Shown: piece by piece, positions 1 to 61,796 of the stretch
How positions within the stretch are numbered: position 1 is the first letter of the stretch
How the letters are laid out: each line of letters begins with the position of its first letter
Assembly (NCBI GenBank): GCA_017442785.1
Contig: JAFRZB010000023.1
Location: 1-61,796 of the forward strand
Reading direction: 5' to 3'
DNA from: Bacillota bacterium
Lineage (GTDB): Bacteria > Bacillota > Clostridia > Peptostreptococcales > Anaerovoracaceae
Length of the DNA stretch: 61,796 nucleotides
The notes under the pieces: generated by a model
The model's input: only the letters and a program-made list of their open reading frames with translations
Told to the model about the DNA's origin: nothing
Databases searched by the model: none
Made by a program: the position numbers and the translations under genes

Positions 1-138
1 AAAATACATCGATTATTACAACTACAAACGCATCAAGGGCAAACTAAAAGGACTGAGCCCTGTGCAATACAGAGTTCAGTCCTCCCGAGTCGCTTAATTG
101 CGATGCCCTGTTTTGTCTAACCTTTTGGGGTCAGTTCA
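1..138 (+). mobile_element. Right end of an IS3-family insertion sequence
   Basis: Only the last part of the element lies in the window. It holds the 3' end of the transposase gene and a terminal sequence at about 114-138 that reads TGTCTAACCTTTTGGGGTCA followed by GTTCA. Its reverse complement starts TGAACTGACCCC, which from memory is the typical outer end of IS3/IS150-group elements. The element stops about 17 bases before the end of the MATE gene on the other strand, so it inserted in the 3' flank of that gene. The left end and any target duplication cannot be seen. Confidence 0.75.
2..97 (+). CDS. IS3-family transposase, C-terminal fragment (cut by window edge)
   Basis: The frame opens at the window edge and ends at TAA 95-97. 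It encodes about 31 residues including YIDYYNYKRIKGKLKGLSP and a tail VQYR. This is the signature end of the IS3-family DDE integrase domain, where a Y-N-x(2)-R-x(n)-K-L-x-x-L-S-P-x-x-Y-R block closes the protein. The fragment would be part of the OrfB transposase that cuts and joins the element ends. The rest of the protein, and whether it is intact, lie outside the window. Confidence 0.8.
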   Translation, partial: KYIDYYNYKRIKGKLKGLSPVQYRVQSSRVA

Positions 139-155
139 ATCTGCGGGGCTTTATA

Positions 156-1541
156 TTAGTTATCCAACTGCGACGGCAGGTCTTTTTCCACGCCTACCCT
201 CTTGATCCATTTTCCGGACCACAGCCTCGTAAGGCACCAGAAGGCCTTTACTATCTGGTCCAGCTTAAGCGCCAGGTAGGTCCAGAAGGCCGGGAGCCCC
301 AGCACTATTCCCGCAGCATATCCGGCAGGAATGGAGAGCACCCACAGGAAGAGCACGTCAGCAAGCAGAAGGAACTTGGTGTCCCCGCCTCCGCGCAGCA
401 CGCCCTTCGTAAGGATGTTGTTTATGCACATGAATATGATTATTATGCACAGAGCGTTCATCATCTGCGCCGCTATGGCGGAGGTCTCATCCGTAAGCTG
501 GTAATACCTGATCATTGGCGCTGAGATGATCTTTATGATGAAGGCACCTATGATCCCTATCCCTGCACCTATGGCAAAGAAGGAATTGCCCTGCTCCTGC
601 ATCTTGTCGAACTCTCCCTTGCCAAGGTTCTGTCCGGTAACTATGCAGGCCGCCGTTGAAAGGCCTCCCGTAAAGACCGTTATGACCCTCATTACCACCA
701 CGGCGACGGCGTTCGCTGTCACGAAGGACCCTCCAATGTGCCCCATAACAACGGATACGACGTTGTTTCCCAGGGCCAGAAGGAAGTCCGAAAGAATGGG
801 CGGAACACAGAGCTGGACATAGGTGTTTACAAGGTCTCCGCACTTCATGAATATGTCCTTGATCTTGTAGCCTATCTTCTTGTCCATATGGAAGAAATAA
901 ATCCCCACGAAGAAGAACTCAAAGGTCCTTGCTATAAGCGTTCCTATGGCAGCTCCGGCTATCTCCATCCTTGGGAAGCCGAGCTTTCCGAATATGAACA
1001 CATAGTTAAAGAAGATATTTATGAAGAACGCGCAGATGGAGGCTATCAGAGACACCTTGGTGACCCCGAAGCTCCTTAAGACCTGCGTCAGCGGAAGGCA
1101 TATGCCGGTGAGGAAGAATATCACCGAAGACCAGCGGAGATATATAGCGCCCTCGGCTATTATAGGCTCCTCGTTGGTGTAGATGGACATTATGAAGCGC
1201 GGAGCCGCAAGCGATACCGCAAAGAATATTACCGCAAGGACAAGGGCTATGCGCAGCATTATGGTGACGGACTTCTTCAGCAGGTCTATCCTGCCTGCGC
1301 CCCAGTACCTTGCCGTAAGGACCGTGGCCCCTACGCCTATTCCGAGGCACATTACCTGGTAGATGCTTATGAACTGATTCGCCAGCGATGAGCCCGCTAT
1401 CTGGGCCTCGCCGAGCCTTGCCACCATGATGGTGTCCATGATATTGACACCTACCATGATAAGCTGCTGGGCTATTATGGGGATGGCTATCACAGCCACG
1501 GTCTTGTAAAAGCCCCTATCCTTAGACAACCTGAACTTCAT
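156..1541 (-). CDS. MATE family multidrug/toxin efflux transporter
   Basis: A 461-residue polytopic membrane protein with about twelve hydrophobic segments in two halves. This matches the length and pattern of the MATE family, which export cationic drugs or metabolites using a sodium or proton gradient. The N-terminus shows the family features IPIIAQQLIMVGVNIMDTIM and GVGATVLTARYWGAG; the second half repeats them (GLSTAACIVTGQNLGKGEFD). The start at 1541 follows an AGAAGGA-type ribosome binding site. It is the last gene before the IS3 remnant and is separated from folC by a terminator, so it is probably transcribed on its own. The substrate cannot be told from sequence. Confidence 0.9.
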   Translation of the reverse strand: MKFRLSKDRGFYKTVAVIAIPIIAQQLIMVGVNIMDTIMVARLGEAQIAGSSLANQFISIYQVMCLGIGVGATVLTARYWGAGRIDLLKKSVTIMLRIALVLAVIFFAVSLAAPRFIMSIYTNEEPIIAEGAIYLRWSSVIFFLTGICLPLTQVLRSFGVTKVSLIASICAFFINIFFNYVFIFGKLGFPRMEIAGAAIGTLIARTFEFFFVGIYFFHMDKKIGYKIKDIFMKCGDLVNTYVQLCVPPILSDFLLALGNNVVSVVMGHIGGSFVTANAVAVVVMRVITVFTGGLSTAACIVTGQNLGKGEFDKMQEQGNSFFAIGAGIGIIGAFIIKIISAPMIRYYQLTDETSAIAAQMMNALCIIIIFMCINNILTKGVLRGGGDTKFLLLADVLFLWVLSIPAGYAAGIVLGLPAFWTYLALKLDQIVKAFWCLTRLWSGKWIKRVGVEKDLPSQLDN

Positions 1542-1641
1542 CTTATTCCTTCTTTCTCTCTCTTCTCTTCTATAATGAATAATTATAACACCGAGATATT
1601 AAAGGTGATCGTTTTTTAATTAACGTTTTGCGTTCGGGACA

Positions 1642-1676
1642 GAAAAAAGACAGGTCCTCTGTGAGGCCTGTCTTTG
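1642..1676 (-). terminator. Rho-independent terminator of the folT-folC transcript
   Basis: Read on the minus strand, AAAGACAGG (1675-1667) pairs with CCTGTCTTT (1654-1646) around a short loop and is followed by a T run. It lies 20 bases past the folC stop codon. Confidence 0.85.
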
Positions 1677-1695
1677 ATATGGCTGTAAATGTATT

Positions 1696-2973
1696 CTATT
1701 TATTATCGTAGAGCTTGCCGTATTCCGTCCTTATGTGTCCGGCAAGGTAGAGAGACCCGAAGCATACCACTATGCCGTCCTCTCCGGCTTCCTTAACGGC
1801 GATCTTAATTCCGTCCACGAAGGAATCCGCGGCCTTGGCCTCGCAGCCCTTCTCTCTGAAGAACTCAGCCAGCTTTTCGGCCGGAAGCGCCCTGTTGCTG
1901 TCCGGTGTAAGGCAGATGAACTTCTCCGCATAGGGGATCATCATGTCCATCATTGTGGGATAATCCTTGTCTGCAAGGACTCCCAGAAGGAATATCGCCT
2001 TTTTGCCTGCGAGCAGTTTGTCCAGGCTCTTGGCAAGCGCCTCGGCGCACTGCGGGTTATGCCCTCCGTCCAGTATGAACAGCGGCTTTCTTCCGAGTAT
2101 CTCAAGCCTTGCTGGCCACTTTACAGTAGCGAGACCTTCCTTTACGGCCTCAAGAGGAACGTTCCAGCCGCGCTCTTCAAGAGCTTCAAGAACGTTCAGG
2201 ACAGTCGCGGCGTTATGTAGCTGATGCTCTCCGAGGAGCGCCAGCTTGTATTCTTCGCCGTCCCAAAGGAAGACCTGTCCGTCCAGGCTCTCGGAAAGCG
2301 GCGTGAGCCTTGAGAAATCGACGCATCTGAGCGGAACGCTGAGGTCTTCGCAGACGCCCTTTACTACCTCTGTGACCTCCGGAGCACCGTCATAGCAGAC
2401 AGCCTGGCAGCCCGGCTTTATGATGCCGGCCTTGGTAGCCGCTATCTCCTCCAGAGTGTTTCCGAGGTACTCGGTATGTTCAAGGCCTATATTAGTTATC
2501 ACAGCGACTTCAGGAGCGTCTATGGCATTGGTGCTGTCGAGAGCTCCGCCCATACCTACCTCCAGGACCACGATGTCTACTCCCTGCTCCAGGAAATAGA
2601 TCATACCTATGGCCGTCACGAGCTCGAACTGGCTCGGGTGGTCGTACATCTGCTCGGCCTCGTTCATCACGTGCTCTGTGATCCTGGCCAGAGAATCTCC
2701 GTCTATGTACTCACCGTTTATCTGGATGCGCTCGCAGAACTCCTGGATATAGGGAGAGATGTACATTCCCACCCTGTATCCGGAGAGCTCAAGTATCCTT
2801 GCCAGCATGGCGCAGGTGCTGCCCTTGCCGTTGCTGCCGGCTACATGGATGAACTTGAGCTTCTTCTGAGGATCACCGACCCTGTGCAGAAGCTCCCTCG
2901 TGCGGTCCAGACCGAGCCTGGTGGTACTCCATCCGTAGTTTTCTATATATGATATTGCTTCTTCCTTAGTCAT
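1696..2973 (-). CDS. folC: Bifunctional folylpolyglutamate synthase / dihydrofolate synthase
   Basis: A 425-residue Mur-ligase-fold enzyme that adds glutamate to dihydropteroate or to reduced folates, using ATP, in the cytoplasm. Polyglutamylation keeps folates in the cell. Visible motifs are the P-loop AGSNGKGST (residues 45-53), the folate-binding NIGLEHTEYLG block, EEIAATKAGIIKPG, and the C-terminal LDGGHNPQ. Length is normal for the family. The start at 2973 has a GGAG box 6 bases upstream. It lies just downstream of folT behind the THF riboswitch, so uptake and retention of folate appear to be co-regulated. Confidence 0.95.
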   Translation of the reverse strand: MTKEEAISYIENYGWSTTRLGLDRTRELLHRVGDPQKKLKFIHVAGSNGKGSTCAMLARILELSGYRVGMYISPYIQEFCERIQINGEYIDGDSLARITEHVMNEAEQMYDHPSQFELVTAIGMIYFLEQGVDIVVLEVGMGGALDSTNAIDAPEVAVITNIGLEHTEYLGNTLEEIAATKAGIIKPGCQAVCYDGAPEVTEVVKGVCEDLSVPLRCVDFSRLTPLSESLDGQVFLWDGEEYKLALLGEHQLHNAATVLNVLEALEERGWNVPLEAVKEGLATVKWPARLEILGRKPLFILDGGHNPQCAEALAKSLDKLLAGKKAIFLLGVLADKDYPTMMDMMIPYAEKFICLTPDSNRALPAEKLAEFFREKGCEAKAADSFVDGIKIAVKEAGEDGIVVCFGSLYLAGHIRTEYGKLYDNK

Positions 2974-3003
2974 CTTGATCTCCTGACCGACTGATAATTA
3001 TAT

Positions 3004-3591
3004 CTATTTGACTGCCCTCTTGAGCCCCTTATAAAGAGGAGGCACGATGACGGCAAAAATGACCATTCTTACAGCCATTATCGCAAGTCTGAGCGGGATG
3101 CCGGCGGCTATGGTGGCCCAGTTGCCCCATCCCTGTATTATAGCAGAAACGGCGTTCACGGGGGTATTGAGCACCGTGAGCGTAAGCTCCGAAACTATGA
3201 CTGCGATGATAATGTGCTTGGTATCCAGATCGAACTTGTATGCCCTGCCGAAAAGGCCTGCAACGAGGCCGCTCACGGCGTAAGGAATGAGCCACAGGAC
3301 CGTTGTGGCATCAAGACCGTACTGGACTATCTGGAATATGAATTCGCCTACGAGACCAACCATGAAGCCTGCTATGGGCCCGAAAAGAAGGCCGGACATC
3401 AGGGTGGCGAGGCTTTCGAACGAAGCCTTGAAATCGTTCGTTCCGACGCTTATGAAGGCGAGGATGACGAACAGAGCTGCAAGCACTCCGTAAAGAACGA
3501 GCTGCTTAGTGGTGAGCTTCTTCCTGTAGAGGAGCTTGAGCATCAGTACGAGGAATACTACTCCGATAACAACGTAAAGGAATACTTTCAT
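3004..3591 (-). CDS. folT: Folate-specific ECF transporter S component
   Basis: A 195-residue membrane protein with about six hydrophobic segments. It should capture folate and work with the shared ECF module (EcfT plus two ATPases), which is not encoded in this window. The central block FISVGTNDFKASFESLATL followed by GLLFGPIAGFMVG is typical of the folate-family S component (FolT). The start at 3591 has an AAAGGAG box six bases upstream. That box is part of an RNA hairpin below a THF riboswitch, which supports the folate assignment independently of the protein. The gene is followed 30 bases later by folC. Confidence 0.9.
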   Translation of the reverse strand: MKVFLYVVIGVVFLVLMLKLLYRKKLTTKQLVLYGVLAALFVILAFISVGTNDFKASFESLATLMSGLLFGPIAGFMVGLVGEFIFQIVQYGLDATTVLWLIPYAVSGLVAGLFGRAYKFDLDTKHIIIAVIVSELTLTVLNTPVNAVSAIIQGWGNWATIAAGIPLRLAIMAVRMVIFAVIVPPLYKGLKRAVK

Positions 3592-3598
3592 AATAAAA

Positions 3599-3644
3599 CT
3601 CCTTTCATGGCTCAGTTGCCATAAAAAGGAGAGCCCTTTTATGG
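3599..3644 (-). promoter_or_regulatory. Alternative hairpins that hide or free the folT ribosome binding site
   Basis: Hairpin A (sequestering): 3618-3631 pairs with 3599-3611, which includes the AAAGGAG box at 3599-3605. Hairpin B (freeing): 3619-3629 pairs with 3635-3644. Both use 3619-3629, so they exclude each other. Hairpin B also uses bases 3643-3644, which belong to helix P1 of the THF aptamer. Ligand-stabilised P1 should therefore disfavour B and allow A, shutting off translation. The pairings are read from the sequence; the switching model is inference. Confidence 0.7.
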
Positions 3645-3736
3645 CAGCGGATGCGATAAAGGCACCGCGGGGTATCCTTCGTCCGGAGGCAACGTCCCAT
3701 CCTCCGGCACTTTACGCGCCTTTACCTACTCTGACC
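3643..3736 (-). ncRNA. Tetrahydrofolate (THF) riboswitch aptamer
   Basis: Read on the minus strand the segment holds, in order, AGAGTAGGTAAAGG, CGCGTAAAGTG, GGATGGGACGTTG, GGACGAAGGA, CCCCGCGGTG and TTATCGCATCCGC. These are the conserved blocks of the THF riboswitch (Rfam RF00831), in the right order and spacing. P1 is formed by GGTCAG (3736-3731) and CTGCC (3647-3643). GTAAAGGC pairs with GCCTTTAT and CCGGAGG with CCTCCGG to give the inner helices. It sits between the cyclo-ligase gene and folT and controls folT-folC. Confidence 0.93.
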
Positions 3737-3748
3737 TACATCTCGATT

Positions 3749-4306
3749 TTAATATATTTTATCCTCCGTTACAAGAGCATCCATGAGAATATCGTGCTCT
3801 TCTACGGCGATATGAGGCATTTTCTGCGCCTCAAAGGCTATCAGAACGAATTTCGCGTTGACGCACCTGGGAAGATACCTGTCGTAGTACCCTCCTCCGT
3901 GTCCGAGGCGCCTCTTCTCCTCGTCAAAAGCAACGCAAGGGACAAGTACAAGATCGAACTCCTCGGGGCTTATCAGCCTTGCCTTGTCCGTATCGGGGAC
4001 TCTGAGTCCCAGTATGCCGTCCTTCCAGTCTTCGGGACCGTTAGGAGCGTAGCAGTCCATTACCCCACCCCTGTAGGATACGGGGTAAGCCACCGTCTTT
4101 CCGAGCTTAACAGCAAGCTCGCATACGGCGGCCGGATCCGCCTCGTCCCAGGTGGCCGCGTACGCAAGAATGGTACGTGCCTTTCTGAAAGCGTCCAGCC
4201 TTGAGATGTTGGCGCACATCTGCAGGCTGAACACGGCGCGCTCCTCGCTTGAAAGAGCGCGCCGCGCATTTATAGCTTCTTTTCTCTGTTCAGTCTTGCC
4301 GATCAC
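3749..4306 (-). CDS. 5-formyltetrahydrofolate cyclo-ligase
   Basis: A 185-residue cytoplasmic enzyme that uses ATP to turn 5-formyl-THF into 5,10-methenyl-THF, recovering a stored folate (MTHFS/YgfA/YqgN family). The C-terminal substrate and ATP-binding signature is clear: DLVLVPCVAFDEEKRRLGHG followed by GGYYDRYLPR. The N-terminal basic helix (KTEQRKEAINARRALS) is also typical. Translation begins at a GTG (4306-4304) that overlaps the TGA of the methyltransferase gene by four bases, which implies translational coupling. Its product feeds the cyclohydrolase FchA encoded in the same operon. Confidence 0.93.
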   Translation of the reverse strand: MIGKTEQRKEAINARRALSSEERAVFSLQMCANISRLDAFRKARTILAYAATWDEADPAAVCELAVKLGKTVAYPVSYRGGVMDCYAPNGPEDWKDGILGLRVPDTDKARLISPEEFDLVLVPCVAFDEEKRRLGHGGGYYDRYLPRCVNAKFVLIAFEAQKMPHIAVEEHDILMDALVTEDKIY

Positions 4307-5115
4307 TTCTTGTCTACCGGTCCGAAGATGCCTTCGCGGAATGCGCCGACATACTCCATGCAGTAGTAATCCTCACCGGAAAGAGCCTCGGCAGCGTAGA
4401 TGGAGCCGCGGAGATCCCTGTTCAGCGGGTCGAATATACCGGAGTCCATACCGTGCTGGATGCAGACAACGGTGAACGCCTGGTTTACGATCTTCCTGTA
4501 AGGCAGGTTGAAGGATATGTTGGAAACAGCGCCGGAGATGTGAGCCTGCGGATAATGCTCCTTGATGTAGTCCATAACCTCAAGGACCATTGCGATACCG
4601 TCTTCTGCGGTGCAGAGCATCTCGATCAGCGGATCGATGTGGATGCGGCTTTCCTTGATGCCATATTCCTTGGCCTTAGCCATGATGTTGTTCAGGACCC
4701 TGATACGGTCGGCAGCGGTCTTGGGGATACCGGTGTCATCGCAGAGCAGAGCCATGACGTCCCAATCGGTGTTGGCGATGACCGGGAATACCAGGTCTAC
4801 CTTGTTGCCTTCGCCGGATACGGAGTTGATCATTCCGGGGCGCTTGCAGAACTTCATTGCGTCGAGGCAGATCTGCGGGTTGGGGCTGTCAACGGCGATC
4901 TTCTTGTCGGAAACTTCCTGGATGAGGTTGATCATCCATTCCATCGTCTCAAGTTCTCCCTCTTCGATGCCTACCGCGCAATCGATGAAATCGTCATCGC
5001 TGATCACAGCATCCTGCTTGGCAGCGACATCCTTGATCCAGGCCTCATCGCGATTTTCGATAGCCTTTGCCATGGAAGGAATGGAACCGTTGATCTTTTC
5101 AGCAATAATAATCAT
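4303..5115 (-). CDS. Methyltetrahydrofolate:corrinoid protein methyltransferase (AcsE/MtqA-like)
   Basis: A 270-residue TIM-barrel protein of the dihydropteroate-synthase-like pterin-binding family. Such enzymes move a methyl group between a cobalt corrinoid and THF. The N-terminal IIAEKINGS block is typical, and D76 (AVDSPNP), N97 (GMINSVSGE) and D161 (HIDPLIEM) match the pterin-binding D75, N96 and D160 known in the acetogen enzyme AcsE. Length agrees (about 262-275). The start at 5115 has a GGAG box. A corrinoid protein gene in the same operon is the likely partner. Direction is not given by sequence; with no acetyl-CoA synthase genes nearby, a role in demethylation (methyl-corrinoid to methyl-THF) is plausible. 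Confidence 0.88.
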   Translation of the reverse strand: MIIIAEKINGSIPSMAKAIENRDEAWIKDVAAKQDAVISDDDFIDCAVGIEEGELETMEWMINLIQEVSDKKIAVDSPNPQICLDAMKFCKRPGMINSVSGEGNKVDLVFPVIANTDWDVMALLCDDTGIPKTAADRIRVLNNIMAKAKEYGIKESRIHIDPLIEMLCTAEDGIAMVLEVMDYIKEHYPQAHISGAVSNISFNLPYRKIVNQAFTVVCIQHGMDSGIFDPLNRDLRGSIYAAEALSGEDYYCMEYVGAFREGIFGPVDKK

Positions 5116-5150
5116 TCTTACTCTCCTGTTTTACTTTAATGAAAAATATA

Positions 5151-5768
5151 TTACTTGAGCCCGTCAAGGACGAATGTGTACACGGCGTCCGCATCCCTGC
5201 GTCCTGCCGCCAGAAGCTCATCGACGCGCGCGTCGAGATCTGCTGCGTACTCCCTGTCCTTCATGAGCTTAGTATTCACTCTTACGTTCAGGACTGCTCC
5301 CTCAAGAGCTGCCCTTGCGAATGCAGCACCGCATCCGGCATCGGATACCATGAGCTTGCTGCCCTTCTTTGCGAACTCCTCCTGCACCGCGATCACCTCT
5401 GCAGCGAGCTCGGCTATCTCGAAAGGAACAGCCGCCGCGTCCCTGAGGCACTTTTCGAGGGTCTCGTCTCTTCCGGGAGCGTCCTTGGGAAGCCCATATG
5501 CCCTGGAGAGAGGCTCAAAGCCCTCAGCGTCTTTGTCTATGCAGGCAAGGAGCTTGTTCTGAAGCTCAGCTGCCTTATCCATAAGGCGAATGATCTCGGG
5601 CTCAACATCGGCATATTTCTTCTTGCCGAGGGTGAAGTTCCCGACCATGGAGCCGAGAGCGGAAGCAAGCGCACCGACCAGCGCGGAAGCACCGCCGCCG
5701 CCGGGAACGGATACCTTCGCCGCGAGCTCATCTGTAAATGCTCTCACGCTGAGATCGTTCATAGACAT
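5151..5768 (-). CDS. fchA: Methenyltetrahydrofolate cyclohydrolase / cyclodeaminase family
   Basis: A 205-residue, largely helical protein of the FchA/formiminotransferase-cyclodeaminase family. It opens or closes the 5,10-methenyl/10-formyl-THF ring, the step next to formate-THF ligase. Signature: SVPGGGGASALVGALASALG near residue 20, then MVGNFTLGKKKY. The frame is open further upstream, but I place the start at ATG 5768-5766 because an AAAGGAG box sits 10 bases before it and the protein then begins like its relatives (MSMNDLSVRAF). It lies between fhs and the methyltransferase gene in one operon. Confidence 0.92.
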   Translation of the reverse strand: MSMNDLSVRAFTDELAAKVSVPGGGGASALVGALASALGSMVGNFTLGKKKYADVEPEIIRLMDKAAELQNKLLACIDKDAEGFEPLSRAYGLPKDAPGRDETLEKCLRDAAAVPFEIAELAAEVIAVQEEFAKKGSKLMVSDAGCGAAFARAALEGAVLNVRVNTKLMKDREYAADLDARVDELLAAGRRDADAVYTFVLDGLK

Positions 5769-5799
5769 AGTGTTGTTTCTCCTTTGCCAAATACTATGC

Positions 5800-5829
5800 T
5801 GGCGCGGACCGATAAAACGGCCCGCGCCA
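5800..5829 (-). other. GC-rich intergenic stem-loop between fhs and fchA
   Basis: TGGCGCGG (5800-5807) pairs with CCGCGCCA (5822-5829). No T run follows on the minus strand, so it is not a classical terminator. It may stabilise or process the operon mRNA. Confidence 0.5.
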
Positions 5830-5841
5830 ATAGTCAACTGA

Positions 5842-7614
5842 TCAGAACAGTCCGCTTACTGCGCCGGTCTTGGTGTCGACATCGATCCTGCGGTAAGCCG
5901 GGTTGCTTCCGGTACCGGGCATCATGGATATCGTACCAGCCATCGGGCAGAGGAACTTAGCGCCGCCGTACTCCAGTATGTCTCTTACCGGGAGTCTCCA
6001 GCCCTTGGGAACGCCCTTGAGCGTCGGGTCGTGGGACAGCGACAGATGTGTCTTTACCATCATGGTGCAGTAGTCAGCGTACTTCGGATCGTTCTCGAAG
6101 CGCTCGGCCTTCTCCAGAGCCAGCGGGCTCCAGTCTACGCCGTCAGCACCATAGACCTCTTTTGCAATGAGCTCGACGCGCTGTCTGAGCGGGGTGTCGA
6201 GTTCGTAGAGGTACTTGATCGGGCTGTTTTCAGCCTCGTTGCATGCGTCGATAACGGCTTCTGCGAGCTCGATGGCTCCGTCGCCGCCATACTGCCAGTG
6301 CTCGGAGAGTGCGCAGCGGACTCCGCGCTCTGCGCAGAGCTTCCTGAGGAGCGCTACCTCGGCATCGGTATCAGTATAGAACTTGTTGATGCAAACTACG
6401 GGGATTATGCCGCTCTTCGTAACGTTCTTGACGTGGTGGAAGAGGTTCTCGCAGCCCTTTTCGAGCAGCTCCAGGTTCTCCTCGGTGTATTCCTTGGGAA
6501 GAGGTCTTCCGGGAACGACAGCCGGGCCGCCGCCGTGCATCTTGAGTGCTCTGATAGTAGCAACTACTACGGAGCAGTGCGGCTTGAGGCCGGAGAGTCT
6601 GCACTTTACGTTCCAGAACTTCTCGAAACCGATGTCAGCCGCGAATCCGGACTCTGTTACGTGATAATCGAACAGCTTGAGAGCCAGTCTGTCGCCTATG
6701 ATTGAGCTCTGTCCGATAGCGATGTTCGCGAACGGGCCGGCGTGCACGAGGCAGGGCTGGTGCTCTACTGTGTAGCAGAGAGTCGGGTTGATGGTGTTGC
6801 GCATCCATGCGGTCATTGCGCCTGCGACCTCAAGGTCCTCAGCGGTGACCGGGTTGCCCTTCTTGTCGTATGCAAGAACGATCTTGCCGATACGGTCGCG
6901 AAGGTCGGGCAGATCTCTGGCAACAGCCAGGATAGCCATAAGCTCGGAGGAAACGGCGATGTTGGTGCGGGTGGTCATCCTGTAACCGTCCATCTTGCCT
7001 TCGCCGAGGCCGATCTCCATCTTACGAAGAGCCTGGCAGCAGAAGTCCATTACGAAGTTCCACTCGATCCTCTCGGGGTCGATGTCCAGTCTCTTGAGTC
7101 CGATCTGGGCAAGACGCTCGTCGTCGTAGTTTCTCTCGTGCTGCATGCGGGCATTGAGAGCTACCATACCGAGGTTGTGAGCGTTCATGATGTCGTTGAT
7201 GTCGCCGGTGAGTCCGAGGGAGAACTCGGTCATCGGGATAAGCAGTGCGTTTCCGCCGCCTGCAGCGGTACCCTTAACGTTCATGGTGGGGCCGCCGGAG
7301 GGCTGCCTGAGGCATCCGCCAACGTTCTTGCCGAGCTTGCCGAGACCTTCGATAAGACCAAGGCTGGTGGTGGACTTTCCTTCACCGAGCGGGGTCGGTG
7401 TGATAGCCGTGACTTCGATGAACTTTCCGTCCGGCTTGTCCTTAAGGCGCTCCATGATCTTGATGAAGTCCAGCTTCGGTGTCTTTCCGAACGGGATTAT
7501 CTCGTCGGGCAGAAGACCCATCTTTTCTCTGAACCAATCAACAGATGGAAGTTCCTTTTCTGCTGCTTCTGCGATCTGCCAGTCTTTGTACTGGGTGGGA
7601 TCAAGTTTTGCCAT
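5842..7614 (-). CDS. fhs: Formate--tetrahydrofolate ligase
   Basis: A 590-residue enzyme joining formate and THF to 10-formyl-THF with ATP, or running in reverse to make ATP and formate. Family signatures are [18 protein letters not shown] (P-loop), [17 protein letters not shown] and [18 protein letters not shown]. It is some 30 residues longer than the common 556-residue form. I chose ATG 7614-7612 because GGAGGT lies just upstream and the protein then starts [13 protein letters not shown]; a longer reading to 7659 would swallow that site. With FchA and the corrinoid methyltransferase it forms an outer one-carbon branch; no folD or metF is in the window. Confidence 0.96.
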
Positions 7615-7648
7615 TTGTGACCTCCTGAATCTGATTGTAAATATATAT

Positions 7649-7674
7649 CGGGCCGGCATTAAAAAGCCGGCCCG
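7649..7674 (-). other. GC-rich intergenic stem-loop between corrinoid gene and fhs
   Basis: CGGGCCGGC (7649-7657) pairs perfectly with GCCGGCCCG (7666-7674) around an eight-base loop. On the minus strand it is followed by an A/T-mixed stretch, not a T run. Partial termination or mRNA stabilisation after the highly used first gene are the likely roles. Confidence 0.55.
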
Positions 7675-7688
7675 TTCTAGGCGATCTA

Positions 7689-8318
7689 TTAGAGAGCTGC
7701 GAGCTCCTTAGCCTTTGCAGCCGCGGAAGCAGCGTCAGTGGTGTAAGCGTCAGCACCGATCTCATCGGCGAATGCCTGAGTGATGGGGGCGCCGCCGACC
7801 ATGATCTTGACCTGATCCTTGCAGCCTGCATCGATGAGGGCCTTTACGGTGTTCCTCATGGATTCCATTGTGGTGGTGAGCAGAGCGGAAACGCCTACTA
7901 CCTTGCAGTCCGGGTTGGCCTTAACGGTCTCAACGAACTTCTCGGCCGGTACGTCGATACCAAGGTCGATGACTTCGAAACCTGCAGCTTCGATCATGAT
8001 AGCTACGAGGTTCTTGCCTATATCGTGGAGGTCGCCGGCTACGGTTCCGATGATGTACTTTCCGTACTTGCCTACTGCGTCACCTGCGAGGAGCGGCTTG
8101 ATAGCTGCAACGCCGCGCTGCATGGTCTTAGCTGCTACGAGCATTTCGGGAACGTATATCTCGTTGTTCTGGAACTTGGTACCGACTTCGTCCATGGCTG
8201 CCATCATGGAATCGAGGATCTCGTCTGCGGATGCGCCGCCGTCAAGAGCTTCCTGGATGGTGGGCTGGATGAGCTTAAGTCTTCCTGCGGATACGATATT
8301 CTTTACACTTTCGATCAT
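7689..8318 (-). CDS. Corrinoid (B12-binding) methyl-carrier protein
   Basis: A 209-residue protein built from an N-terminal helical cap (residues 1-85) and a Rossmann-like B12-binding domain (88-209). The cobalt-ligand motif is GDLHDIGKN with the base-off ligand H98 (D-x-H-x-x-G), followed by [12 protein letters not shown] and VGGAPI. This is the layout of MtmC/MtbC/MtqC-type corrinoid proteins, which carry a methyl group between a substrate-specific methyltransferase and a second methyltransferase. The second one is encoded in the same operon; the substrate-specific one is not in the window. The start at 8318 has GGAAGGAG eight bases upstream. It is the promoter-proximal gene. Confidence 0.93.
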
Positions 8319-8358
8319 TTTAGTTTCTCCTTCCTAGATAACTATATCGAATGTTATT

Positions 8359-8414
8359 TGCCTTCCCTGCCGCGGCAACTCGTCCACAGTTCCCGCAAAA
8401 GCCGGGGATAGGCA
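8359..8414 (-). ncRNA. Structured 5' leader of the corrinoid/folate operon
   Basis: On the minus strand TGCCTaTCCC (8414-8405) pairs with GGGAAGGCA (8367-8359), nine pairs with one bulged A. Inside, GCGGGAACT (8396-8388) pairs with AGTTGCCGC (8380-8372) around the loop GTGGACG, with a single G-G mismatch. It lies between a candidate -10 box and the start codon, so it would be transcribed. No known riboswitch class fits well; the CGGGAACTGT and GGGAAGGC strings recall cobalamin riboswitch cores, but the rest of that motif is missing. Confidence 0.5.
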
Positions 8415-8429
8415 TGCTTACATAGTGGT

Positions 8430-8474
8430 ATTATAAGTCTTTATCGAGGGAAAATCATTGTTAAAAATAACAAT
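8430..8474 (-). promoter_or_regulatory. Candidate promoter and operator of the corrinoid/folate operon
   Basis: A perfect -10 box TATAAT is read on the minus strand at 8435-8430. No good -35 box is present at 16-18 bases. Instead a perfect inverted repeat ATTGTTA-AAAA-TAACAAT occupies 8457-8474, where the -35 region should be. An activator-dependent promoter is a reasonable reading; the divergent PucR-type regulator is the obvious candidate. Confidence 0.4.
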
Positions 8475-8644
8475 AATCTTGAATTTTTATTGCCTTAAGC
8501 TACGCATGTCTGTTTCTTTTTGTAGAAAACAGGTCCTTTTTAGTAAAAATGTGTACAATATTTTAACAAATTTGTAGCTTCTTACAAAAAAGCCCTTGCT
8601 TAAAGCAAGATTATACAATATTCTAATAGACAGGAGTGATCGAT
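8475..8644 (+). promoter_or_regulatory. pucR upstream region with repeated and dyad sites
   Basis: Two near-identical 15-mers TACAATATTyTAAyA start at 8554 and 8614, exactly 60 bases apart. A perfect palindrome CTTGCTT-A-AAGCAAG spans 8595-8609. The second 15-mer contains TACAAT-like -10 sequence close to the gene. No convincing -35 box is visible. These could be regulator binding sites shared by the two divergent transcripts. Confidence 0.35.
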
Positions 8645-10201
8645 ATGGAACTTAGTTTAAACATTTTATTAGACGCGCTGAGCGACGCCAATCCGCTCTG
8701 TTATACCAAGGATAAGAGCCGGACCTTCAGCGGCGTGCGCCTTCTCGGAAAGGCTCAGGACGCTGACCCCGGAAAGCTCGTCATATGCGGGCTGTCGCAG
8801 GCTCTTAACGCACCTGCGGAGTATCAGGCCTGCGTAGTTGCCGCGGTGATAGACACCGAGCTTCCCAAGAACGCCGCCACCATGCAGAACATGGTGCTGT
8901 TCGACACCGAAATGGGCGCAGTACAGTTCTTCATGCACGTGCAGGACGTATTCGACAGGTACATCAACTGGTGCTTCAACATGGACCAGTGCCTCATAAA
9001 GCACAGATCCATACAGGACCTGCTTACCCTTTCCGAGGACATAATCGGCAACTTCATAACCATCTCGGATTCGGCCTTCTCTCTGGTCGCATACACTCAG
9101 GGGCTCACCTGCGACGATGAGATAACCAACCGCCTGATAGAAAAAGGCTACCACGACCAGGACGCCATCCGCAGATTCGGCATGAACAACCTGATGAACT
9201 ACTGGAAGGACGCTGATGACATCTACGTAAGGAAGACCGGCATCGTCACCCAGTACCCTATGATGAGCAAGGTCATACACTACAACAATTCCTACTATTC
9301 CCATGTGGTGATGCTCTGCAACAACAGGCCTCCCACGGACGGCCTCAGGGACCTGTTCCGCATACTCATAGACCACCTGATGACCTGTTTCGAGAGGCAG
9401 TGGCTGGCAAACAACCAGATGCCGCACATCTACGACAGCCTGCTGCTGGAGCTTCTGGAATCCTCGGACCTCAGCCCCGACATGGTGAACGCCAAGGCAA
9501 AGAACGCGGGGCTTCCCGCAAAGGGCAGCTTCGTCCTTGTAAAGGTGTCCACGGACGAGAACGCGGGTATAATGCTGCAGAGGCTGTGCAACGAGATATC
9601 CTCAAGGGTACCGCAGTCAAGAGTAACGCTGAGCAACGACATACTCATAGCCCTGATAATACAAAGCGGCCAGGGCAAAGGCATACAGGAACTGATGGAG
9701 CTTATGCAGGAGATAATGGACAGATATAACTCCAGCTGCGGCATAAGCGATCCGTTCACATCTCTCATGGACATAAAGAGCGCCGGCATGCAGGCACAGA
9801 TAGCGCTGGACGCAAAGGACTGCGGCCCCTTAAAGTCCCTTGCACTGCCTGGAAAGAAGCAGTTCAGCAGGGTCAGGAGCTTCACCAGCTGCTACCCGGG
9901 ATACGTGTTCTCCGAGAGCACCAAGGACATAAGCGTCATTACGAACTCATCGGAATACAGGGCGCTTGAAAAGCTGCAGGAGAACGACAGCAAACGCGGA
10001 ACTAACAACCTCAAGCTGCTGTATTTCTATCTGATAAACGAGAGGAAGGCTTCGGAAACGGCCAAGCTGCTGCACATGCACCGCAACAACGTCATCTACA
10101 GGATAAGCAAGATCGAGGAGATAATAAATCTGGATCTTGACGACCCGGACGTAAGGCTGCGCCTGCTGCTGTGCTTTGAGATATACAGACCAAAGGAGTA
10201 G
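8645..10201 (+). CDS. PucR family transcriptional regulator (CdaR-like)
   Basis: A 518-residue regulator with a C-terminal PucR helix-turn-helix near residues 455-515 (YFYLINERKASETAKLLHMH followed by RNNVIYRISKIEEI). This is the classical ending of PucR/CdaR activators. The middle part is a GAF-like/linker region without a recognisable enzyme domain. I start it at ATG 8645 because AGGAG (8632-8636) sits eight bases upstream; a GTG at 8636 overlaps that box and is unlikely. It is divergent from the corrinoid/folate operon and in one unit with the acetyltransferase gene three bases downstream. The inducer is unknown. Confidence 0.88.
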   Translation: MELSLNILLDALSDANPLCYTKDKSRTFSGVRLLGKAQDADPGKLVICGLSQALNAPAEYQACVVAAVIDTELPKNAATMQNMVLFDTEMGAVQFFMHVQDVFDRYINWCFNMDQCLIKHRSIQDLLTLSEDIIGNFITISDSAFSLVAYTQGLTCDDEITNRLIEKGYHDQDAIRRFGMNNLMNYWKDADDIYVRKTGIVTQYPMMSKVIHYNNSYYSHVVMLCNNRPPTDGLRDLFRILIDHLMTCFERQWLANNQMPHIYDSLLLELLESSDLSPDMVNAKAKNAGLPAKGSFVLVKVSTDENAGIMLQRLCNEISSRVPQSRVTLSNDILIALIIQSGQGKGIQELMELMQEIMDRYNSSCGISDPFTSLMDIKSAGMQAQIALDAKDCGPLKSLALPGKKQFSRVRSFTSCYPGYVFSESTKDISVITNSSEYRALEKLQENDSKRGTNNLKLLYFYLINERKASETAKLLHMHRNNVIYRISKIEEIINLDLDDPDVRLRLLLCFEIYRPKE

Positions 10202-10203
10202 AC

Positions 10204-11016
10204 ATGTACGAAGATTATTATTTCAACATAGAGGACAGGGACGCTTTCTTAAGAAGGATAGGCCTTAAGCCGCAGGAGATAGGACCGGACCTTGAGAGCC
10301 TTAAGAAGATCATGTACAACCACCACAGGTATGTCCCCTTCGACAACCTGGACGTGTGGGATAAGGCGGCCGAACCCTCACTTTCCATACCTGATCTTTT
10401 CGACAAGATAGTAAACAGGCGCCGCGGCGGGTACTGCTTCGAGATAAACGCCCTGCTGGAGTCCGCGCTCAGGACCATAGGCTTTGAGTGCTACAGCGTA
10501 GGCATACGCATAACCAAGGGCCGCGATTTCCTGCCTCCGGTAAGACACCGCGGAGTGGTAGTCAAAACAGGCGGAAAGAAGTACTTCTGCGACGCAGGGC
10601 TGGGCTTCATATTCTTCCCCGAGCCGGCAGGCTTCAACGAGGGCTGGGTAAGATTCGGCTATAAGGCCGAATGCGAGGACGGTCTCTGCAAGGTGTTCGT
10701 AAAAAAGGGGGACGGCGCAGAGGAGATACTCAGGTTCGAAGACCGCCCTGCGCTTCCGATAGATTTCATAAACCAGAACTTCGCGTGCTCCCAGGATCCC
10801 AAGTCCGGCTTCAGGACCAGGCTCTCCATGGTGATAATGACACCCGAGGAGAACAGGAAGAACCTTGTGAGCAGCGGCACCGTAAGCGAGGCGGAGACCT
10901 CCGTGATCTCCTTAAAGGACCCGGACGGTAACCTCATCAGCGAACGCACCATAGACAACAGGACCGAGCTCGCAAAGGCGCTGCTTGAGGAGTTCGGAGT
11001 AAAATACGATATCTGA
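10204..11016 (+). CDS. Arylamine N-acetyltransferase family protein
   Basis: A 270-residue cytoplasmic enzyme. The family moves an acetyl group from acetyl-CoA to arylamines, hydrazines or related acceptors through a catalytic cysteine. The triad is visible as C78 (RRGGYCFEIN), H115 (VRHRGVVV) and D130 (FCDAGLGF), with the same spacing as in characterised NATs. Its AAAGGAG ribosome site overlaps the stop codon of the regulator gene, so the two are co-translated. The natural substrate is open: it could detoxify aromatic amines, or act in a pathway controlled by the PucR protein. Confidence 0.9.
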   Translation: MYEDYYFNIEDRDAFLRRIGLKPQEIGPDLESLKKIMYNHHRYVPFDNLDVWDKAAEPSLSIPDLFDKIVNRRRGGYCFEINALLESALRTIGFECYSVGIRITKGRDFLPPVRHRGVVVKTGGKKYFCDAGLGFIFFPEPAGFNEGWVRFGYKAECEDGLCKVFVKKGDGAEEILRFEDRPALPIDFINQNFACSQDPKSGFRTRLSMVIMTPEENRKNLVSSGTVSEAETSVISLKDPDGNLISERTIDNRTELAKALLEEFGVKYDI

Positions 11017-11034
11017 CATAAAGGGGGTAAAGAG

Positions 11035-11886
11035 ATGTCAACAAAGTACGAGATAAAGACATGGCGCTCGGCCGTAGAGCGCAAACCGGAATTCGGAAAG
11101 ATGTTCGATTTTGAGCCGACCACCAAATTCTTCGACCAGCTGAGCTTCGTGGGAGACCCCGCGGTGTGCTGCTTCCTGCTGGAGACTGCGGAGGGACTGG
11201 TGCTCATAGACGCGATGAATCCCGAAAAGCGTTACATGGACGCCATTCTTAAGGGCATCAGCGACATAGGCTATGAGATAACGGATCTTAAGCACATAGT
11301 GATAACCCACGGACACGGAGACCACTACGGGCTGGCAGACGAGCTGAGGAAGCTCTCCGGAGCAAAGATATACATCTCCGAGGGAGATCACGAGCTTGCA
11401 AAGCACCCTGCCATAGGAAGGTTCTCCGCGATGGACTACCCTGTCGATGTTTACCTTACTGACGGCATGGACCTTAAGTTCGGAGACACAGTCATACACT
11501 GCGTCGAGACTCCGGGACACACGGACCACTGCATGTCCTTCATCTTCCCGGTGACAGACGAGGGACGCCCGCACATGGCATCGCTTTGGGGCGGCACGGG
11601 TCTCAACAACGGAGTGAACATCTTCACCTACCTGAAGTCCGTGGACAAGTTTGAGCTCGCCTGCGCGGAATACGGCGTGGACGTTGAGATCTCCAACCAT
11701 CCGCCCGTGGACAACGGCGTGGAAAGGCTCAACACTGTAAGAAAAATAGCGAACGGCGTACCGAACCCGTTCGTTATAGGAAAAGACAACATGCACTACT
11801 ACTTCAACAAGTTCCGCACCATGAGCGCGGAGGCTCTTAAGAAGTGGCCGGACGGAATATCAAGACAGCCCATGCCGGGGAAGTGA
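11035..11886 (+). CDS. Metallo-beta-lactamase-fold hydrolase
   Basis: A 283-residue MBL-fold protein with the zinc motif THGHGDHYGLAD (H92, H94, D96, H97), the next ligand in VETPGHTDHCMSF and a third block near the C-terminus (EISNHPPVDNG). Such enzymes are hydrolases of lactones, thioesters, phosphoesters or beta-lactams; the sequence does not single one out. A GGGGGT box precedes the start. It is the third gene of the PucR-NAT unit, 18 bases after the acetyltransferase, so a common pathway is likely. No signal peptide is visible, which argues for an intracellular role. Confidence 0.88.
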   Translation: MSTKYEIKTWRSAVERKPEFGKMFDFEPTTKFFDQLSFVGDPAVCCFLLETAEGLVLIDAMNPEKRYMDAILKGISDIGYEITDLKHIVITHGHGDHYGLADELRKLSGAKIYISEGDHELAKHPAIGRFSAMDYPVDVYLTDGMDLKFGDTVIHCVETPGHTDHCMSFIFPVTDEGRPHMASLWGGTGLNNGVNIFTYLKSVDKFELACAEYGVDVEISNHPPVDNGVERLNTVRKIANGVPNPFVIGKDNMHYYFNKFRTMSAEALKKWPDGISRQPMPGK

Positions 11887-11919
11887 TCCCGGCAGAGGGG
11901 CTGCTGTAATTACATAATA

Positions 11920-12504
11920 TTATATTTCGTATTCTTCTTTGTATTCCAGGGGCTTTACTGTATAGGAAGCCCCTTTTGTAATGCCTGTGAACTCGGAAAG
12001 ATCGGCTATCACCTGCAGACCCGCGCTGCCCTTCTTGTAGTGCATCGGGATGACTGTCTTTGGAGCGGTCTCGTCGGCGAGGGCCTTGGCCTCCGCGGGG
12101 CCTATGGTAAAGAAGCCTCCCACAGGCATCATCGCCACGTCCGCGTCCTTAAGGAACGGGATCTTCTCCTCCTGCGGACGGCATCCGGTATCTCCGTAAT
12201 GGATCACCTTCCTGCCCTCGGCCTGGAATATCCTTATCATGTTGAGGCCTCTTTTGGTGCCGCCCTCGGCATCGTGCGGGACCTCTATCTCCGTGACGAC
12301 GAACGGGTTGAGGACGCCTGCCGGAACTATCTCAACGGCATCCGTAAAGGCGTGGTCCCCGTGCCCGTGGGAGCAGTAGACCTTGTTGGCCTTTATCGCC
12401 AGAGGAGGATAGCCCTGCACCATCTCGTTGTAGGGGTCGATCGCCACGGTGTAGCCGCCGGACTCTATGGTAAAGCAGGAATGTCCGTAATAAGTTATCT
12501 TCAT
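11920..12504 (-). CDS. MBL-fold metal-dependent hydrolase (UlaG/UPF0173-like)
   Basis: A 194-residue compact metallo-beta-lactamase-fold protein. It begins MKITYYGHSCFTIE and contains VYCSHGHGDHAFTDA, the metal site, and IHYGDTGC, then VIPMHYKKG near the C-terminus. The pattern is that of the UlaG/UPF0173 lactonase-like group. A strong AGGAGG box lies before the start. It converges with the preceding MBL gene, only 33 bases away, and is not closely related to it in sequence (short UlaG-like form versus the longer form). Substrate unknown. Confidence 0.85.
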   Translation of the reverse strand: MKITYYGHSCFTIESGGYTVAIDPYNEMVQGYPPLAIKANKVYCSHGHGDHAFTDAVEIVPAGVLNPFVVTEIEVPHDAEGGTKRGLNMIRIFQAEGRKVIHYGDTGCRPQEEKIPFLKDADVAMMPVGGFFTIGPAEAKALADETAPKTVIPMHYKKGSAGLQVIADLSEFTGITKGASYTVKPLEYKEEYEI

Positions 12505-12530
12505 ACTGCGCCTCCTATAATGCTTAAACT

Positions 12531-12565
12531 AAAAAATTTGCAGATGCGCATCCGCGCACCTGCAA
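12531..12565 (-). terminator. Terminator of the small lipoprotein gene
   Basis: On the minus strand GCAGGTGCGC pairs with GCGCATCTGC around a four-base loop and is followed by AAATTTTTT. It lies about 20 bases after the stop of the 51-codon gene and before the lactonase-like gene. Confidence 0.85.
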
Positions 12566-12583
12566 TTCTGCGTACCTGTGTTA

Positions 12584-12739
12584 TCAGAATGTGGAATGGA
12601 AGCCCGTGCCTCTGTTTGTGTTCTCGGTGCGCTGCCTAACAGTCGTCTGAGCGTTTCCGCAGGCTGCCAGACAGGACAGCGCGATTATGCATGCGAGCAC
12701 AGCGGCAACAGCCTTCTTACCTATCGTCATAGTCTTCAT
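12584..12739 (-). CDS. Small predicted lipoprotein (51 residues)
   Basis: A short frame starting at ATG 12739 with AAGGAG ten bases upstream. The protein begins MKTMTIGKKAVAAVLACIIA and continues LSCLAACGNA, a complete lipoprotein signal peptide with lipobox LAAC. Cleavage would leave a lipidated peptide of about 25 residues rich in Thr, Asn and Arg (QTTVRQRTENTNRG). It has its own terminator and a TATAAT box about 50 bases upstream (near 12784), so it looks like a separate transcript. I do not recognise the mature part. Confidence 0.75.
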   Translation of the reverse strand: MKTMTIGKKAVAAVLACIIALSCLAACGNAQTTVRQRTENTNRGTGFHSTF

Positions 12740-12850
12740 GATTCCGTCGTCTCCTTATGACCAGAAAAATCCTTACGTCGTTATTATAATACATGAGCGG
12801 CAGAAAAAAATATATTTTCTGTGAAGATTTCCTGTAGTTTATATACAGTT

Positions 12851-13414
12851 TCACCTTCTGCCGGGCACCATGGCCTGAAGAGCAGCCCCGTTATCCTTAA
12901 GCCACCTGTTCCACTTGCCGTAGTCCGGGTATATCCTGCCCAGCAGCCTGTAGAACGCCGCGGAGTGGTTCATCTCAAAAAGATGGCAGACCTCGTGCGC
13001 AGCGACGTAATCCAGGACCTCCTTAGGGGCCAGCGCCAGAAGACAGTTCATGTTTATGTCTCCCCTTGCGGTGCAGCTCCCCCACCTGGTCTTCTGACAT
13101 CTTATGGTTATCCTTCCAAGCCTTTGATAAGCCCCGGCAAGCCTTGCGAAATGCTCCACCCTGGGCGGTATCACCTGCTTTGCTATGTATGTGAGGCGCT
13201 TGAGCTGGTCCGCCGTCATGACCTTTGCGCCAAAGACACTGAGGCTCTGCCTGCGCAGCTGCTCCATGCGCTTTTCCGCCCACGCGGCGTGGTCTCTTAC
13301 GAAACGGTCTATCTGGGCGCTCGTTACGAAATATGGCGCGCGGACCGTTATGCCGTCCGGCCCCACCTGCATGCCCAGCGTCTTTCTGCTGCTTCTTATG
13401 ACCCTGTATTCCAT
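12851..13414 (-). CDS. YgjP-like zinc metallopeptidase (DUF45)
   Basis: A 187-residue protein of the YgjP/SprT-like M48-related group. The active site is AAHEVCHLFEMNHS (HExxH plus downstream H), preceded by the characteristic TRWGSCTARGDINMN block. Members bind one zinc; their natural substrates are poorly known. It is the last gene of the long operon and starts four bases after the pepT stop. There is no signal peptide, so it should act in the cytoplasm. Confidence 0.88.
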   Translation of the reverse strand: MEYRVIRSSRKTLGMQVGPDGITVRAPYFVTSAQIDRFVRDHAAWAEKRMEQLRRQSLSVFGAKVMTADQLKRLTYIAKQVIPPRVEHFARLAGAYQRLGRITIRCQKTRWGSCTARGDINMNCLLALAPKEVLDYVAAHEVCHLFEMNHSAAFYRLLGRIYPDYGKWNRWLKDNGAALQAMVPGRR

Positions 13415-13418
13415 GCGA

Positions 13419-14645
13419 TCAGGCCTTTTCGGCTATGCGTACTATAACTTCCACCATCTTCTCCATGGCATCAAGGGACACGAACTCCTTTACAGAGTGG
13501 AAGTTCTCTCCTCCGGTGGAAAGATTCGGGCACGGAAGCCCCTCGTAGGAGAGCCTTGCGCCGTCCGTGCCGCCCCTTATGGGAACTGTTACAGGCACCA
13601 CTCCGGAATCCCTCATGGCCTTCTCGGCCCTTTCCACCACGAACATCACGGGGAGGATCTTCTCCTTCATGTTGTAGTAGCTGTCCTTTATGCCGCAGGA
13701 CACCGTACCCTCGCCGTACTTGCTGTTGAGAAGCTCCGATACGGACCTGAGGAAGGCCTTTTTGGCATTGAACTTGTCCATGTCGTGGTCCCTTATCAGG
13801 AGCTTTACGCGGGCGGAGGTCTCGTCTCCGTTTATCTCCTGGATGTGGAAGAAGCCCTCGTAGCCTTCCGTGTGGGCTGGTGTCTGCTCGGCGGGGAGCA
13901 TGGATACCAGCTCGGCCGCTATCAGGACGGCGTTCTTCATCTTGTTCTTTGCGCTGCCGGGGTGGATGTTCAAGCCCTTTATGTCTATGCGCCCAGCCGC
14001 GGCGTTGAAGTTCTCGTATTCGAGCTCTCCGAGCGCTCCTCCGTCCACAGTATATGCGAACTCCGCTCCGAAGCCCTTTATGTCGAAGTGGTCCGCTCCG
14101 CAGCCTATCTCCTCGTCCGGAGTTATGCCTACGGCTATCCTTCCGTGCTTTATCTCAGGATGCTCAATAAGGTATTCAGCGGCGCTTACTATCTCCGCTA
14201 TTCCTGCCTTGTCGTCCGCGCCAAGGAGAGTGTCGCCTCCGGTTATTATGAGCCTCTGACCCTTATATTTTCCGAGGAACGGAAAGTCCACGGCGCTTAT
14301 GACGCCGTGCTTCTGCTGTATGTCTCCGCCCTTATACTCTATTATCTCCGGCTCTATGTCCTTTCCGGGTGCGTCCGGAGAGGTGTCCATGTGTGCGATG
14401 AAGCCTATGCAGGGCGCGTCCCCGCAGCCCTCGCTTGCCGGGATAAAGCCGTAAACATAGCCGTAGTCATCCATCCTGACTTCGGAAAGGCCTATTGCCT
14501 TAAACTCCTCTTCAAGATGCCTCGCCAGCTCCAGCTGCCTTGCAGAAGAAGGCACAGTGCCGCTCTCCTCATCCGACGTCGTCCAGTAAGACACATATTT
14601 AAGAAACCTTTCGGTAAGTCTTCCGTCGTTGCTATAACCATTCAT
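13419..14645 (-). CDS. pepT: Peptidase T (tripeptide aminopeptidase)
   Basis: A 408-residue M20-family zinc enzyme that removes the N-terminal residue from tripeptides in the cytoplasm. Metal and catalytic blocks are FIAHMDTSPDAPG, GGDTLLGADDKAGIAE, ITPDEEIGCGADHF and, near the end, PIRGGTDGARLS and CPNLSTGGENFHS. With the start at ATG 14645 (GGAGG six bases upstream) the length equals that of known PepT proteins; eleven extra upstream codons are open but lack a ribosome site. The gene start overlaps the end of the YolD-like gene by 14 bases. Confidence 0.95.
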   Translation of the reverse strand: MNGYSNDGRLTERFLKYVSYWTTSDEESGTVPSSARQLELARHLEEEFKAIGLSEVRMDDYGYVYGFIPASEGCGDAPCIGFIAHMDTSPDAPGKDIEPEIIEYKGGDIQQKHGVISAVDFPFLGKYKGQRLIITGGDTLLGADDKAGIAEIVSAAEYLIEHPEIKHGRIAVGITPDEEIGCGADHFDIKGFGAEFAYTVDGGALGELEYENFNAAAGRIDIKGLNIHPGSAKNKMKNAVLIAAELVSMLPAEQTPAHTEGYEGFFHIQEINGDETSARVKLLIRDHDMDKFNAKKAFLRSVSELLNSKYGEGTVSCGIKDSYYNMKEKILPVMFVVERAEKAMRDSGVVPVTVPIRGGTDGARLSYEGLPCPNLSTGGENFHSVKEFVSLDAMEKMVEVIVRIAEKA

Positions 14646-15099
14646 CGGGATCCTCCGTTCCGAGCATTTTAAGCTCATATATATCGTCTATTTTTATGGT
14701 CTCACCGACCGAAAGGACCAGCGTCCTTTTCAGCGGATCGATCTTTTTTATCTCAGTCTCGGCGGTAACGTACTCTCCGCCCTGCTTTCTCGCGTCTGGA
14801 ACGAAATACGTTATCCTTGCCGCAGGCGCTTCCGCCCTGCCTTCCCGCCTGTTCTTTTCCAGGGCTTTTGCGGCCCTTGTGAGCTCGCTGCTTATAAGCT
14901 CCATCTGAGCCTCGTCCAACTCCAGCCTGTCCGATGTAAGGCGTGCCGCCTCGTCAATCTCCTCGTCGTAGCCCGTAAGAGCCGCAAACGGCGAGAACTG
15001 CGCGGCGCGGTCCCTCATGGACATGTGAGGATGCTTTGAGGATCGGTGATGCTCCATGCCTATTATGTCCCTGTATCTTTCTTCCGCGCTCTGCATCAT
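14632..15099 (-). CDS. YolD-like protein, partner of the Y-family polymerase
   Basis: A 155-residue protein. The N-terminal block MSMRDRAAQFSPFAALTGYD is the hallmark of the YolD-like family, which sits next to UV-inducible Y-family polymerase genes (yolD-uvrX in Bacillus). The rest is charged and helical with a C-terminal beta-rich tail. It overlaps the polymerase stop codon by ATGA and is preceded by GGAGG, so the two are coupled. Its biochemical role is not established; a regulator or accessory factor of translesion synthesis is the usual suggestion. Confidence 0.85.
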   Translation of the reverse strand: MMQSAEERYRDIIGMEHHRSSKHPHMSMRDRAAQFSPFAALTGYDEEIDEAARLTSDRLELDEAQMELISSELTRAAKALEKNRREGRAEAPAARITYFVPDARKQGGEYVTAETEIKKIDPLKRTLVLSVGETIKIDDIYELKMLGTEDPDEWL

Positions 15100-16610
15100 G
15101 CCTTGTGTCCTCCGACCTGCGCGTTGCGGTCCATTGCCGTGGCGGCGTCCTGAAGGTCCATTCCGCGCACTATGGCGTTCTTTCCGAACTTCTCCCTTAT
15201 CTTAAGGACGGCCTCCTGGCGGGCTCTTTCGGACTCTCTTTCCTCTTTCTGTTCAGCCCCGGAATTTTCGTCCGGGAGCATGGAGAAGATGTCCAGCTGC
15301 TCCTCCTTTTGAAGTTTGGGGATCTTCCCCTCGGGAAGCACGTGGTTCGCCACCACGTACAGCCTTCTTACCAGCAGCCTTTCGTCCGTGATGCTCTTAT
15401 ACAGCGCCGCAACTGCGTCTATTATCTCCCTTCCGGATGAGGTATATCCGTCGAGGTTTACGGAGCCGTGCCCCTCTTTGGGCACTTCCCTTCCGTACCA
15501 GTCAGTGCTCACCGGGCCCCTGTAGGCCTTACGCACCGCGGGATCGTCCAGGCTCTGCGTGTCGTAGCACACGGTAAGGACCATCTGGTCCGTCTTGAGC
15601 CTTTTTCGCACAAGGTCCAGTGTGAGGCTGTCTGCCATCTCCATGGCTATGATAAGGCCTTCACCGGCGCTGTACGGCCTTGAGAGCACCTGTCCGCTGC
15701 TGATGCTGTTGCTCTCCGGCCTGTAGCCCTTGATATCGCTTATCCTGCAGGGCTCCCAGCCCCATGCGTGGTCTATCAGAAGCTCCGCGTTTACGCCGAA
15801 CATCTTATACAGAAGCTCCTCGTTGTGCACGGAGCACCGGGCAACGTCCCCCATGGTATAAAGACCTGCCTTGGCGAGCCTCCTTGCGTAGCCTCTTCCG
15901 ACGCGCCAGAAATCTGTTATCGGCATGTGGTCCCAGAGCAGCCTTCTGTAGGACATCTCGTCAAGCTCCGCTATCCTTACGCCGTCCTTGTCCGCGGGCA
16001 TCTTCTTTGCAACTATGTCCATGGCTATCTTGCACAGGTACATGTTGGTGCCTATGCCGGCGGTGGCTGTAATACCAGTCTCCGAGAGCACCTCGCGGAC
16101 GAGCTTCATGGTAAAGTCCCTTGCAGAAAGGCCGTAGAGCTTAAGGTAAGCCGTGGCGTCTATGAAGACCTCGTCCACGGAATATACGTGTATGTCCTCC
16201 GGGGAGACGTAGCGCATGTATATGTTGAAGATCTGAGTGCTGACCTCCATGTATTTGGCCATTCGCGGCCTTGCGGCTATGTAGTCCAGCTCCAGCGACG
16301 GGTCTGCCACTAGCTGAGTGTAGTCGCTGCTCTTTCCCCTGAACCGTCCTCCGGGCGCCGAGAGCCTCCTCTGCGCGTTTATCTCCCTGACTCTCTGCTC
16401 CACCTCAAAAAGCCTTGCTCTTCCGGATATCCCGAAGCTTTTGAGGGACGGTGTTACTGCAAGGCATATGGTCTTTTCGGTGCGGCTTACGTCCGCAACG
16501 ACGAGATTGGTGGTGAGAGGGTCCTTTCCCAGCGCCACGCATTCCACGGACGCGTAGAAGGACTTGAGGTCTATTGCGATGTAGACCCTTCCGGAGGGCT
16601 CGCGGTCCAT
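15096..16610 (-). CDS. Y-family translesion DNA polymerase (UmuC/UvrX-like)
   Basis: A 504-residue polymerase that copies damaged DNA with low fidelity. Catalytic blocks are the first acidic motif AIDLKSFYASVEC and VYSVDEVFID, followed by the thumb/helix-hairpin-helix region and a little-finger domain. A beta-clamp binding motif EEQLDIFSML lies near residue 440, and the tail KNAIVRGMDLQDAATAMDRN with QVGGHKA is the usual Bacillota ending. The length fits UmuC rather than DinB. It follows thrH by nine bases and is coupled to the YolD-like gene. No LexA/DinR box was recognised. Confidence 0.93.
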   Translation of the reverse strand: MDREPSGRVYIAIDLKSFYASVECVALGKDPLTTNLVVADVSRTEKTICLAVTPSLKSFGISGRARLFEVEQRVREINAQRRLSAPGGRFRGKSSDYTQLVADPSLELDYIAARPRMAKYMEVSTQIFNIYMRYVSPEDIHVYSVDEVFIDATAYLKLYGLSARDFTMKLVREVLSETGITATAGIGTNMYLCKIAMDIVAKKMPADKDGVRIAELDEMSYRRLLWDHMPITDFWRVGRGYARRLAKAGLYTMGDVARCSVHNEELLYKMFGVNAELLIDHAWGWEPCRISDIKGYRPESNSISSGQVLSRPYSAGEGLIIAMEMADSLTLDLVRKRLKTDQMVLTVCYDTQSLDDPAVRKAYRGPVSTDWYGREVPKEGHGSVNLDGYTSSGREIIDAVAALYKSITDERLLVRRLYVVANHVLPEGKIPKLQKEEQLDIFSMLPDENSGAEQKEERESERARQEAVLKIREKFGKNAIVRGMDLQDAATAMDRNAQVGGHKA

Positions 16611-16619
16611 GATCTTTTC

Positions 16620-17222
16620 CTACAGGGCCTTCTTTATGGCGTCAAGAAGATCGCCGTATTCCTCGAACGCGGGCAGGTCCGGGTTGGCAGCCTTTATGGC
16701 ATCCGTGCTCCTGAACAGGAAGCCCGCCTTGCCGGCGCGTATCATGGTGAGGTCGTTGAAACTGTCGCCGCAGGCTATGGTGTCGTAGCCCATGGACTGG
16801 AAGGCCCTTACGGTGGTGAGCTTGGTGTCTGTCTTTACCCTCATGCGGTAGCCGGTTATCTCCCCGGACTCCGCGACCTCAAGGTTGTTGCAAAGAAGCG
16901 TCGGCCAGCCGAGCTTTTTCATCAGGGGTCTTGCGAACTCCTCGAAGGTGTCGCTGACTATCACCACCTGGGTGACTGCGCGCAGACCGTCCAGGAACTC
17001 CAGGGCTCCGTCCAGCGGCTCCATGCGTTCTATCACTTCCTGTATCTGCGGAAGCCCCATGCCGCGCTCCTTAAGAAGAGCCAGGCGCCACCTCATGAGC
17101 TTGCCGTAGTCCGGCTCGTCGCGGGTGGTGCGGCGCAGCTCCGGGATGCCGCTCTTTTCGGAAAAGGCTATCCATATCTCGGGGACGAGAACGCCCTCAA
17201 GGTCCAGGCATACTATATTCAT
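16620..17222 (-). CDS. thrH: ThrH-type phosphoserine phosphatase / homoserine phosphotransferase
   Basis: A 200-residue HAD-superfamily protein. Motif I is CLDLEGVLVPEIW with D7 and E9 (D-x-E in place of the common D-x-D), which is specific to ThrH. Motif II is VIVSDTFEEF and motif IV ACGDSFNDLTMI. ThrH removes phosphate from phosphoserine and can pass it to homoserine, so it may serve serine or threonine synthesis. A strong AGGAGG site precedes the start. Neighbours in the operon are an esterase and a repair polymerase and give no pathway support. Confidence 0.85.
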   Translation of the reverse strand: MNIVCLDLEGVLVPEIWIAFSEKSGIPELRRTTRDEPDYGKLMRWRLALLKERGMGLPQIQEVIERMEPLDGALEFLDGLRAVTQVVIVSDTFEEFARPLMKKLGWPTLLCNNLEVAESGEITGYRMRVKTDTKLTTVRAFQSMGYDTIACGDSFNDLTMIRAGKAGFLFRSTDAIKAANPDLPAFEEYGDLLDAIKKAL

Positions 17223-17234
17223 AAAAAGCCTCCT

Positions 17235-18002
17235 TTAAGCTATGTTCAAGCGTCTTTTGAGGAAGTCCGCGGTGATCCTGTCCGCAAGCTCTCCTGTCTT
17301 ATCGTAGAAGCCGTGCCCCGCGCCCTCTATCATCGTAAGCTCTGCGTCCTTATAGGCCGCAAGAGCCTTCCGGGAATAGACCGGTGGCACAAGATCGTCC
17401 TCCGTGCCGTGCAGCAGCAGGACGGGGCCTTCGTACTTCCCTATCTCTCCGTATATGTCCAGGTCCCAGACGTCCGTGTAGAAGCACGGGCCCAGTTCCA
17501 TCAGATCCCTTCTGTTAGTCATATCTACGGCTTCCCTGCTTCCGTAGAGGCGCTTTCCTTCATCCTGCACCATGAAGGCCGGATAGAAAAGCACCGCTGC
17601 AGCGGCTCTTTCCTTAAGCTCCGCAGCGCACAGCGCAGCGACGAAGCCTCCCAGGCTCTCGCCCCAGAGTATCATGCGGTCTTTGTCCGCAAAGTCCTCC
17701 TCCAGGACCCTCTCGAAGACCGCAAGCATGTCCGCTTTTTCGGTGATGACGGACATCCTCCTCGTATCCCCGCCGCTTCTGGACTCGGGCGACCCTCCGC
17801 GGAAGTCCAGGGAGCAGACCGCAAAGCCCTCCTTTACGTATCTTTCGGCGCAGTTGAGGTTGTCCCTGTAGGACCCGGCAAAGCCGTGCGCCAGGACTAT
17901 GGTGGGGAAAGGCCCCTTCCCTTCGGGGACATAGCACAGAGCGAACACCCTTCCGCCTTCGCAGTCTGCATATATCTCTTTTTCGAAGAACAGCCGATCC
18001 AT
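17235..18002 (-). CDS. Alpha/beta hydrolase (esterase/acyl-peptidase-like)
   Basis: A 255-residue alpha/beta-hydrolase. Oxyanion block PTIVLAHGFAGS, nucleophile elbow WGESLGGFVA, acid block LHGTEDDLVP and catalytic histidine GAGHGF are all present. It is most like small serine esterases of the BAAT/dienelactone-like type; substrate unknown. ATG 18002 is chosen because GAGGTG precedes it and it follows the stop codon of the RNase M5 gene by one base; upstream codons in the same frame lie inside that gene. No signal peptide. Confidence 0.85.
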   Translation of the reverse strand: MDRLFFEKEIYADCEGGRVFALCYVPEGKGPFPTIVLAHGFAGSYRDNLNCAERYVKEGFAVCSLDFRGGSPESRSGGDTRRMSVITEKADMLAVFERVLEEDFADKDRMILWGESLGGFVAALCAAELKERAAAAVLFYPAFMVQDEGKRLYGSREAVDMTNRRDLMELGPCFYTDVWDLDIYGEIGKYEGPVLLLHGTEDDLVPPVYSRKALAAYKDAELTMIEGAGHGFYDKTGELADRITADFLKRRLNIA

Positions 18003-18003
18003 A

Positions 18004-18555
18004 TTACACCTCTTCCTTGCAGGCTTCTTCCAGCCTCTCAAGACCTATCCCGAGGAAGCTGAGCCTTTTAAGGAAGGTACCCGCGTTGGGGCTTCCTATG
18101 CCGAGCCTTCCGCCTGCCCGGGCTCTTTTTCCCGCGCTGTCCTGCGCTCCTGCAAGCCCCAGGCGTATCATGTCGTCCATGGTGACTGCCGTCGCAGCCG
18201 CAGGCCCTAAAGAACTGCCTTCCCCGCATCCCGCAGCCTCAAGAGCCCTGATTATATCCTCAGGCGAGGCGTTCTCCACGCCAATGTCTCCGGCCCGCTC
18301 GGCCTGATCCTGCGAAAGATAAGCCTGCCTGGCCCCGGGAAACAGAGCCGTGAGCCTTTCCCTTATCTTCCGTCCCGCGTGGTCCGGATCCGTGAATATG
18401 ACAATGCCGCAGCTGTCATACGCGGTCTTTATAAGCTCCAGAGTCTCCGGGCGTATGCCGTAGCCGTGGGTGGTTATGACATTGGCGGATACCGCCGCAA
18501 GCACCGCGGACTCGTCGTCCCTGCCCTCCACCACTACGGTCTCCTTTAAGGTCAT
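18004..18555 (-). CDS. rnmV: Ribonuclease M5
   Basis: A 183-residue TOPRIM-domain nuclease that matures 5S rRNA in Gram-positive bacteria, usually with ribosomal protein L18. TOPRIM signatures are ETVVVEGRDDESAV (acidic glutamate) and VIFTDPDHAGRKIRERL (D-x-D). ATG 18555 fits: GGAGAGG sits five bases upstream, it overlaps the stop of the Nudix gene as ATGA, and the resulting length matches the family. In many Bacillota rnmV sits near ksgA; here it lies in a repair-type operon instead. Confidence 0.92.
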   Translation of the reverse strand: MTLKETVVVEGRDDESAVLAAVSANVITTHGYGIRPETLELIKTAYDSCGIVIFTDPDHAGRKIRERLTALFPGARQAYLSQDQAERAGDIGVENASPEDIIRALEAAGCGEGSSLGPAAATAVTMDDMIRLGLAGAQDSAGKRARAGGRLGIGSPNAGTFLKRLSFLGIGLERLEEACKEEV

Positions 18556-19220
18556 CTTATCCTCTCCTTCCAGAGCCCGGAAACGAAGTACATCAGCGCC
18601 GCCCAGGTGTAGATCGAATACCATACACCTTCGTCGTCCCTGCCCTGGGCAAGAAGCCTAAGAGCGTCCTCCCTGCTGTAGAGTGTGTAGTCTCCTATAA
18701 GCTCTATGCCCTCTGTCCCGTCGGAGTTCAGATCAAGATCCCCGTCTGCCTCCACTACGGCGCAGACCATGGCGTTGCTCTCGTCGGTCATTCCCGGAGA
18801 GCTGAAGCACATGGGATTGACGACGAATACCTTGTCCGTGTCCTTAAGCTCAAGACCGGTCTCCTCCTTTATCTCCCTCACGGCGGCAGCCACGCAGGGA
18901 GAAGGCGCGTCCGCGTCCCTCTCGTCAAGAAGCCCTGCCGGAGGGCTTAAAAGGTACTGCCCCACGGGATAGCGGAACTCCTTGGTAAGAAGGAGCTTTG
19001 CATCTCCGGAGGGCCTGCGGATTATCACTATGCAGGTGGCAGCGTCCGGAAGCGTCCCGGCGAACTCCTCGTCAGAGAGCACGGACATTATCCTGTCAGC
19101 CTTTCTTCTGGTGGCGGAATAGTAGTGCCCCGCCTCCTTGTACTGGAGATCGTCCACCCTTATGTATTTTGTCTCAAAGAGCGTCTTTACCTGCTCTTTC
19201 GTAAGTTTAGGCTTGTCCAT
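18552..19220 (-). CDS. Nudix hydrolase (ADP-ribose pyrophosphatase-like)
   Basis: A 222-residue protein whose Nudix box runs PPAGLLDERDADAPSPCVAA then AVREIKEETGLEL. The box carries a few extra residues between the glycine and the REIKEE core compared with the usual spacing. Such enzymes cleave nucleoside diphosphates joined to another group; an ADP-ribose or sugar-nucleotide substrate fits the general architecture but is not proved. The start is immediately after the rarA stop codon and the stop overlaps rnmV, so it is co-translated with both. Confidence 0.88.
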   Translation of the reverse strand: MDKPKLTKEQVKTLFETKYIRVDDLQYKEAGHYYSATRRKADRIMSVLSDEEFAGTLPDAATCIVIIRRPSGDAKLLLTKEFRYPVGQYLLSPPAGLLDERDADAPSPCVAAAVREIKEETGLELKDTDKVFVVNPMCFSSPGMTDESNAMVCAVVEADGDLDLNSDGTEGIELIGDYTLYSREDALRLLAQGRDDEGVWYSIYTWAALMYFVSGLWKERIR

Positions 19221-20585
19221 CTACTTCTCTTCTTTGTCCTTCGGCGCCTGCGGATAACCGTTGGCGGCCTTCCACTCCTTTATCTGCTTGAGCCGCTCTC
19301 CGTATCTGGTCTCGAAGCCCTGGTCCGTCGGCCTGTAGTACTCGCGTCCCAGAAGCGAGTCCGGAAGGCACTGCATGTTGGTTATCTTTTCCCTGGTGTC
19401 GTGGGCGTACTGGTAGCCCTTGCCGTAGCCCTCGTCCTTCATGAGCTTTGTGACGGCGTTGCGTATCACAAGAGGCACAGGCTCGTCCAGCATCTTAAGA
19501 GCGTCGTCCCTTGCCATGTTGTAGGCCATGTAGAGGGCGTTGGACTTGGGAGCAAGGGAGTTGTAGACCACGGCCTCGGTAAGGTGCACGCTGCACTCAG
19601 GCATACCGATCAGATGGCAGGCCTGGTAAGCCGCTACGCTTATCTCAAGAGCCCTGGGGTCCGCCATGCCTACGTCCTCGGCGGCAAAGCGGGTCACCCG
19701 CCTTGCTATGTACATGGGATCCTCGCCCGCCTCCAGCATCCTGGCAAGCCAGTATACCGCGGCGTCGGGGTCCGAATTCCTCATGGATTTGTGCAGAGCG
19801 GAGATGAGGTTGTAGTGCTCCTCTCCGTTCTTGTCGTAGAGCAGTATCTTCCTGGATACGCACTGCTGCATCACGTCGTCCGTTACGTTTATGGTGCCGT
19901 CCGCATCCATGTCGGAATTGAGTATCACCATCTCCAGGGTGGAAAGAGCCGCCCTGGCATCCCCGTTGGAGAACGTGGCGATAGTCTTTACCATATCAGG
20001 TGTTATGTTAATTTTCTCATTTCCGAAGCCTCGCGGGTCCCTGATTGCCCTTTCGACTATTCCGCAGAGGTCTTTTTCGGTAAGCTGGCGCAGCACGAAC
20101 ACCCTGCACCTTGAGAGCAGAGCGCCGTTCACCTCAAAGGATGGATTCTCCGTAGTTGCCCCTATGAGAACTATGCTTCCCCTCTCCACGAAGGGCAGGA
20201 ACGCGTCCTGCTGGGCTTTATTGAAGCGGTGGATCTCATCCACGAAGACTATCGTGCGCGCGCCGAAACGGCGGTTCTCCTCCGCCTGAGTCATTACCGC
20301 CTTTATCTCCTTTATTCCGCTTGTTACGGCGGAGAAATTGATGAATTCGGACTTTGTGCTGCTGGCTATTATGCCCGCGAGCGTAGTCTTTCCCACGCCG
20401 GGGGGCCCCCAGAATATCATGGAGGTTATCTGGTCCGTCTCTATGAGGCGCCTTAAGAGCTTGCCCTTGCCTATCAGGTGCTCCTGACCGTAGAACTCGT
20501 CCAGATTAGCCGGCCGGAGCCTGTCAGCAAGCGGCCTGTACGACGAATCCTCGAACAATGTCATCTGGTCCTTTGAGCTCTTCAT
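19221..20585 (-). CDS. rarA: Replication-associated recombination protein A (RarA/MgsA)
   Basis: A 454-residue AAA+ ATPase related to clamp loaders that acts at stalled replication forks. Visible: MIFWGPPGVGKTTLAGIIA (Walker A, about residue 57), IVFVDEIHRFNKAQQDAF (Walker B), VLIGATTENPSFEVN (sensor 1) and the C-terminal tetramerisation part with LVIRNAVTKLM. The start ATG 20585 overlaps the stop codon of a 47-codon gene (ATGA). It leads a string of genes with minimal or no gaps down to 12851, several of which concern DNA damage. Confidence 0.95.
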   Translation of the reverse strand: MKSSKDQMTLFEDSSYRPLADRLRPANLDEFYGQEHLIGKGKLLRRLIETDQITSMIFWGPPGVGKTTLAGIIASSTKSEFINFSAVTSGIKEIKAVMTQAEENRRFGARTIVFVDEIHRFNKAQQDAFLPFVERGSIVLIGATTENPSFEVNGALLSRCRVFVLRQLTEKDLCGIVERAIRDPRGFGNEKINITPDMVKTIATFSNGDARAALSTLEMVILNSDMDADGTINVTDDVMQQCVSRKILLYDKNGEEHYNLISALHKSMRNSDPDAAVYWLARMLEAGEDPMYIARRVTRFAAEDVGMADPRALEISVAAYQACHLIGMPECSVHLTEAVVYNSLAPKSNALYMAYNMARDDALKMLDEPVPLVIRNAVTKLMKDEGYGKGYQYAHDTREKITNMQCLPDSLLGREYYRPTDQGFETRYGERLKQIKEWKAANGYPQAPKDKEEK

Positions 20586-20725
20586 CTTCTGTTCTTTCCG
20601 CTGCCGAGGCCCGGGACCCTCCCGGAGCCGCCCTTGTCTGCATCCCTTCTGCTGAAGCCTTCCGCCGCGCCTGCGCCCAGAAGTATCGCTATCAGACTTG
20701 CAAGGATCAATAGTATCTTCTTCAT
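20582..20725 (-). CDS. Small predicted membrane or secreted protein (47 residues)
   Basis: A short frame beginning MKKILLILASLIAILLGAGA, a lysine pair followed by a hydrophobic stretch, then a polar Gly/Arg-rich tail (RRDADKGGSGRVPGLGSG). It could be a single-span membrane protein or a secretory peptide; there is no lipobox. Its TGA overlaps the rarA ATG, which supports real translation and coupling. The ribosome site (GGCGGTG, five bases before the ATG) is weak. Function unknown. Confidence 0.6.
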   Translation of the reverse strand: MKKILLILASLIAILLGAGAAEGFSRRDADKGGSGRVPGLGSGKNRR

Positions 20726-20751
20726 GCTTACACCGCCGGTCATAGCTGACC

Positions 20752-20874
20752 TTACTTCTTATGCTTATTAACTGCCCTGTCCACTTTTCCTGCGCCCTTG
20801 GCTATAAGCAGCATCACGCCCACAAAGACCAGTATCACTGCCAGGATGACAAGGACGAACAATACGTATTTCAT
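20752..20874 (-). CDS. Small predicted membrane protein (40 residues)
   Basis: A short frame beginning MKYVLFVLVILAVILVFVGV, a single membrane span, followed by a basic tail (KGAGKVDRAVNKHKK). A GGAG box lies five bases before ATG 20874, and the gene is the first one after a good promoter (TTGCCT, 17 bases, TAAAAT). It is therefore probably the leading gene of the rarA operon. Positive tail and size resemble small inner-membrane regulators, but no family is recognised. Confidence 0.65.
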   Translation of the reverse strand: MKYVLFVLVILAVILVFVGVMLLIAKGAGKVDRAVNKHKK

Positions 20875-20913
20875 AATTTCTCCGATCCCTTGATATACAC
20901 TCTTACAAGATAT

Positions 20914-20942
20914 ATTTTAGCACATATGTTTGCAAAAGGCAA
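20914..20942 (-). promoter_or_regulatory. Promoter of the rarA operon
   Basis: Minus-strand -35 box TTGCCT (20942-20937), 17-base spacer, -10 box TAAAAT (20919-20914). It interlocks with the plus-strand promoter of the hydantoinase-like gene: the plus -35 box lies inside this spacer, so both cannot be occupied at once. Confidence 0.65.
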
Positions 20943-20958
20943 AAACGACTGGTATAAT
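20930..20958 (+). promoter_or_regulatory. Promoter of the hydantoinase-like gene
   Basis: -35 TTGCAA (20930-20935), 17-base spacer, -10 TATAAT (20953-20958). Transcription should start at about 20965-20966, on the A of the ATG itself, so the message would have no 5' leader. No ribosome binding site is present. Confidence 0.75.
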
Positions 20959-20965
20959 CGTTGCC

Positions 20966-22987
20966 ATGAAGATAGGAATTGGAATCGATACCGGCGGCAC
21001 CTGCACTGATGCCGCTGCCGTGGATCTGGACACGGGAAAACTGCTTGCAAAGGGCAAGACTGAAACTACGAGAGAAGACCTTTCCATAGGCATAGGAAAG
21101 GCTCTTGACATGCTTCCTCCGGAGCTCATAAAACAGGCCTCCGAGGTGGCCCTCTCCACTACTCTCGCGACTAACGCCTGCATAGAGGACAAGGGCTGCA
21201 GGGCAAAGCTCGTCATCTTCGGGATACACGACGAATATCTAAGGCGCATGCACGCCCCCGAGAACTATAACCTCAAGCCTGAGAACGTTCTCTGCGTTGA
21301 CACCCATAGCAGCGCGGACGGCCTTATAATAGACGAGCCGGACTGGGAGCAGCTGTTTGCAGAGCACGGAGACTGGCTAAAGGACAGCGACGCCCTCTGC
21401 GCCGTGGAGCTCTATTCATCCGAGACCGGAGCCCCCTGCGAGAAGCATTTCAAGCAATACGCTGAGGAGCGCACCGGAAAAAGATGCATCAACGCCAACG
21501 AGCTTACGGAAGGCATAAACATATTCGCAAGAGGCGCCACCGCTCTTCTTAACGCAAGGCTCCTGCCTGTGGTAAAGGAGTTTACCGATGCCGCGGAAAA
21601 GGACTTCAAGGAGCGCGGCTGCACCGCGCCTCTTAGGATCGTAAGGAGCGACGGCTGCCTTATGTCGGACGACTACTCCCTCATAAGGCCTGTGGATACC
21701 ATACTCTCGGGCCCCGCCGCCAGCGTTCTTGCCGGCAAGGCCTTCTCCGACGGCGACAATTACATAATAGTGGACATGGGCGGCACCTCCACGGACATCT
21801 CAGTCGTATCCGGGGGCTATCCCGTTCTGGATAAGGAAGGCACTAAGATAGGAGCCTGGAGGACTTCTGTAAGGGGCATCAAGGTATACCCCTTCAACCT
21901 CGGCGGAGACAGCGCCATAAGGCTGGATAAGATGAAGCTCCGCCTGTACCCCAGGAGAGTCCTTCCCATATGCGCTGCAGCATCCCGCTGGCCGGACGTC
22001 ATAATCCCGGCGCTTGAAAAGCTCGTAGCATCGAAGCACTACAACCCCTTCCCTCTCCACGAGTTCTTCTTCCTGGCAAAGGAGCCTGAGGATCTGAGCC
22101 TCTTCTCGGAGAGCGAAAAGAAGCTCATAGACCACGTAAGGAGCGGCCCCAAGATACTCGAAAGGCTGCTTCCGGACGCAGACATAGACATCTACAGCCT
22201 CAACAGCGAGCGCCTGGAGTCCGAGGGCATAGTGATGCGCTGCGGCCTTACACCTACGGACTTCATGCACATTAAGGGGGATTTCCTCAGGTACGACAGA
22301 TCGGCTTCCATCCTTGCCGCAAGGTACATCCTGCAGCAGCTCGGGCGCGAGGAAACCGACGAAGAGATAATGAAGCTCGCGGACGAAGCCTACGAGCGCG
22401 TGGAAGCCAAGATGTTCGGCAACATCATAGAGATGGGTCTGAGGCAGGCGCATCCGTCGTTCTTCAAGGGAGAACCGGACGAGCAGCTGAGGTACCTTAT
22501 CGACGATGCCTGGAAAAACAGGAACGCAAAGGAGGACCGCATACTCGGCACGTCCTTCTTCTCCGGCTATACCCTTATAGGTATAGGCGCGCCCACCCAC
22601 CTCTTCCTGCCCGAGGCAGCCAGGGCTCTGGGCGCCAGATTCATAGTTCCCGAGCACGCGGAGGTGGCAAACGCCATAGGCGCGCTGAAGGCAACGCTGT
22701 CCTCCACGGCAAGGGTCAACATCACATCCAGGTTCTCACCTGACATTGGGACCTTCATGTACATAGTAAACGACCCCGAGGGCAGCTTCGTGGCAGGAGA
22801 CCTAAACGACGCCGTAAAGCGCGCCAGGAGAGCCGCGGAAAGAGAGGCAAAAAAAGAAGCCGTCGCGCGCGGAGCTTCCGGAAAGATAGTCGTCAGCTCT
22901 CACATAGAACAGCTGGATACAGTCGACAGCGTCGGCATAAAGGTGACCATGGGCCGCTGCGCGGTGGCAGAAGCCCACAGCCTTTAA
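20966..22987 (+). CDS. Hydantoinase/oxoprolinase family protein (HyuA-like)
   Basis: A 673-residue ATP-dependent amidohydrolase-type protein. The N-terminus GIGIDTGGTCTDAAAVD and the later IIVDMGGTSTDISVVSGG are the two phosphate-binding loops of the actin-like hydantoinase A fold. Relatives open hydantoin or 5-oxoproline rings or carboxylate ketones, normally with a HyuB partner. No partner gene is adjacent, which is common for stand-alone clostridial forms of unknown substrate. I start at ATG 20966: the frame extends to a TTG at 20930, but that triplet is the promoter's -35 box. The gene ends at a bidirectional terminator. Confidence 0.88.
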   Translation: MKIGIGIDTGGTCTDAAAVDLDTGKLLAKGKTETTREDLSIGIGKALDMLPPELIKQASEVALSTTLATNACIEDKGCRAKLVIFGIHDEYLRRMHAPENYNLKPENVLCVDTHSSADGLIIDEPDWEQLFAEHGDWLKDSDALCAVELYSSETGAPCEKHFKQYAEERTGKRCINANELTEGINIFARGATALLNARLLPVVKEFTDAAEKDFKERGCTAPLRIVRSDGCLMSDDYSLIRPVDTILSGPAASVLAGKAFSDGDNYIIVDMGGTSTDISVVSGGYPVLDKEGTKIGAWRTSVRGIKVYPFNLGGDSAIRLDKMKLRLYPRRVLPICAAASRWPDVIIPALEKLVASKHYNPFPLHEFFFLAKEPEDLSLFSESEKKLIDHVRSGPKILERLLPDADIDIYSLNSERLESEGIVMRCGLTPTDFMHIKGDFLRYDRSASILAARYILQQLGREETDEEIMKLADEAYERVEAKMFGNIIEMGLRQAHPSFFKGEPDEQLRYLIDDAWKNRNAKEDRILGTSFFSGYTLIGIGAPTHLFLPEAARALGARFIVPEHAEVANAIGALKATLSSTARVNITSRFSPDIGTFMYIVNDPEGSFVAGDLNDAVKRARRAAEREAKKEAVARGASGKIVVSSHIEQLDTVDSVGIKVTMGRCAVAEAHSL

Positions 22988-23016
22988 AAAAGTACCGGGC
23001 AGAGCCCGGTATTTTT
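22986..23016. terminator. Bidirectional terminator
   Basis: TACCGGGC (22993-23000) pairs with GCCCGGTA (23004-23011). An A run precedes it and a T run follows it, so it can serve both the hydantoinase-like gene and the converging YcxB-like operon. Confidence 0.85.
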
Positions 23017-23034
23017 ATGCCTTATCCGGCCTGA

Positions 23035-23535
23035 TCACTTCACAGCGACTCCGTGTTCCCTGAGATAGGCTTTAAGAGCTGTTGCCCCGCCCTCAAGGTA
23101 GGAGTCGTTTTTTAACAGTGCGCTGTAGCCGCCCATCATGAATATCACCAGGCAGCCGTTCATCTCCTTGCAGCCCGCTATGCTCTCCATGGGAAGAGAC
23201 GCGTGGAACTTTCCCGCCCTGTAGATCTCTACGGAGTTCTCTATCTCGTAGCGGTACACCGGAGACGCCTCCCCCGTCTCCTCCTGTATCCTCTTTGCGT
23301 CGTATTTGGTACCGACGAAGTACTGTACGAAGCGGAACAGGAACATCAGCAGGAAGATTATTGCTATCACAAGGAAGCGCGTAAGCCCGGAGCTTATGTA
23401 CAGCCCCGTGGATACCGCGCAAAGCACCAGCATCAGCAGGTGCAGAAGCTTGACTTTGTTGAAAAACAGGTAGTAGGCCTTCATTACCGTCCTTGTGTCG
23501 TCTATGTCGTATCTGTATTCGTTTATGAATCTCAT
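23035..23535 (-). CDS. YcxB-like membrane protein
   Basis: A 166-residue protein with two closely spaced membrane spans near residues 30-75 (LHLLMLVLCAVSTGLYIS and FLVIAIIFLLMFLFRFVQY) and a cytosolic beta-rich C-terminal part (YRYEIENSVEIYRAGKFHAS, then CLVIFMMGGYSALLKNDSYL). That layout is the YcxB-like family, whose function is unknown. The start is ATG 23535, which overlaps the stop of the preceding gene as ATGA; an ATG 24 bases further up lies inside that gene and has no ribosome site. It is the last gene of the EndoU-containing operon. Confidence 0.75.
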   Translation of the reverse strand: MRFINEYRYDIDDTRTVMKAYYLFFNKVKLLHLLMLVLCAVSTGLYISSGLTRFLVIAIIFLLMFLFRFVQYFVGTKYDAKRIQEETGEASPVYRYEIENSVEIYRAGKFHASLPMESIAGCKEMNGCLVIFMMGGYSALLKNDSYLEGGATALKAYLREHGVAVK

Positions 23536-24500
23536 TTCTCCGTACTCTCCGTGCAGCATTCGGCATTGTTGATCACTTCTATGTCGGCGGCCCCTACCGT
23601 AAGGTACTTGAGCCCGGACGGCATCGCAAGGAGCATATGTACCTCATAGCCGCTCTTTTTGCCGTAGAGCTCGCAGCAAAGGAACACGCAGTTGGAGTGC
23701 TGGCAGCAGTCGTGGTCGTGATGATGCTCATGGACGGATATCCTTATACCTTTGTCGCGCTCAAGGATCTTTCCGCCCTTAAAGACTATCTTTCTGAAGG
23801 GAGTCTCGCCCTCGGCCTCCATGCCCTCTATGTTGAACACCATCTCGATGTTTTTGCCGTTTTTCTTAAGAGAGATGACGTCGCAGTCGTGGAGATGCAT
23901 GCCTTCCCAGATATATTCCGGGATGTTCTGCTTTACAAGCGCGCGGTCCGCGTTGCGGTTTATGCGGTTGTATTCCTTCCTCGCGGCGCGCTCCTCTTCC
24001 CTGGCCTCCCTGAATATGGATTCCGGGACCATCTCAAGGGCAAGCAGCCTCTTATCGGCCTTTCCAAGGGCTCCGGACTCCGGCCAGCGCTTAAGATCGG
24101 CCAGACGCTCCTCGTAGATGTCGCAAAACATCTGCCTGTAGTCCTCCTCGTCGAAGGGCACCCTGGCGTTGAACTCCTCCAGCTCGGCATCCTGCTCCGC
24201 CTGAATGAAGGCCCTCACCTCTTCCCTGTCCTTAGGCATCCTGGTCTTTCCGGTGGCCTCGTCCGCGAGGACCCAGTCAGAAGGATCGAACTCCTCCCCC
24301 TCCAGAACGTCCATAAGGTAGCTGAGATCGGGAGGCGTATCGTATGCCTTCTTCTCCGCTCTGAGCTCCTTCTTAAACTTCTTCTCGAAGAGCTTATCTA
24401 TGTCCTTCTTGGTGTATTTACCGTCAGGCACCTTTGCAAGGCCGGTCGTGATGTCCGTCTTCTGCATAAGCGCGTACCATTCTTTAGTATAGTATCTCAT
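23532..24500 (-). CDS. DUF4085-like protein
   Basis: A 322-residue soluble protein that begins MRYYTKEWYALMQKTDITTG, an opening I associate with the DUF4085 family. The middle is strongly charged and helical (many Glu, Arg and Lys). A His/Cys cluster HEHHHDHDCCQHSNC near residue 252 and CVFLCCELYG just after it suggest metal binding. No catalytic motif is recognised. GGAGGAG lies directly before the start. It stands between the small unknown gene behind EndoU and the YcxB-like gene, all on one transcript. Confidence 0.65.
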   Translation of the reverse strand: MRYYTKEWYALMQKTDITTGLAKVPDGKYTKKDIDKLFEKKFKKELRAEKKAYDTPPDLSYLMDVLEGEEFDPSDWVLADEATGKTRMPKDREEVRAFIQAEQDAELEEFNARVPFDEEDYRQMFCDIYEERLADLKRWPESGALGKADKRLLALEMVPESIFREAREEERAARKEYNRINRNADRALVKQNIPEYIWEGMHLHDCDVISLKKNGKNIEMVFNIEGMEAEGETPFRKIVFKGGKILERDKGIRISVHEHHHDHDCCQHSNCVFLCCELYGKKSGYEVHMLLAMPSGLKYLTVGAADIEVINNAECCTESTEK

Positions 24501-24512
24501 TTCTCCTCCGTG

Positions 24513-24947
24513 CTATTCGTCGTTTCCGACTATAAACAATACCGCAAGCTCCTTATATACCGCAATAAACAGATCCTCCACAAAGTAGAACGGTCCTCCG
24601 CCTCTGGAAAAGCCGCTGTAATTGTCGCGCAGCTCCCCGTCATCCTTTATGGTATAGAGCGCTTCCGGCTTTCCTATTACGAAGCCCAGGCGCCTTCCAA
24701 GGTTCCAGGCGTTCTCGATATCCCATCCGAGCTCAAGCTTAAGATAGTCCGAAAGGCTCAGCGCGGACTTCTCCAGCACTATGTCTTCCTCGCTGCATTT
24801 GAGCTCCTTTGCCAGATCCTTCTCCAGGCCGTCCTTTTTGAACACCCTTGTCGACATGGAGCTCGGGCTCCTGAAGGCGTTGTCGGATATGGCCTCCGTA
24901 ATGCCGCGGACGAATCCCGAATAATATGCGAGCTGTGTTCTGGTCAT
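24513..24947 (-). CDS. Small protein of unknown family, candidate EndoU immunity protein
   Basis: A 144-residue soluble, acidic protein without membrane spans or known motifs. Its middle (LSLSDYLKLELGWDIENAWN) and end (FYFVEDLFIAVYKELAVLFI) look like a compact alpha/beta fold. AGGGGA precedes the start, which comes nine bases after the EndoU stop codon. A toxin gene directly followed by a small acidic soluble gene is the usual arrangement of toxin and immunity pairs; I infer the role from position only. Confidence 0.55.
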   Translation of the reverse strand: MTRTQLAYYSGFVRGITEAISDNAFRSPSSMSTRVFKKDGLEKDLAKELKCSEEDIVLEKSALSLSDYLKLELGWDIENAWNLGRRLGFVIGKPEALYTIKDDGELRDNYSGFSRGGGPFYFVEDLFIAVYKELAVLFIVGNDE

Positions 24948-24956
24948 TTCGTTCCC

Positions 24957-25619
24957 CTACTTCTTTGAATAGATCGGATAGGCCGTTACCACCCGGTCCT
25001 TGCTGTCCAGATACATGTTTATCTCAATGCCGTTGTAATAGCCTATGTAGGTGTCCCCCTTGTGACGGTCGTTCTTAAGAGCGTCTTTTCTGGCGGCGAT
25101 TATAGCGTCCACCACCTGCTGGGGAGTCCAGTCGTCCGGGTAGAAGGTGCTGTAATGGTCCTTGGCGTGTCCGTCCACCTCCACGTTTGCCGTGTAGCAG
25201 CCGTTCTTATCCGGCTTGGACCTGGTGCCCTCCACTATGCTTCCCGGAGAGTTCTTTATCATGTCGTAGTGGTATCCGGATCCCTTGCCGCTGGAATTGA
25301 CCGTCCCGAGGAATATGTGCTCCAGGGCGGACTTGTTGAAGACCTCCGTGCCTGTAAGCTCCCTGAGTATGTCCGCGCTGTAGTACACGGGCCCCTGCGG
25401 CTGAGGCTCCGGCTCGGGCTCCGGCTCCGGCGTTACGTTATTGGTATTCCCGCCGGGCTCGGGCACGGTGTTGCCGCCCGGCTCAACAGTGTTCGACGTG
25501 TTTGTCGGATCCGCGGGAGCTTCCTCTCCGCCCGGGCTTAAAAAGTAAACGAGCGCAGCGGCTATGATGATTATTATGAGTATCCACGAAAGGATCTTTT
25601 TGAGGTCCGGCTTTTTCAT
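24957..25619 (-). CDS. Membrane-anchored EndoU-type nuclease (putative toxin)
   Basis: A 220-residue protein in three parts. Residues 8-27 form one membrane span (ILSWILIIIIIAAALVYFL). Residues 30-78 are a Pro/Gly/Glu linker with repeated PGGNT and EPEPEP. Residues 80-220 are an EndoU-like domain: H101 in ALEHIFLGT, H117 in GSGYHYDMI, a HYSTFYPDDWTPQQVVDAI block, and the terminal T212-x-Y214 in VVTAYPIY. EndoU enzymes cut RNA near U using two histidines and a lysine; K135 or K153 could supply the latter. The topology places the domain outside the membrane. The ribosome site is weak. It follows the MraY-like gene by seven bases. Confidence 0.75.
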   Translation of the reverse strand: MKKPDLKKILSWILIIIIIAAALVYFLSPGGEEAPADPTNTSNTVEPGGNTVPEPGGNTNNVTPEPEPEPEPQPQGPVYYSADILRELTGTEVFNKSALEHIFLGTVNSSGKGSGYHYDMIKNSPGSIVEGTRSKPDKNGCYTANVEVDGHAKDHYSTFYPDDWTPQQVVDAIIAARKDALKNDRHKGDTYIGYYNGIEINMYLDSKDRVVTAYPIYSKK

Positions 25620-25626
25620 GTCTGTG

Positions 25627-26595
25627 TTATCTCGCGGCGATCATAAGATCGATGATGACTATCAGGGATACTATCAGCTGCACAAGGTTGAAGATGTACC
25701 TCACCTGGGCGTTGGACGCGCCCTTGTTCTTCCTGAGGTGGTCGTGCAGCGGGGTCCTGAGCTTTGCCATGAAGTTCTTTGTCTTAAGCACTCTCAGGAC
25801 AGTAAGCTTTACCAGCCCCAGCAGTCCGTCCAGAAGTATCACTATGCATAGCGGTATCGCAAGCAGAGCGTTGCCCATCCTTAAGAAAAGGATGCCCGCA
25901 AACAGTCCCAGCGGCCTGGATCCGGCGTCGCCCATCAGCACGGTGCTCGGTTCCGTGTTCAGGAGCAGGTATCCCAGCAGCACAGCCGTCATTACCGCGG
26001 CAGGCCCGAGGACCTTTCCCTGAGTTCCGAGAAGGAACGCGCATATGACGGCAGCCGCCATGGAATTGATCGAGAGCCCGGACAGAAGCCCGTCTATGCC
26101 GTCGGTGCAGTTGAAGGCGTTTATCATGAGCCAGAGGAAGAACGCGGCAAGAACTACATAGAGAGGCTTTGAAACTTCCACGACGCTGCCCGCGAACCTC
26201 AGGCACACGGCCTCCGGCTCGAATAAAACTATGACAGCCGCGGCAAGCAGGCACTCCACGAGGTCCGCTATGCCCTTCTTAAGCTCGCTCCAGGGAGTCT
26301 CGGAGCGGTCGTCCAGGTAGCCTGTGAGCATGGCCAGAATGAGTATCACGCCGAAGCATATGTCCGGCACGGCAAAACGGCTCGCGGCAATGCCCAGCAC
26401 CGCGAATATCGGCATCATCACCACTCCGGCGCCCCTTATCTTGCCTTTGGATTTCTCTCCTGCGACGGCGAATTCCCTGCCGTGGTCCCTCGGCAGCTTA
26501 GCACCCAATACCTTTATCATAAGCGGCGTGAGTATAAAAGCCGCTATGCATACCGCGGAAAGAAGACCTATATCGAACAGTGAAGCTTCGTTCAT
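25627..26595 (-). CDS. MraY/WecA-family phospho-sugar transferase
   Basis: A 322-residue polytopic membrane enzyme (about ten spans) of the polyprenyl-phosphate N-acetylhexosamine-1-phosphate transferase family. Catalytic blocks: GYLDDRSET (two aspartates), INAFNCTDGIDGL, STVLMGDAGSRPLG, and a loop TPLHDHLRKNKG where MraY normally has PIHHHFE. The blocks fit lipid I synthesis or a related undecaprenyl-linked sugar transfer. The gene stands outside any murein cluster and leads the EndoU operon, with GGAGGT before its start. It may be the only MraY or a paralogue with altered specificity. Confidence 0.82.
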   Translation of the reverse strand: MNEASLFDIGLLSAVCIAAFILTPLMIKVLGAKLPRDHGREFAVAGEKSKGKIRGAGVVMMPIFAVLGIAASRFAVPDICFGVILILAMLTGYLDDRSETPWSELKKGIADLVECLLAAAVIVLFEPEAVCLRFAGSVVEVSKPLYVVLAAFFLWLMINAFNCTDGIDGLLSGLSINSMAAAVICAFLLGTQGKVLGPAAVMTAVLLGYLLLNTEPSTVLMGDAGSRPLGLFAGILFLRMGNALLAIPLCIVILLDGLLGLVKLTVLRVLKTKNFMAKLRTPLHDHLRKNKGASNAQVRYIFNLVQLIVSLIVIIDLMIAAR

Positions 26596-26713
26596 TAGCT
26601 TAGACCTCCAAATTATATATTGTTATTATACTACCATATGCCTTACTGTTTGTATAATATTTTTGTTCCTCTCGGTCTGTTTACAGGACAAAAGAAGGGA
26701 GAAGATCGCGCTG

Positions 26714-26742
26714 TTGACATATAGCTGTGCAAGTAGTAAAGT
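26714..26742 (+). promoter_or_regulatory. Promoter of the ABC exporter island
   Basis: -35 TTGACA (26714-26719), 17-base spacer, -10 TAAAGT (26737-26742), about 40 bases before the first permease gene. The surrounding 150 bases are AT-rich compared with the flanks. Confidence 0.55.
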
Positions 26743-26782
26743 ACAATTGTAGCAAATTTCTATTAAGGGAACCTCTTTCAGC

Positions 26783-27890
26783 ATGCGCTATGTAGTTCTT
26801 CTTTTCAACAGAATTAAGCAATATTATGTGAATCGCAAGCTGCTGTTTATCCTCCTGTTCGCTGTCGGACTGATCAATTCACTGGTCTTCATCTATCTGT
26901 ACGGCAACTTAAGACCGATAATGGCGAACAGATCCAGAACCGATTTTTTCTACCGCCAATACAGTGTTTATTTCAGTGCGGAACGGACGGAAGGCGGAGT
27001 TTCCATATTTCCTTCTTCCGTAAACTATGTCAGCAGCGCTGATCTGAAAAAAATCATTTCCAGCGATCTGTTCGATTCTGTGGTGTTAACAGATTACAGC
27101 CATCCCGAAAGACCCGAAGAACTGAGCTATGCAGATCAGTTCTCTTCCTGTGTATACGGAACCCCGAACATTGCTATAGTGTCAGGGAGGAAGACTCTAA
27201 GTTCCGACGACGAGATACTCATTTCCAACAATGTCTCCGGGAACGTCGGAGACCGTTTTTTTATCAGAAGGAAAAGAGTTTACCGTTATTGGTGTTTTTT
27301 CCGGAAAGTATCAAGTCCTTATGACACCTTCTGCCTATCAGGAGCTATCGGGTGAAACCAGCATATTATCCGTTACCAGCAAAGACAGATGGCACTCAGG
27401 TTACTCGGAGGAAGACATGCCTGCGGATCTTCTTGGCGAAATCTTTCCAGAGGCAATATTACTGACTCCTGAAGACAGAGAATACACAGATGAGGCTGAT
27501 TCCGTATTCGGACTCCAGGATGCTGTAATATGTTATGTAATAGAGACCATAGCGTTCATTCTTCTGCTAAGCTACGTTCTTAAGGCGTTGGACTCAGAGA
27601 ATTCCGTCAGCGTGATCACCGGAGCGCAGCATTCCTCAGTACTCGCACTATGTTCAGCAGAAGCTGTAATTATTTCCATAATTCCTATAATTTGCTCCAT
27701 AATAATTCATCAGCTTCTGTACTCTTCTTTCTTTGAAAAACTCAACTCTTCCGGGGGGATAGTTTATCAGCCTGAAGATTATCTGATGATATGCCTCACA
27801 ATGATATGCGCACTTATCGTTATGCTGATCCCGACATTCGTAAGGATCATCAGAAGACCCCCATACGAACTGCACCGTTCACAGGTATGA
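26783..27890 (+). pseudogene. FtsX-like ABC permease, interrupted by a frameshift at a T7 run
   Basis: Two overlapping frames together make one permease of about 368 residues. The first (from ATG 26783) has a membrane span at residues 18-40 and an extracytoplasmic part reaching DDEILISNNVSGNVGDR. It shifts at TTTTTTT (27256-27262) and ends at 27355. The second frame carries on the same protein with SEGKEFTVIGVFSGKYQVLM and three C-terminal spans. Removing one T restores a single frame (VGDRFLSEGKEF). It pairs with the next permease as a heterodimer. The shift may be a real mutation, phase variation or a sequencing error. Confidence 0.8.
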
Positions 27891-27900
27891 AAGCTCTGTC

Positions 27901-29103
27901 ATGAGATATCTGAAAAGACTAAGATCATATATTAAAGGTTCACTGATCCCTGTTGCCGCTATTATTCTGGCATTTACCTTCTCCATCTGGACAGGAGTCC
28001 GAGCCTTTTCGTATTACTATGATATTTCTCTGAACTACAGGATCGTAAAAAACAACACATTAACAAACGCATATTTCTGGGCAAAAGCAATAGGGCCTTC
28101 AGATTTCAGCAGCAACAGCCTGGACGAGTTCATGAAACAGGCCATTGAGCGCCTGAGATCCGATGAGCGAATAGACAAGCTATTCTTCATATCCGGCACT
28201 TCCCCGGTAAAATACAAGGGAAAAGGCATAACAATAGGATTCTACGAAGAAGGTATCACAGATGCATTTCCTGAGCTCAAAAATATGGGCATGGACTTTT
28301 CAGATGATCCGGACGGATGTATCCTTGCAAGCAGGATATTCAATGATGTCCGAACAGGATCCGACTTCGAGATAATATTCGGACCCCCAGGCAACACTAC
28401 AGTCACAATGCATAGCATCGGCCATCTGGTCTATCCGTACAAGCACCTGAATTTCGGCGGCGGAGGAACAAAACTCAGCGCAAACGATCTGTTTGCCCCC
28501 GGAGACTGCCTTCTTATGCAGGCAACAGAAACTAACATCAGCAGATTCAGTCAGCTTACATCTATTATCTATTCACCTGATATACTCTTCAGCCTTAAGG
28601 ATAATGTGACTTCTGAGGAGATCAACGATATTACCACATGGCTGTCTGACTACGGGACTTTGGATACGCTGGACAGCATAATCGAAAATTCAAGGCAGGA
28701 TCTGCAGACAACATTAAAAAAAGAACTGCTAAGGCCGGCAGTCTTCATGTGCGCATCTTTAGTGGCTTTTTTCAGCATATCCATCTACATGTCCAAAATG
28801 AAGGAAAAGGAGCTGGCAGTGGGCTATATTTGCGGCGCAAGCAGGAAAAGGTTAACACTTTTCGTGGTCTCAGTAAACTGCATTACTGCCCTGATCCCTG
28901 CCCTCGCTAATATATGCTTTATACTTATGGCCCCGAATCTTCATTGGGAAGGTCTGCTCTCATTTGACGGAATGCTCTACAGTCAGGATCTTATCTGGGT
29001 AGTAATACTGTACTTTGCAGCAGCAGCACTGGTCTCTGCTCTCGGCGTTTGGATATCCATTGGAGGCCGCAGCCCTCTGATATATCTGAGAGGTATTGAA
29101 TAA
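27901..29103 (+). CDS. FtsX-like ABC transporter permease
   Basis: A 400-residue membrane protein with one N-terminal span (about residues 13-33), a large extracytoplasmic domain, and three C-terminal spans (VFMCASLVAFFSISIYM, CITALIPALANICFILM and DLIWVVILYFAAAALVSALG). This is the MacB/FtsX layout found in exporters of peptides, lipids or antibiotics and in bacteriocin self-immunity systems. Its end overlaps the ATPase start by one base (TAATG). Codon and base use are more AT-rich than in the flanking genes, so the three-gene set was probably acquired. Confidence 0.82.
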   Translation: MRYLKRLRSYIKGSLIPVAAIILAFTFSIWTGVRAFSYYYDISLNYRIVKNNTLTNAYFWAKAIGPSDFSSNSLDEFMKQAIERLRSDERIDKLFFISGTSPVKYKGKGITIGFYEEGITDAFPELKNMGMDFSDDPDGCILASRIFNDVRTGSDFEIIFGPPGNTTVTMHSIGHLVYPYKHLNFGGGGTKLSANDLFAPGDCLLMQATETNISRFSQLTSIIYSPDILFSLKDNVTSEEINDITTWLSDYGTLDTLDSIIENSRQDLQTTLKKELLRPAVFMCASLVAFFSISIYMSKMKEKELAVGYICGASRKRLTLFVVSVNCITALIPALANICFILMAPNLHWEGLLSFDGMLYSQDLIWVVILYFAAAALVSALGVWISIGGRSPLIYLRGIE

Positions 29104-29789
29104 TGATCAAACTCGAAAAAATCAACAAAATATATAAAGTCGGCGGCGAAGATTTCTTTGCGCTCAGGGATATTGATCTTGAGATCCCTGACGGCGGATA
29201 TGTTTCCATATGCGGAGCATCCGGATCCGGTAAGACCACTCTTCTGAACATACTGGGCTGTCTGGATGAGCCCAGCAGCGGGACCTATATGATGGACGAT
29301 ATAGATATAAGCAAAGCCAGTTCATCAAAAAAAGCCAGGATACGTAACGAAAAGGTTGGATTCGTCCTCCAGGATTTCGCACTCGTAAATACTCAGACCG
29401 TGATCTATAATGTAATGCTTCCTTTGCTCTACAGCAAGGTTCCATATCATAAGATACGAGGCATGGCGATGAATGCCCTGGAAAAGGTCGGCCTGAAGGA
29501 TCTCGCGCAGAAGAAAGCAAATCAGCTGTCCGGAGGACAGAGACAGCGCGTGGCTATCGCAAGAGCAATAGTAATCGAACCTTCGCTCATCCTTGCAGAT
29601 GAACCTACAGGTCAGTTGGATTCAGCAACGGGTATGCAGATAATGCAGCTCCTCGGCAGCTTCAACAAAAACGGAACCACTCTGATCGTGGTGACCCACG
29701 ATCAGAAGGTAGCAGCTATGTCCGACAGAATAGTGACGCTCTCGGACGGAAAGGTGATACAGGACTCCCTGAAGTCCGATATCCTGTGA
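29103..29789 (+). CDS. ABC transporter ATP-binding protein (MacB/LolD type)
   Basis: A 228-residue cytoplasmic ATPase. Walker A is GASGSGKTTLLNILG, the Q-loop VGFVLQDFALV, the signature LSGGQRQRVAIARA, Walker B LILADEPTGQLD, and the H-loop VVTHD. The opening KLEKINKIYKVGGEDFFALR is typical of MacB/LolD-type subunits that power FtsX-like permeases. It is translationally joined to the preceding permease gene. Its stop lies one base from the stop of the converging hydratase gene, with no visible terminator between them. Confidence 0.93.
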   Translation: MIKLEKINKIYKVGGEDFFALRDIDLEIPDGGYVSICGASGSGKTTLLNILGCLDEPSSGTYMMDDIDISKASSSKKARIRNEKVGFVLQDFALVNTQTVIYNVMLPLLYSKVPYHKIRGMAMNALEKVGLKDLAQKKANQLSGGQRQRVAIARAIVIEPSLILADEPTGQLDSATGMQIMQLLGSFNKNGTTLIVVTHDQKVAAMSDRIVTLSDGKVIQDSLKSDIL

Positions 29790-29790
29790 T

Positions 29791-32058
29791 CTAGTTATTT
29801 CTGTAATAGTTTATCAGGCAGCCGTCCGCTATTATCCTGCGCTCAGGCTCCGTAAGCTCGCCTGTAGTTACCGTAAACGGAACGACGGCTCCGTCCTGCT
29901 TTACGGCGTATGCCTGTATGCAGTCCGGGCCTTCCAGGATGGCCTTTCTAACGCCCTTTACAAAGATGTAGTCTCCGAGTTCAAAGACATCGGGATCCTC
30001 CACCAGGAAAGGCGCCATGCCCCAGTTTATGCAGTTGCTGCGGTAGCGCTTGGTGGCGTAGGCCCTTGCGAAGTTGGCCGCGCCGCCCATCACTCTCTGG
30101 CAGGAAGCCGCCTGCTCCCTTGCGGAGCCGTCTCCGGGCATGTTTGCGTAAATGGCGGAGCCTATGTCGGTCCCTTCGGGATCGGCCTTGACGCCTGCCT
30201 TCTCAAGCGCGGCATACACTGCCTTTATCTCCTCCGAAAGGCCCTTTCCGGCCCTGCGGTCTCTTTCCGCCTGACGGAGCACCTTGCTCCTGGGAACGTA
30301 CTGGGGATCCCTTCTGGAAAGCGCAAACTCCGAGAGCCTTTCCGGGTTAGACCTGTAGGAAGAGGTCTCGCCCGAGGGGATAAGCTCATCCGTGGTAGTA
30401 ACGGGGTCTGTAATGTAGGAGCAGATCTTTACCAGAAGATCGTCCGTAAGCGCGGGCATCTCCGGCCAGTCCTTGATATTGGGACCGAACTTAAGCTCTG
30501 CCTGCGGCTCCGGCTTTCCCCAGCCGTTGTAGACGCGCTTTTCGTATATGCCCCTGTCGAAATAATAATCGTAGTCCCTGTATTCTATGTCCAGCTCGTC
30601 GGCGGCAGTGAGTTTTCCGCCGTTGGCCGCGGTAGCAGCGATGGATCTGGCATCCATCAGAGCCACGGCGCTTATCTGGCCCTCGCCGGGCTTGGAGCCC
30701 TCCCTGTTGGGGAAGTTCCTGGTGGCATGCCTTATTGAAAGCTCGCCGTTCGCCGGGGTGTCTCCCGCGCCGAAGCACGGACCGCAGAAGCATTCGCGCA
30801 TCACGGCTCCCGCCGTCACGAGGTCCAGTGCGCAGCCGTTCTTAAGAAGCTGAGCATAGGCCGGCATGGATCCCGGATATATGCTGAGGGTAAAGGCGCC
30901 GTTTCCGCAGCTTCTTCCGCGGAGTATGTCCGCGGCGGCGCAGATGTTCTCGAAGGTGCCTCCGGAGCAGCCTGCTATCTCGCCCTGCTCCACCCAGATG
31001 TCTCCGCCGCGAAGCTTGGACGAAAGATCCATCTTTACGCCCTTCAGCTGCTTATTGGCAGCTTCCTCCGTCAGGTGAAGAATGTCAGCGGCGTTCTCCT
31101 TGAGCTCCTTTATGGTGTATATGTTGGAGGGGTGCATGGGCATTGCTATGGTGCACTCCACCGTTGAAAGATCTATGTACACGCAGCCGCTGTACCAGGC
31201 AACGTCCGCCGGAGCAAGCTTTTTGTAGTCCTGCGGGCGTCCGTGCATCGCGAGGTATTCCTTTGTCTTATCGTCCGTTACCCAAATGGAGGACCAGCAG
31301 GTGGTCTCGGTGGTCATTACGTCTACGGCATTGCGGTATTCCATGGAAAGGCCGGAGACTCCCGGGCCCACGAACTCCATCACCTTGTTCTTTACGTATC
31401 CGTTCTTATAGACCGCGCCAACTATGGACAGTGCAACGTCGTGCGGGCCCACGCCCGACCTGGGGGAGCCGGTAAGGTAGACCGCTATCACCTCGGGCCT
31501 TGCGAAATCGTAGGTGCGGCCCACAAGCTGCTTGGCGAGCTCGCCTCCGCCCTCGCCCACGGCCATGGTGCCTATGGCGCCGTAGCGCGTGTGGCTGTCG
31601 GAGCCGAGTATCATCTTTCCGCAGCCGGCCATAAGCTCCCTGTTGGTGCTGTGTATGTTGCCCATGTTGGGAGGAACGTAGATGCCGCCGTACTTGCGGG
31701 CAGCCGAGAGCGCAAACTTGTGGTCGTCCTCGTTTATGGTGCCGCCCACCGCGCAGAGCGAGTTGTGGCAATTGGTAAGCACGTAGGGCAGCGGGAATTC
31801 CGTCATCCCGGAGGCTCTGGCAGTCTGGATTATCCCGACGTAGGTTATGTCGTGGGAGGTCATGCTGTCGAACTTAAGCTGCAGCCTGTCCATGTTTCCG
31901 CTCTTGTTGTGAGCTTCGAGTATGCCCCAGGCCATGGTGCCCTTTTCGGCAGCAGCCCTGTCCGCGGGCCTGCCTGTCCTTGCGGCAAGCTCCTTCTCAT
32001 CGCTTATTATGTCTGTCCCGTTAAGCAGGTATATCCCGCCGTCGTAAAGTCTTATCAT
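29791..32058 (-). CDS. Aconitase-family hydratase (YbhJ-like)
   Basis: A 755-residue iron-sulfur hydro-lyase. It contains MILGSDSHTRYGAIGTMAVG and, as iron-sulfur ligands, CFCGPCFGAGDTPANGE. The C-terminal swivel domain contains YATKRYRSNCINWGM. Size and opening fit the uncharacterised aconitase branch represented by E. coli YbhJ rather than citrate-cycle aconitase. The substrate is likely a hydroxy-di- or tricarboxylate, unknown. An AAGGAG box lies twelve bases before the start. It has no companion dehydrogenase gene nearby. Confidence 0.85.
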   Translation of the reverse strand: MIRLYDGGIYLLNGTDIISDEKELAARTGRPADRAAAEKGTMAWGILEAHNKSGNMDRLQLKFDSMTSHDITYVGIIQTARASGMTEFPLPYVLTNCHNSLCAVGGTINEDDHKFALSAARKYGGIYVPPNMGNIHSTNRELMAGCGKMILGSDSHTRYGAIGTMAVGEGGGELAKQLVGRTYDFARPEVIAVYLTGSPRSGVGPHDVALSIVGAVYKNGYVKNKVMEFVGPGVSGLSMEYRNAVDVMTTETTCWSSIWVTDDKTKEYLAMHGRPQDYKKLAPADVAWYSGCVYIDLSTVECTIAMPMHPSNIYTIKELKENAADILHLTEEAANKQLKGVKMDLSSKLRGGDIWVEQGEIAGCSGGTFENICAAADILRGRSCGNGAFTLSIYPGSMPAYAQLLKNGCALDLVTAGAVMRECFCGPCFGAGDTPANGELSIRHATRNFPNREGSKPGEGQISAVALMDARSIAATAANGGKLTAADELDIEYRDYDYYFDRGIYEKRVYNGWGKPEPQAELKFGPNIKDWPEMPALTDDLLVKICSYITDPVTTTDELIPSGETSSYRSNPERLSEFALSRRDPQYVPRSKVLRQAERDRRAGKGLSEEIKAVYAALEKAGVKADPEGTDIGSAIYANMPGDGSAREQAASCQRVMGGAANFARAYATKRYRSNCINWGMAPFLVEDPDVFELGDYIFVKGVRKAILEGPDCIQAYAVKQDGAVVPFTVTTGELTEPERRIIADGCLINYYRNN

Positions 32059-32130
32059 CAGATCGACTGTCTCCTTATATTTCCTTAAATATATATTTTA
32101 ATATTTAAGGCGCAAAATATCAACTGCCCG

Positions 32131-33732
32131 TCAATCGAATATGCTCAGATGTTCGTATCCTATACAGTCGTACGGGATCCCCTTGAACAGGTTTGCGAAA
32201 TACCACATGTTGCCCGGATCAAGGCTGAAATACTCCGTTGCGGTGTTTTCCCCGCAGCTTAAGGACAATGAATTTTCAAAAAGGTTGAACCCGTCGATCC
32301 TTTCGATCATGTCGTCCAGGTAATCGCCGAATTCCCGGGAATGCGGGTCTATACCGTCGGCATCACCGGCTTCAGCCCATCTGATCAGAGCCTGCTTTAA
32401 CAGGACCTTCCAATCCGATCCCTCTCTGAAGATATCCCCGATTTGCAGGACTTCGTTGGTATCCCTGCGTATGCACTGCATCCTTGATCTGTCAGTGACG
32501 CTGAGAGCCTGTCCGTTTGCCGCCCAGTAAGAATTACATCTGTAGTTGACGGTCAGATCCAGGAAAGGCCCTGTTGCCTGAGCGTTTGAGCTGATGTAGA
32601 TCATCTTGTCCAGTATCCTGCCCTTTTGGGTGTACTCCTTCTGTTCCGCCGCCTCAGCGGCAAATATGTCGTCGATGTTTACCTGATCCAAAGCAAGGAA
32701 GCTGTTCTGCTCATCCGTCAGACAGGGATACTGCCTGAGCTCCGCAACCGCAGAAAAATGTCCGGGGAGCGCATCCTTAACGTCCGAACAGTTTTTCGTC
32801 TCGGTATAGTATCCCCCGGGAAGTTCGACGCGGATCAGGTGGTATCTGACCGCGCTGTCTTCATACAGCCAGGCGTCTGATCGTAAGACCGCATACGGCT
32901 TGCAGACCTCCGAGATGTCGAAAGAAACTCCCTGGGAACCGTTAAGAATGAAGAACTCCGGGTTTCCGCTGTCGAGCACCAGCACAAGCTGCCCCTTATC
33001 CATGAGGAAGAAAGGCTGATCTTCACGTATGCCCCTGTATTCCCCTAACAGCTGCGGCACCTCATGGGTAACATAAGGGTATGTGTGATCCATGGATGAA
33101 GGCTCTTCGGATGGGTCGGACGTTCTGACTTTTTCCATGATGCGGGAATCGAGATACTTCCTGTGATCGAAGCCCTCGGGAAACAGATCCCCCAGGGAGA
33201 GCTGCTCTCCTGTAGAAAGGTCGAAATTGAGCGGAACTATAAGTTGGATACGTTCATGTCTGTCCCCGCTCAAAGCGTAATATCTGTTGTAATATATGAC
33301 CACTGAAAGGATGTCGTCGCAGTTTGCTCCGATCACGCAATGTATGTTGACATCCTGTCTTCCTTTGGAAAGCTTTTCATAGAGCTTCACGCTGCGTCCC
33401 GAGGGAACGAATGAGGGATCACTGAGGCGCTTGTATTCCGCCCTGATGGCATCGTTGACCTTCTGCTGCACCGCCTTATCTTTCAGTCCCGATATCGAGA
33501 CAGGTTTGTTGCTTGCGTACGGATCGCAGATCTCCAGGCTGTTGTCCCGCGCCACATAGGCCGATGACGGCAGCACCGTCATAGCGGGGTCCTTCTGTAC
33601 GCCGGCAGACCCGTTCGCGTTGTTTTCAGAGACATTCGACGTGTTGCCCGCCGGACCGCATCCCGCGCAAAGCAGGAGCGCAGGGACCAGAGCGCAAGCA
33701 AGTATTCTTTTTACGAAACTGTCCGCAGCCAT
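32131..33732 (-). CDS. Lipoprotein with DUF3298-like domain
   Basis: A 533-residue exported protein with a lipoprotein signal (FVKRILACALVPALLLCAGC) and a Ser/Asn-rich spacer. The part around residues 80-260 (RIQLIVPLNFDLSTGEQLSL followed by GDLFPEG) matches the DUF3298/RsiV-type fold, which in other proteins lies outside the membrane. The rest is not recognised; a second related copy may span residues 370-520 (DLTVNYRCNSYWAANG, then IGDIFREG). It begins three bases after the stop of the PstS-like gene, so the two lipoproteins are made together. Confidence 0.72.
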   Translation of the reverse strand: MAADSFVKRILACALVPALLLCAGCGPAGNTSNVSENNANGSAGVQKDPAMTVLPSSAYVARDNSLEICDPYASNKPVSISGLKDKAVQQKVNDAIRAEYKRLSDPSFVPSGRSVKLYEKLSKGRQDVNIHCVIGANCDDILSVVIYYNRYYALSGDRHERIQLIVPLNFDLSTGEQLSLGDLFPEGFDHRKYLDSRIMEKVRTSDPSEEPSSMDHTYPYVTHEVPQLLGEYRGIREDQPFFLMDKGQLVLVLDSGNPEFFILNGSQGVSFDISEVCKPYAVLRSDAWLYEDSAVRYHLIRVELPGGYYTETKNCSDVKDALPGHFSAVAELRQYPCLTDEQNSFLALDQVNIDDIFAAEAAEQKEYTQKGRILDKMIYISSNAQATGPFLDLTVNYRCNSYWAANGQALSVTDRSRMQCIRRDTNEVLQIGDIFREGSDWKVLLKQALIRWAEAGDADGIDPHSREFGDYLDDMIERIDGFNLFENSLSLSCGENTATEYFSLDPGNMWYFANLFKGIPYDCIGYEHLSIFD

Positions 33733-33735
33733 GGT

Positions 33736-34680
33736 TTACTTCCCTTTCGGAGCCTCATAGACCACATAACCGAGCTCTTCGGCTATCTTTGACGCTTTAC
33801 TGCCCGTGCACCAGGACGCTATCTTCCGAACCGTGCTGTCTTTCGCTTCGCTGCTCCTGAAGACGGCGCAGGCGGTGTTTATCATCGGGTATTTTCCGCT
33901 CGATATGGCGGCAGCCGAAGGCTCAATGCCTTCCACCTTAAGCAGCTTGATGTTCTCATCGTAATGCTGATTCTTTACGAAATACAGATAGGAATAGCCT
34001 ATCCCGCCTTTGGCGTTGTCGTAATTGGACACTACGTCGATTATTCCGGCCATGCTCATTATGCGCCTTTCGATAATAGGCTCCATGACCTCGTCCTTGG
34101 ATATTACGTACTTATAAAGCCCGGTCTGGCTTCCGGAGCCCTCCGAGCGCTGATATGCGATGATGGGCTCGTCGTTTCCGCCTACTTCCTTCCAGTTGGT
34201 GATCTTTCCGGCGTAGATGTCGTGCAGCTGCTTAAGCGTCAGACCGTCCACGGGGTTGTCCCTGTTTACGAAGAATACGAAAGCCTCGTTCAGCAGCGGG
34301 ACGTATTCGAACTCGACCCCCCTGCCCTTTGCGTATTCCACCTGTTCTTCGGACGGACCGAAGCAGAATATGATGTCCGCCTTGCCGTCGGCCAGTGCCG
34401 GATAGGCATAGTCCGTGGTGCTGCAGAGTATCAGCTCCGATGCCTCCTTCTCGGACACTCCCAGAAGCTCTGCTGTCGCTCTTGTATAGAAAGGCAGGAA
34501 GGCGGTAGCGCCGTCCACTATGGGCCAGTCCTTATCGCTGATCTTAAGGTCTTCCGGGACCGCCGGCAGGTCGGCTGTGTTTTCGGGAGAGGCTTTATTG
34601 ACGTTCCCTCCGCCGCATGCGGCAAGGCATATTATCATAAGCGCCGCCAGTATCAACGCCGGTATCTTTCTTTTGCACAT
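33736..34680 (-). CDS. PstS-like phosphate-type substrate-binding lipoprotein
   Basis: A 314-residue lipoprotein with lipobox LAAC (ICLAACGGG). It is a type-II periplasmic-binding fold of the PstS group: the anion loop is IAYQRSEGSGSQTGLYKYV, and ADIIFCFGPSEEQVEYAKG and NAKGGIGYSYLYFV are further family blocks. It could capture phosphate or a related oxyanion. No PstC, PstA, PstB or PhoU genes are near, and the partner is a DUF3298-like lipoprotein, so a sensing or sequestering role is as likely as transport. AAGGAG precedes the start. Confidence 0.82.
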   Translation of the reverse strand: MCKRKIPALILAALMIICLAACGGGNVNKASPENTADLPAVPEDLKISDKDWPIVDGATAFLPFYTRATAELLGVSEKEASELILCSTTDYAYPALADGKADIIFCFGPSEEQVEYAKGRGVEFEYVPLLNEAFVFFVNRDNPVDGLTLKQLHDIYAGKITNWKEVGGNDEPIIAYQRSEGSGSQTGLYKYVISKDEVMEPIIERRIMSMAGIIDVVSNYDNAKGGIGYSYLYFVKNQHYDENIKLLKVEGIEPSAAAISSGKYPMINTACAVFRSSEAKDSTVRKIASWCTGSKASKIAEELGYVVYEAPKGK

Positions 34681-34754
34681 GATCTGTTTCTCCTTTTTTC
34701 TCCGGACCGGCTCTTCCCGCCCTGATCCGGCACATGTATTATACCATATATGAA

Positions 34755-35537
34755 TTACTCTTCATCATGCTTCGCGTCAAACTCTTCGGAGAACTCAATG
34801 CTCCGCGCGGCCTGCGAAAGATCCACGACGCAGCGTCCGTCCCATATGGATACGGGGATCTTGTCGTACAGGCCGTAGCGCACGGTCTCCAGTTCCTCCC
34901 CGAACAGGTAGACCGTTATCTGCTTCTTCTTAAGGTCCACCACCCAGTATTCCGACATGCCGGATGCCATGTATTTGCTCAGCTTCAGTATGTAGTCCCT
35001 GGAACGCGTGGACGGAGAAGTGACCTCCGCGACAAAGTCCGGGATCCTGCGCCTTTTGCGGCCTTCCCTGCCGCAGAACACAAGGACGTCCGGCTGGACT
35101 ATGGTCTGTTCTTCCAGTTTGATATCCAGAGGCGCAGCTAAGACGAGGCACTTCCCGCCGTTCCTTTTTACGAACTCATTAAGCTGCATGCACAGTTCCA
35201 GCGTGACGGTCTGATGCACAGCGGTCGGCGAAGCAAGGTCGTAGATGACCCCGTCTATAAGCTCGCAGCGCTGGTCGTCCGGCAGCTGATAATAATCTTC
35301 CGCCGTATACTGGCCCTGTTTTTTTGCCATATAGGCAAGGGCCTCCTCTCTGCAGAAAACGCTGCTGCGGAAGATCAGCGCCTTTTCGATCTGTTTTTTT
35401 GTATATTCCCTGGGGTTCTGTGTGGTGCCGGATATTATGCGCTGAACGGTGGGCACTGAAAGGCCGCACCTTTCCGCTATCTCCTCGTATGTCAGCCCCA
35501 GCTCCCTTTTTCTCTGCTGCATCTCTTCTATTGTCAT
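34755..35537 (-). CDS. HTH (XRE-like) fused to Uma2 family nuclease domain
   Basis: A 260-residue protein. Residues 1-50 form a Cro/C1-type helix-turn-helix (LTYEEIAERCGLSVPTVQRI). Residues 75-240 are a Uma2 (DUF820) domain of the PD-(D/E)xK fold: IVQPDVLVFCG, then DFVAEVTSPSTRSRDYILKL and EYWVVDLKKK supply the acidic, serine and lysine positions. Uma2 proteins are abundant, partly mobile and poorly understood. The fused DNA-binding domain suggests a sequence-directed nuclease or repressor. AAGGAGG precedes the start. The gene stands alone. Confidence 0.85.
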   Translation of the reverse strand: MTIEEMQQRKRELGLTYEEIAERCGLSVPTVQRIISGTTQNPREYTKKQIEKALIFRSSVFCREEALAYMAKKQGQYTAEDYYQLPDDQRCELIDGVIYDLASPTAVHQTVTLELCMQLNEFVKRNGGKCLVLAAPLDIKLEEQTIVQPDVLVFCGREGRKRRRIPDFVAEVTSPSTRSRDYILKLSKYMASGMSEYWVVDLKKKQITVYLFGEELETVRYGLYDKIPVSIWDGRCVVDLSQAARSIEFSEEFDAKHDEE

Positions 35538-35662
35538 GATGCCCTCCTTAAGGCTTTAAGGTCCGTCGAGATAATTATATTACCGCATATCAAAAACATC
35601 AAATGATATTTTTAATATCATCACATTTTGTCCGATAATGAAAAAACAAGCGCCGCTTTGTA

Positions 35663-35692
35663 TTGACAAAACGAGGCCCGCCGTGGCATAAT
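35663..35692 (+). promoter_or_regulatory. Promoter of the pyr operon
   Basis: -35 TTGACA (35663-35668), 18-base spacer, -10 CATAAT (35687-35692) with an extended TGg just before it. Transcription would start near 35699 and give a leader of about 48 bases before pyrC. Confidence 0.8.
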
Positions 35693-35716
35693 ACACAGGA
35701 TAAATGTATCTTTAAT

Positions 35717-35734
35717 CAGATCCAGAGAGGTCAG
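35717..35734 (+). promoter_or_regulatory. PyrR-binding RNA element in the pyr leader
   Basis: CAGATCCAGAGAGGTCAG contains the PyrR recognition core TCCAGAGAGG. GATCC and GGTC pair around the AGAGA loop with one bulged base, as in the anti-antiterminators of Bacillus pyr leaders. No terminator hairpin lies between it and pyrC, so control is probably at translation or mRNA stability. The only good Shine-Dalgarno-like string (AGAGAGG, 17 bases before the ATG) lies within the element. Confidence 0.75.
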
Positions 35735-35747
35735 AAAGATAATACAT

Positions 35748-36881
35748 ATGAGCTTTAACGTAAACGAAAAAGGCTATACCGTTCTTCCCGGATTCTGCGA
35801 TGTGCATGTGCACTTTCGCGAGCCGGGTTTTTCTTATAAAGAGACCATAAGAACGGGCAGCCTGGCAGCGGCGCACGGCGGATATACCGCGGTCTGCGCC
35901 ATGCCTAACCTGTCCCCTGTTCCTGACAGCGCGGAGCACCTTAAGCTCCAGCAGGACATTATCAACAGAGACGCGGCGATAGCCGTGCTCCCCTACGCAG
36001 CCATAACAGTCGGCGAAAAGGGCGAGACCCTCGCGGACATGGACGCCCTCGCAAAAGGCGCCGTCGCCTTCTCCGACGACGGAAAAGGCCTCCAGAGCGA
36101 TGAGCTAATGGAAGAGGCCATGAAAAGAGCAAAGAGTCTCGGGAAGATCATAGCCGCCCACTGCGAGGTGAACGAGCTTCTGTGCGGAGGCTACATACAC
36201 GACGGAGCCTACGCCGCCGCCCACGGGCACGCCGGCATCTGCTCCGAGAGCGAATGGCGCCAGATAGAGCGCGACGCCGCTCTGGCAAAAAAGACCGGCT
36301 GCGCCTACCACGTCTGCCATGTCTCGACAAAGGAGAGCGTAGAGATAATAAGGAAGGCCAAGGCCGAGGGCACGGACATCACCTGCGAGACAGCGCCCCA
36401 CTACCTCCTGCTTACCGAGGACTTCCTTAAGGAGGACGGACGCTTTAAGATGAACCCGCCGCTGAGGACCGCGGAAGACCGCGAGGCTCTGCTGGACGGC
36501 ATACTGGACGGGACCATAGAGATCATAGCCACGGACCACGCCCCCCACAGCGCGGAAGAAAAGGCAAAAGGCCTTAAAGGAAGCGCCTTCGGGATAGTGG
36601 GCCTTGAGACGGCCTTCCCGCTGCTCTATACCGGCCTGGTCAGAACAGGCATCATAAGCCTTGAAAAGCTGGTGCAGCTGATGACAGAGAACCCCAGGAA
36701 GCGCTTCGGGATAAAGACAGACCCCGGGCACGCGGTATGGGACCTTAACGCGGAGTACCGCATAGATCCGGAGGAGTTCCTCAGCAAAGGAAGATCGACG
36801 CCCTTTGCAGGGATAAAGGTCTTCGGAAGATGCATTGAAACAGTTTATAACAACAAGACAGTTTGGAGATACGAGGAATAA
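35748..36881 (+). CDS. pyrC: Dihydroorotase
   Basis: A 377-residue zinc amidohydrolase that closes carbamoyl-aspartate to dihydroorotate, the third step of UMP synthesis. The metal-binding start GFCDVHVHFREPG, the block AAHGGYTAVCAMPNLSPVPD, the VSTKESVEII region and ATDHAPHSAEEK are all present. The protein is somewhat shorter at the N-terminus than many type-I dihydroorotases. It is the first gene of the pyr operon, behind the PyrR-type element, and is followed four bases later by carB. Confidence 0.94.
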   Translation: MSFNVNEKGYTVLPGFCDVHVHFREPGFSYKETIRTGSLAAAHGGYTAVCAMPNLSPVPDSAEHLKLQQDIINRDAAIAVLPYAAITVGEKGETLADMDALAKGAVAFSDDGKGLQSDELMEEAMKRAKSLGKIIAAHCEVNELLCGGYIHDGAYAAAHGHAGICSESEWRQIERDAALAKKTGCAYHVCHVSTKESVEIIRKAKAEGTDITCETAPHYLLLTEDFLKEDGRFKMNPPLRTAEDREALLDGILDGTIEIIATDHAPHSAEEKAKGLKGSAFGIVGLETAFPLLYTGLVRTGIISLEKLVQLMTENPRKRFGIKTDPGHAVWDLNAEYRIDPEEFLSKGRSTPFAGIKVFGRCIETVYNNKTVWRYEE

Positions 36882-36885
36882 GAAA

Positions 36886-39800
36886 ATGCCAAAGAGAACA
36901 GACATCAAGAAAGTACTGATCATAGGCTCCGGCCCCATAGTCATTGGACAGGCCGCCGAGTTCGACTACGCAGGCACCCAGGCCTGCCTGGCGCTCAAGG
37001 AAGAGGGTTATCAGGTAATACTCTGCAATTCCAACCCCGCCACCATCATGACAGACACCCAGATAGCAGACAAGGTCTACATGGAGCCGCTCACTCTGGA
37101 ATACGTAGCGAAGATACTCCGCATGGAGCGTCCCGACGCGATAGTCCCCGGCATCGGCGGACAGACAGGCCTCAACCTGGCCATGCAGCTGGATAAAAAA
37201 GGCGTCCTCAAAGAGTGCGGCTGCAAGCTTCTTGGTACCCCGGCGGACAGCATAGAGCGCGCCGAGGACAGAGAGCTCTTCAAGGAGATGTGCCAGTCCA
37301 TAGGAGAGCCCGTAATACCCTCCGAGATAACATATAACCTGGAAGAGGCCAAGGAAGCGGCAAAGCACATAGGCTACCCGGTAGTCCTGCGCCCCGCATT
37401 CACGCTGGGCGGCACCGGCGGCGGCTTCGCGTATAACGAGGAGGAACTGGTAGAGGTAGGCACCAACGCCTTCCGCCTCTCCCCCGTTCACCAGGTGCTC
37501 ATAGAAAAGAGCGTCAAGGGCTACAAGGAGATAGAGTTCGAGGTAATGAGAGACTCCCAGGACCATGCCATAACCATATGCGGCATGGAGAACGTGGACC
37601 CCGTAGGCGTGCACACCGGAGACTCCATAGTAGTTGCCCCGATACTCTCGCTCAATGACCACGACCTTAAGATGCTCAACGATTCTGCCATCAAGATAAT
37701 CCGCGAGCTCAAGATAGAAGGCGGCTGCAACGTTCAGTTCGCCCTCAACCCCTACAACAGCGAATACTTCCTCATAGAGGTAAATCCCAGGGTATCCCGC
37801 TCCTCGGCTCTTGCGTCCAAGGCCAGCGGCTACCCCATAGCGCGCGTCACCGCCAAGATAGCCATGGGCATGGCTCTTGAGGACATACCCGTAGCCGGCG
37901 GCACAGCTGCCATTGAGCCCTCCCTGGACTACATAGTGGCCAAGTTCCCGCGCTTCCCCTTCGACAAGTTCACCAATGCGCCCAACACCCTCGGCACCCA
38001 GATGAAGGCCACCGGAGAGGTAATGGGCATAGGCTCCAACCTTGAAGAATGCATGCTCAAGTCCGTAAGGTCCCTTGAGATAGGAGCACAGCACTTCTAC
38101 CTCCCCAAGTTCGACAGCTGCACCGACGATCAGCTCTGGGACTACATATCGCAGTTCCGTGCAGACGGCATCTTCGCCATCATGGAGCTCATCCGCAGAG
38201 GCGGAAGCCTTGAAAAGCTCCACGAGAAGACCATGATCACCCCCTACTTCCTTGAGAGCTTCAAGCGCATAATAGACATGGAGCGCAAGGTAAAGGATAA
38301 CAAGGGAGACCTCGCCGTGCTGGCGGAGGCCAAGAAGATGGGCTTCTCCGACAGCTACATAGCAAAGCTCTGGGAGACCGACGAGATAAGCATTTACGAG
38401 CAGCGCAAGGCAAAAGGCATAGTTCCCGTCTTCCGCATGGTGGACACACTGCACACTGGCAAATACATAGCCTACCTCTACTCCTCCTACACCGGCGAGA
38501 ACCAGTCCCGCCTTACGGACAAGAAAAAGATAGTAGTTCTGGGCGCTGGCCCCATACGCATAGGCCAGGGCGTGGAGTTCGACTACTCCACCGTGCACGC
38601 CGTGCAGACCATTAAGCGCGCCGGCTACGAGGCCATAATAATCAACAACAACCCGGAGACCGTATCAACGGACTACACCACCGCTGACAAGCTCTACTTC
38701 GAGCCCCTGACGCCGGAAGACGTAATGGCCATCATAGACTTCGAAAAGCCCGAGGGCGTGATAGCCTCCCTGGGCGGACAGACAGCCATCAACCTGGCCG
38801 AGCCCCTGATGAGGCGCGGCGTAAAGATAATAGGCACGGACTGCGAGGCCATAGACCGCGCGGAGAACCGCGACAGCTTCGAGAAGCTCCTTGCCCAGCT
38901 GGAGATCCCACAGCCGCCGGGACACGCCGTCACCAATATAGAGGACGGAGTAAAGGCAGCCGAAGAGGTCGGATACCCCGTGCTGGTAAGGCCGAGCTTC
39001 GTTCTGGGCGGACGCGCCATGCAGATAGTCTCCGACGAGACCCAGCTGCGCAAATACCTCAAGAGCGCCGTGGAGATAGACAAGGACCGCCCGGTACTGG
39101 TTGACAAGTACATCTTCGGCAAGGAAGTCGAGGTGGACGCGGTCTGCGACGGACACGACGTGTTCGTTCCCGGTATCATGGAGCTGGTCGAAAGGACAGG
39201 CGTCCACTCCGGAGACTCCATAAGCGTATATCCCTCCTTCTCCATCTCGAACAAGGTAAAGGGAATAATACTTCAGTACGCCAAGAAGCTCGGACCTGCC
39301 ATAGGCATAGTAGGTCTGTACAACATACAGTTCATCGTTGACAGAGACGAGAACGTGCACATCATAGAGGTCAACCCCAGGTCCTCCAGGACAGTCCCCT
39401 TCCTCTCCAAGGCTACAGGCTACAGCCTGGCGGACATCGCCACAGAGGTCATACTCGGAAAGAGCCTCAAGGAACAGGGCATATTCGACCTCTACCCGCC
39501 TGAAAAGAAGCGCTACTACGTAAAGGTGCCTGTCTTCTCCTTCAACAAGATCAAGGGCCTGGACGCTTACCTCTCGCCGGAGATGAAGTCCACGGGCGAG
39601 GCCATAGGCTACGACGACAAGCTAAACAGAGCCCTCTACAAGGCTCTGCAGGCTGCCGGCACCAAGCTCAAGAACTACGGAACGGTATTCGTCACCGTGG
39701 CAAAGAAGGACAGAGACGAGGCGCTGCCGCTGGTAAGGCGCTTCTACAACCTGGGCTTCAACATCGAGGCTACGGCGGGGACGGCAAGGTTCCTTAAGGA

Positions 39801-40059
39801 GAACGGCATACGCACCAGAGTGCTCAAGAAGATAAGCGACGGAAGCGACGAGATCCCCGAATCCATACGCCAGGGACACATAGCGTACATAATTAACACC
39901 AGTGAGGTTGGAGCCACCCGCGAGGAGTCCGACGGCCACAAGATACGCCAGGCTGCCACGGAGAACAACGCCACCATATTCACCTCGCTCGACACGGTAA
40001 GAGTGCTGCTGGACGTGCTGGAAGAGACCACGCTCACCATCTCCACCATTGACGCGTAA
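36886..40059 (+). CDS. carB: Carbamoyl-phosphate synthase large subunit
   Basis: A 1057-residue enzyme with two homologous ATP-grasp halves (IIGSGPIVIGQAAEFDYAG in the first, VLGAGPIRIGQGVEFDYS in the second) and a C-terminal allosteric MGS-like domain (TAGTARFLKENGIRT). It makes carbamoyl phosphate from bicarbonate, ammonia and two ATP. The glutaminase subunit (carA) that normally precedes it is missing here and would have to be elsewhere, or ammonia is used directly. ATG 36886 is preceded by GAGGA; earlier codons in frame lie inside pyrC. The next gene, pyrK, is separated by an unusual 374-base spacer. Confidence 0.97.
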   Translation: MPKRTDIKKVLIIGSGPIVIGQAAEFDYAGTQACLALKEEGYQVILCNSNPATIMTDTQIADKVYMEPLTLEYVAKILRMERPDAIVPGIGGQTGLNLAMQLDKKGVLKECGCKLLGTPADSIERAEDRELFKEMCQSIGEPVIPSEITYNLEEAKEAAKHIGYPVVLRPAFTLGGTGGGFAYNEEELVEVGTNAFRLSPVHQVLIEKSVKGYKEIEFEVMRDSQDHAITICGMENVDPVGVHTGDSIVVAPILSLNDHDLKMLNDSAIKIIRELKIEGGCNVQFALNPYNSEYFLIEVNPRVSRSSALASKASGYPIARVTAKIAMGMALEDIPVAGGTAAIEPSLDYIVAKFPRFPFDKFTNAPNTLGTQMKATGEVMGIGSNLEECMLKSVRSLEIGAQHFYLPKFDSCTDDQLWDYISQFRADGIFAIMELIRRGGSLEKLHEKTMITPYFLESFKRIIDMERKVKDNKGDLAVLAEAKKMGFSDSYIAKLWETDEISIYEQRKAKGIVPVFRMVDTLHTGKYIAYLYSSYTGENQSRLTDKKKIVVLGAGPIRIGQGVEFDYSTVHAVQTIKRAGYEAIIINNNPETVSTDYTTADKLYFEPLTPEDVMAIIDFEKPEGVIASLGGQTAINLAEPLMRRGVKIIGTDCEAIDRAENRDSFEKLLAQLEIPQPPGHAVTNIEDGVKAAEEVGYPVLVRPSFVLGGRAMQIVSDETQLRKYLKSAVEIDKDRPVLVDKYIFGKEVEVDAVCDGHDVFVPGIMELVERTGVHSGDSISVYPSFSISNKVKGIILQYAKKLGPAIGIVGLYNIQFIVDRDENVHIIEVNPRSSRTVPFLSKATGYSLADIATEVILGKSLKEQGIFDLYPPEKKRYYVKVPVFSFNKIKGLDAYLSPEMKSTGEAIGYDDKLNRALYKALQAAGTKLKNYGTVFVTVAKKDRDEALPLVRRFYNLGFNIEATAGTARFLKENGIRTRVLKKISDGSDEIPESIRQGHIAYIINTSEVGATREESDGHKIRQAATENNATIFTSLDTVRVLLDVLEETTLTISTIDA

Positions 40060-40433
40060 CGCAGGGGCTTTCCGGCATGTGCTGACAGATCCCGAGCAGA
40101 CAATCGGTTTTGTCAGTAAAACGCTCTGAAAAGCAACATAAATGAGACCGAAACGGCTCGGTAAAAGCGTTTGATGGCAGATAATAAAAATACTTATGAT
40201 TCTGTCAGCTTATTGAAAAAAAAACTGACAAAAATAGCGCGGAAATCCGTTTTGTCAGTATCGGCTCAAAATGACCCGTTTTTTCGGGAGATTTTTCGGC
40301 AAAATCGCGGAAAAACTGACATTTCAGCGAGACTTTGAAAGATCTGGCAGTTAGGGACCTGAAACCTGCGGGCTGGGAGCAGAAAGCTGAGACGACACAT
40401 ATGGAGCCGAAAAAACATAAACTAAAGGATCAA
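40060..40433 (+). repeat. Repeat-rich spacer between carB and pyrK with alternating CTGACA/TGTCAG arms
   Basis: No coding frame is convincing. CTGACA or its complement TGTCAG occurs six times (40082, 40111, 40203, 40225, 40253, 40316), mostly flanked by A or T runs. Neighbouring copies can pair: 40082 with 40111 (inner CCGA/TCGG), 40203 with 40225, 40225 with 40253 as a perfect nine-base arm, and 40253 with 40316. Between them AAACGCT (40119-40125) pairs with AGCGTTT (40166-40172) around an ACCGA/TCGGT hairpin. The shared arms allow several exclusive folds. It lies inside the operon and should be transcribed. Confidence 0.7.
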
Positions 40434-41159
40434 ATGAAACAAGAAATATTTAAGATCGAACAGAATAAGGTGCTGGCGGCAAACACTTACGAGATGGTCC
40501 TCTCCGGGGACACATCCGCTGTGACCTCCCCCGGGCAGTTCGTAAACATAGCCCTGCCCGGAAGGTTCCTCAGGCGTCCCGTCTCAGTCTGCGACTGCGG
40601 GCCGGGAAGGCTCACTCTCATATACAAGGTGCTCGGAGAAGGCACAGCGGATATGACGGAGATGCTCCCGGGGACGAAACTGAGCGTGCTTACCGGCCTC
40701 GGCAACGGCTTCGACCTTTCAAGGTCCGGAGAACGCCCCATGCTTGCAGGAGGAGGCGTAGGCATTCCCCCGCTCTTCTGGCTAGCCAAGGAACTCATAA
40801 AGCAGGGAAAAAGACCTGCCGCTGCTCTCGGATACAACACCGCAGGCGAGATATTCCTCGAGAAGGAGTTCAGAGAGCTAGGCTGCGAAGTGCTGGTTGC
40901 AACGGCTGACGGAAGCTACGGAACAAAGGGTTATGTAACCAGTCTAATAAATGAACGTTTTTCGCAGATATATGCCTGCGGCCCCACCCCTATGCTGAAA
41001 GCGATATACGCTCTGGGTATGCCAGGCCAGCTCTCTCTTGAGGAGCGCATGGGCTGCGGTTTCGGAGCATGTATGGGCTGCAGCATAAAGGTAAAGGACG
41101 GATACAAACGCATCTGCAAGGACGGCCCGGTATTCGGGATGGAGGAACTGCCATGGTAG
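40434..41159 (+). CDS. pyrK: Dihydroorotate dehydrogenase electron transfer subunit
   Basis: A 241-residue FAD and [2Fe-2S] protein that passes electrons from PyrD to NAD. FAD-binding RRPVSVCDCG, nucleotide-binding LAGGGVGIPPLFWLAKEL and the cluster ligands CGFGACMGCSIKV (C-x4-C-x2-C, then C in KRICKDG) are visible. ATG 40434 is chosen because AAAGGA lies just before it and the protein then begins like its relatives (MKQEIFKIEQNKVL); upstream codons belong to the repeat spacer. It overlaps pyrD by seven bases. Confidence 0.94.
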   Translation: MKQEIFKIEQNKVLAANTYEMVLSGDTSAVTSPGQFVNIALPGRFLRRPVSVCDCGPGRLTLIYKVLGEGTADMTEMLPGTKLSVLTGLGNGFDLSRSGERPMLAGGGVGIPPLFWLAKELIKQGKRPAAALGYNTAGEIFLEKEFRELGCEVLVATADGSYGTKGYVTSLINERFSQIYACGPTPMLKAIYALGMPGQLSLEERMGCGFGACMGCSIKVKDGYKRICKDGPVFGMEELPW

Positions 41160-42064
41160 ACCTCAGGACAACGCTCTGCGGCATAGAGCTCGATAACCCC
41201 GTCATCCCCGCCTCCGGAACCTTCGGCTACGGCCGTGAGTTCGCGGAGCTCTACGACATCAACATGCTCGGGACCTTCTCCTTTAAGGGGACCACTAAGG
41301 AGCCCCGCTTCGGCAATCCAACGCCCCGCATAGCGGAGAGCGCCTCAGGGATGCTAAACGCGGTGGGTCTTCAGAACCCCGGCGTGGACAAGGTCATATC
41401 CGAGGAGCTTCCGTCGATGGCGAAGTTCTTCCGCAAGCCGGTAATGGCAAACGTCAGCGGCTTTTCCGTCGAGGACTACGTCTATACCTGCGAAAGGCTG
41501 GACAAAGAGCCTCAGGTAGGCTGGCTGGAGGTCAACATCAGCTGTCCCAACGTTCACGGAGGCGGCATGAGCTTCGGAACGGATCCCGGCGCTGCCGCGG
41601 AAGTTACGAGAGCCGTAAAGAAAGTCACGACAAAACCGGTAATAGTTAAGCTGACGCCTAACGTTACGGACATAGTATCCGTAGCCGGGGCATGCGAGGA
41701 AGCCGGAGCGGACGGTATAAGCCTCATAAACACCCTTCTGGGTATGCGCATAGACCTAAGGAGCCGCCGTCCCCTGCTGGCTAATACCACGGGCGGGCTT
41801 TCCGGCCCTGCGGTCTTTCCTGTTGCCCTGAGGATGGTCTGGCAGGTGTCAAAGGCAGTAGGCATTCCGGTGGTAGGCATGGGCGGAGTAAGCTCCGCAA
41901 AGGACGTCATAGAGATGATGATGGCCGGAGCCTGCGCGGTGGAAGTCGGGGCTGCAAACCTGACAGATCCCCTGGCCTGCAAAAAGATAATAGAGGCTTT
42001 GCCCTCCGAGGCGGAAAAGCTCGGGATAGCAAGCCTTAAGGAAATAATTGGAGCCGCGCACTAA
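41153..42064 (+). CDS. pyrD: Dihydroorotate dehydrogenase, catalytic subunit (NAD-linked, class 1B)
   Basis: A 303-residue FMN barrel enzyme that oxidises dihydroorotate to orotate. Typical blocks: LDNPVIPASGTFGYG, NISCPNVHGGGMSFG (catalytic cysteine), VIVKLTPNV and VVGMGGVSSAKDVIEM. The pairing with pyrK defines the heterotetrameric 1B class. GGAGG lies seven bases before ATG 41153; the longer open frame upstream lies within pyrK. pyrF follows after 24 bases. Confidence 0.96.
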   Translation: MVDLRTTLCGIELDNPVIPASGTFGYGREFAELYDINMLGTFSFKGTTKEPRFGNPTPRIAESASGMLNAVGLQNPGVDKVISEELPSMAKFFRKPVMANVSGFSVEDYVYTCERLDKEPQVGWLEVNISCPNVHGGGMSFGTDPGAAAEVTRAVKKVTTKPVIVKLTPNVTDIVSVAGACEEAGADGISLINTLLGMRIDLRSRRPLLANTTGGLSGPAVFPVALRMVWQVSKAVGIPVVGMGGVSSAKDVIEMMMAGACAVEVGAANLTDPLACKKIIEALPSEAEKLGIASLKEIIGAAH

Positions 42065-42088
42065 AATGCGCGCCGAAAGGATGAGAAA

Positions 42089-42787
42089 ATGGGTAAAGAC
42101 GTAATAGTTGCCTGCGATTTTCCCTCGAAGGAAGCCACGCTGGAGTTCCTGGACAGGTTCACCGGGCGCAAGCCTTTCGTAAAGATAGGCATGGAGCTCT
42201 TCTACGCGGAGGGACCGCAGATAGTAAGGGAGATAAAGGCCCACGGGCATAAGATATTCCTGGATCTTAAGCTGCACGACATCCCCAACACCGTAAAGAG
42301 CGCCATGAAGGTCCTCTCGGGGCTGGACGCGGATATATGCAACGTGCACGCGGCAGGCACCACGGAGATGATGAAGGCGGCCCTTGAAGGCCTCACGAGG
42401 CCCGACGGAACAAGGCCGCTCCTTATTGCGGTAACTCAGCTCACCTCCACGGACCAGGCAGCCATGGAAAAGGACCTGCTCATAAGCGAGCCCATGGAAA
42501 AGGTCGTCATGCACTACGCCCTTACCGCAAAAAACGCGGGGCTGGACGGTGTCGTCTGCTCCCCGCTCGAATCCGAGGCAGTGCATAAGACCTGCGGAAA
42601 GGACTTCCTCACCGTTACTCCTGGCATACGCTTCGCCGACGGAGAGACCGGAGACCAGAAGCGCGTCATGACCCCCGCAAAAGCCAAGGAGATAGGCTCC
42701 GACTACATAGTCGTAGGACGCCCCATAACCCGCTCAGAGGACCCTGTAGCGGCCTATGAGCGCTGCGTAAGGGAATTCATCGGATAG
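42089..42787 (+). CDS. pyrF: Orotidine 5'-phosphate decarboxylase
   Basis: A 232-residue barrel enzyme that makes UMP from OMP. The catalytic D-x-K-x-x-D motif is in [18 protein letters not shown], the start [17 protein letters not shown] and the phosphate-binding end [15 protein letters not shown] are typical. It is the standard bacterial group-1 form. A ribosome site GAAAGGATG lies before the ATG. pyrE begins 43 bases downstream. Confidence 0.96.
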
Positions 42788-42830
42788 CATGAGAAAAACG
42801 CCGAAACAGGCGATTTTAAGGAGATACGAA

Positions 42831-43469
42831 ATGGAACTCAGCAAACTGATAGCAAAAGACCTTCTGGGAATAAAGGCGGTATTCTTCCGCCCGGACGAGC
42901 CCTTCACCTGGGCCAGCGGCATCAAGAGCCCCGTCTACTGCGACAACAGGCTCACCCTCACCGCTCCCGCCGTACGCACGGACGTCGAGAACGGCCTGGT
43001 GACCCTCATAAAGGAGAACTACCCTGAGGCGGAGGTCCTCATGGGGACGTCCACCGCGGGCATTGCCCATGCCGCCATCTGCGGCCACATAATGGGGCTT
43101 CCGATGGGCTACGTAAGGTCCGGCGCCAAGGACCACGGAAGGCAGAACCAGATAGAAGGACGCCTCCTGCCCGGCCAGAAGGTCGTGGTGGTGGAGGACC
43201 TGATCTCCACCGCAGGCAGCGTTCTGGAAGTGGTAAACGTTCTGAGGGAGGCCGGTGCCGATGTGCTGGGCATAGTATCCATCTTTACCTACGGCATGAA
43301 GAAAGGCCTGGACAGGCTGGCAGCCGCAGACGTAAAGAACGTATCTCTTACGAACTTCGACGAGATAGCAAAGGCCGCAGCCGAGGAAGGCTACATAGCC
43401 GAGTCCGACATTGCAAGGCTCATAGCCTTCAGGAACGATCCCTCTGACGAAAGCTGGATAAAGAAATGA
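42831..43469 (+). CDS. pyrE: Orotate phosphoribosyltransferase
   Basis: A 212-residue enzyme joining orotate with PRPP. The PRPP-binding signature is VVVVEDLISTAGSVLEVV; FTWASGIKSPVYCDNRL and MGYVRSGAKDHGRQNQIEG are further family blocks. ATG 42831 has AAGGAG seven bases upstream; a start 14 codons earlier has no ribosome site. Its stop overlaps the pyrB start by four bases (ATGA). Confidence 0.95.
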   Translation: MELSKLIAKDLLGIKAVFFRPDEPFTWASGIKSPVYCDNRLTLTAPAVRTDVENGLVTLIKENYPEAEVLMGTSTAGIAHAAICGHIMGLPMGYVRSGAKDHGRQNQIEGRLLPGQKVVVVEDLISTAGSVLEVVNVLREAGADVLGIVSIFTYGMKKGLDRLAAADVKNVSLTNFDEIAKAAAEEGYIAESDIARLIAFRNDPSDESWIKK

Positions 43470-44563
43470 AACACCTTCTGAACATAACCGATTATTCCAC
43501 GGAAGAACTTCAGGCCCTGATAGACAAGGCCGTGTTCATAATATCGGATCCCTGGGCCTACAACCACAGCTGCGAAGGCAAAAAGCTGGCAACGCTGTTC
43601 TTTGAGCCCTCCACCAGGACCAGGCTCTCCTTCGAGGCAGCCATGCTGGAGCTGGGAGGAAGAGTCATAAGCGTCACCGGAGCTGGAGGATCGTCAGTCA
43701 CCAAGGGCGAGACTCTCGCCGACACCGCAAGGACAGTAAGCTGCTACGCGGACGTAATAGCCGTAAGGCACCCGCTGGCAGGATCTGCGCGCGCCATGGC
43801 AAACAGCTCCGCGATACCCATCATCAACGCCGGAGACGGAGGGCACTACCACCCCACCCAAACACTTGCGGACCTGCTTACGGTATACAGGGAAAAGGGC
43901 AAGCTGGGAGGTCTAAGGATAGGCATCTGCGGAGACCTGCTCTACGGAAGGACGGTGCACTCCCTCATAGACGCAATGTCGCGCTACGAGGGCAACAGCT
44001 TCGTCCTGATATCTCCAAAGGAACTGATGGTACCGCCCTACTACACCGAAAAGCTCGGCGAGCTGGGCATTCCCTTCGTTCAGACAGACGACCTGGACGA
44101 GGCCCTGCCGGAGATAGACATGCTCTACATGACCCGCATCCAGAGGGAGCGCTTTGAGGATCCCGCGCAGTACGAGAAGCTCGCCGGAAGATACATCCTC
44201 GACGCCGCCCGCATGAAGAGAGCATCCGATGACTGCATAGTCCTGCATCCCCTTCCCCGTGTGGACGAGATAAGCACGGACTTCGACAGCGACCCCCGCG
44301 CGGTATACTTTACCCAGGCGTTCAACGGCAAGATAATGCGCAAGGCGCTGATACTCAAGCTTCTGGCAGGAAAGGAGCATCCGGACAACACGGACCTTTC
44401 GCCGGAAGGAGAAAAGCTGTTCAGGGACGATACGCTGTCCTGCACCAACAGCAGGTGCGTATGCACCCACGAACGCGGCATACGCAAAGAATTCTACACC
44501 GACAGGCACGGCACGGTGCGCTGCGCATACTGCGACCAGCCGGTAACTGCCGCAAAGGAATAA
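43466..44563 (+). CDS. pyrB: Aspartate carbamoyltransferase with C-terminal PyrI-like zinc ribbon
   Basis: A 365-residue protein. Residues 1-318 form the catalytic chain: TLFFEPSTRTRLSFEAAM for carbamoyl phosphate, SSVTKGETLADT (80s loop), GDGGHYHPTQTLADLLTVY and HPLPRVDEIS. Residues 321-365 form an added zinc ribbon with C326-x4-C331 and C353-x2-C356 (SCTNSRCVC and RCAYC), matching the zinc domain of the regulatory chain PyrI. The nucleotide-binding half of PyrI is absent. So this looks like a chain that carries its own trimer-contact module without allosteric control; that role is inference. Confidence 0.93.
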   Translation: MKHLLNITDYSTEELQALIDKAVFIISDPWAYNHSCEGKKLATLFFEPSTRTRLSFEAAMLELGGRVISVTGAGGSSVTKGETLADTARTVSCYADVIAVRHPLAGSARAMANSSAIPIINAGDGGHYHPTQTLADLLTVYREKGKLGGLRIGICGDLLYGRTVHSLIDAMSRYEGNSFVLISPKELMVPPYYTEKLGELGIPFVQTDDLDEALPEIDMLYMTRIQRERFEDPAQYEKLAGRYILDAARMKRASDDCIVLHPLPRVDEISTDFDSDPRAVYFTQAFNGKIMRKALILKLLAGKEHPDNTDLSPEGEKLFRDDTLSCTNSRCVCTHERGIRKEFYTDRHGTVRCAYCDQPVTAAKE

Positions 44564-44576
44564 AGGATCAGGCGCA

Positions 44577-45701
44577 GTGGATATGCAGATGCGCACGGCG
44601 GCCGTTGTCCACCTGGACAGGCTGAGACACAACCTGGAGCTTACGAGAGATAGATACGCTGCAAAAGGCGCGGACATCATTGCCGTGCTCAAGGGCGACG
44701 CCTACGGCTGCGGCATAGCCGGAGTCTACCCCGTGTTCAGGGACTTCGGGATAAAAAGATATGCCGTTGCCGTCTGGGAGGAAGGACGCGATCTTCGCGC
44801 CGCAGGAGCAGAAGACGAGGAGATACTGATACTCGGCGATACCTTCCCCTTGCAGTACGAAAAGCTTTTCGAATACAGGCTGATCCCTGCCGTCTTCAGT
44901 ACAGATACCGCCGAAGCGCTCAGCCGCATGGCAGAAGAGCGCGGAGAAACGCTCGATGTAAGCATAAAGGTGGATACAGGCATGAGCCGCATAGGCTTTG
45001 CCGCGGGAGACGAGGCCGCGGACGCGGCCTGCAGGATCGCAGCTCTGCCGGGGCTTAGGATACACGGCATGTTCACTCACTTTGCCTGTGCTGACGAGGA
45101 CCCAAGCCCGTCAATGGACAGGCAGCTGGAGCTCTTCCTTAAGACCGCGGAGCAGATTGAAAAGCACGGCGTGGAGATACCGCTGCTGCATGCGGCAAAC
45201 AGCCCTGCCACCCTGCTCCACAAAAAGACCCATCTTGATGCCGTAAGAGCGGGCGACATACTCTACGGTCTTAACCCCGTGGACGACGGTCTCTGGCACA
45301 GCATGGACTTTAAGGAAGTGATCACCTGGGAGACTTATGTCGCGTACGTAAAGACAGTGCCCGCAGGCACCTCCGTAGGCTACGGCGCCACCCACACCAC
45401 AGATAAGGAGACGGTCATAGCGACCATACCCGTAGGCTTTGCCGACGGATACAGGCGCCGCCTTTCGAACAGAGGCTGCGTTTACATCAACGGATGCAAG
45501 GCCCAGATAATCGGACGCGTATGCATGGATCAGTTCATGGTGGATGCCTCCGGCGTCCCCGGGATAAAGCCCGGAGACCGCGTAGAGCTCCTCGGAGAAC
45601 ATTTCGGCATCCTGGACATGGCAAACATGCTGGACCTTAACGTGGACGAGGTAGTGACCGGCATCACCAAACGAGTCCCGAGGATATACACAGACAAATG
45701 A
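44577..45701 (+). CDS. alr: Alanine racemase
   Basis: A 374-residue PLP enzyme that makes D-alanine for the cell wall. The PLP lysine lies in IIAVLKGDAYGCG, the catalytic tyrosine in TSVGYGATH, and the domain-linking block RVCMDQFMVDAS is typical. AAAGGA sits nine bases before the GTG at 44577; an ATG two codons later is the alternative. It follows pyrB by 13 bases and seems to share the pyr transcript, which is unusual. A terminator follows directly. Confidence 0.94.
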   Translation: MDMQMRTAAVVHLDRLRHNLELTRDRYAAKGADIIAVLKGDAYGCGIAGVYPVFRDFGIKRYAVAVWEEGRDLRAAGAEDEEILILGDTFPLQYEKLFEYRLIPAVFSTDTAEALSRMAEERGETLDVSIKVDTGMSRIGFAAGDEAADAACRIAALPGLRIHGMFTHFACADEDPSPSMDRQLELFLKTAEQIEKHGVEIPLLHAANSPATLLHKKTHLDAVRAGDILYGLNPVDDGLWHSMDFKEVITWETYVAYVKTVPAGTSVGYGATHTTDKETVIATIPVGFADGYRRRLSNRGCVYINGCKAQIIGRVCMDQFMVDASGVPGIKPGDRVELLGEHFGILDMANMLDLNVDEVVTGITKRVPRIYTDK

Positions 45702-45703
45702 CA

Positions 45704-45741
45704 GTCAAACCCGTGTCCTCCGGGGTGTTTTGACACTTTTT
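45704..45741 (+). terminator. Terminator of the pyr-alr operon
   Basis: GTCAAA (45704-45709) plus CCC pairs with GGG and TTTGAC (45729-45734), followed by a T run at 45737-45741. It merges into the repeat-rich spacer. Confidence 0.65.
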
Positions 45742-46066
45742 CGTACAGTATCTTATTTTTTTGCGCTCTGAGTCCGTAAAAATTTCAATTTTTCACTGCA
45801 TTTGCCGTTCACCGGCATATTCTGCCGGTGCTCTCTGCTGTTTTGGGCAGCGACAGATCACAAAAAGCGCAAAAAAACTCAGCCGGGATCGATCATTGCA
45901 GGCATTTATAAAAAAAACGCGCTATTTTTTGAGGAAACTTCGTACAGAACGCAGTAAAAATACGCCGGTTGTACGAAAAACCGTCAAAAGTCTGTCCCGG
46001 CGTCTTCATCCGACCTGCCTTTATGTATAATACCGCTCTGTACTAAGCATCCGATTTCAATTTTTG
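45739..46066. repeat. Repeat-rich spacer after alr with CGTACA dyads
   Basis: No coding frame is convincing. TTCGTACAG occurs at 45740 and 45939, and its complement TGTACGAA at 45970-45977; the last two form a perfect eight-base dyad. TTTTTTTGCGC (45756-45766) and GCGCAAAAAAA (45867-45877) form a perfect 11-base inverted repeat enclosing the hairpin CACCGGC/GCCGGTG (45810-45830). It shares the strings AAAAATAGCGCG and CGCTCTGA with the carB-pyrK spacer. It lies between converging genes. Confidence 0.65.
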
Positions 46067-46106
46067 TAACACAAAAGCTGCCCCGGTGATCGGAGCAGCT
46101 TTATTG
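46067..46106 (-). terminator. Terminator of the carboxyltransferase gene
   Basis: AAAGCTGC (46074-46081) pairs with GCAGCTTT (46095-46102). On the minus strand it is followed by TTTTGTG. It lies about 50 bases after the stop codon at 46155. Confidence 0.7.
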
Positions 46107-46154
46107 GTTTATCATTTCAGATCTTCAGCCTGTTCGGCCGCGGGCGATCCGGAC

Positions 46155-47795
46155 TTACAGCGGAATGTTGCCGTGCTTCTTGAACGGGGCTTCCTGCTGC
46201 TTGCCCTCCAGGGCCTTGAACGCCTTGATCAGCTTCTTTCTAGTGTCGGCCGGGATTATGACGTCGTCCACGTATCCGCGGGAAGCCGCAACGTACGGGT
46301 TCATCATGGTGCCTTCGTACTCGGCTATCTTGTTCGCCCTCTCCTCCTCGGGATCCTCGGCGGCCTTGATGTCCTTGGCAAAGATGATATTGGCAGCGCC
46401 GGAAGCGCCCATTACCGCGATCTCAGCCTTGGGCCATGCGAACACGGTGTCCGCGCCCAGGTGCTTGGAGCACATTCCTATGTAGGCTCCGCCGTAGGCC
46501 TTTCTGGTTATTACGGTGACCTTCGGAACTGTAGCCTCGGAATACGAGAACAGCATCTTTGCGCCGTGGCGGATTATGCCGCCGTACTCCTGGTTGGTGC
46601 CGGGCAGGAATCCCGGAACGTCCTCTATGGTAAGGAGCGGGATGTTGAAGCAGTCGCAGGTACGGATGAATCTGGAAGCCTTGTCGGACGCGTTGATGTC
46701 CAGGCAGCCTGCCATTACCTTGGGCTGGCTTGCTATTACGCCTACGGTCTTGCCGTCCAGACGGATGAAGCATGTGATTATGTTCTTGGCGTACAGAGCC
46801 TGAACGTCCATGATCTCGCCGTCGTCAGCGAGGCTGCGGATGATGTCGTACATCTCGTAGGACTTGTTCGGGTTGTCAGGGATTATGTCGTTGAGCTTTT
46901 CGTCAACTCTGTCTGCGGAGTCCTCGGTCTTCTTTACGGGTACCTCTGCCCTGTTGCTCTGCGGCAGGTAGGACAGGAGCTCCTTGATCTGCTTTATGCA
47001 GTCGTCCTCGCTCTTGCAGGCGAAGTGAGCGACGCCGGATACGCTGTTGTGGGTGTTGGCGCCGCCGAGCTTCTCGGAGGTAACGATCTCACCTGTAACG
47101 GACTTGATTACGTTAGGTCCGGTAATGAACATCTGGCTGGTCTTCTCCACCATGAAGATGAAGTCCGTAAGTGCCGGAGAATATACCGCGCCGCCTGCGC
47201 ACGGTCCCATTATTACGCTTATCTGCGGGATGACACCGGAAGCCTTGGTATTGTTGAAGAATATGCGGCCGTAGCCTGCCAGGGCGTCTACGCCCTCCTG
47301 GATACGGGCTCCGCCGGAGTCGTTGATGCAGATCATGGGAGCGCCCACCTTAAGCGCGGCTTCCTGAGCCATCGCTATCTTGGCGGCGTGCATCTCGCCC
47401 AGAGAACCGCCCATTACCGTAAAGTCCTGAGCAGCAGCGTAGACCGTGCGGCCGTCTATCTGGCCGTAGCCTGTGACAACGCCCTCGCCCGGGGTGTACT
47501 TGTCTTCCATCCCGAAGTTTGTGCAGCGATGGCGCACGAACATGCCGGTCTCTTCGAAGGTGCCCGGGTCGAAGAGCTTCTCCAAACGCTCTCTCGCAGT
47601 CATCTTTCCGGACTGATGCTGCTTGTCAATGAGCCTCTGGCCGCCGCCTTTCTCGATGAGCTCCTTGCGCTCTACAAGAGCCTCCTGCTTGGACTTTCCT
47701 GCGTTAGGATCGAGACGGACGGCCTTTTTCTTTTCGGGCTTGGGTGCCGGCTCGAATATCTCTTCGCTGGAGACCATTTCTACGGTATACTTCAT
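46155..47795 (-). CDS. Acyl-CoA carboxyltransferase (methylmalonyl/propionyl-CoA type)
   Basis: A 546-residue carboxyltransferase of the PccB/MmdA family. It moves CO2 between biotin and an acyl-CoA such as propionyl-CoA or methylmalonyl-CoA. Landmarks are KMTARERLEKLFDPGTFEE, QDFTVMGGSLGEMHAAKIA, CINDSGGARIQEGVDAL, and in the second half TIEDVPGFLPGTNQEYGG and TVITRKAYGGAYIGM. About 35 extra N-terminal residues rich in Lys and Pro precede the core. Biotin carrier, biotin carboxylase and the membrane decarboxylase subunits are all missing nearby, so whether it is part of a carboxylase or a sodium-pumping decarboxylase is open. GGAGG precedes the start. Confidence 0.9.
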   Translation of the reverse strand: MKYTVEMVSSEEIFEPAPKPEKKKAVRLDPNAGKSKQEALVERKELIEKGGGQRLIDKQHQSGKMTARERLEKLFDPGTFEETGMFVRHRCTNFGMEDKYTPGEGVVTGYGQIDGRTVYAAAQDFTVMGGSLGEMHAAKIAMAQEAALKVGAPMICINDSGGARIQEGVDALAGYGRIFFNNTKASGVIPQISVIMGPCAGGAVYSPALTDFIFMVEKTSQMFITGPNVIKSVTGEIVTSEKLGGANTHNSVSGVAHFACKSEDDCIKQIKELLSYLPQSNRAEVPVKKTEDSADRVDEKLNDIIPDNPNKSYEMYDIIRSLADDGEIMDVQALYAKNIITCFIRLDGKTVGVIASQPKVMAGCLDINASDKASRFIRTCDCFNIPLLTIEDVPGFLPGTNQEYGGIIRHGAKMLFSYSEATVPKVTVITRKAYGGAYIGMCSKHLGADTVFAWPKAEIAVMGASGAANIIFAKDIKAAEDPEEERANKIAEYEGTMMNPYVAASRGYVDDVIIPADTRKKLIKAFKALEGKQQEAPFKKHGNIPL

Positions 47796-47911
47796 CTTTT
47801 CTCCTCCAAAAACAGATCGGTATCTTCTAAATCGTCATATATTATATCAGCAGGGATGCCTTTTGTCATTCCGAAAAGGCAAAAAAGGTTAGTTATGATT
47901 TTGTCATTTTA

Positions 47912-47920
47912 TGGTATGAT
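47912..47920 (+). promoter_or_regulatory. Extended -10 promoter of the epimerase gene
   Basis: TGgTATGAT lies 25 bases before the start codon. No clear -35 box is seen. The string TTTTGTCATT occurs twice just upstream (near 47859 and 47899) and could be a binding site. Confidence 0.45.
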
Positions 47921-47945
47921 ATCACTGTTCTGAAAGGAGTAAGAG

Positions 47946-48863
47946 ATGAAGAAGATACTGATCATCGGGGGCACGTATTTCGCGGGCAGAGTCTTTGCGA
48001 TGATAGCCTCACAAAACGGGTATTCGCTCAGTTTCATCAACCGCGGGCGCTATTCCATGGACTTCCTCGGAGACGTTAAGGAGCACCGCTGCGACAGGCA
48101 CGATGCAGCCGGGCTTTCGGCCATACCCTTCGGGGAGTACGACGCCGTCGTGGATTTCTGCGCCTACGAACCGGGAGACTGCGCCTTGCTGCTCAAGTCC
48201 CTTAACATGAAGGCTTCACAGTACATCCTTCTAAGCACCGCCGACGTTTACTCACGAGAGATACGCGCTCCCAAGGACGAGAGCACGCCCCTTCAGGACC
48301 ACATGGGAAGCTGCATGGCGGCAGACTACATGTGGAAGAAGCGCAACCTTGAAAAAGAAGCCGCCGAGGCATGCGAAGAGCTCGGCATCGGCCTTACCGT
48401 TATCCGCCCTGCCTTCATATACGGGCCCTTCAACTACGCTCCGCGGGAGAGCTGGTTCATAGAAAAGATAATAAAAGGACAGCCTATACCCGTCCCGACG
48501 GACTCGGACTCCGAGTGGAACTGCGTGTTCGTAACGGACATCGCCAGGGCCATCTGCGCCTGCATCGAAAGGCTGGACATCTCTGCCGGGCAGGCCTACA
48601 ACCTCTCCGCCCCTGAGGTGGTAACGTACAAGACCTTCATCGAGATCCTGCGGCAGGTCTCCGACAGGCCGTTTGAGACATACGGCGTTACAGTGGAAGA
48701 AGTCCTGAAAAAAAACATCCCGCTCCCCTTCCCGCTTACGGCACAGGAGAGCGAGAGATATATCGGCGATAAGATCTGCAGGGACCTCGGTACGGAATAC
48801 TCACCGCTGAGGGTGGGCATGCAGAAGGCCTTCAATGCCTTCAGGAGCGTATACGAGCGCTGA
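47946..48863 (+). CDS. NAD-dependent epimerase/dehydratase family protein
   Basis: A 305-residue extended short-chain dehydrogenase/reductase. It starts KKILIIGGTYFAGRVFAMI (glycine-rich NAD site) and has the active-site pair in ADYMWKKRNLE (Tyr-x3-Lys) and the block TVIRPAFIYGPFNY. Such proteins modify nucleotide sugars or act as reductases; plant CSP41-like and bacterial relatives with a GGTxFxG motif are the closest in style. Substrate unknown. GAAAGGAG precedes the start. Its stop shares the palindrome TGATCA with the stop of the converging LysR gene. Confidence 0.85.
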   Translation: MKKILIIGGTYFAGRVFAMIASQNGYSLSFINRGRYSMDFLGDVKEHRCDRHDAAGLSAIPFGEYDAVVDFCAYEPGDCALLLKSLNMKASQYILLSTADVYSREIRAPKDESTPLQDHMGSCMAADYMWKKRNLEKEAAEACEELGIGLTVIRPAFIYGPFNYAPRESWFIEKIIKGQPIPVPTDSDSEWNCVFVTDIARAICACIERLDISAGQAYNLSAPEVVTYKTFIEILRQVSDRPFETYGVTVEEVLKKNIPLPFPLTAQESERYIGDKICRDLGTEYSPLRVGMQKAFNAFRSVYER

Positions 48864-49748
48864 TCATTTGGTCTCGTGATAGAACCTCTCTATGCTCTTA
48901 AGGAAGTCCTTATAGATAAAGTCCTTGGAGTAGATTATCCTCAGCTCCCTCGACATGTCCATGCCCTCGATGGGGAGCGCGAGGAGCTTTCCCTTGCGGA
49001 GCTCGTCCTGACAGGCGCTCTTTGCCAGTACAGACACTCCGTAGCCCAGGCGCACCAGGTCCTTTATCGTAGCGATGTTGTCCACCTCAAGGATGACATC
49101 GAACTCGCTGGCGCTGATGCCTCTGCTCTCCAGCGAGGACTTGAAAAGATTGTGGGTGCCTGAGCTTGGAAGCCTAAGTATGAGCTTCTCTTTTTTTATG
49201 TCATCTATACCGACGCTGCTCCTTGAAGAGAACCTGTGTCCGGGCGCAACTATGAGGACCAGACTGTCAGTGTCCAGCGTCAGGCTCATAAGGTCCGGAT
49301 CCGTGTTCGCTCCGTCTACCACGGCAACGTCCAGCTCGAAGTTCTTTATCCTTTTTGCCAGGGCTGCCTGAGTATCGGTTATCAGCTTTATTGTGACGTC
49401 GTTCTCGCTGGCGTACCTTGTGAGTATCTGGGCTATCAGGTTGCTCTCCATCGTATGCGTTATTCCTATTGAGAGCTCCTTTGCGCCGTAGTTTCCGCCG
49501 GAGAGCTCCGACATCAGGTTGTTGTTTATGGCAAGCATGGCCTTTGCGGCGGCGAGCACCTTCTCACCCTCCCTTGTGATCACCAGCTTAAGTTCGCTGC
49601 GTCCGAAGAGCCTAACTCCGTAGTGCTCCTCAAGCGCCTTTATGTGCTGGCTCACGGCAGGCTGAGTTATCCCGATCGCCTCAGAGGCCTTAGTAAAGTT
49701 CCCAAGTTCAGCGACTTTTATAAGTGTATAAAGCTTAGCATCGAGCAT
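48864..49748 (-). CDS. LysR family transcriptional regulator
   Basis: A 294-residue regulator with an N-terminal winged helix (LYTLIKVAELGNFTKASEAI then GITQPAVSQHIKALEE) and a two-lobed ligand-binding domain (from about residue 88). I prefer ATG 49748, since GGGGGT lies six bases before it; an ATG four codons earlier has no ribosome site. Downstream on the same strand nothing follows; the MATE gene upstream is co-oriented, 48 bases away, and may be its target or neighbour by chance. Effector unknown. Confidence 0.9.
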   Translation of the reverse strand: MLDAKLYTLIKVAELGNFTKASEAIGITQPAVSQHIKALEEHYGVRLFGRSELKLVITREGEKVLAAAKAMLAINNNLMSELSGGNYGAKELSIGITHTMESNLIAQILTRYASENDVTIKLITDTQAALAKRIKNFELDVAVVDGANTDPDLMSLTLDTDSLVLIVAPGHRFSSRSSVGIDDIKKEKLILRLPSSGTHNLFKSSLESRGISASEFDVILEVDNIATIKDLVRLGYGVSVLAKSACQDELRKGKLLALPIEGMDMSRELRIIYSKDFIYKDFLKSIERFYHETK

Positions 49749-49796
49749 TTTTACCCCCATTATGGCACACGCATTATTTTATTAAAACTTATTATA

Positions 49797-51170
49797 TCAT
49801 AAATTATTTTTATGGCAACTATCTTCGCGGCTGAACCATTTATGCAGCAACACGCCTGCGCACACCGCGCAGATAAGGTCGGCCGCCGGAGTGGCTGCTG
49901 CGATCCCGAACGCAGGGACAAGCTTTCCGAAGATGAACATCAGAGGGACGTCTACGGCACCTTTTCTGAGCACCGCGAGGACAAAGGACCTGACGCTGCA
50001 TCCGACTCCCTGGAAGAAGGATATGATGGTGTATGCAAACGCCGAGAACGGACAGCCTGCGCAAAGGATCCTAAGGAACCTCGTACCATAAGCGATGGAA
50101 TCAGATCCCGGTACCAGAAAAACATCCACGAGCTGGTGCGCAAGCAGCATGTAGACAGCCAGGATCAGCAAGGATATCCCGGCAGCCATGGAATACGTGA
50201 GCCTTACAGTCCTCCTGAGCCTTTTTCGGTCTCCGGATGCGTAGCTGTAGGCTACAAGAGGCAGGACGCCCTGCGCAAGGCCCCTCACAATCGAATGCGC
50301 CAGCATGTTGATCTTCTTTGCAACGCCTATGCCCGCCTGGGCCGCTACCCCCGAAGCTGCCATCAAGTTATCCATGACTGCGTATGATACGTTCTCTAAG
50401 AATGTCATCAAAAATGCCGGAAGCCCTGTAAGAACTATCTCTTTTAGTATGTCGGAAGACATCGCGCCTCTCCTGGGTCTGAACGATAGGAGCATGCTCC
50501 GGCCCCTGATGATCACCGCAAAATACAGGAAAGACAAGAGGTTCGACACCGCAGTGGCTGCAGCGACCGCAGTGACCGCACGCTCAGGGCTGAACACAAA
50601 AAACATAAAAACAGGGTCCAGCGCGATATTGATCAGGCCTCCGATCATTACTCCCATGCATGCCGATCCGGATCTTCCTTCAGCTCTGAGCATGTGGGCA
50701 AAGTAGCCGCTGAGGGCCGTAAACAGAGCGCCTGCGGATGTGGTTATGAGAAGGTACTGTCCTGACAGCTCGCTCATTCGCGGGTCACAGGCCCCGAGCC
50801 ATCTTAAAAGGGCATCTCTTAAGACCAGCACTAAAAGACCGTAGATGACTGCAGCTGCCGCGCAGCATAAGAGCGACGCGAAGCATATCTTTTCTGTCCT
50901 TTCCGTATCGTGCCTTCCTAGCGCCCTTGAAAATGCAGCGCCTCCCCCTACCCCGAAGAGATTGGATAAGGCAGAGAGCACCATGAAAGCAGGCATGCTC
51001 ACCGTCACGGCGCTTATCATGACTTCGTTTTCCGTAAGGCTGATGAAATACGTGTCTGCCATATTATATATGACAAGTATTATCTGCCCTGCCACAGAAG
51101 GAAGCCCCAGTCTTATTACTGCGTGGAGCACCGAGCCTTTTTCAAATAAGTTTTCAGTATGCTCTTTCAT
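49797..51170 (-). CDS. MATE family efflux transporter
   Basis: A 457-residue membrane protein with about twelve spans. It begins RLGLPSVAGQIILVIYNMAD and shows NLFGVGGGAAFSRALGRHD in the first half and GVAKKINMLAHSIVRGLAQG in the second, features of the DinF/NorM-like MATE exporters. It differs clearly from the MATE protein at 156-1541, so the two are not recent duplicates. The substrate is unknown. The cysteine-rich stretch (FASLLCCAAAAVIYG, ILCAGCPF) is uncommon but lies in membrane segments. Confidence 0.9.
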   Translation of the reverse strand: MKEHTENLFEKGSVLHAVIRLGLPSVAGQIILVIYNMADTYFISLTENEVMISAVTVSMPAFMVLSALSNLFGVGGGAAFSRALGRHDTERTEKICFASLLCCAAAAVIYGLLVLVLRDALLRWLGACDPRMSELSGQYLLITTSAGALFTALSGYFAHMLRAEGRSGSACMGVMIGGLINIALDPVFMFFVFSPERAVTAVAAATAVSNLLSFLYFAVIIRGRSMLLSFRPRRGAMSSDILKEIVLTGLPAFLMTFLENVSYAVMDNLMAASGVAAQAGIGVAKKINMLAHSIVRGLAQGVLPLVAYSYASGDRKRLRRTVRLTYSMAAGISLLILAVYMLLAHQLVDVFLVPGSDSIAYGTRFLRILCAGCPFSAFAYTIISFFQGVGCSVRSFVLAVLRKGAVDVPLMFIFGKLVPAFGIAAATPAADLICAVCAGVLLHKWFSREDSCHKNNL

Positions 51171-51370
51171 AACAGTTCACCTCAGGATAGAGATATAATA
51201 GACTAAAACTATGAAAAAATAAAATTATAAGTTTGAATAAACACCAAAGAAATCCTTATGGTATTTTTTGGACAGCGACGTCCATCCTTTTGTACTACTA
51301 CGGCCCCGGAAAATGAGATAAAATAATAGCAAATATGGCACTGAACGATAGCGGTGAAAGGACGGAATAT

Positions 51371-52882
51371 ATGAGCGCAAAGACCTATATCGAACCCCAA
51401 ACTACTATACCCGTATATGACGAATGCGATGTGCTCGTCGTAGGAGGCGGCGCCGCGGGCCATTCCGCTGCGATCGCTGCCGCAAGAGCAGGCTGCAGGA
51501 ACGTCATACTCATGGAGCGCTACGGCTACTGCGGCGGAGACGTCACAGGCGGATACGTGCTCCTCATACCAAATCTCTCCTTCCACGAGAAGACCTACGT
51601 AAGGGGCATCCAGGAAGAGTGGTACACCAGACTCAAGAAGGTCCCCGGCGGCGTATTCGGCCCCGGGCCGGAAGAAGCCGGCAATTACGATCCTCTCCTT
51701 GTCAACGCCTGGAACACCGCGGGCGGAGCCACCTTCGTACCGCCCAGGATGGTATGCCACGGATTCATGCTGGAGCCTAACCAGCTGAAGATAGAGATGG
51801 ATCTCATGCTCAAGGAAGAAGCGAACTCCATCAGGGTGATGTATCACTCCTGGGGCTGCAGGCCCATAATGGACGGCGACACCTGCAAGGGCGTCATATT
51901 CGAATCCAAGGAAGGCCGCAAGGCAGTCCTTGCAAAGGTGGTCATAGACGCCACTGGCGACGCCGACATCTGCAGGCTCTCCGGAGCTCCCACCTCCTCC
52001 GCCATAGACGATGAGTGCCGCTGCGGCACCACAGCCCTCGTCTACAGGATAGGCGGCTTCAGCTACAAGGCCTACGAGACCTGGAGAAAGCAGAACCCCG
52101 AGCTCTCAAAGAGCCTCAACGAGAACATTCAGAAGATCCACGGGTTCAGGCAGGGCATCTTCGCCACCCCGGACGAAAACGTCGCGTGGGCAAACAACTG
52201 GCACGTAAAGAGAGACTGCTCCAAGATCGTGGACCAGACCTATACCGAGATGCAGACCAGGACCACGCTCAGAGAGGTCGTGGACTTCTATAAGAAGGCG
52301 GTTCCCGAGGTCTTCAGGAACGCCTACATCTACGACATAGCTCCTCAGCTGGGAACCAGAGGATCCCACCGCATAGTCGGTGAGTACATCATCGATTCCA
52401 ACGACTGGATCTTCCCCAAGCAGCACGACGACGTCATAGCATGGCACTGCACGGTCAACACTCTTAACGACAACGCTCCGATAGAGATCCCCTACAGGTC
52501 CATAGTGCCTCAGAAGGTTAACAACATCCTTGCCCCGGGACGCCACATCTCAGCGGACAGGATAGCCATAGACAACGTCAACCTGATCCCGCAGTGCGTG
52601 GGAACAGGCCAGGCGGCAGGCGTCGCGGCAGCCGTTGCGGTCGCGGACGGAGCCACCACACGCACAGTCAACATCAAGAAGGTCCAGGACATCCTGGCCG
52701 GCGAGCAGGACGTACCTCTTCCGAGGAACAGCCACACAGATCCCGGTTATCAGGAATGCCTGGAGAAATACGAATACGGCCTCTACACCGAGAACGCGAA
52801 GAAGGCCATAGAAGCCGCGGACGCGGCAGGCACCTACCGCCACTGGACCATCTCCAAGGGCATGGGTACCGGAGAGAACTAA
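51371..52882 (+). CDS. FAD-dependent oxidoreductase
   Basis: A 503-residue protein with an N-terminal FAD-binding Rossmann fold (CDVLVVGGGAAGHSAAIAAA then RAG), a second FAD contact VVIDATGDADICRLSG and a C-terminal GTGQAAGVAAAVAVADG block. It belongs to the FAD_oxidored group (PF12831-like) rather than to fumarate reductases, with no haem or iron-sulfur motif. The substrate is unknown. AAAGGACGG precedes ATG 51371; a start 12 codons earlier has no ribosome site. It stands alone and ends at a strong terminator. Confidence 0.85.
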   Translation: MSAKTYIEPQTTIPVYDECDVLVVGGGAAGHSAAIAAARAGCRNVILMERYGYCGGDVTGGYVLLIPNLSFHEKTYVRGIQEEWYTRLKKVPGGVFGPGPEEAGNYDPLLVNAWNTAGGATFVPPRMVCHGFMLEPNQLKIEMDLMLKEEANSIRVMYHSWGCRPIMDGDTCKGVIFESKEGRKAVLAKVVIDATGDADICRLSGAPTSSAIDDECRCGTTALVYRIGGFSYKAYETWRKQNPELSKSLNENIQKIHGFRQGIFATPDENVAWANNWHVKRDCSKIVDQTYTEMQTRTTLREVVDFYKKAVPEVFRNAYIYDIAPQLGTRGSHRIVGEYIIDSNDWIFPKQHDDVIAWHCTVNTLNDNAPIEIPYRSIVPQKVNNILAPGRHISADRIAIDNVNLIPQCVGTGQAAGVAAAVAVADGATTRTVNIKKVQDILAGEQDVPLPRNSHTDPGYQECLEKYEYGLYTENAKKAIEAADAAGTYRHWTISKGMGTGEN

Positions 52883-52917
52883 GCACTTCAGCCCATAACA
52901 ATACTTTCGATGAATGG

Positions 52918-52964
52918 AAACGCCCCCTTGCAAATGCGGTAATGCAAGGGGGTGTTTCTTTTTT
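52918..52964 (+). terminator. Terminator of the FAD oxidoreductase gene
   Basis: CCCCCTTGC (52923-52931) pairs with GCAAGGGGG (52944-52952) and is followed by T-rich sequence. The A-rich 5' side lets it also act on the converging hydrolase gene. Confidence 0.88.
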
Positions 52965-52981
52965 GCGTTTTTTATTTCGTA

Positions 52982-53656
52982 TCAGAGCTTTTCCAGAGCC
53001 GGCCTTATGAAGCCCTCGCACAGAGCCAGCTGACCGTCCCTGTTAAGGTGTATGCCGTCAGACTTAAAGAGCTCCGTTCTGTACGTGCTTCCGTCAAAGG
53101 TAAGCTCGTCCGCGTCTATGAAGCTCATACGGTTCCGCTGTCCGCAAAGGTCCTTAAGGCGGGAGTTGATAAGCTTCGACAGCTCCGTTGCCCCCGCAAA
53201 GCCGGGCATAAGAAGCGCGGAGAGCGCCAGTATACGCGCGTTCGGAAGCGCATCGAGGAAAAGATCGTACATGCGAGCCTTGAGCGCAATGCTGGTCTCT
53301 GCCTTCTCCTCAAGGCTTCCCGTAAGCCCCATGTAATCGTTGGAACCTGACTGTACCACTACGATTGAGGGCTCATAAGGGATGAGTATGCGCTCCGCGT
53401 AGTGCATCAGCAGCACGTCCGTAGCGCCGCCGAAGCCATGGTTCTGCGCCTTAAAGTCCGCAAGATCTTTGTCCATGTTCTTCCACATGCGGAAGTTTGA
53501 TGCCCCGTAGAACACCGTGCAGCCCGCGGAGGATCCGGCGGAGTACTTCTGCTCTATAGCCTCCACCTCTTTTTCATAGCCGGTGAATATCTCCTTCCCC
53601 GGCTCCCAGCCGGCTTTCCAGCCGGCGGAGCTTATGCCGTCAAAGATGCCGCTCAT
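52982..53656 (-). CDS. SGNH/GDSL-family hydrolase
   Basis: A 224-residue serine hydrolase of the SGNH superfamily. Block I is VFYGASNFRMW (Ser in GAS, replacing the GDS form), block II NHGFGGATD, block III VVQSGSNDYMG and block V FKSDGIHLNRDGQ with Asp and His of the triad. It should remove acyl or acetyl groups from lipids or sugars. No signal peptide is visible, so a cytoplasmic role is expected. It follows the copper ATPase gene by eight bases and may be on the same message, though its function seems unrelated. Confidence 0.85.
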   Translation of the reverse strand: MSGIFDGISSAGWKAGWEPGKEIFTGYEKEVEAIEQKYSAGSSAGCTVFYGASNFRMWKNMDKDLADFKAQNHGFGGATDVLLMHYAERILIPYEPSIVVVQSGSNDYMGLTGSLEEKAETSIALKARMYDLFLDALPNARILALSALLMPGFAGATELSKLINSRLKDLCGQRNRMSFIDADELTFDGSTYRTELFKSDGIHLNRDGQLALCEGFIRPALEKL

Positions 53657-53664
53657 GTCCCGGT

Positions 53665-53874
53665 CTACTCTATGCCGAGGACCTTGTAGTCCTGGTCTTC
53701 GACTGCCTTTTTGAGAAGCTCGTCCGCCACGTCCGCAGACAGAGTCACCACAGCAGTGCCCTTCTCGTGGTCCGCGGCAGCGCTCTCAACGCCTGCAACC
53801 GCCTCCAGGGCCTTCTTTACGCGTGCCTCGCAGTGCATGCACATCATGCCTTCTACCTTAAGAGTCTTAGTCAT
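53665..53874 (-). CDS. copZ: CopZ-like copper chaperone, nested in frame in copA
   Basis: An in-frame internal start at ATG 53874-53872 is preceded by GGAGG at 53887-53883, eight bases upstream. The product would be a 69-residue HMA protein ([19 protein letters not shown]), exactly the size and start of a free CopZ. The box is encoded within the linker of CopA (EEK). Internal initiation would give a soluble chaperone from the same gene, comparable in outcome to CopA(Z) made in E. coli by frameshifting. The ribosome site is seen; use of it is inference. Confidence 0.6.
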
Positions 53875-56205
53875 CGTTTTTTCCTCCCTGACTGTTTCAT
53901 TTGTTATTGTATACGTAATGTTTGTTTTGTCTGATGCCTTGTTTTTCAGCTTTTTATCGCGGCTTGCATCGTGGATCTTAACGAGATTCAGCCTCAGCGC
54001 GTTCATGCAGACGAAGAAGCTGGAAAGAGCCATCGCTGCTGCTCCGTACATGGGCTTCATGGCTATCCCGTACAGACCTATCGCAAGAGGTATGCATATG
54101 GCGTTGTAGAAGAACGCCCAGAACAGGTTCTGATGTATGTTCCTTATGGTGGCGCGGCTCATCCTTATGGCCGCGGTAACGTCCGTAAGTCGGCTCTTCA
54201 TCACCACTATGTCAGCGGCGTCAATGGCCACGTCAGTTCCGGCTCCTATCGCTATGCCTGTATCCGCCACAGTAAGAGCCGGAGCATCGTTTATTCCGTC
54301 TCCAACCATGGCCACCTTGCCCTCTTCCTTAAGGGACTTTATTACGTCCGCCTTGCCGTCCGGAAGGACTCCGGCTATGACCTCGTCCACGCCTGCCTGG
54401 CTCCCTATCGCCTTTGCGGTCCTCTCGTTGTCTCCTGTGAGCATCACTACCTTGATACCCATGCCCTTGAGCTCTTCTATGGCCTGTGCGGAATCCTCCT
54501 TGATGGTATCCGCGACGGCTATTATTCCCGCAAGCCTTCCGCCGAAGGTGAACAGCAGCGGGGTCTTGCCCTCCGCGGCCAGCTGCTCGGCCCCTGCCTT
54601 AAGATCTGCCGGGACAGATGCCGTGGCTGAGATATATTTAAGGCTTCCGCCTGCAAGCTCCTTTCCGTCAAGGACCGCCCTGAGACCGTTCCCCGGAAGT
54701 GCCTCAAAGCCTTCGACGTCAGGGATATCCATCCCCTCCGCCCTTGCCGATACTGCCCTGGCCAGCGGGTGCTCGCTCTTTGCTTCAAGGGCTGCCGCAA
54801 GCCTCAGGAGCTCTTCCTTAGGCATGTCCACGGGAATGATGTCCGTTACCTTAGGCTGTCCTTCGGTTATGGTACCTGTCTTATCCAGAGCCACCACCTG
54901 CACCCTTCCCGCGCCTTCAAGAGATGCGGCAGTCTTGTAGAGTATGCCGTTCTTTGCACCCATGCCGCTTCCGACCATTATGGCTACGGGAGTTGCAAGG
55001 CCCAGCGCGCAGGGGCAGCTGATTACGAGCACGGATATGGCCCTTGCAATGGCGAAGCTGAACTGCCTGCCGGCTATGAGCCAGCCTATAAGCGTTATGA
55101 CAGCTATTCCTATCACCGCCGGAACGAACACCGCGGAGACCTTGTCCGCTATCCTTGCAAGCGGAGCCTTCGTGGCTGCGGCATCCGATACTGTCTTTAT
55201 TATCTGAGCGAGGGTGGTATCCTCTCCTACCCTCGTCGCCCTGCACTTTATGTATCCCTGCTGGTTGATCGTAGCCGCGGAGACCGTATCCCCCTCGATC
55301 TTATCCACGGGTATGCTCTCGCCCGTCAGAGCGGACTCATTGACAGAGGAGCTTCCTTCAATGACCACACCGTCAACGGGGATGTTCTCTCCGGGACGGA
55401 CGACGAATATGTCTCCGGTCTTTACGGCTTCGATCCCTACTTCCTTCTCCTGCCCGTCCACAAGAAGGACGGCTGTCTTGGGCGCCAGCTGCATCAGGCC
55501 CTTAAGGGCGTCAGTGGTGCGGCCCTTGGACATTGCCTCCAGCATCTTTCCGACGGTTATGAGCGTGGGGATCATGGCCGCGGACTCGAAATAGAGGTTC
55601 ATGCCGTAATCCATAACGGTCTGATGGTCTCCGTTTCCCTGAGCCAGTATCATTATGAACAGTTCCGCCAGGGAATACACGAAGGACGCCGTGGATCCCA
55701 GCGCCACCAGAGTGTCCATGTTGGGCGCACCGTGGAATAAGGACTTATACCCGGAGGTGAAGAACTTTCCGTTTATTATCATGACGGCTATGGCAAGGAG
55801 CATCTCGAAGGTCCCAAGGAACACGTGGTTCTCGAAGGCTGCCGGCGCCGGCCAGCCCCACATCATGTGGCCCATGGAGAAGTACATCAGGACCAGCAGT
55901 ATTATGACAGAAAAGATCAGCCGCTTCCTGAGCCTGGGGGTCTCCGTATCCTTAAGCGAAGCGTCGTCCGCCCATGACGGAGCGCTTCCCGCCTCTTTCT
56001 TTGCTGCGCTCTTGGGCGATGCGCCGTAGCCGGCATCCACCACCGCCTTGATTATGTCCGCGGAAGAAGCGCTGCCCTCCACGCCCATGGAGTTGGTAAG
56101 CAGGCTCACCGAGCATGCCGTAACTCCGGGCACCTTGGACACTGCCTTTTCCACCCTTGCGCTGCACGCAGCGCAGCTCATTCCCGTAACGTTGTACTGT
56201 TCCAT
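53665..56205 (-). CDS. copA: Copper-exporting P-type ATPase with N- and C-terminal HMA domains
   Basis: An 846-residue P1B-type ATPase. An HMA domain ([15 protein letters not shown]11 and C14) leads. Six to eight membrane spans follow, with the metal site [20 protein letters not shown], phosphorylation site [14 protein letters not shown], the SEHPLARAV motif and [13 protein letters not shown]. After a linker the last 69 residues are a second HMA domain ([16 protein letters not shown]). That domain starts with its own Met preceded by an ideal ribosome site, so a free CopZ chaperone may also be made. Its ATG shares a base with the csoR stop codon (TAATG). It pumps Cu(I) out of the cell. Confidence 0.96.
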
Positions 56206-56528
56206 TATTTCATGACCTTCTGAAGAGTCTCGACGAGCTCGTCTATGACCTCTTCCTTTCCGTTCTTAATGTCATCCACCACGCAGCTCTTCATGTGAGA
56301 AGCCAGCAGAGTCTTGCTGAAGCTGTTGAGAGCGCTGTTTATTGCCGACACCTGGATGAGTATGTCCGGGCAGTAGGCGTCGTTCTCCAGCATGTTCTGC
56401 ACTCCGCGCACCTGGCCCTCTATCCTCCTGAGCCTGTTTAAAAGGTCTTTGGATTCCTTTTCGCTGCGGTGCTTGGTGCGTCCGCTGCCGGCATCTTCGC
56501 AGCAGCAGCATTTTCTTTCTTCAGCCAT
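56205..56528 (-). CDS. csoR: CsoR-family copper-sensing repressor
   Basis: A 107-residue helical repressor. The core [20 protein letters not shown] is typical, and the Cu(I) ligands are C in DAYCPDIL and H and C in [10 protein letters not shown] cysteine-rich N-terminus ([10 protein letters not shown]) precedes the core and may bind additional metal. ATG 56528 has AAAGGTGG before it; the frame is open further up across the operator, which cannot be coding. Two CsoR boxes flank its promoter, so it represses itself and copA. Confidence 0.94.
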
Positions 56529-56551
56529 CGTTTCCACCTTTCTGTGACCAC

Positions 56552-56568
56552 ATACCCCATAGGGGTAT
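56552..56568 (-). promoter_or_regulatory. CsoR operator 1
   Basis: ATACCCCATAGGGGTAT is a perfect palindromic CsoR-type box, just downstream of the transcription start expected from the -10 box at 56589-56584. Confidence 0.88.
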
Positions 56569-56583
56569 CCTCGCTTCATGCAT

Positions 56584-56612
56584 ATGATATACCCCCACAG
56601 GGTATTTGTCAA
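56584..56612 (-). promoter_or_regulatory. csoR-copA promoter with CsoR operator 2
   Basis: On the minus strand -35 TTGACA (56612-56607), a 17-base spacer and -10 TATCAT (56589-56584). The spacer is filled by a second box, ATACCCCCACAGGGTAT (56589-56605), so bound CsoR would block RNA polymerase. Confidence 0.88.
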
Positions 56613-56709
56613 GCGGCAATTAAAAAGATTTAACCATCTCAATTACGCCCTTTACCGATACCCGTCCGGGCGAAATATCTGTGAAGAGCATCCTGCGGCA
56701 ATTTCCCTG

Positions 56710-56738
56710 TTGACTGCTGCCTCCTGCTGCGGTATAAT
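56710..56738 (+). promoter_or_regulatory. Promoter of the lysine riboswitch-dapAB transcript
   Basis: -35 TTGACT (56710-56715), 17-base spacer, -10 TATAAT (56733-56738). Transcription would start near 56745, about 20 bases before the aptamer. Confidence 0.85.
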
Positions 56739-56764
56739 ATACAAAACCTCGGGTCACCGGGGCG

Positions 56765-56937
56765 CAATTGTTAATAGAGGCGCGGCTCGTCAAGAGTAAG
56801 AAAACGCACGGAGCTCCCCCGCAAGGAGCGCGTTTTACGAAAGGGACTGCCGCCGAAGGTGCGCCAGGCAGGAGCGCATCTGGGCAGACGGATAAGATCC
56901 GGCTGACTGTCGCTTAGGCGGAGAGCTGTTACAATTG
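56765..56937 (+). ncRNA. Lysine riboswitch (L-box)
   Basis: P1 is formed by 56765-56777 and 56926-56937. Inside, in order, are AGAGGCGCG, CAAGAGTAAG, a long arm AAAACGC / GCGTTTT, ACGAAAGGGACTGC, GCCGAAGGTGCGCC, and CTGGGCAGACGGATAAG ending in GGCTGACTGTC. These are the conserved L-box pieces (RF00168). It sits in front of dapA-dapB, the lysine/diaminopimelate pathway, which fits. Confidence 0.92.
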
Positions 56938-56978
56938 TTCGGGCGCATACGAGCGCAGTATTCGAACAGTTAGCATCG

Positions 56979-57007
56979 GCCGGGCAAAACGCACGGCTTG
57001 TTTTTTT
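56979..57007 (+). terminator. Riboswitch-controlled terminator
   Basis: GCCGGGC (56979-56985) pairs with GCACGGC (56991-56997) with one mismatch, followed by TTG and seven T. Upstream, CTGTT (56926-56930) of P1 can instead pair with AACAG (56965-56969), giving a possible antiterminator. Confidence 0.7.
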
Positions 57008-57044
57008 ACTCCCGCCCTTTCGGTAAGAAAAGGAGAAAGATCAA

Positions 57045-57932
57045 ATGAAGAAGGTAATTTTCAGAGGAGCATGCACGGCACTGGTAACACCGATGAACGA
57101 GAAAGGCGTGGATTATGACGCACTCGAAAGGCTCATCAACTGGCAGATAGACGAAGGCATAGACGCCCTTCTTATCTGCGGCACCACGGGCGAATGCGCC
57201 ACACTTTCGGACGAGGAACACCGCGAGGTGTTCAGAAAGTCCATGGAGTTCTCGGGACACAGAGTTCCCATGATAGCCGGTACAGGCTCCAACGACACCG
57301 CTTATGCCATAGAGCTCACAAAGGTTGCCTATGACATGGGCTACGACGCAGGACTTCTGGTAAGCCCCTACTACAACAAGACCACCCAGGCAGGCCTCAT
57401 TGCCATGTACACCGCCATAGCGGACAGCAGCCCCATGCCTGAGATACTCTATAACGTTCCCGGCCGCACAGGCATGAACATAGAGCCCAAGACCTACGCC
57501 GCCCTCGGCAAGCACCCCAACATCGTAGGCATCAAGGAAGCCAACGGCGACATGGAGAAGATAGTCGAGACCATGGCCTACGCAGGAAACGACCTGTGCC
57601 TGTGGTCCGGCGAGGACGGAATGATAACCCCGATGCTCTCCATGGGAGGAGACGGCGTAATATCCGTTCTTTCCAACATACTTCCCAAGAAGACCTCCGA
57701 GCTCTGCCACGCCTTCTTCCGCGGCGACGTAAAGAAGAGCGCTCAGATGCAGCTTGAGCTTACACCGCTCATCAAGATGCTCTTCTGCGAGACCAACCCG
57801 ATCCCGGCAAGAGCTGCCGTTGCTGCCCTCGGATTCGGCGAGAACTACGTAAGGCTTCCTCTTGTACCCATGACCGAGGGCAACAAGGCCAGGATGCTTG
57901 AGCTTATGAGAGAGCAGGGTCTGAACGTATGA
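57045..57932 (+). CDS. dapA: 4-hydroxy-tetrahydrodipicolinate synthase
   Basis: A 295-residue class-I aldolase that joins pyruvate and aspartate semialdehyde, the first committed step towards diaminopimelate and lysine. The substrate-binding block CGTTGECATLSDEEH, the tyrosine in ILYNVPGRTG and the Schiff-base lysine in NIVGIKEANGDMEK are present. AAGGAG lies nine bases before the ATG. It is controlled by the lysine riboswitch and overlaps dapB by four bases. Confidence 0.97.
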   Translation: MKKVIFRGACTALVTPMNEKGVDYDALERLINWQIDEGIDALLICGTTGECATLSDEEHREVFRKSMEFSGHRVPMIAGTGSNDTAYAIELTKVAYDMGYDAGLLVSPYYNKTTQAGLIAMYTAIADSSPMPEILYNVPGRTGMNIEPKTYAALGKHPNIVGIKEANGDMEKIVETMAYAGNDLCLWSGEDGMITPMLSMGGDGVISVLSNILPKKTSELCHAFFRGDVKKSAQMQLELTPLIKMLFCETNPIPARAAVAALGFGENYVRLPLVPMTEGNKARMLELMREQGLNV

Positions 57933-58666
57933 ACATAATCCTTCACGGAGCCACAGGCGCCATGGGGCACGCCGTGGACAGATACGTAAAAGCAAACGGA
58001 AAACACCAGATAATAGCTTACGTAAGCCCCGACTACGAGGAGACCGCCCCGCCCTGCTACAAAACCCTGTTCGAATACGAAGGACCGGCGGACTGCATAG
58101 TGGATTTCTCCAGTCACTTCGCCGCGGGAGCCATAACCGAGTACGCGGCAAAGCGCGGGATACCCGTAGTGATAGCTACAACGGGACATACCGAGGATGA
58201 GGCTGCTCTTATAAAAGCATGCTCCGCAAAGGTCCCGGTATTCCAGTCTGCCAACATGTCCCTGGGCGTTGCCGTTCTGGCAAAGCTCGCAAAAACAGCG
58301 GCATCCTTCTTCCCCGACGCGGACATAGAGATAGTGGAATACCACCACAACCGCAAGGTTGACGCGCCCAGCGGCACGGCCCTGATGCTCGGGAACAAGA
58401 TAAAGGAGGAACGCCCCGATGCCGAGTTCGTCCTCGGACGTTCGGGCCACGGAAAGCGTCAGAAGCAGGACATAGGCATCTCCGCAGTGCGTCTCGGAAA
58501 CGAGGTAGGCACCCACGAGATCTACATCGCCACTGAATCCCAGGTCCTGACCCTTACCCACAGAGCTCAGAGCAGGGACCTATTTGCGGAGGGAGCCATC
58601 TCCGCCGCGGAGTTCCTCATTAAGCAGGGACCGGGCTTCTACGGTATGGAAGACCTTACAAAATGA
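57929..58666 (+). CDS. dapB: 4-hydroxy-tetrahydrodipicolinate reductase
   Basis: A 245-residue NAD(P)H-dependent reductase acting after DapA. It has an N-terminal nucleotide-binding GATGAMGHAV, the block SANMSLGVAVLAKLA and the signature EYHHNRKVDAPSGTALML with the catalytic histidines and lysine. The length is normal. Its ATG overlaps the dapA TGA (ATGA). A terminator follows 12 bases later. Confidence 0.96.
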   Translation: MNIILHGATGAMGHAVDRYVKANGKHQIIAYVSPDYEETAPPCYKTLFEYEGPADCIVDFSSHFAAGAITEYAAKRGIPVVIATTGHTEDEAALIKACSAKVPVFQSANMSLGVAVLAKLAKTAASFFPDADIEIVEYHHNRKVDAPSGTALMLGNKIKEERPDAEFVLGRSGHGKRQKQDIGISAVRLGNEVGTHEIYIATESQVLTLTHRAQSRDLFAEGAISAAEFLIKQGPGFYGMEDLTK

Positions 58667-58677
58667 CTCTAAATACT

Positions 58678-58703
58678 AAAAAAGGGCCTGACGGCCCTTT
58701 TTT
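58678..58703. terminator. Terminator of the dapA-dapB operon
   Basis: AAAAAAGGGC pairs with GCCCTTTTTT around a short loop; it can serve the converging AI-2E-family gene too. Confidence 0.92.
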
Positions 58704-58720
58704 ATGCTTATGTCTTATGC

Positions 58721-59875
58721 TCAGCTCTGCGGCGGGGCATCTTTTTGCTTGTGTTCCTTCCTGGCCTCCATACGCGGCAATGCGAACTCGTTGAAGAGGT
58801 AGATCATTATGGCTGCCAGCGGGATGGCAAGGAACACTCCTACGATGCCTATGAGCCTTCCGAACACGACTATGGATATCAGTATCAGAACTCCCGGAAC
58901 GTTCAGGAACTCGCCGAACATCCTGGGCTTTATCCAGTAGCCGTCGAAGGTCTGGAGCGCTATCGTAAAGATTATGAACCAGAGCGCGTTGATGGGATTT
59001 GCGAGCAGCTGGATGAGAGCGCCCACGACGCCGCCGACTATGGGACCGAAGGTGGGCACCAGGTTGGCTATCCCGACGACCACTGACGTTACCAGCGCGT
59101 AAGGCATGCCCAGTATGAGCATGAATATGTAGTTCAGAACGCCTACTATCAGAGCGTCTATAAGCTCCACGCTTATGAACTTCGCGAATATGGTGTTGAA
59201 CTTGTGCCCTACCGTAAGCACGTTGTTGTAGTGCTCCGGCTTTGTGAAAAGCTCCAGGAGCTTCTTAAGGAAGCCCGTCACTCTGCGCTTGTCGGCAAGG
59301 AAGTATATCGCAAGTATGAACCCTATCCCCCAGTTGACCGTACCTGCGGTAAAGGTGGAGGACCTGGAGATGATGACGCCTATGTTGTCTATGAGAAGCT
59401 GCAGGCCTTTTTCTATAAGGCCGCCCTCGCTGCTGATCATGCCCTTTATGCTCTCGATCCAGTCGCTGGACGGGAGCTGCCATCTGTCAACGAGCTCCAT
59501 CAGGGATGCCAGATACTCGTCTATGTTCTCTACGAAGCTCCCTATGCTGCTTACCATCTGCGGGATAAGGGAGTACAGCAGCAGGAAGATCAATGCGAGC
59601 AGCACTATGAGGGTAAGCACCAGCGACAGCCCCCAGGCCACCTTTCTCTTCTTGAGCCTCTTGAATATCGTCCTGTCGTAGAACTTGGTGAAGGGGTTGA
59701 GTATGTAGGCAATGCCCGCGCCTATTATTATCGGGAGCAGCACCCTGAAGATGAACTTGCATACTCCCCAGACCACGCCAATGTTAGAAAGCGCCACGAA
59801 GAAGAGCACCACGACGCAGGCGCCCAGAACCAGCGGGCCCCACTTGCTCTTCATCTCCTGCCATTGCTTCTTCAT
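58721..59875 (-). CDS. AI-2E family transporter (PerM/YdiK-like)
   Basis: A 384-residue membrane protein with the AI-2E transporter-family layout: a cluster of N-terminal spans (LGACVVVLFFVALSNIGVVW and LPIIIGAGIAYILNPF), a soluble middle part, then C-terminal spans containing IVGIANLVPTFGPIVGGVVG and FGRLIGIVGVFLAIPLAAI. Members have been tied to autoinducer export or to Na+/Li+-proton exchange, so the family name should not be taken as function. It ends in a basic, charged tail. The gene has a modest AAGGGGA ribosome site. Confidence 0.88.
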   Translation of the reverse strand: MKKQWQEMKSKWGPLVLGACVVVLFFVALSNIGVVWGVCKFIFRVLLPIIIGAGIAYILNPFTKFYDRTIFKRLKKRKVAWGLSLVLTLIVLLALIFLLLYSLIPQMVSSIGSFVENIDEYLASLMELVDRWQLPSSDWIESIKGMISSEGGLIEKGLQLLIDNIGVIISRSSTFTAGTVNWGIGFILAIYFLADKRRVTGFLKKLLELFTKPEHYNNVLTVGHKFNTIFAKFISVELIDALIVGVLNYIFMLILGMPYALVTSVVVGIANLVPTFGPIVGGVVGALIQLLANPINALWFIIFTIALQTFDGYWIKPRMFGEFLNVPGVLILISIVVFGRLIGIVGVFLAIPLAAIMIYLFNEFALPRMEARKEHKQKDAPPQS

Positions 59876-59894
59876 CAGAACTGTCCCCTTTTAT

Positions 59895-60107
59895 CTACCA
59901 CACGGAAAAGCTGTGATCGTCCCAATAGATCACTCTCTGCTTAAGCTCTTTGACATAAGAGTCTATGTAATCCTTCATCTCCTGCGTAAGAGGCTTTTCT
60001 ATCGAAAAGAACTGCCCCGCGCAGTTGTCCGTCATGCTTAGATGGACTCCGTATTTATCTTCAAGATAGTCCTTTACGACTATCGCATGCTGCAGTATCA
60101 GCGCCAT
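59895..60107 (-). CDS. Hypothetical protein (70 residues)
   Basis: A small soluble protein starting MALILQHAIVVKDYLEDKYG and ending VIYWDDHSFSVW. It looks like a short helix-rich fold without a known motif. ATG 60107 is chosen since AGGGAAG precedes it; a GTG seven codons earlier has no such site. It lies 19 bases before the transporter gene on the same strand and may be co-transcribed. Function unknown. Confidence 0.6.
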   Translation of the reverse strand: MALILQHAIVVKDYLEDKYGVHLSMTDNCAGQFFSIEKPLTQEMKDYIDSYVKELKQRVIYWDDHSFSVW

Positions 60108-60173
60108 TTTCTTCCCTGCCCTCTGCACGGGCTCTAATCGACTGTATTCTTTAACTTTTTTATTTTACTACTA

Positions 60174-60668
60174 TTATTCTTTTGCCGCAATATCGAAATA
60201 GGACGGCGCTATGTGGCAGTAGCCTCCGGGATTCTTTTCCAGATATTTCTGGTGATACTCCTCAGCGGAGAAGAAGTTCTTAAGAGGCTCGGATATTACA
60301 GCCAGAGGAGCTCCGGCCTTTTTCTCCTCCCTCTCCATGGCTTCCTTCACAGCCGGAAGCTGGGACTCATCGGTATAGAATATTCCGGTCCTGTACTGGA
60401 TGCCGACGTCTCCGCCCTGCCTGTTTACCGAGAGCGGATCTATCACCATGAAGTAGTATTCCAGCAGCTTTTCCAAAGGAATGACGCTCTCGTCGTACTC
60501 TATCCTTACCGTCTCCGCGTGTCCGCTGCTGGCGCAGACCTCTTTGTATGTTGGCGCCCTGTCGGGGCCGTTGGCGTAGCCCACCTCTGTTGAGATGACT
60601 CCGTCGAACTGGTCTATGAATTTCTGCATTCCCCAGAAGCAGCCGCCCGCAAGATATATTACGCTCAT
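60174..60668 (-). CDS. msrA: Peptide-methionine (S)-S-oxide reductase
   Basis: A 164-residue repair enzyme that reduces methionine S-sulfoxide in proteins. The catalytic motif is LAGGCFWGMQKFID; VGYANGPDRAPTYKEVCAS and YFMVIDPLSVNRQGGDVGIQ are family blocks. ATG 60668 has GGAGG seven bases upstream; longer frames upstream overlap the tRNA promoter region. No msrB is fused or adjacent. The regenerating cysteines of some MsrA proteins at the C-terminus are not seen. Confidence 0.95.
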   Translation of the reverse strand: MSVIYLAGGCFWGMQKFIDQFDGVISTEVGYANGPDRAPTYKEVCASSGHAETVRIEYDESVIPLEKLLEYYFMVIDPLSVNRQGGDVGIQYRTGIFYTDESQLPAVKEAMEREEKKAGAPLAVISEPLKNFFSAEEYHQKYLEKNPGGYCHIAPSYFDIAAKE

Positions 60669-60733
60669 GTTCCGACCTCCGTTTTTACTGCCTCCATTAT
60701 ATAACAAACGGCGGTTTTTTCCAATTTTTATTG

Positions 60734-60762
60734 TTGACATTCCACACCAACTGCTTTATAAT
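60734..60762 (+). promoter_or_regulatory. Promoter of the tRNA operon
   Basis: A perfect consensus: TTGACA (60734-60739), 17 bases, TATAAT (60757-60762), ending 28 bases before the first tRNA. Confidence 0.93.
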
Positions 60763-60789
60763 AACAAAGTCGCTGAAAGCGAAGCCTAT

Positions 60790-60864
60790 TCCGGAGTAGC
60801 TCAATGGCGGAGCAACCGGCTGTTAACCGGTAGGCTGTCGGTTCGAGCCCGACCTCCGGAGCCA
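60790..60864 (+). tRNA. tRNA-Asn (GTT)
   Basis: The acceptor stem TCCGGAG pairs with CTCCGGA; anticodon loop in CCGGCTGTTAACCGG gives GTT. The T arm GTCGGTTCGAGCCCGAC is perfect. CCA (60862-60864) is encoded. Confidence 0.96.
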
Positions 60865-60922
60865 TATCCCGAGCGGGGCCATGTGCCTCGCCCGGGCATT
60901 CAAAGGCACTTGGCCGAAAACT

Positions 60923-61009
60923 GCCGGGATGGCGGAATTGGCAGACGCAGGGGACTTAAAATCCCCCGATAGCAATATCGTACCGGTTCGACCCCGGTTC
61001 TCGGCACCA
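60923..61009 (+). tRNA. tRNA-Leu (TAA)
   Basis: A class-II tRNA with a long variable arm (CGATAGCAATATCG). The anticodon arm GGGGACTTAAAATCCCC gives TAA; the acceptor GCCGGGA pairs with TCTCGGC with one G-T pair. CCA is encoded at 61007-61009. Confidence 0.96.
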
Positions 61010-61022
61010 AACTTAATAACAT

Positions 61023-61098
<76 letters not shown>

Positions 61099-61106
61099 CA
61101 GAAATG

Positions 61107-61132
61107 AAAACGAGGCATTATGCCTCGTTTTT
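61107..61132 (+). terminator. Terminator of the tRNA operon
   Basis: AACGAGGC pairs with GCCTCGTT around a five-base loop and is followed by T residues. It lies nine bases after the initiator tRNA. Confidence 0.9.
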
Positions 61133-61171
61133 CGTTTCTTAGATCCGTGATGAAAGAACAGAAGGAATGTA

Positions 61172-61185
61172 CTCCGGGTTATGAG
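61172..61185 (-). repeat. Inverted fragment of the initiator tRNA anticodon arm
   Basis: CTCCGGGTTATGAG is the exact complement of 14 bases of the initiator tRNA (61054-61067), in opposite orientation. It lies between the tRNA and a direct copy of its 3' part. Confidence 0.75.
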
Positions 61186-61322
61186 ACCGGCGAGCGTGGC
61201 TCGTTGGGAATGGGAGCCGAGCGCCGCCTGCGGCGGAAGCAGCGAGGCGGACATTGGGCAGCGGTCGGAGAGCACGAGCGAAAGTGAAGTGCGATCCGGG
61301 AACCGCAACCCGGCCCGAAGGG

Positions 61323-61364
61323 ATAACCCGGAGGTCGTTGGTTCAAATCCTTCCTCCGCAACCA
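61323..61364 (+). repeat. Direct 42-base copy of the initiator tRNA 3' half
   Basis: This stretch is identical to 61057-61098, the part from within the anticodon loop to CCA. The copies start 266 bases apart. Such duplicated tRNA ends are the usual attachment-site scars of integrative elements. The GC-rich stretch between them (61186-61322) has no gene I recognise. Confidence 0.8.
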
Positions 61365-61386
61365 GTTCGGGTGGATGTAACGGATT

Positions 61387-61796
61387 TCAGTTAATTCTCT
61401 TCACAATCTCCCCATACGTCACCAGCGACACGTTTCCAAGTTCGTTTGCCTTCTCCTCACAGCCCTTTGTGAAGCCGGATTTGGAGAAAAGGAAGTAGTG
61501 CTTGTTCTTGTACGGAAACAGCTCGCTGCGGGCGATGAGCGTCTCCAGGACGGTGAGATCGACCTTCTCTGTTGTCCACTTGCACTCGGCGAAAAGTGCG
61601 GTGTCCTTGTCCTGTTCGCCCATGATATCAATCTCGGCCTGGCACTTATGGACGGGATCGTTGCCCCACCAGCGGCCCATGGAGGTGAACTCCACCGGGG
61701 ATTTGCCGCTGAGCAGCAGCTTCCAGAGATACTGCTTGCAGATTTCCTCGAACACCTTGCCCATATACTCGGGCAGATGCGGCTCGATGCGCTTGT
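61387..61796 (-). CDS. AAA ATPase with DUF234 domain, C-terminal part (cut by window edge)
   Basis: The frame runs off the window at 61796. The visible 136 residues include RIEPHLPEYMGKVFEEICKQ and YLWKLLL, then MGRWWGNDPVHKCQAEIDIM and LFAECKWTTEKVDLTVLETL. This is the DUF234 domain, a nuclease-like tail of archaeal-type ATPases found in many anaerobes. E and K residues in AEIDIM and AECKW resemble a PD-(D/E)xK site. The N-terminal ATPase part is outside the window. An in-frame ATG at 61764 is internal, not the start. It lies just beyond the duplicated tRNA end. Confidence 0.82.
   Translation of the reverse strand, partial: KRIEPHLPEYMGKVFEEICKQYLWKLLLSGKSPVEFTSMGRWWGNDPVHKCQAEIDIMGEQDKDTALFAECKWTTEKVDLTVLETLIARSELFPYKNKHYFLFSKSGFTKGCEEKANELGNVSLVTYGEIVKRIN

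Follow-up and report, generated by a model that had tools for sequence, protein, structure and literature searches.

The BECR-fold RNase barnase, which is small and exported, is paired with the cytosolic inhibitor barstar, which guards against unexported barnase. Among EndoU nucleases, an experimentally shown toxin-immunity pair is MafB(MGI-1 NEM8013)-MafI, in which MafB is a secreted EndoU RNase and the immunity gene directly downstream abolishes MafB toxicity and blocks the RNase activity, likely by direct interaction (PMC4287609, in the part of the paper available to us). The YxiD-YxxD pair of B. subtilis 6633 also joins a BECR-fold RNase to a small immunity protein, the acidic region of which blocks the active site (excerpts of PMC12700104). 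In Priestia and Listeria innocua, EndoU domains related to the one described here form the tips of LXG (T7SS) toxins, again with a small gene directly downstream. The window, i.e., the whole stretch of DNA that was analysed (61,796 nucleotides), likewise holds an EndoU gene with a small gene downstream, which an earlier note had proposed as a candidate toxin-immunity pair.

The nuclease and its gene cluster

The cluster in the window consists of five genes:

25627..26595, minus strand: GT4 phospho-sugar transferase, MraY/WecA-like, with which the cluster opens (PF00953, E-value 3.3e-25)
24957..25619, minus strand: EndoU-family RNase, stand-alone and signal-anchored, 220 amino acids (PF14436 match and domain alignments)
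24513..24947, minus strand: S, a small, acidic, cytosolic-looking candidate immunity or inhibitor protein of 144 amino acids and of no family (co-occurrence with EndoU; starts 9 nt downstream of the EndoU stop)
23532..24500, minus strand: DUF4085-like protein, optional third gene (PF13315, E-value 3.7e-4, below the cut-off; synteny)
23035..23559, minus strand: small membrane protein outside any family, with which the cluster ends (no Pfam match; orthologues)

The EndoU ORF runs from an ATG start to a TAG stop. In the Pfam search PF14436 matched its product with an E-value of 9.8e-22 and 78.1 bits (cut-off 25.3), which confirms the EndoU-like domain of the earlier note, and the gene can be assigned to this family with confidence. 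The protein begins with a hydrophobic anchor, MKKPDLKKILSWILIIIIIAAALVYFL, and is laid out as a TM anchor (residues 8-27 approximately), a Pro/Gly/Glu-rich linker (about 28-76) and the EndoU domain (about 80-216; 97-216 by Pfam), so the signal-anchor and the Pro/Gly linker noticed previously were both found. The lipobox Cys is missing after the signal helix, and Pfam detected no N-terminal trafficking domain of the LXG, WXG, RHS or filamentous type, the protein being made up of anchor, linker and EndoU only.

Conservation of the active site was assessed in an alignment of the window domain with 63 relatives. H101 and H117 are kept in all 64 domains, a count that is partly forced because the scan patterns used to find the relatives include both His; the two residues are also present in five toxin EndoUs selected independently of these patterns. 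K153 and S157 are likewise kept in 64 of 64 domains, and T212 in 61. The spacing between H101 and H117, 16 residues, equals that between H162 and H178 in 2c1w, for which the section of PMC3482391 used here gives H162/T278 and H178/S229 as the catalytic set, and the conserved residues of the window appear to fit this set. The earlier note had pointed to two histidines and a terminal T-x-Y. A conserved histidine pair does exist, but the His of the DHYSTFYP motif is not part of it and was rejected as a catalytic residue, being absent in four of nine aligned EndoUs; the Tyr of T-x-Y is replaced by Phe in some relatives. As judged from these features, the window EndoU is predicted with little doubt to have RNase activity.

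Two PHROGs of unknown function gave matches to the EndoU domain close to their C-termini. A viral origin of S and EndoU was rejected, as the viral contigs contained no relatives of either and the phage records none of EndoU. Matches of EndoU, S and the partner family P1 (see below) to PDB profiles were linker-type or short, with E-values above 0.05, and were discarded, leaving S with no credible match there.

GT4 ends 7 nt before EndoU and adjoins it in the loci of the genus, except in G155, where the cluster is split over contig ends and a gene of 250 amino acids lies between the two. The kept gene order is GT4, EndoU, S, a variable third gene or none, and the membrane protein. At the variable place the DUF4085-like gene is present in four genus loci and absent in two, and an unrelated gene of 287-290 amino acids stands there instead in two. 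Orthologues of the membrane protein, 45-67% identical, are found at the locus in all seven other EndoU-bearing genomes of the genus (in G155 on a separate contig). The neighbourhood comparison thus agrees with the earlier note that the nuclease shares its cluster with a cell-wall lipid transferase. In the DUF4085-like gene of the window (23532-24500) and of L031, L032 and L033, a His/Cys/Asp-rich stretch was observed that is longer in the orthologues and suggests metal binding.

EndoU occurs in 8 of the 11 genomes of the genus, and S occurs in those same eight. The three genomes without EndoU are 61-79% complete, and no close GT4 was found in them (two of the three gave matches of 26-28%), so the whole locus is either missing or unassembled there. 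The window genome assembly (1.73 Mb in 50 contigs) contains one EndoU. The gene is single-copy and the locus syntenic across the genus, where no hypervariable locus, cassettes or immunity arrays were seen.

Small genes behind stand-alone EndoU domains

Scanning genome contigs with the EndoU alignment identified 63 short EndoU loci of the window subfamily. Thus, the short, anchored, stand-alone form described in the earlier note is real, and it is not unique to the window. By their titles the loci belong to Ruminococcus, Selenomonas, Schwartzia, Veillonellaceae, Erysipelotrichaceae, Lachnospiraceae, Oscillospiraceae and Clostridia, and on reading the titles 48 of them carry a ruminant name or the label RUG, which we take to mean a rumen genome. 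The relatives measure 194-347 amino acids from stop to stop. An automatic pattern classified 47 as lipoproteins, 13 as TM-anchored and three as undecided; visual inspection added a lipobox for L058, L062 and L080 and showed the EndoUs of L088 and L098 to be truncated at their N-terminal end. The seven genus loci scanned are all TM-anchored.

Other EndoU arrangements were observed as well. In other genera of the window family, L035 (5648-7042) and L036 (5160-6673) hold a second type of EndoU pair, with an EndoU of 162-164 amino acids and a partner of 106-120 amino acids that neither the P1 nor the S profile matches; the L035 pair adjoins a DUF4417 gene. At L041 (172-16211, G123), a protein of 3118 amino acids has an EndoU match that does not reach the Pfam cut-off; behind it stand several small genes, similar to one another and in tandem, which resemble an immunity array.

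To find the partners, all six frames of the 1500 nt downstream of every EndoU were scanned with two profiles, one for S and one for a second family, here called P1. A P1 gene was found behind 55 of the 63 EndoUs, S behind six (all of the window clade) and neither behind two; since the profiles were built from many of these very partner genes, it is the position and not the score that counts as evidence. The two partnerless loci are L049, with 141 nt of sequence behind EndoU, and L104, where a gene of 488 amino acids is found instead. The partner starts between -17 and +10 nt from the EndoU stop in 59 of the 62 assessable loci, the exceptions being L048 (+40), L075 (+674) and L104. The pairing far exceeds its background: among 349 further pairs of same-strand neighbours that a crude ORF caller delimited in these loci, 16 were equally tight and small. 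S itself lies 8-40 nt behind EndoU in the six assessable genus loci. In L075 (6001-7600), a gene of 203 amino acids, Fic-like by eye, stands between EndoU and P1.

P1 has no clear place in the family databases. For 49 of the 55 genes, Pfam returned two single-member matches to unrelated families (0.0011 and 0.0061), and none of the six members tried against NCBIfam was above the cut-off (weak matches, L100 0.046 and L103 0.11). The P1 profile, made from 49 of the 63 loci only, was compared with 12 sequences and matched seven. It recognized the genes behind the toxin EndoUs of L119 (1.3e-21) and L120 (3.5e-19) and those downstream of LXG toxins in Priestia (9.4e-14 and 1.2e-11) and Listeria innocua (1.3e-9); three partners of other EndoU subfamilies and two further Listeria ORFs gave no match. 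A tblastn search of plasmids with the window EndoU returned seven records, all annotated as T7SS effector LXG polymorphic toxin, with EndoUs 36.5-41.3% identical to the window protein. In the three records that were opened, a P1-matching gene of 112-123 amino acids begins -1 to 24 nt after the LXG toxin. When plasmids were searched with the L120 partner, P1 kin appeared in seven Priestia records. Six of these are the Priestia records already returned by the tblastn search, with P1 at the LXG toxin, and in one P1 stands alone, this orphan being on a plasmid outside the seven records with an EndoU match.

Within the window class, P1 matches were obtained in 5 of 291 genomes. In L120 (G514), P1 lies behind a protein of 878 amino acids with an EndoU C-terminus, two genes from an FHA gene, and in L119 (G651) behind an EndoU cassette whose linker is also present in a neighbouring protein. 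G702 carries two orphan P1 copies near PT-HINT toxin genes (PT-HINT was tested in L121 only), and PF14436 had no match in this genome. The matches in G586 and G749 were weak, in frames of 442-444 amino acids, and were dropped. Among 150 genomes of the family of G768, P1 was found in G768 alone. The occurrence of P1 behind LXG and other toxin-like EndoUs, together with the orphan copies, indicates by context that P1 is probably an immunity family. Two side observations concern the same genes. The G702 loci L121 and L122 show repeated toxin-like stretches, cassette-like ends, transposase-like genes and duplicated small genes, and many Ruminococcus P1 proteins (L053, L056, L063, L065, L085, L091 and others) end in His/Asp tails such as HHDHDHHHHH, which suggest metal binding beside an EndoU.

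S bears a C-terminal motif, SGFSxGxGPFY..ED.F....LF..GNDE, and a net charge of -6. It found no match in Pfam, NCBIfam, PHROGs or PADLOC, so the small acidic gene of no known family, nine bases after the nuclease, is just as the earlier note had described it. Compared by hhalign, S and P1 gave probabilities of 0.1% and 0.3%, and S was rejected as a P1 relative for want of profile similarity. For the window locus, P1 had no match in G000, nor in the genome of L044. Because the position behind EndoU is filled in 61 of the 63 relatives and P1 sits behind toxin EndoUs, S is very probably a dedicated partner of the nuclease, and the pairing suggested from the window alone thereby gains weight. In the window (24948-24959), EndoU and S share one reading frame and are parted by one stop and three codons; they are likewise in-frame in four relatives (L044-L047), with the frame open from stop to start.

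Outside the genus, the S profile, built from seven sequences only, gave one chance-like match in 296 genomes of the family, none in 393 genomes of the order and, beyond the window's own genome, 16 weak partial matches in 291 genomes of the class. A widened profile gave three weak matches in 247 family genomes, taken as chance. The match in G120 was rejected as a short stretch within a protein of 1889 amino acids, and the 16 class matches (E-values 5.6e-4 to 0.094) because all were partial and 15 of them lay in frames of at least 359 amino acids. No S was found in plasmids. Within the genus, G113 has a divergent second copy (L151, 4838-5269), with no EndoU on its 7.3-kb contig. This paralogue adjoins an ADP-ribosylglycohydrolase and a macro-domain gene (L151, 4838-7181). 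The region is possibly an immunity-like cluster, since an ADP-ribosylglycohydrolase immunity protein is listed in the part of PMC3482391 consulted.

Divergence and history of the pairs

In a tree built from 69 EndoU domains, the nucleases linked to S group in a single clade (support 100/98) among stand-alone forms linked to P1, and the five toxin EndoUs branch separately; the tree is midpoint-rooted, with bootstrap values that are not fully settled, some long toxin branches and two compositionally deviant toxin rows. As P1 is found on both sides of the S clade, the simplest history is one in which P1 gave way to S once, and we infer that S replaced a P1 immunity gene in an ancestor of the window clade.

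The partner diverges faster than the nuclease. Mean identity is 36.6% for P1 and 69.3% for its EndoU, P1 being lower in 1174 of 1176 (non-independent) pairs, and 52.3% for S and 72.4% for its EndoU, S being lower in 19 of 21 (again non-independent) pairs. Among the seven genus sequences, pairwise identities go down to 31.6% (S) and 55.9% (EndoU domain). Four genus pairs gave dN/dS values of 0.10-0.12 (EndoU domain) and 0.13-0.20 (S), with dS of S near saturation (about 2) in three of the four, and both genes look to be under purifying selection in the genus. For the P1-linked pairs the median dN/dS was 0.15 for EndoU and 0.22 for the partner, which was higher in 65 of 80 pairs; these values are indicative only, as 80 of 1176 pairs passed the dS limits and distant, site-saturated pairs are included.

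Possible roles and comparison with known systems

The arguments for and against are about evenly matched for our preferred explanation, namely that EndoU and S are a minimal surface-tethered toxin-immunity pair, descended from polymorphic toxins and provided with a substituted immunity gene. EndoU would be exported by Sec and kept tethered by its N-terminal helix, with the flexible Pro/Gly linker presenting the C-terminal nuclease outside the membrane. Cytosolic S would bind the nuclease and spare the cell's own RNA from EndoU that was not exported or that comes from a sister cell, and the nuclease might act on neighbours by contact or after proteolytic release. This explanation is based on the position of S, on the co-occurrence of EndoU and S and on the toxin kinship of the EndoU-P1 pair, as kin of the window EndoU are part of toxin-like proteins, LXG and others, that have P1 directly downstream. 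In the genomes searched, S was never seen beside a polymorphic toxin; as read from its position, S is probably an inhibitor of EndoU. For the use of EndoU against other bacteria the chances seem roughly equal either way. Against a weapon speak the lack of a visible delivery module (a toxin that is tethered must somehow get inside its targets), the single-copy, syntenic and stable locus, unlike hypervariable toxin islands, and the strong conservation of the EndoU domain with no sign of diversification.

The stable single-copy locus and the missing delivery module make a domesticated surface RNase with its inhibitor the main rival. In such a housekeeping pair, the tethered EndoU would digest extracellular RNA, either as a gut nutrient or near the envelope, and S would serve as a cytosolic inhibitor against unexported enzyme. 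The synteny of the locus, the purifying selection on a strongly conserved nuclease, the ruminant or RUG titles of 48 of the 63 related loci and the 47 predicted lipoproteins among them, a usual form of a surface enzyme, would all suit this role. We nevertheless consider it rather unlikely, because the nearest kin found outside the set form the tips of toxin-like proteins, LXG and others, that also have P1 as partner, orphan P1 genes exist, immunity genes under conflict would account more easily for a replaced partner, and no nucleotide-uptake gene is found among the five genes of the window cluster. It is more improbable still that S is an unrelated member of the operon with an envelope or regulatory role, P1 having been lost in the window clade owing to efficient export or weak activity of its EndoU. 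S does occupy the exact place of P1, whereas the third gene is variable or absent; of the 11 genus genomes, the 8 that have S are those that have EndoU, and a partnerless EndoU was met in 1 of 62 loci. These points outweigh for us that S is unlike P1 by profile and was never found beside another toxin, that the G113 paralogue stands without EndoU beside the ADP-ribosylglycohydrolase and macro-domain gene, that the genus loci have all retained GT4 and the membrane protein too, and that the EndoU of L104 does without any partner.

In a wider form the toxin-immunity reading is more tentative. Ruminant-gut Bacillota may carry EndoU warheads that were cut from LXG-type toxins, lack a delivery module and are tethered to the surface, either as lipoproteins or through one helix, and in the window genus P1 may have been swapped for the unrelated S, so that two independent families would neutralise one nuclease subfamily. 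Short surface proteins of ruminant-gut bacteria are hereby tied to the world of polymorphic toxins, and two unnamed candidate immunity families, P1 and S, are offered. The locus also provides a natural case in which an immunity gene seemingly gave way to an unrelated one directed at the same nuclease. The question raised is whether a surface toxin can work without a delivery module or whether toxin cassettes are becoming domesticated RNases.

No description of the stand-alone surface EndoU, of P1 or of S was found in the literature among the matches listed, which covered few subscription papers. The described systems differ from the window pair in several respects. The LXG toxins with an EndoU tip are proteins of 474-621 amino acids with an LXG domain, T7SS export and a P1 partner, whereas the window EndoU has 220 amino acids, no LXG domain, a Sec anchor and S. 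Barnase belongs to another RNase family; the window EndoU is membrane-tethered, and S has no Pfam match at all. YxiD is an LXG protein of the Ntox50 family and YxxD an Sm-like immunity protein (PMC12700104, same excerpts). MafB has a MafB-N domain, according to the part of PMC3482391 at hand, and is encoded in variable islands, whereas the window EndoU lacks MafB-N and lies in a stable locus. EndoU toxin-immunity as a kind is thus already known, and what is new here is the surface-tethered minimal form and the proposed substitution of the immunity gene.
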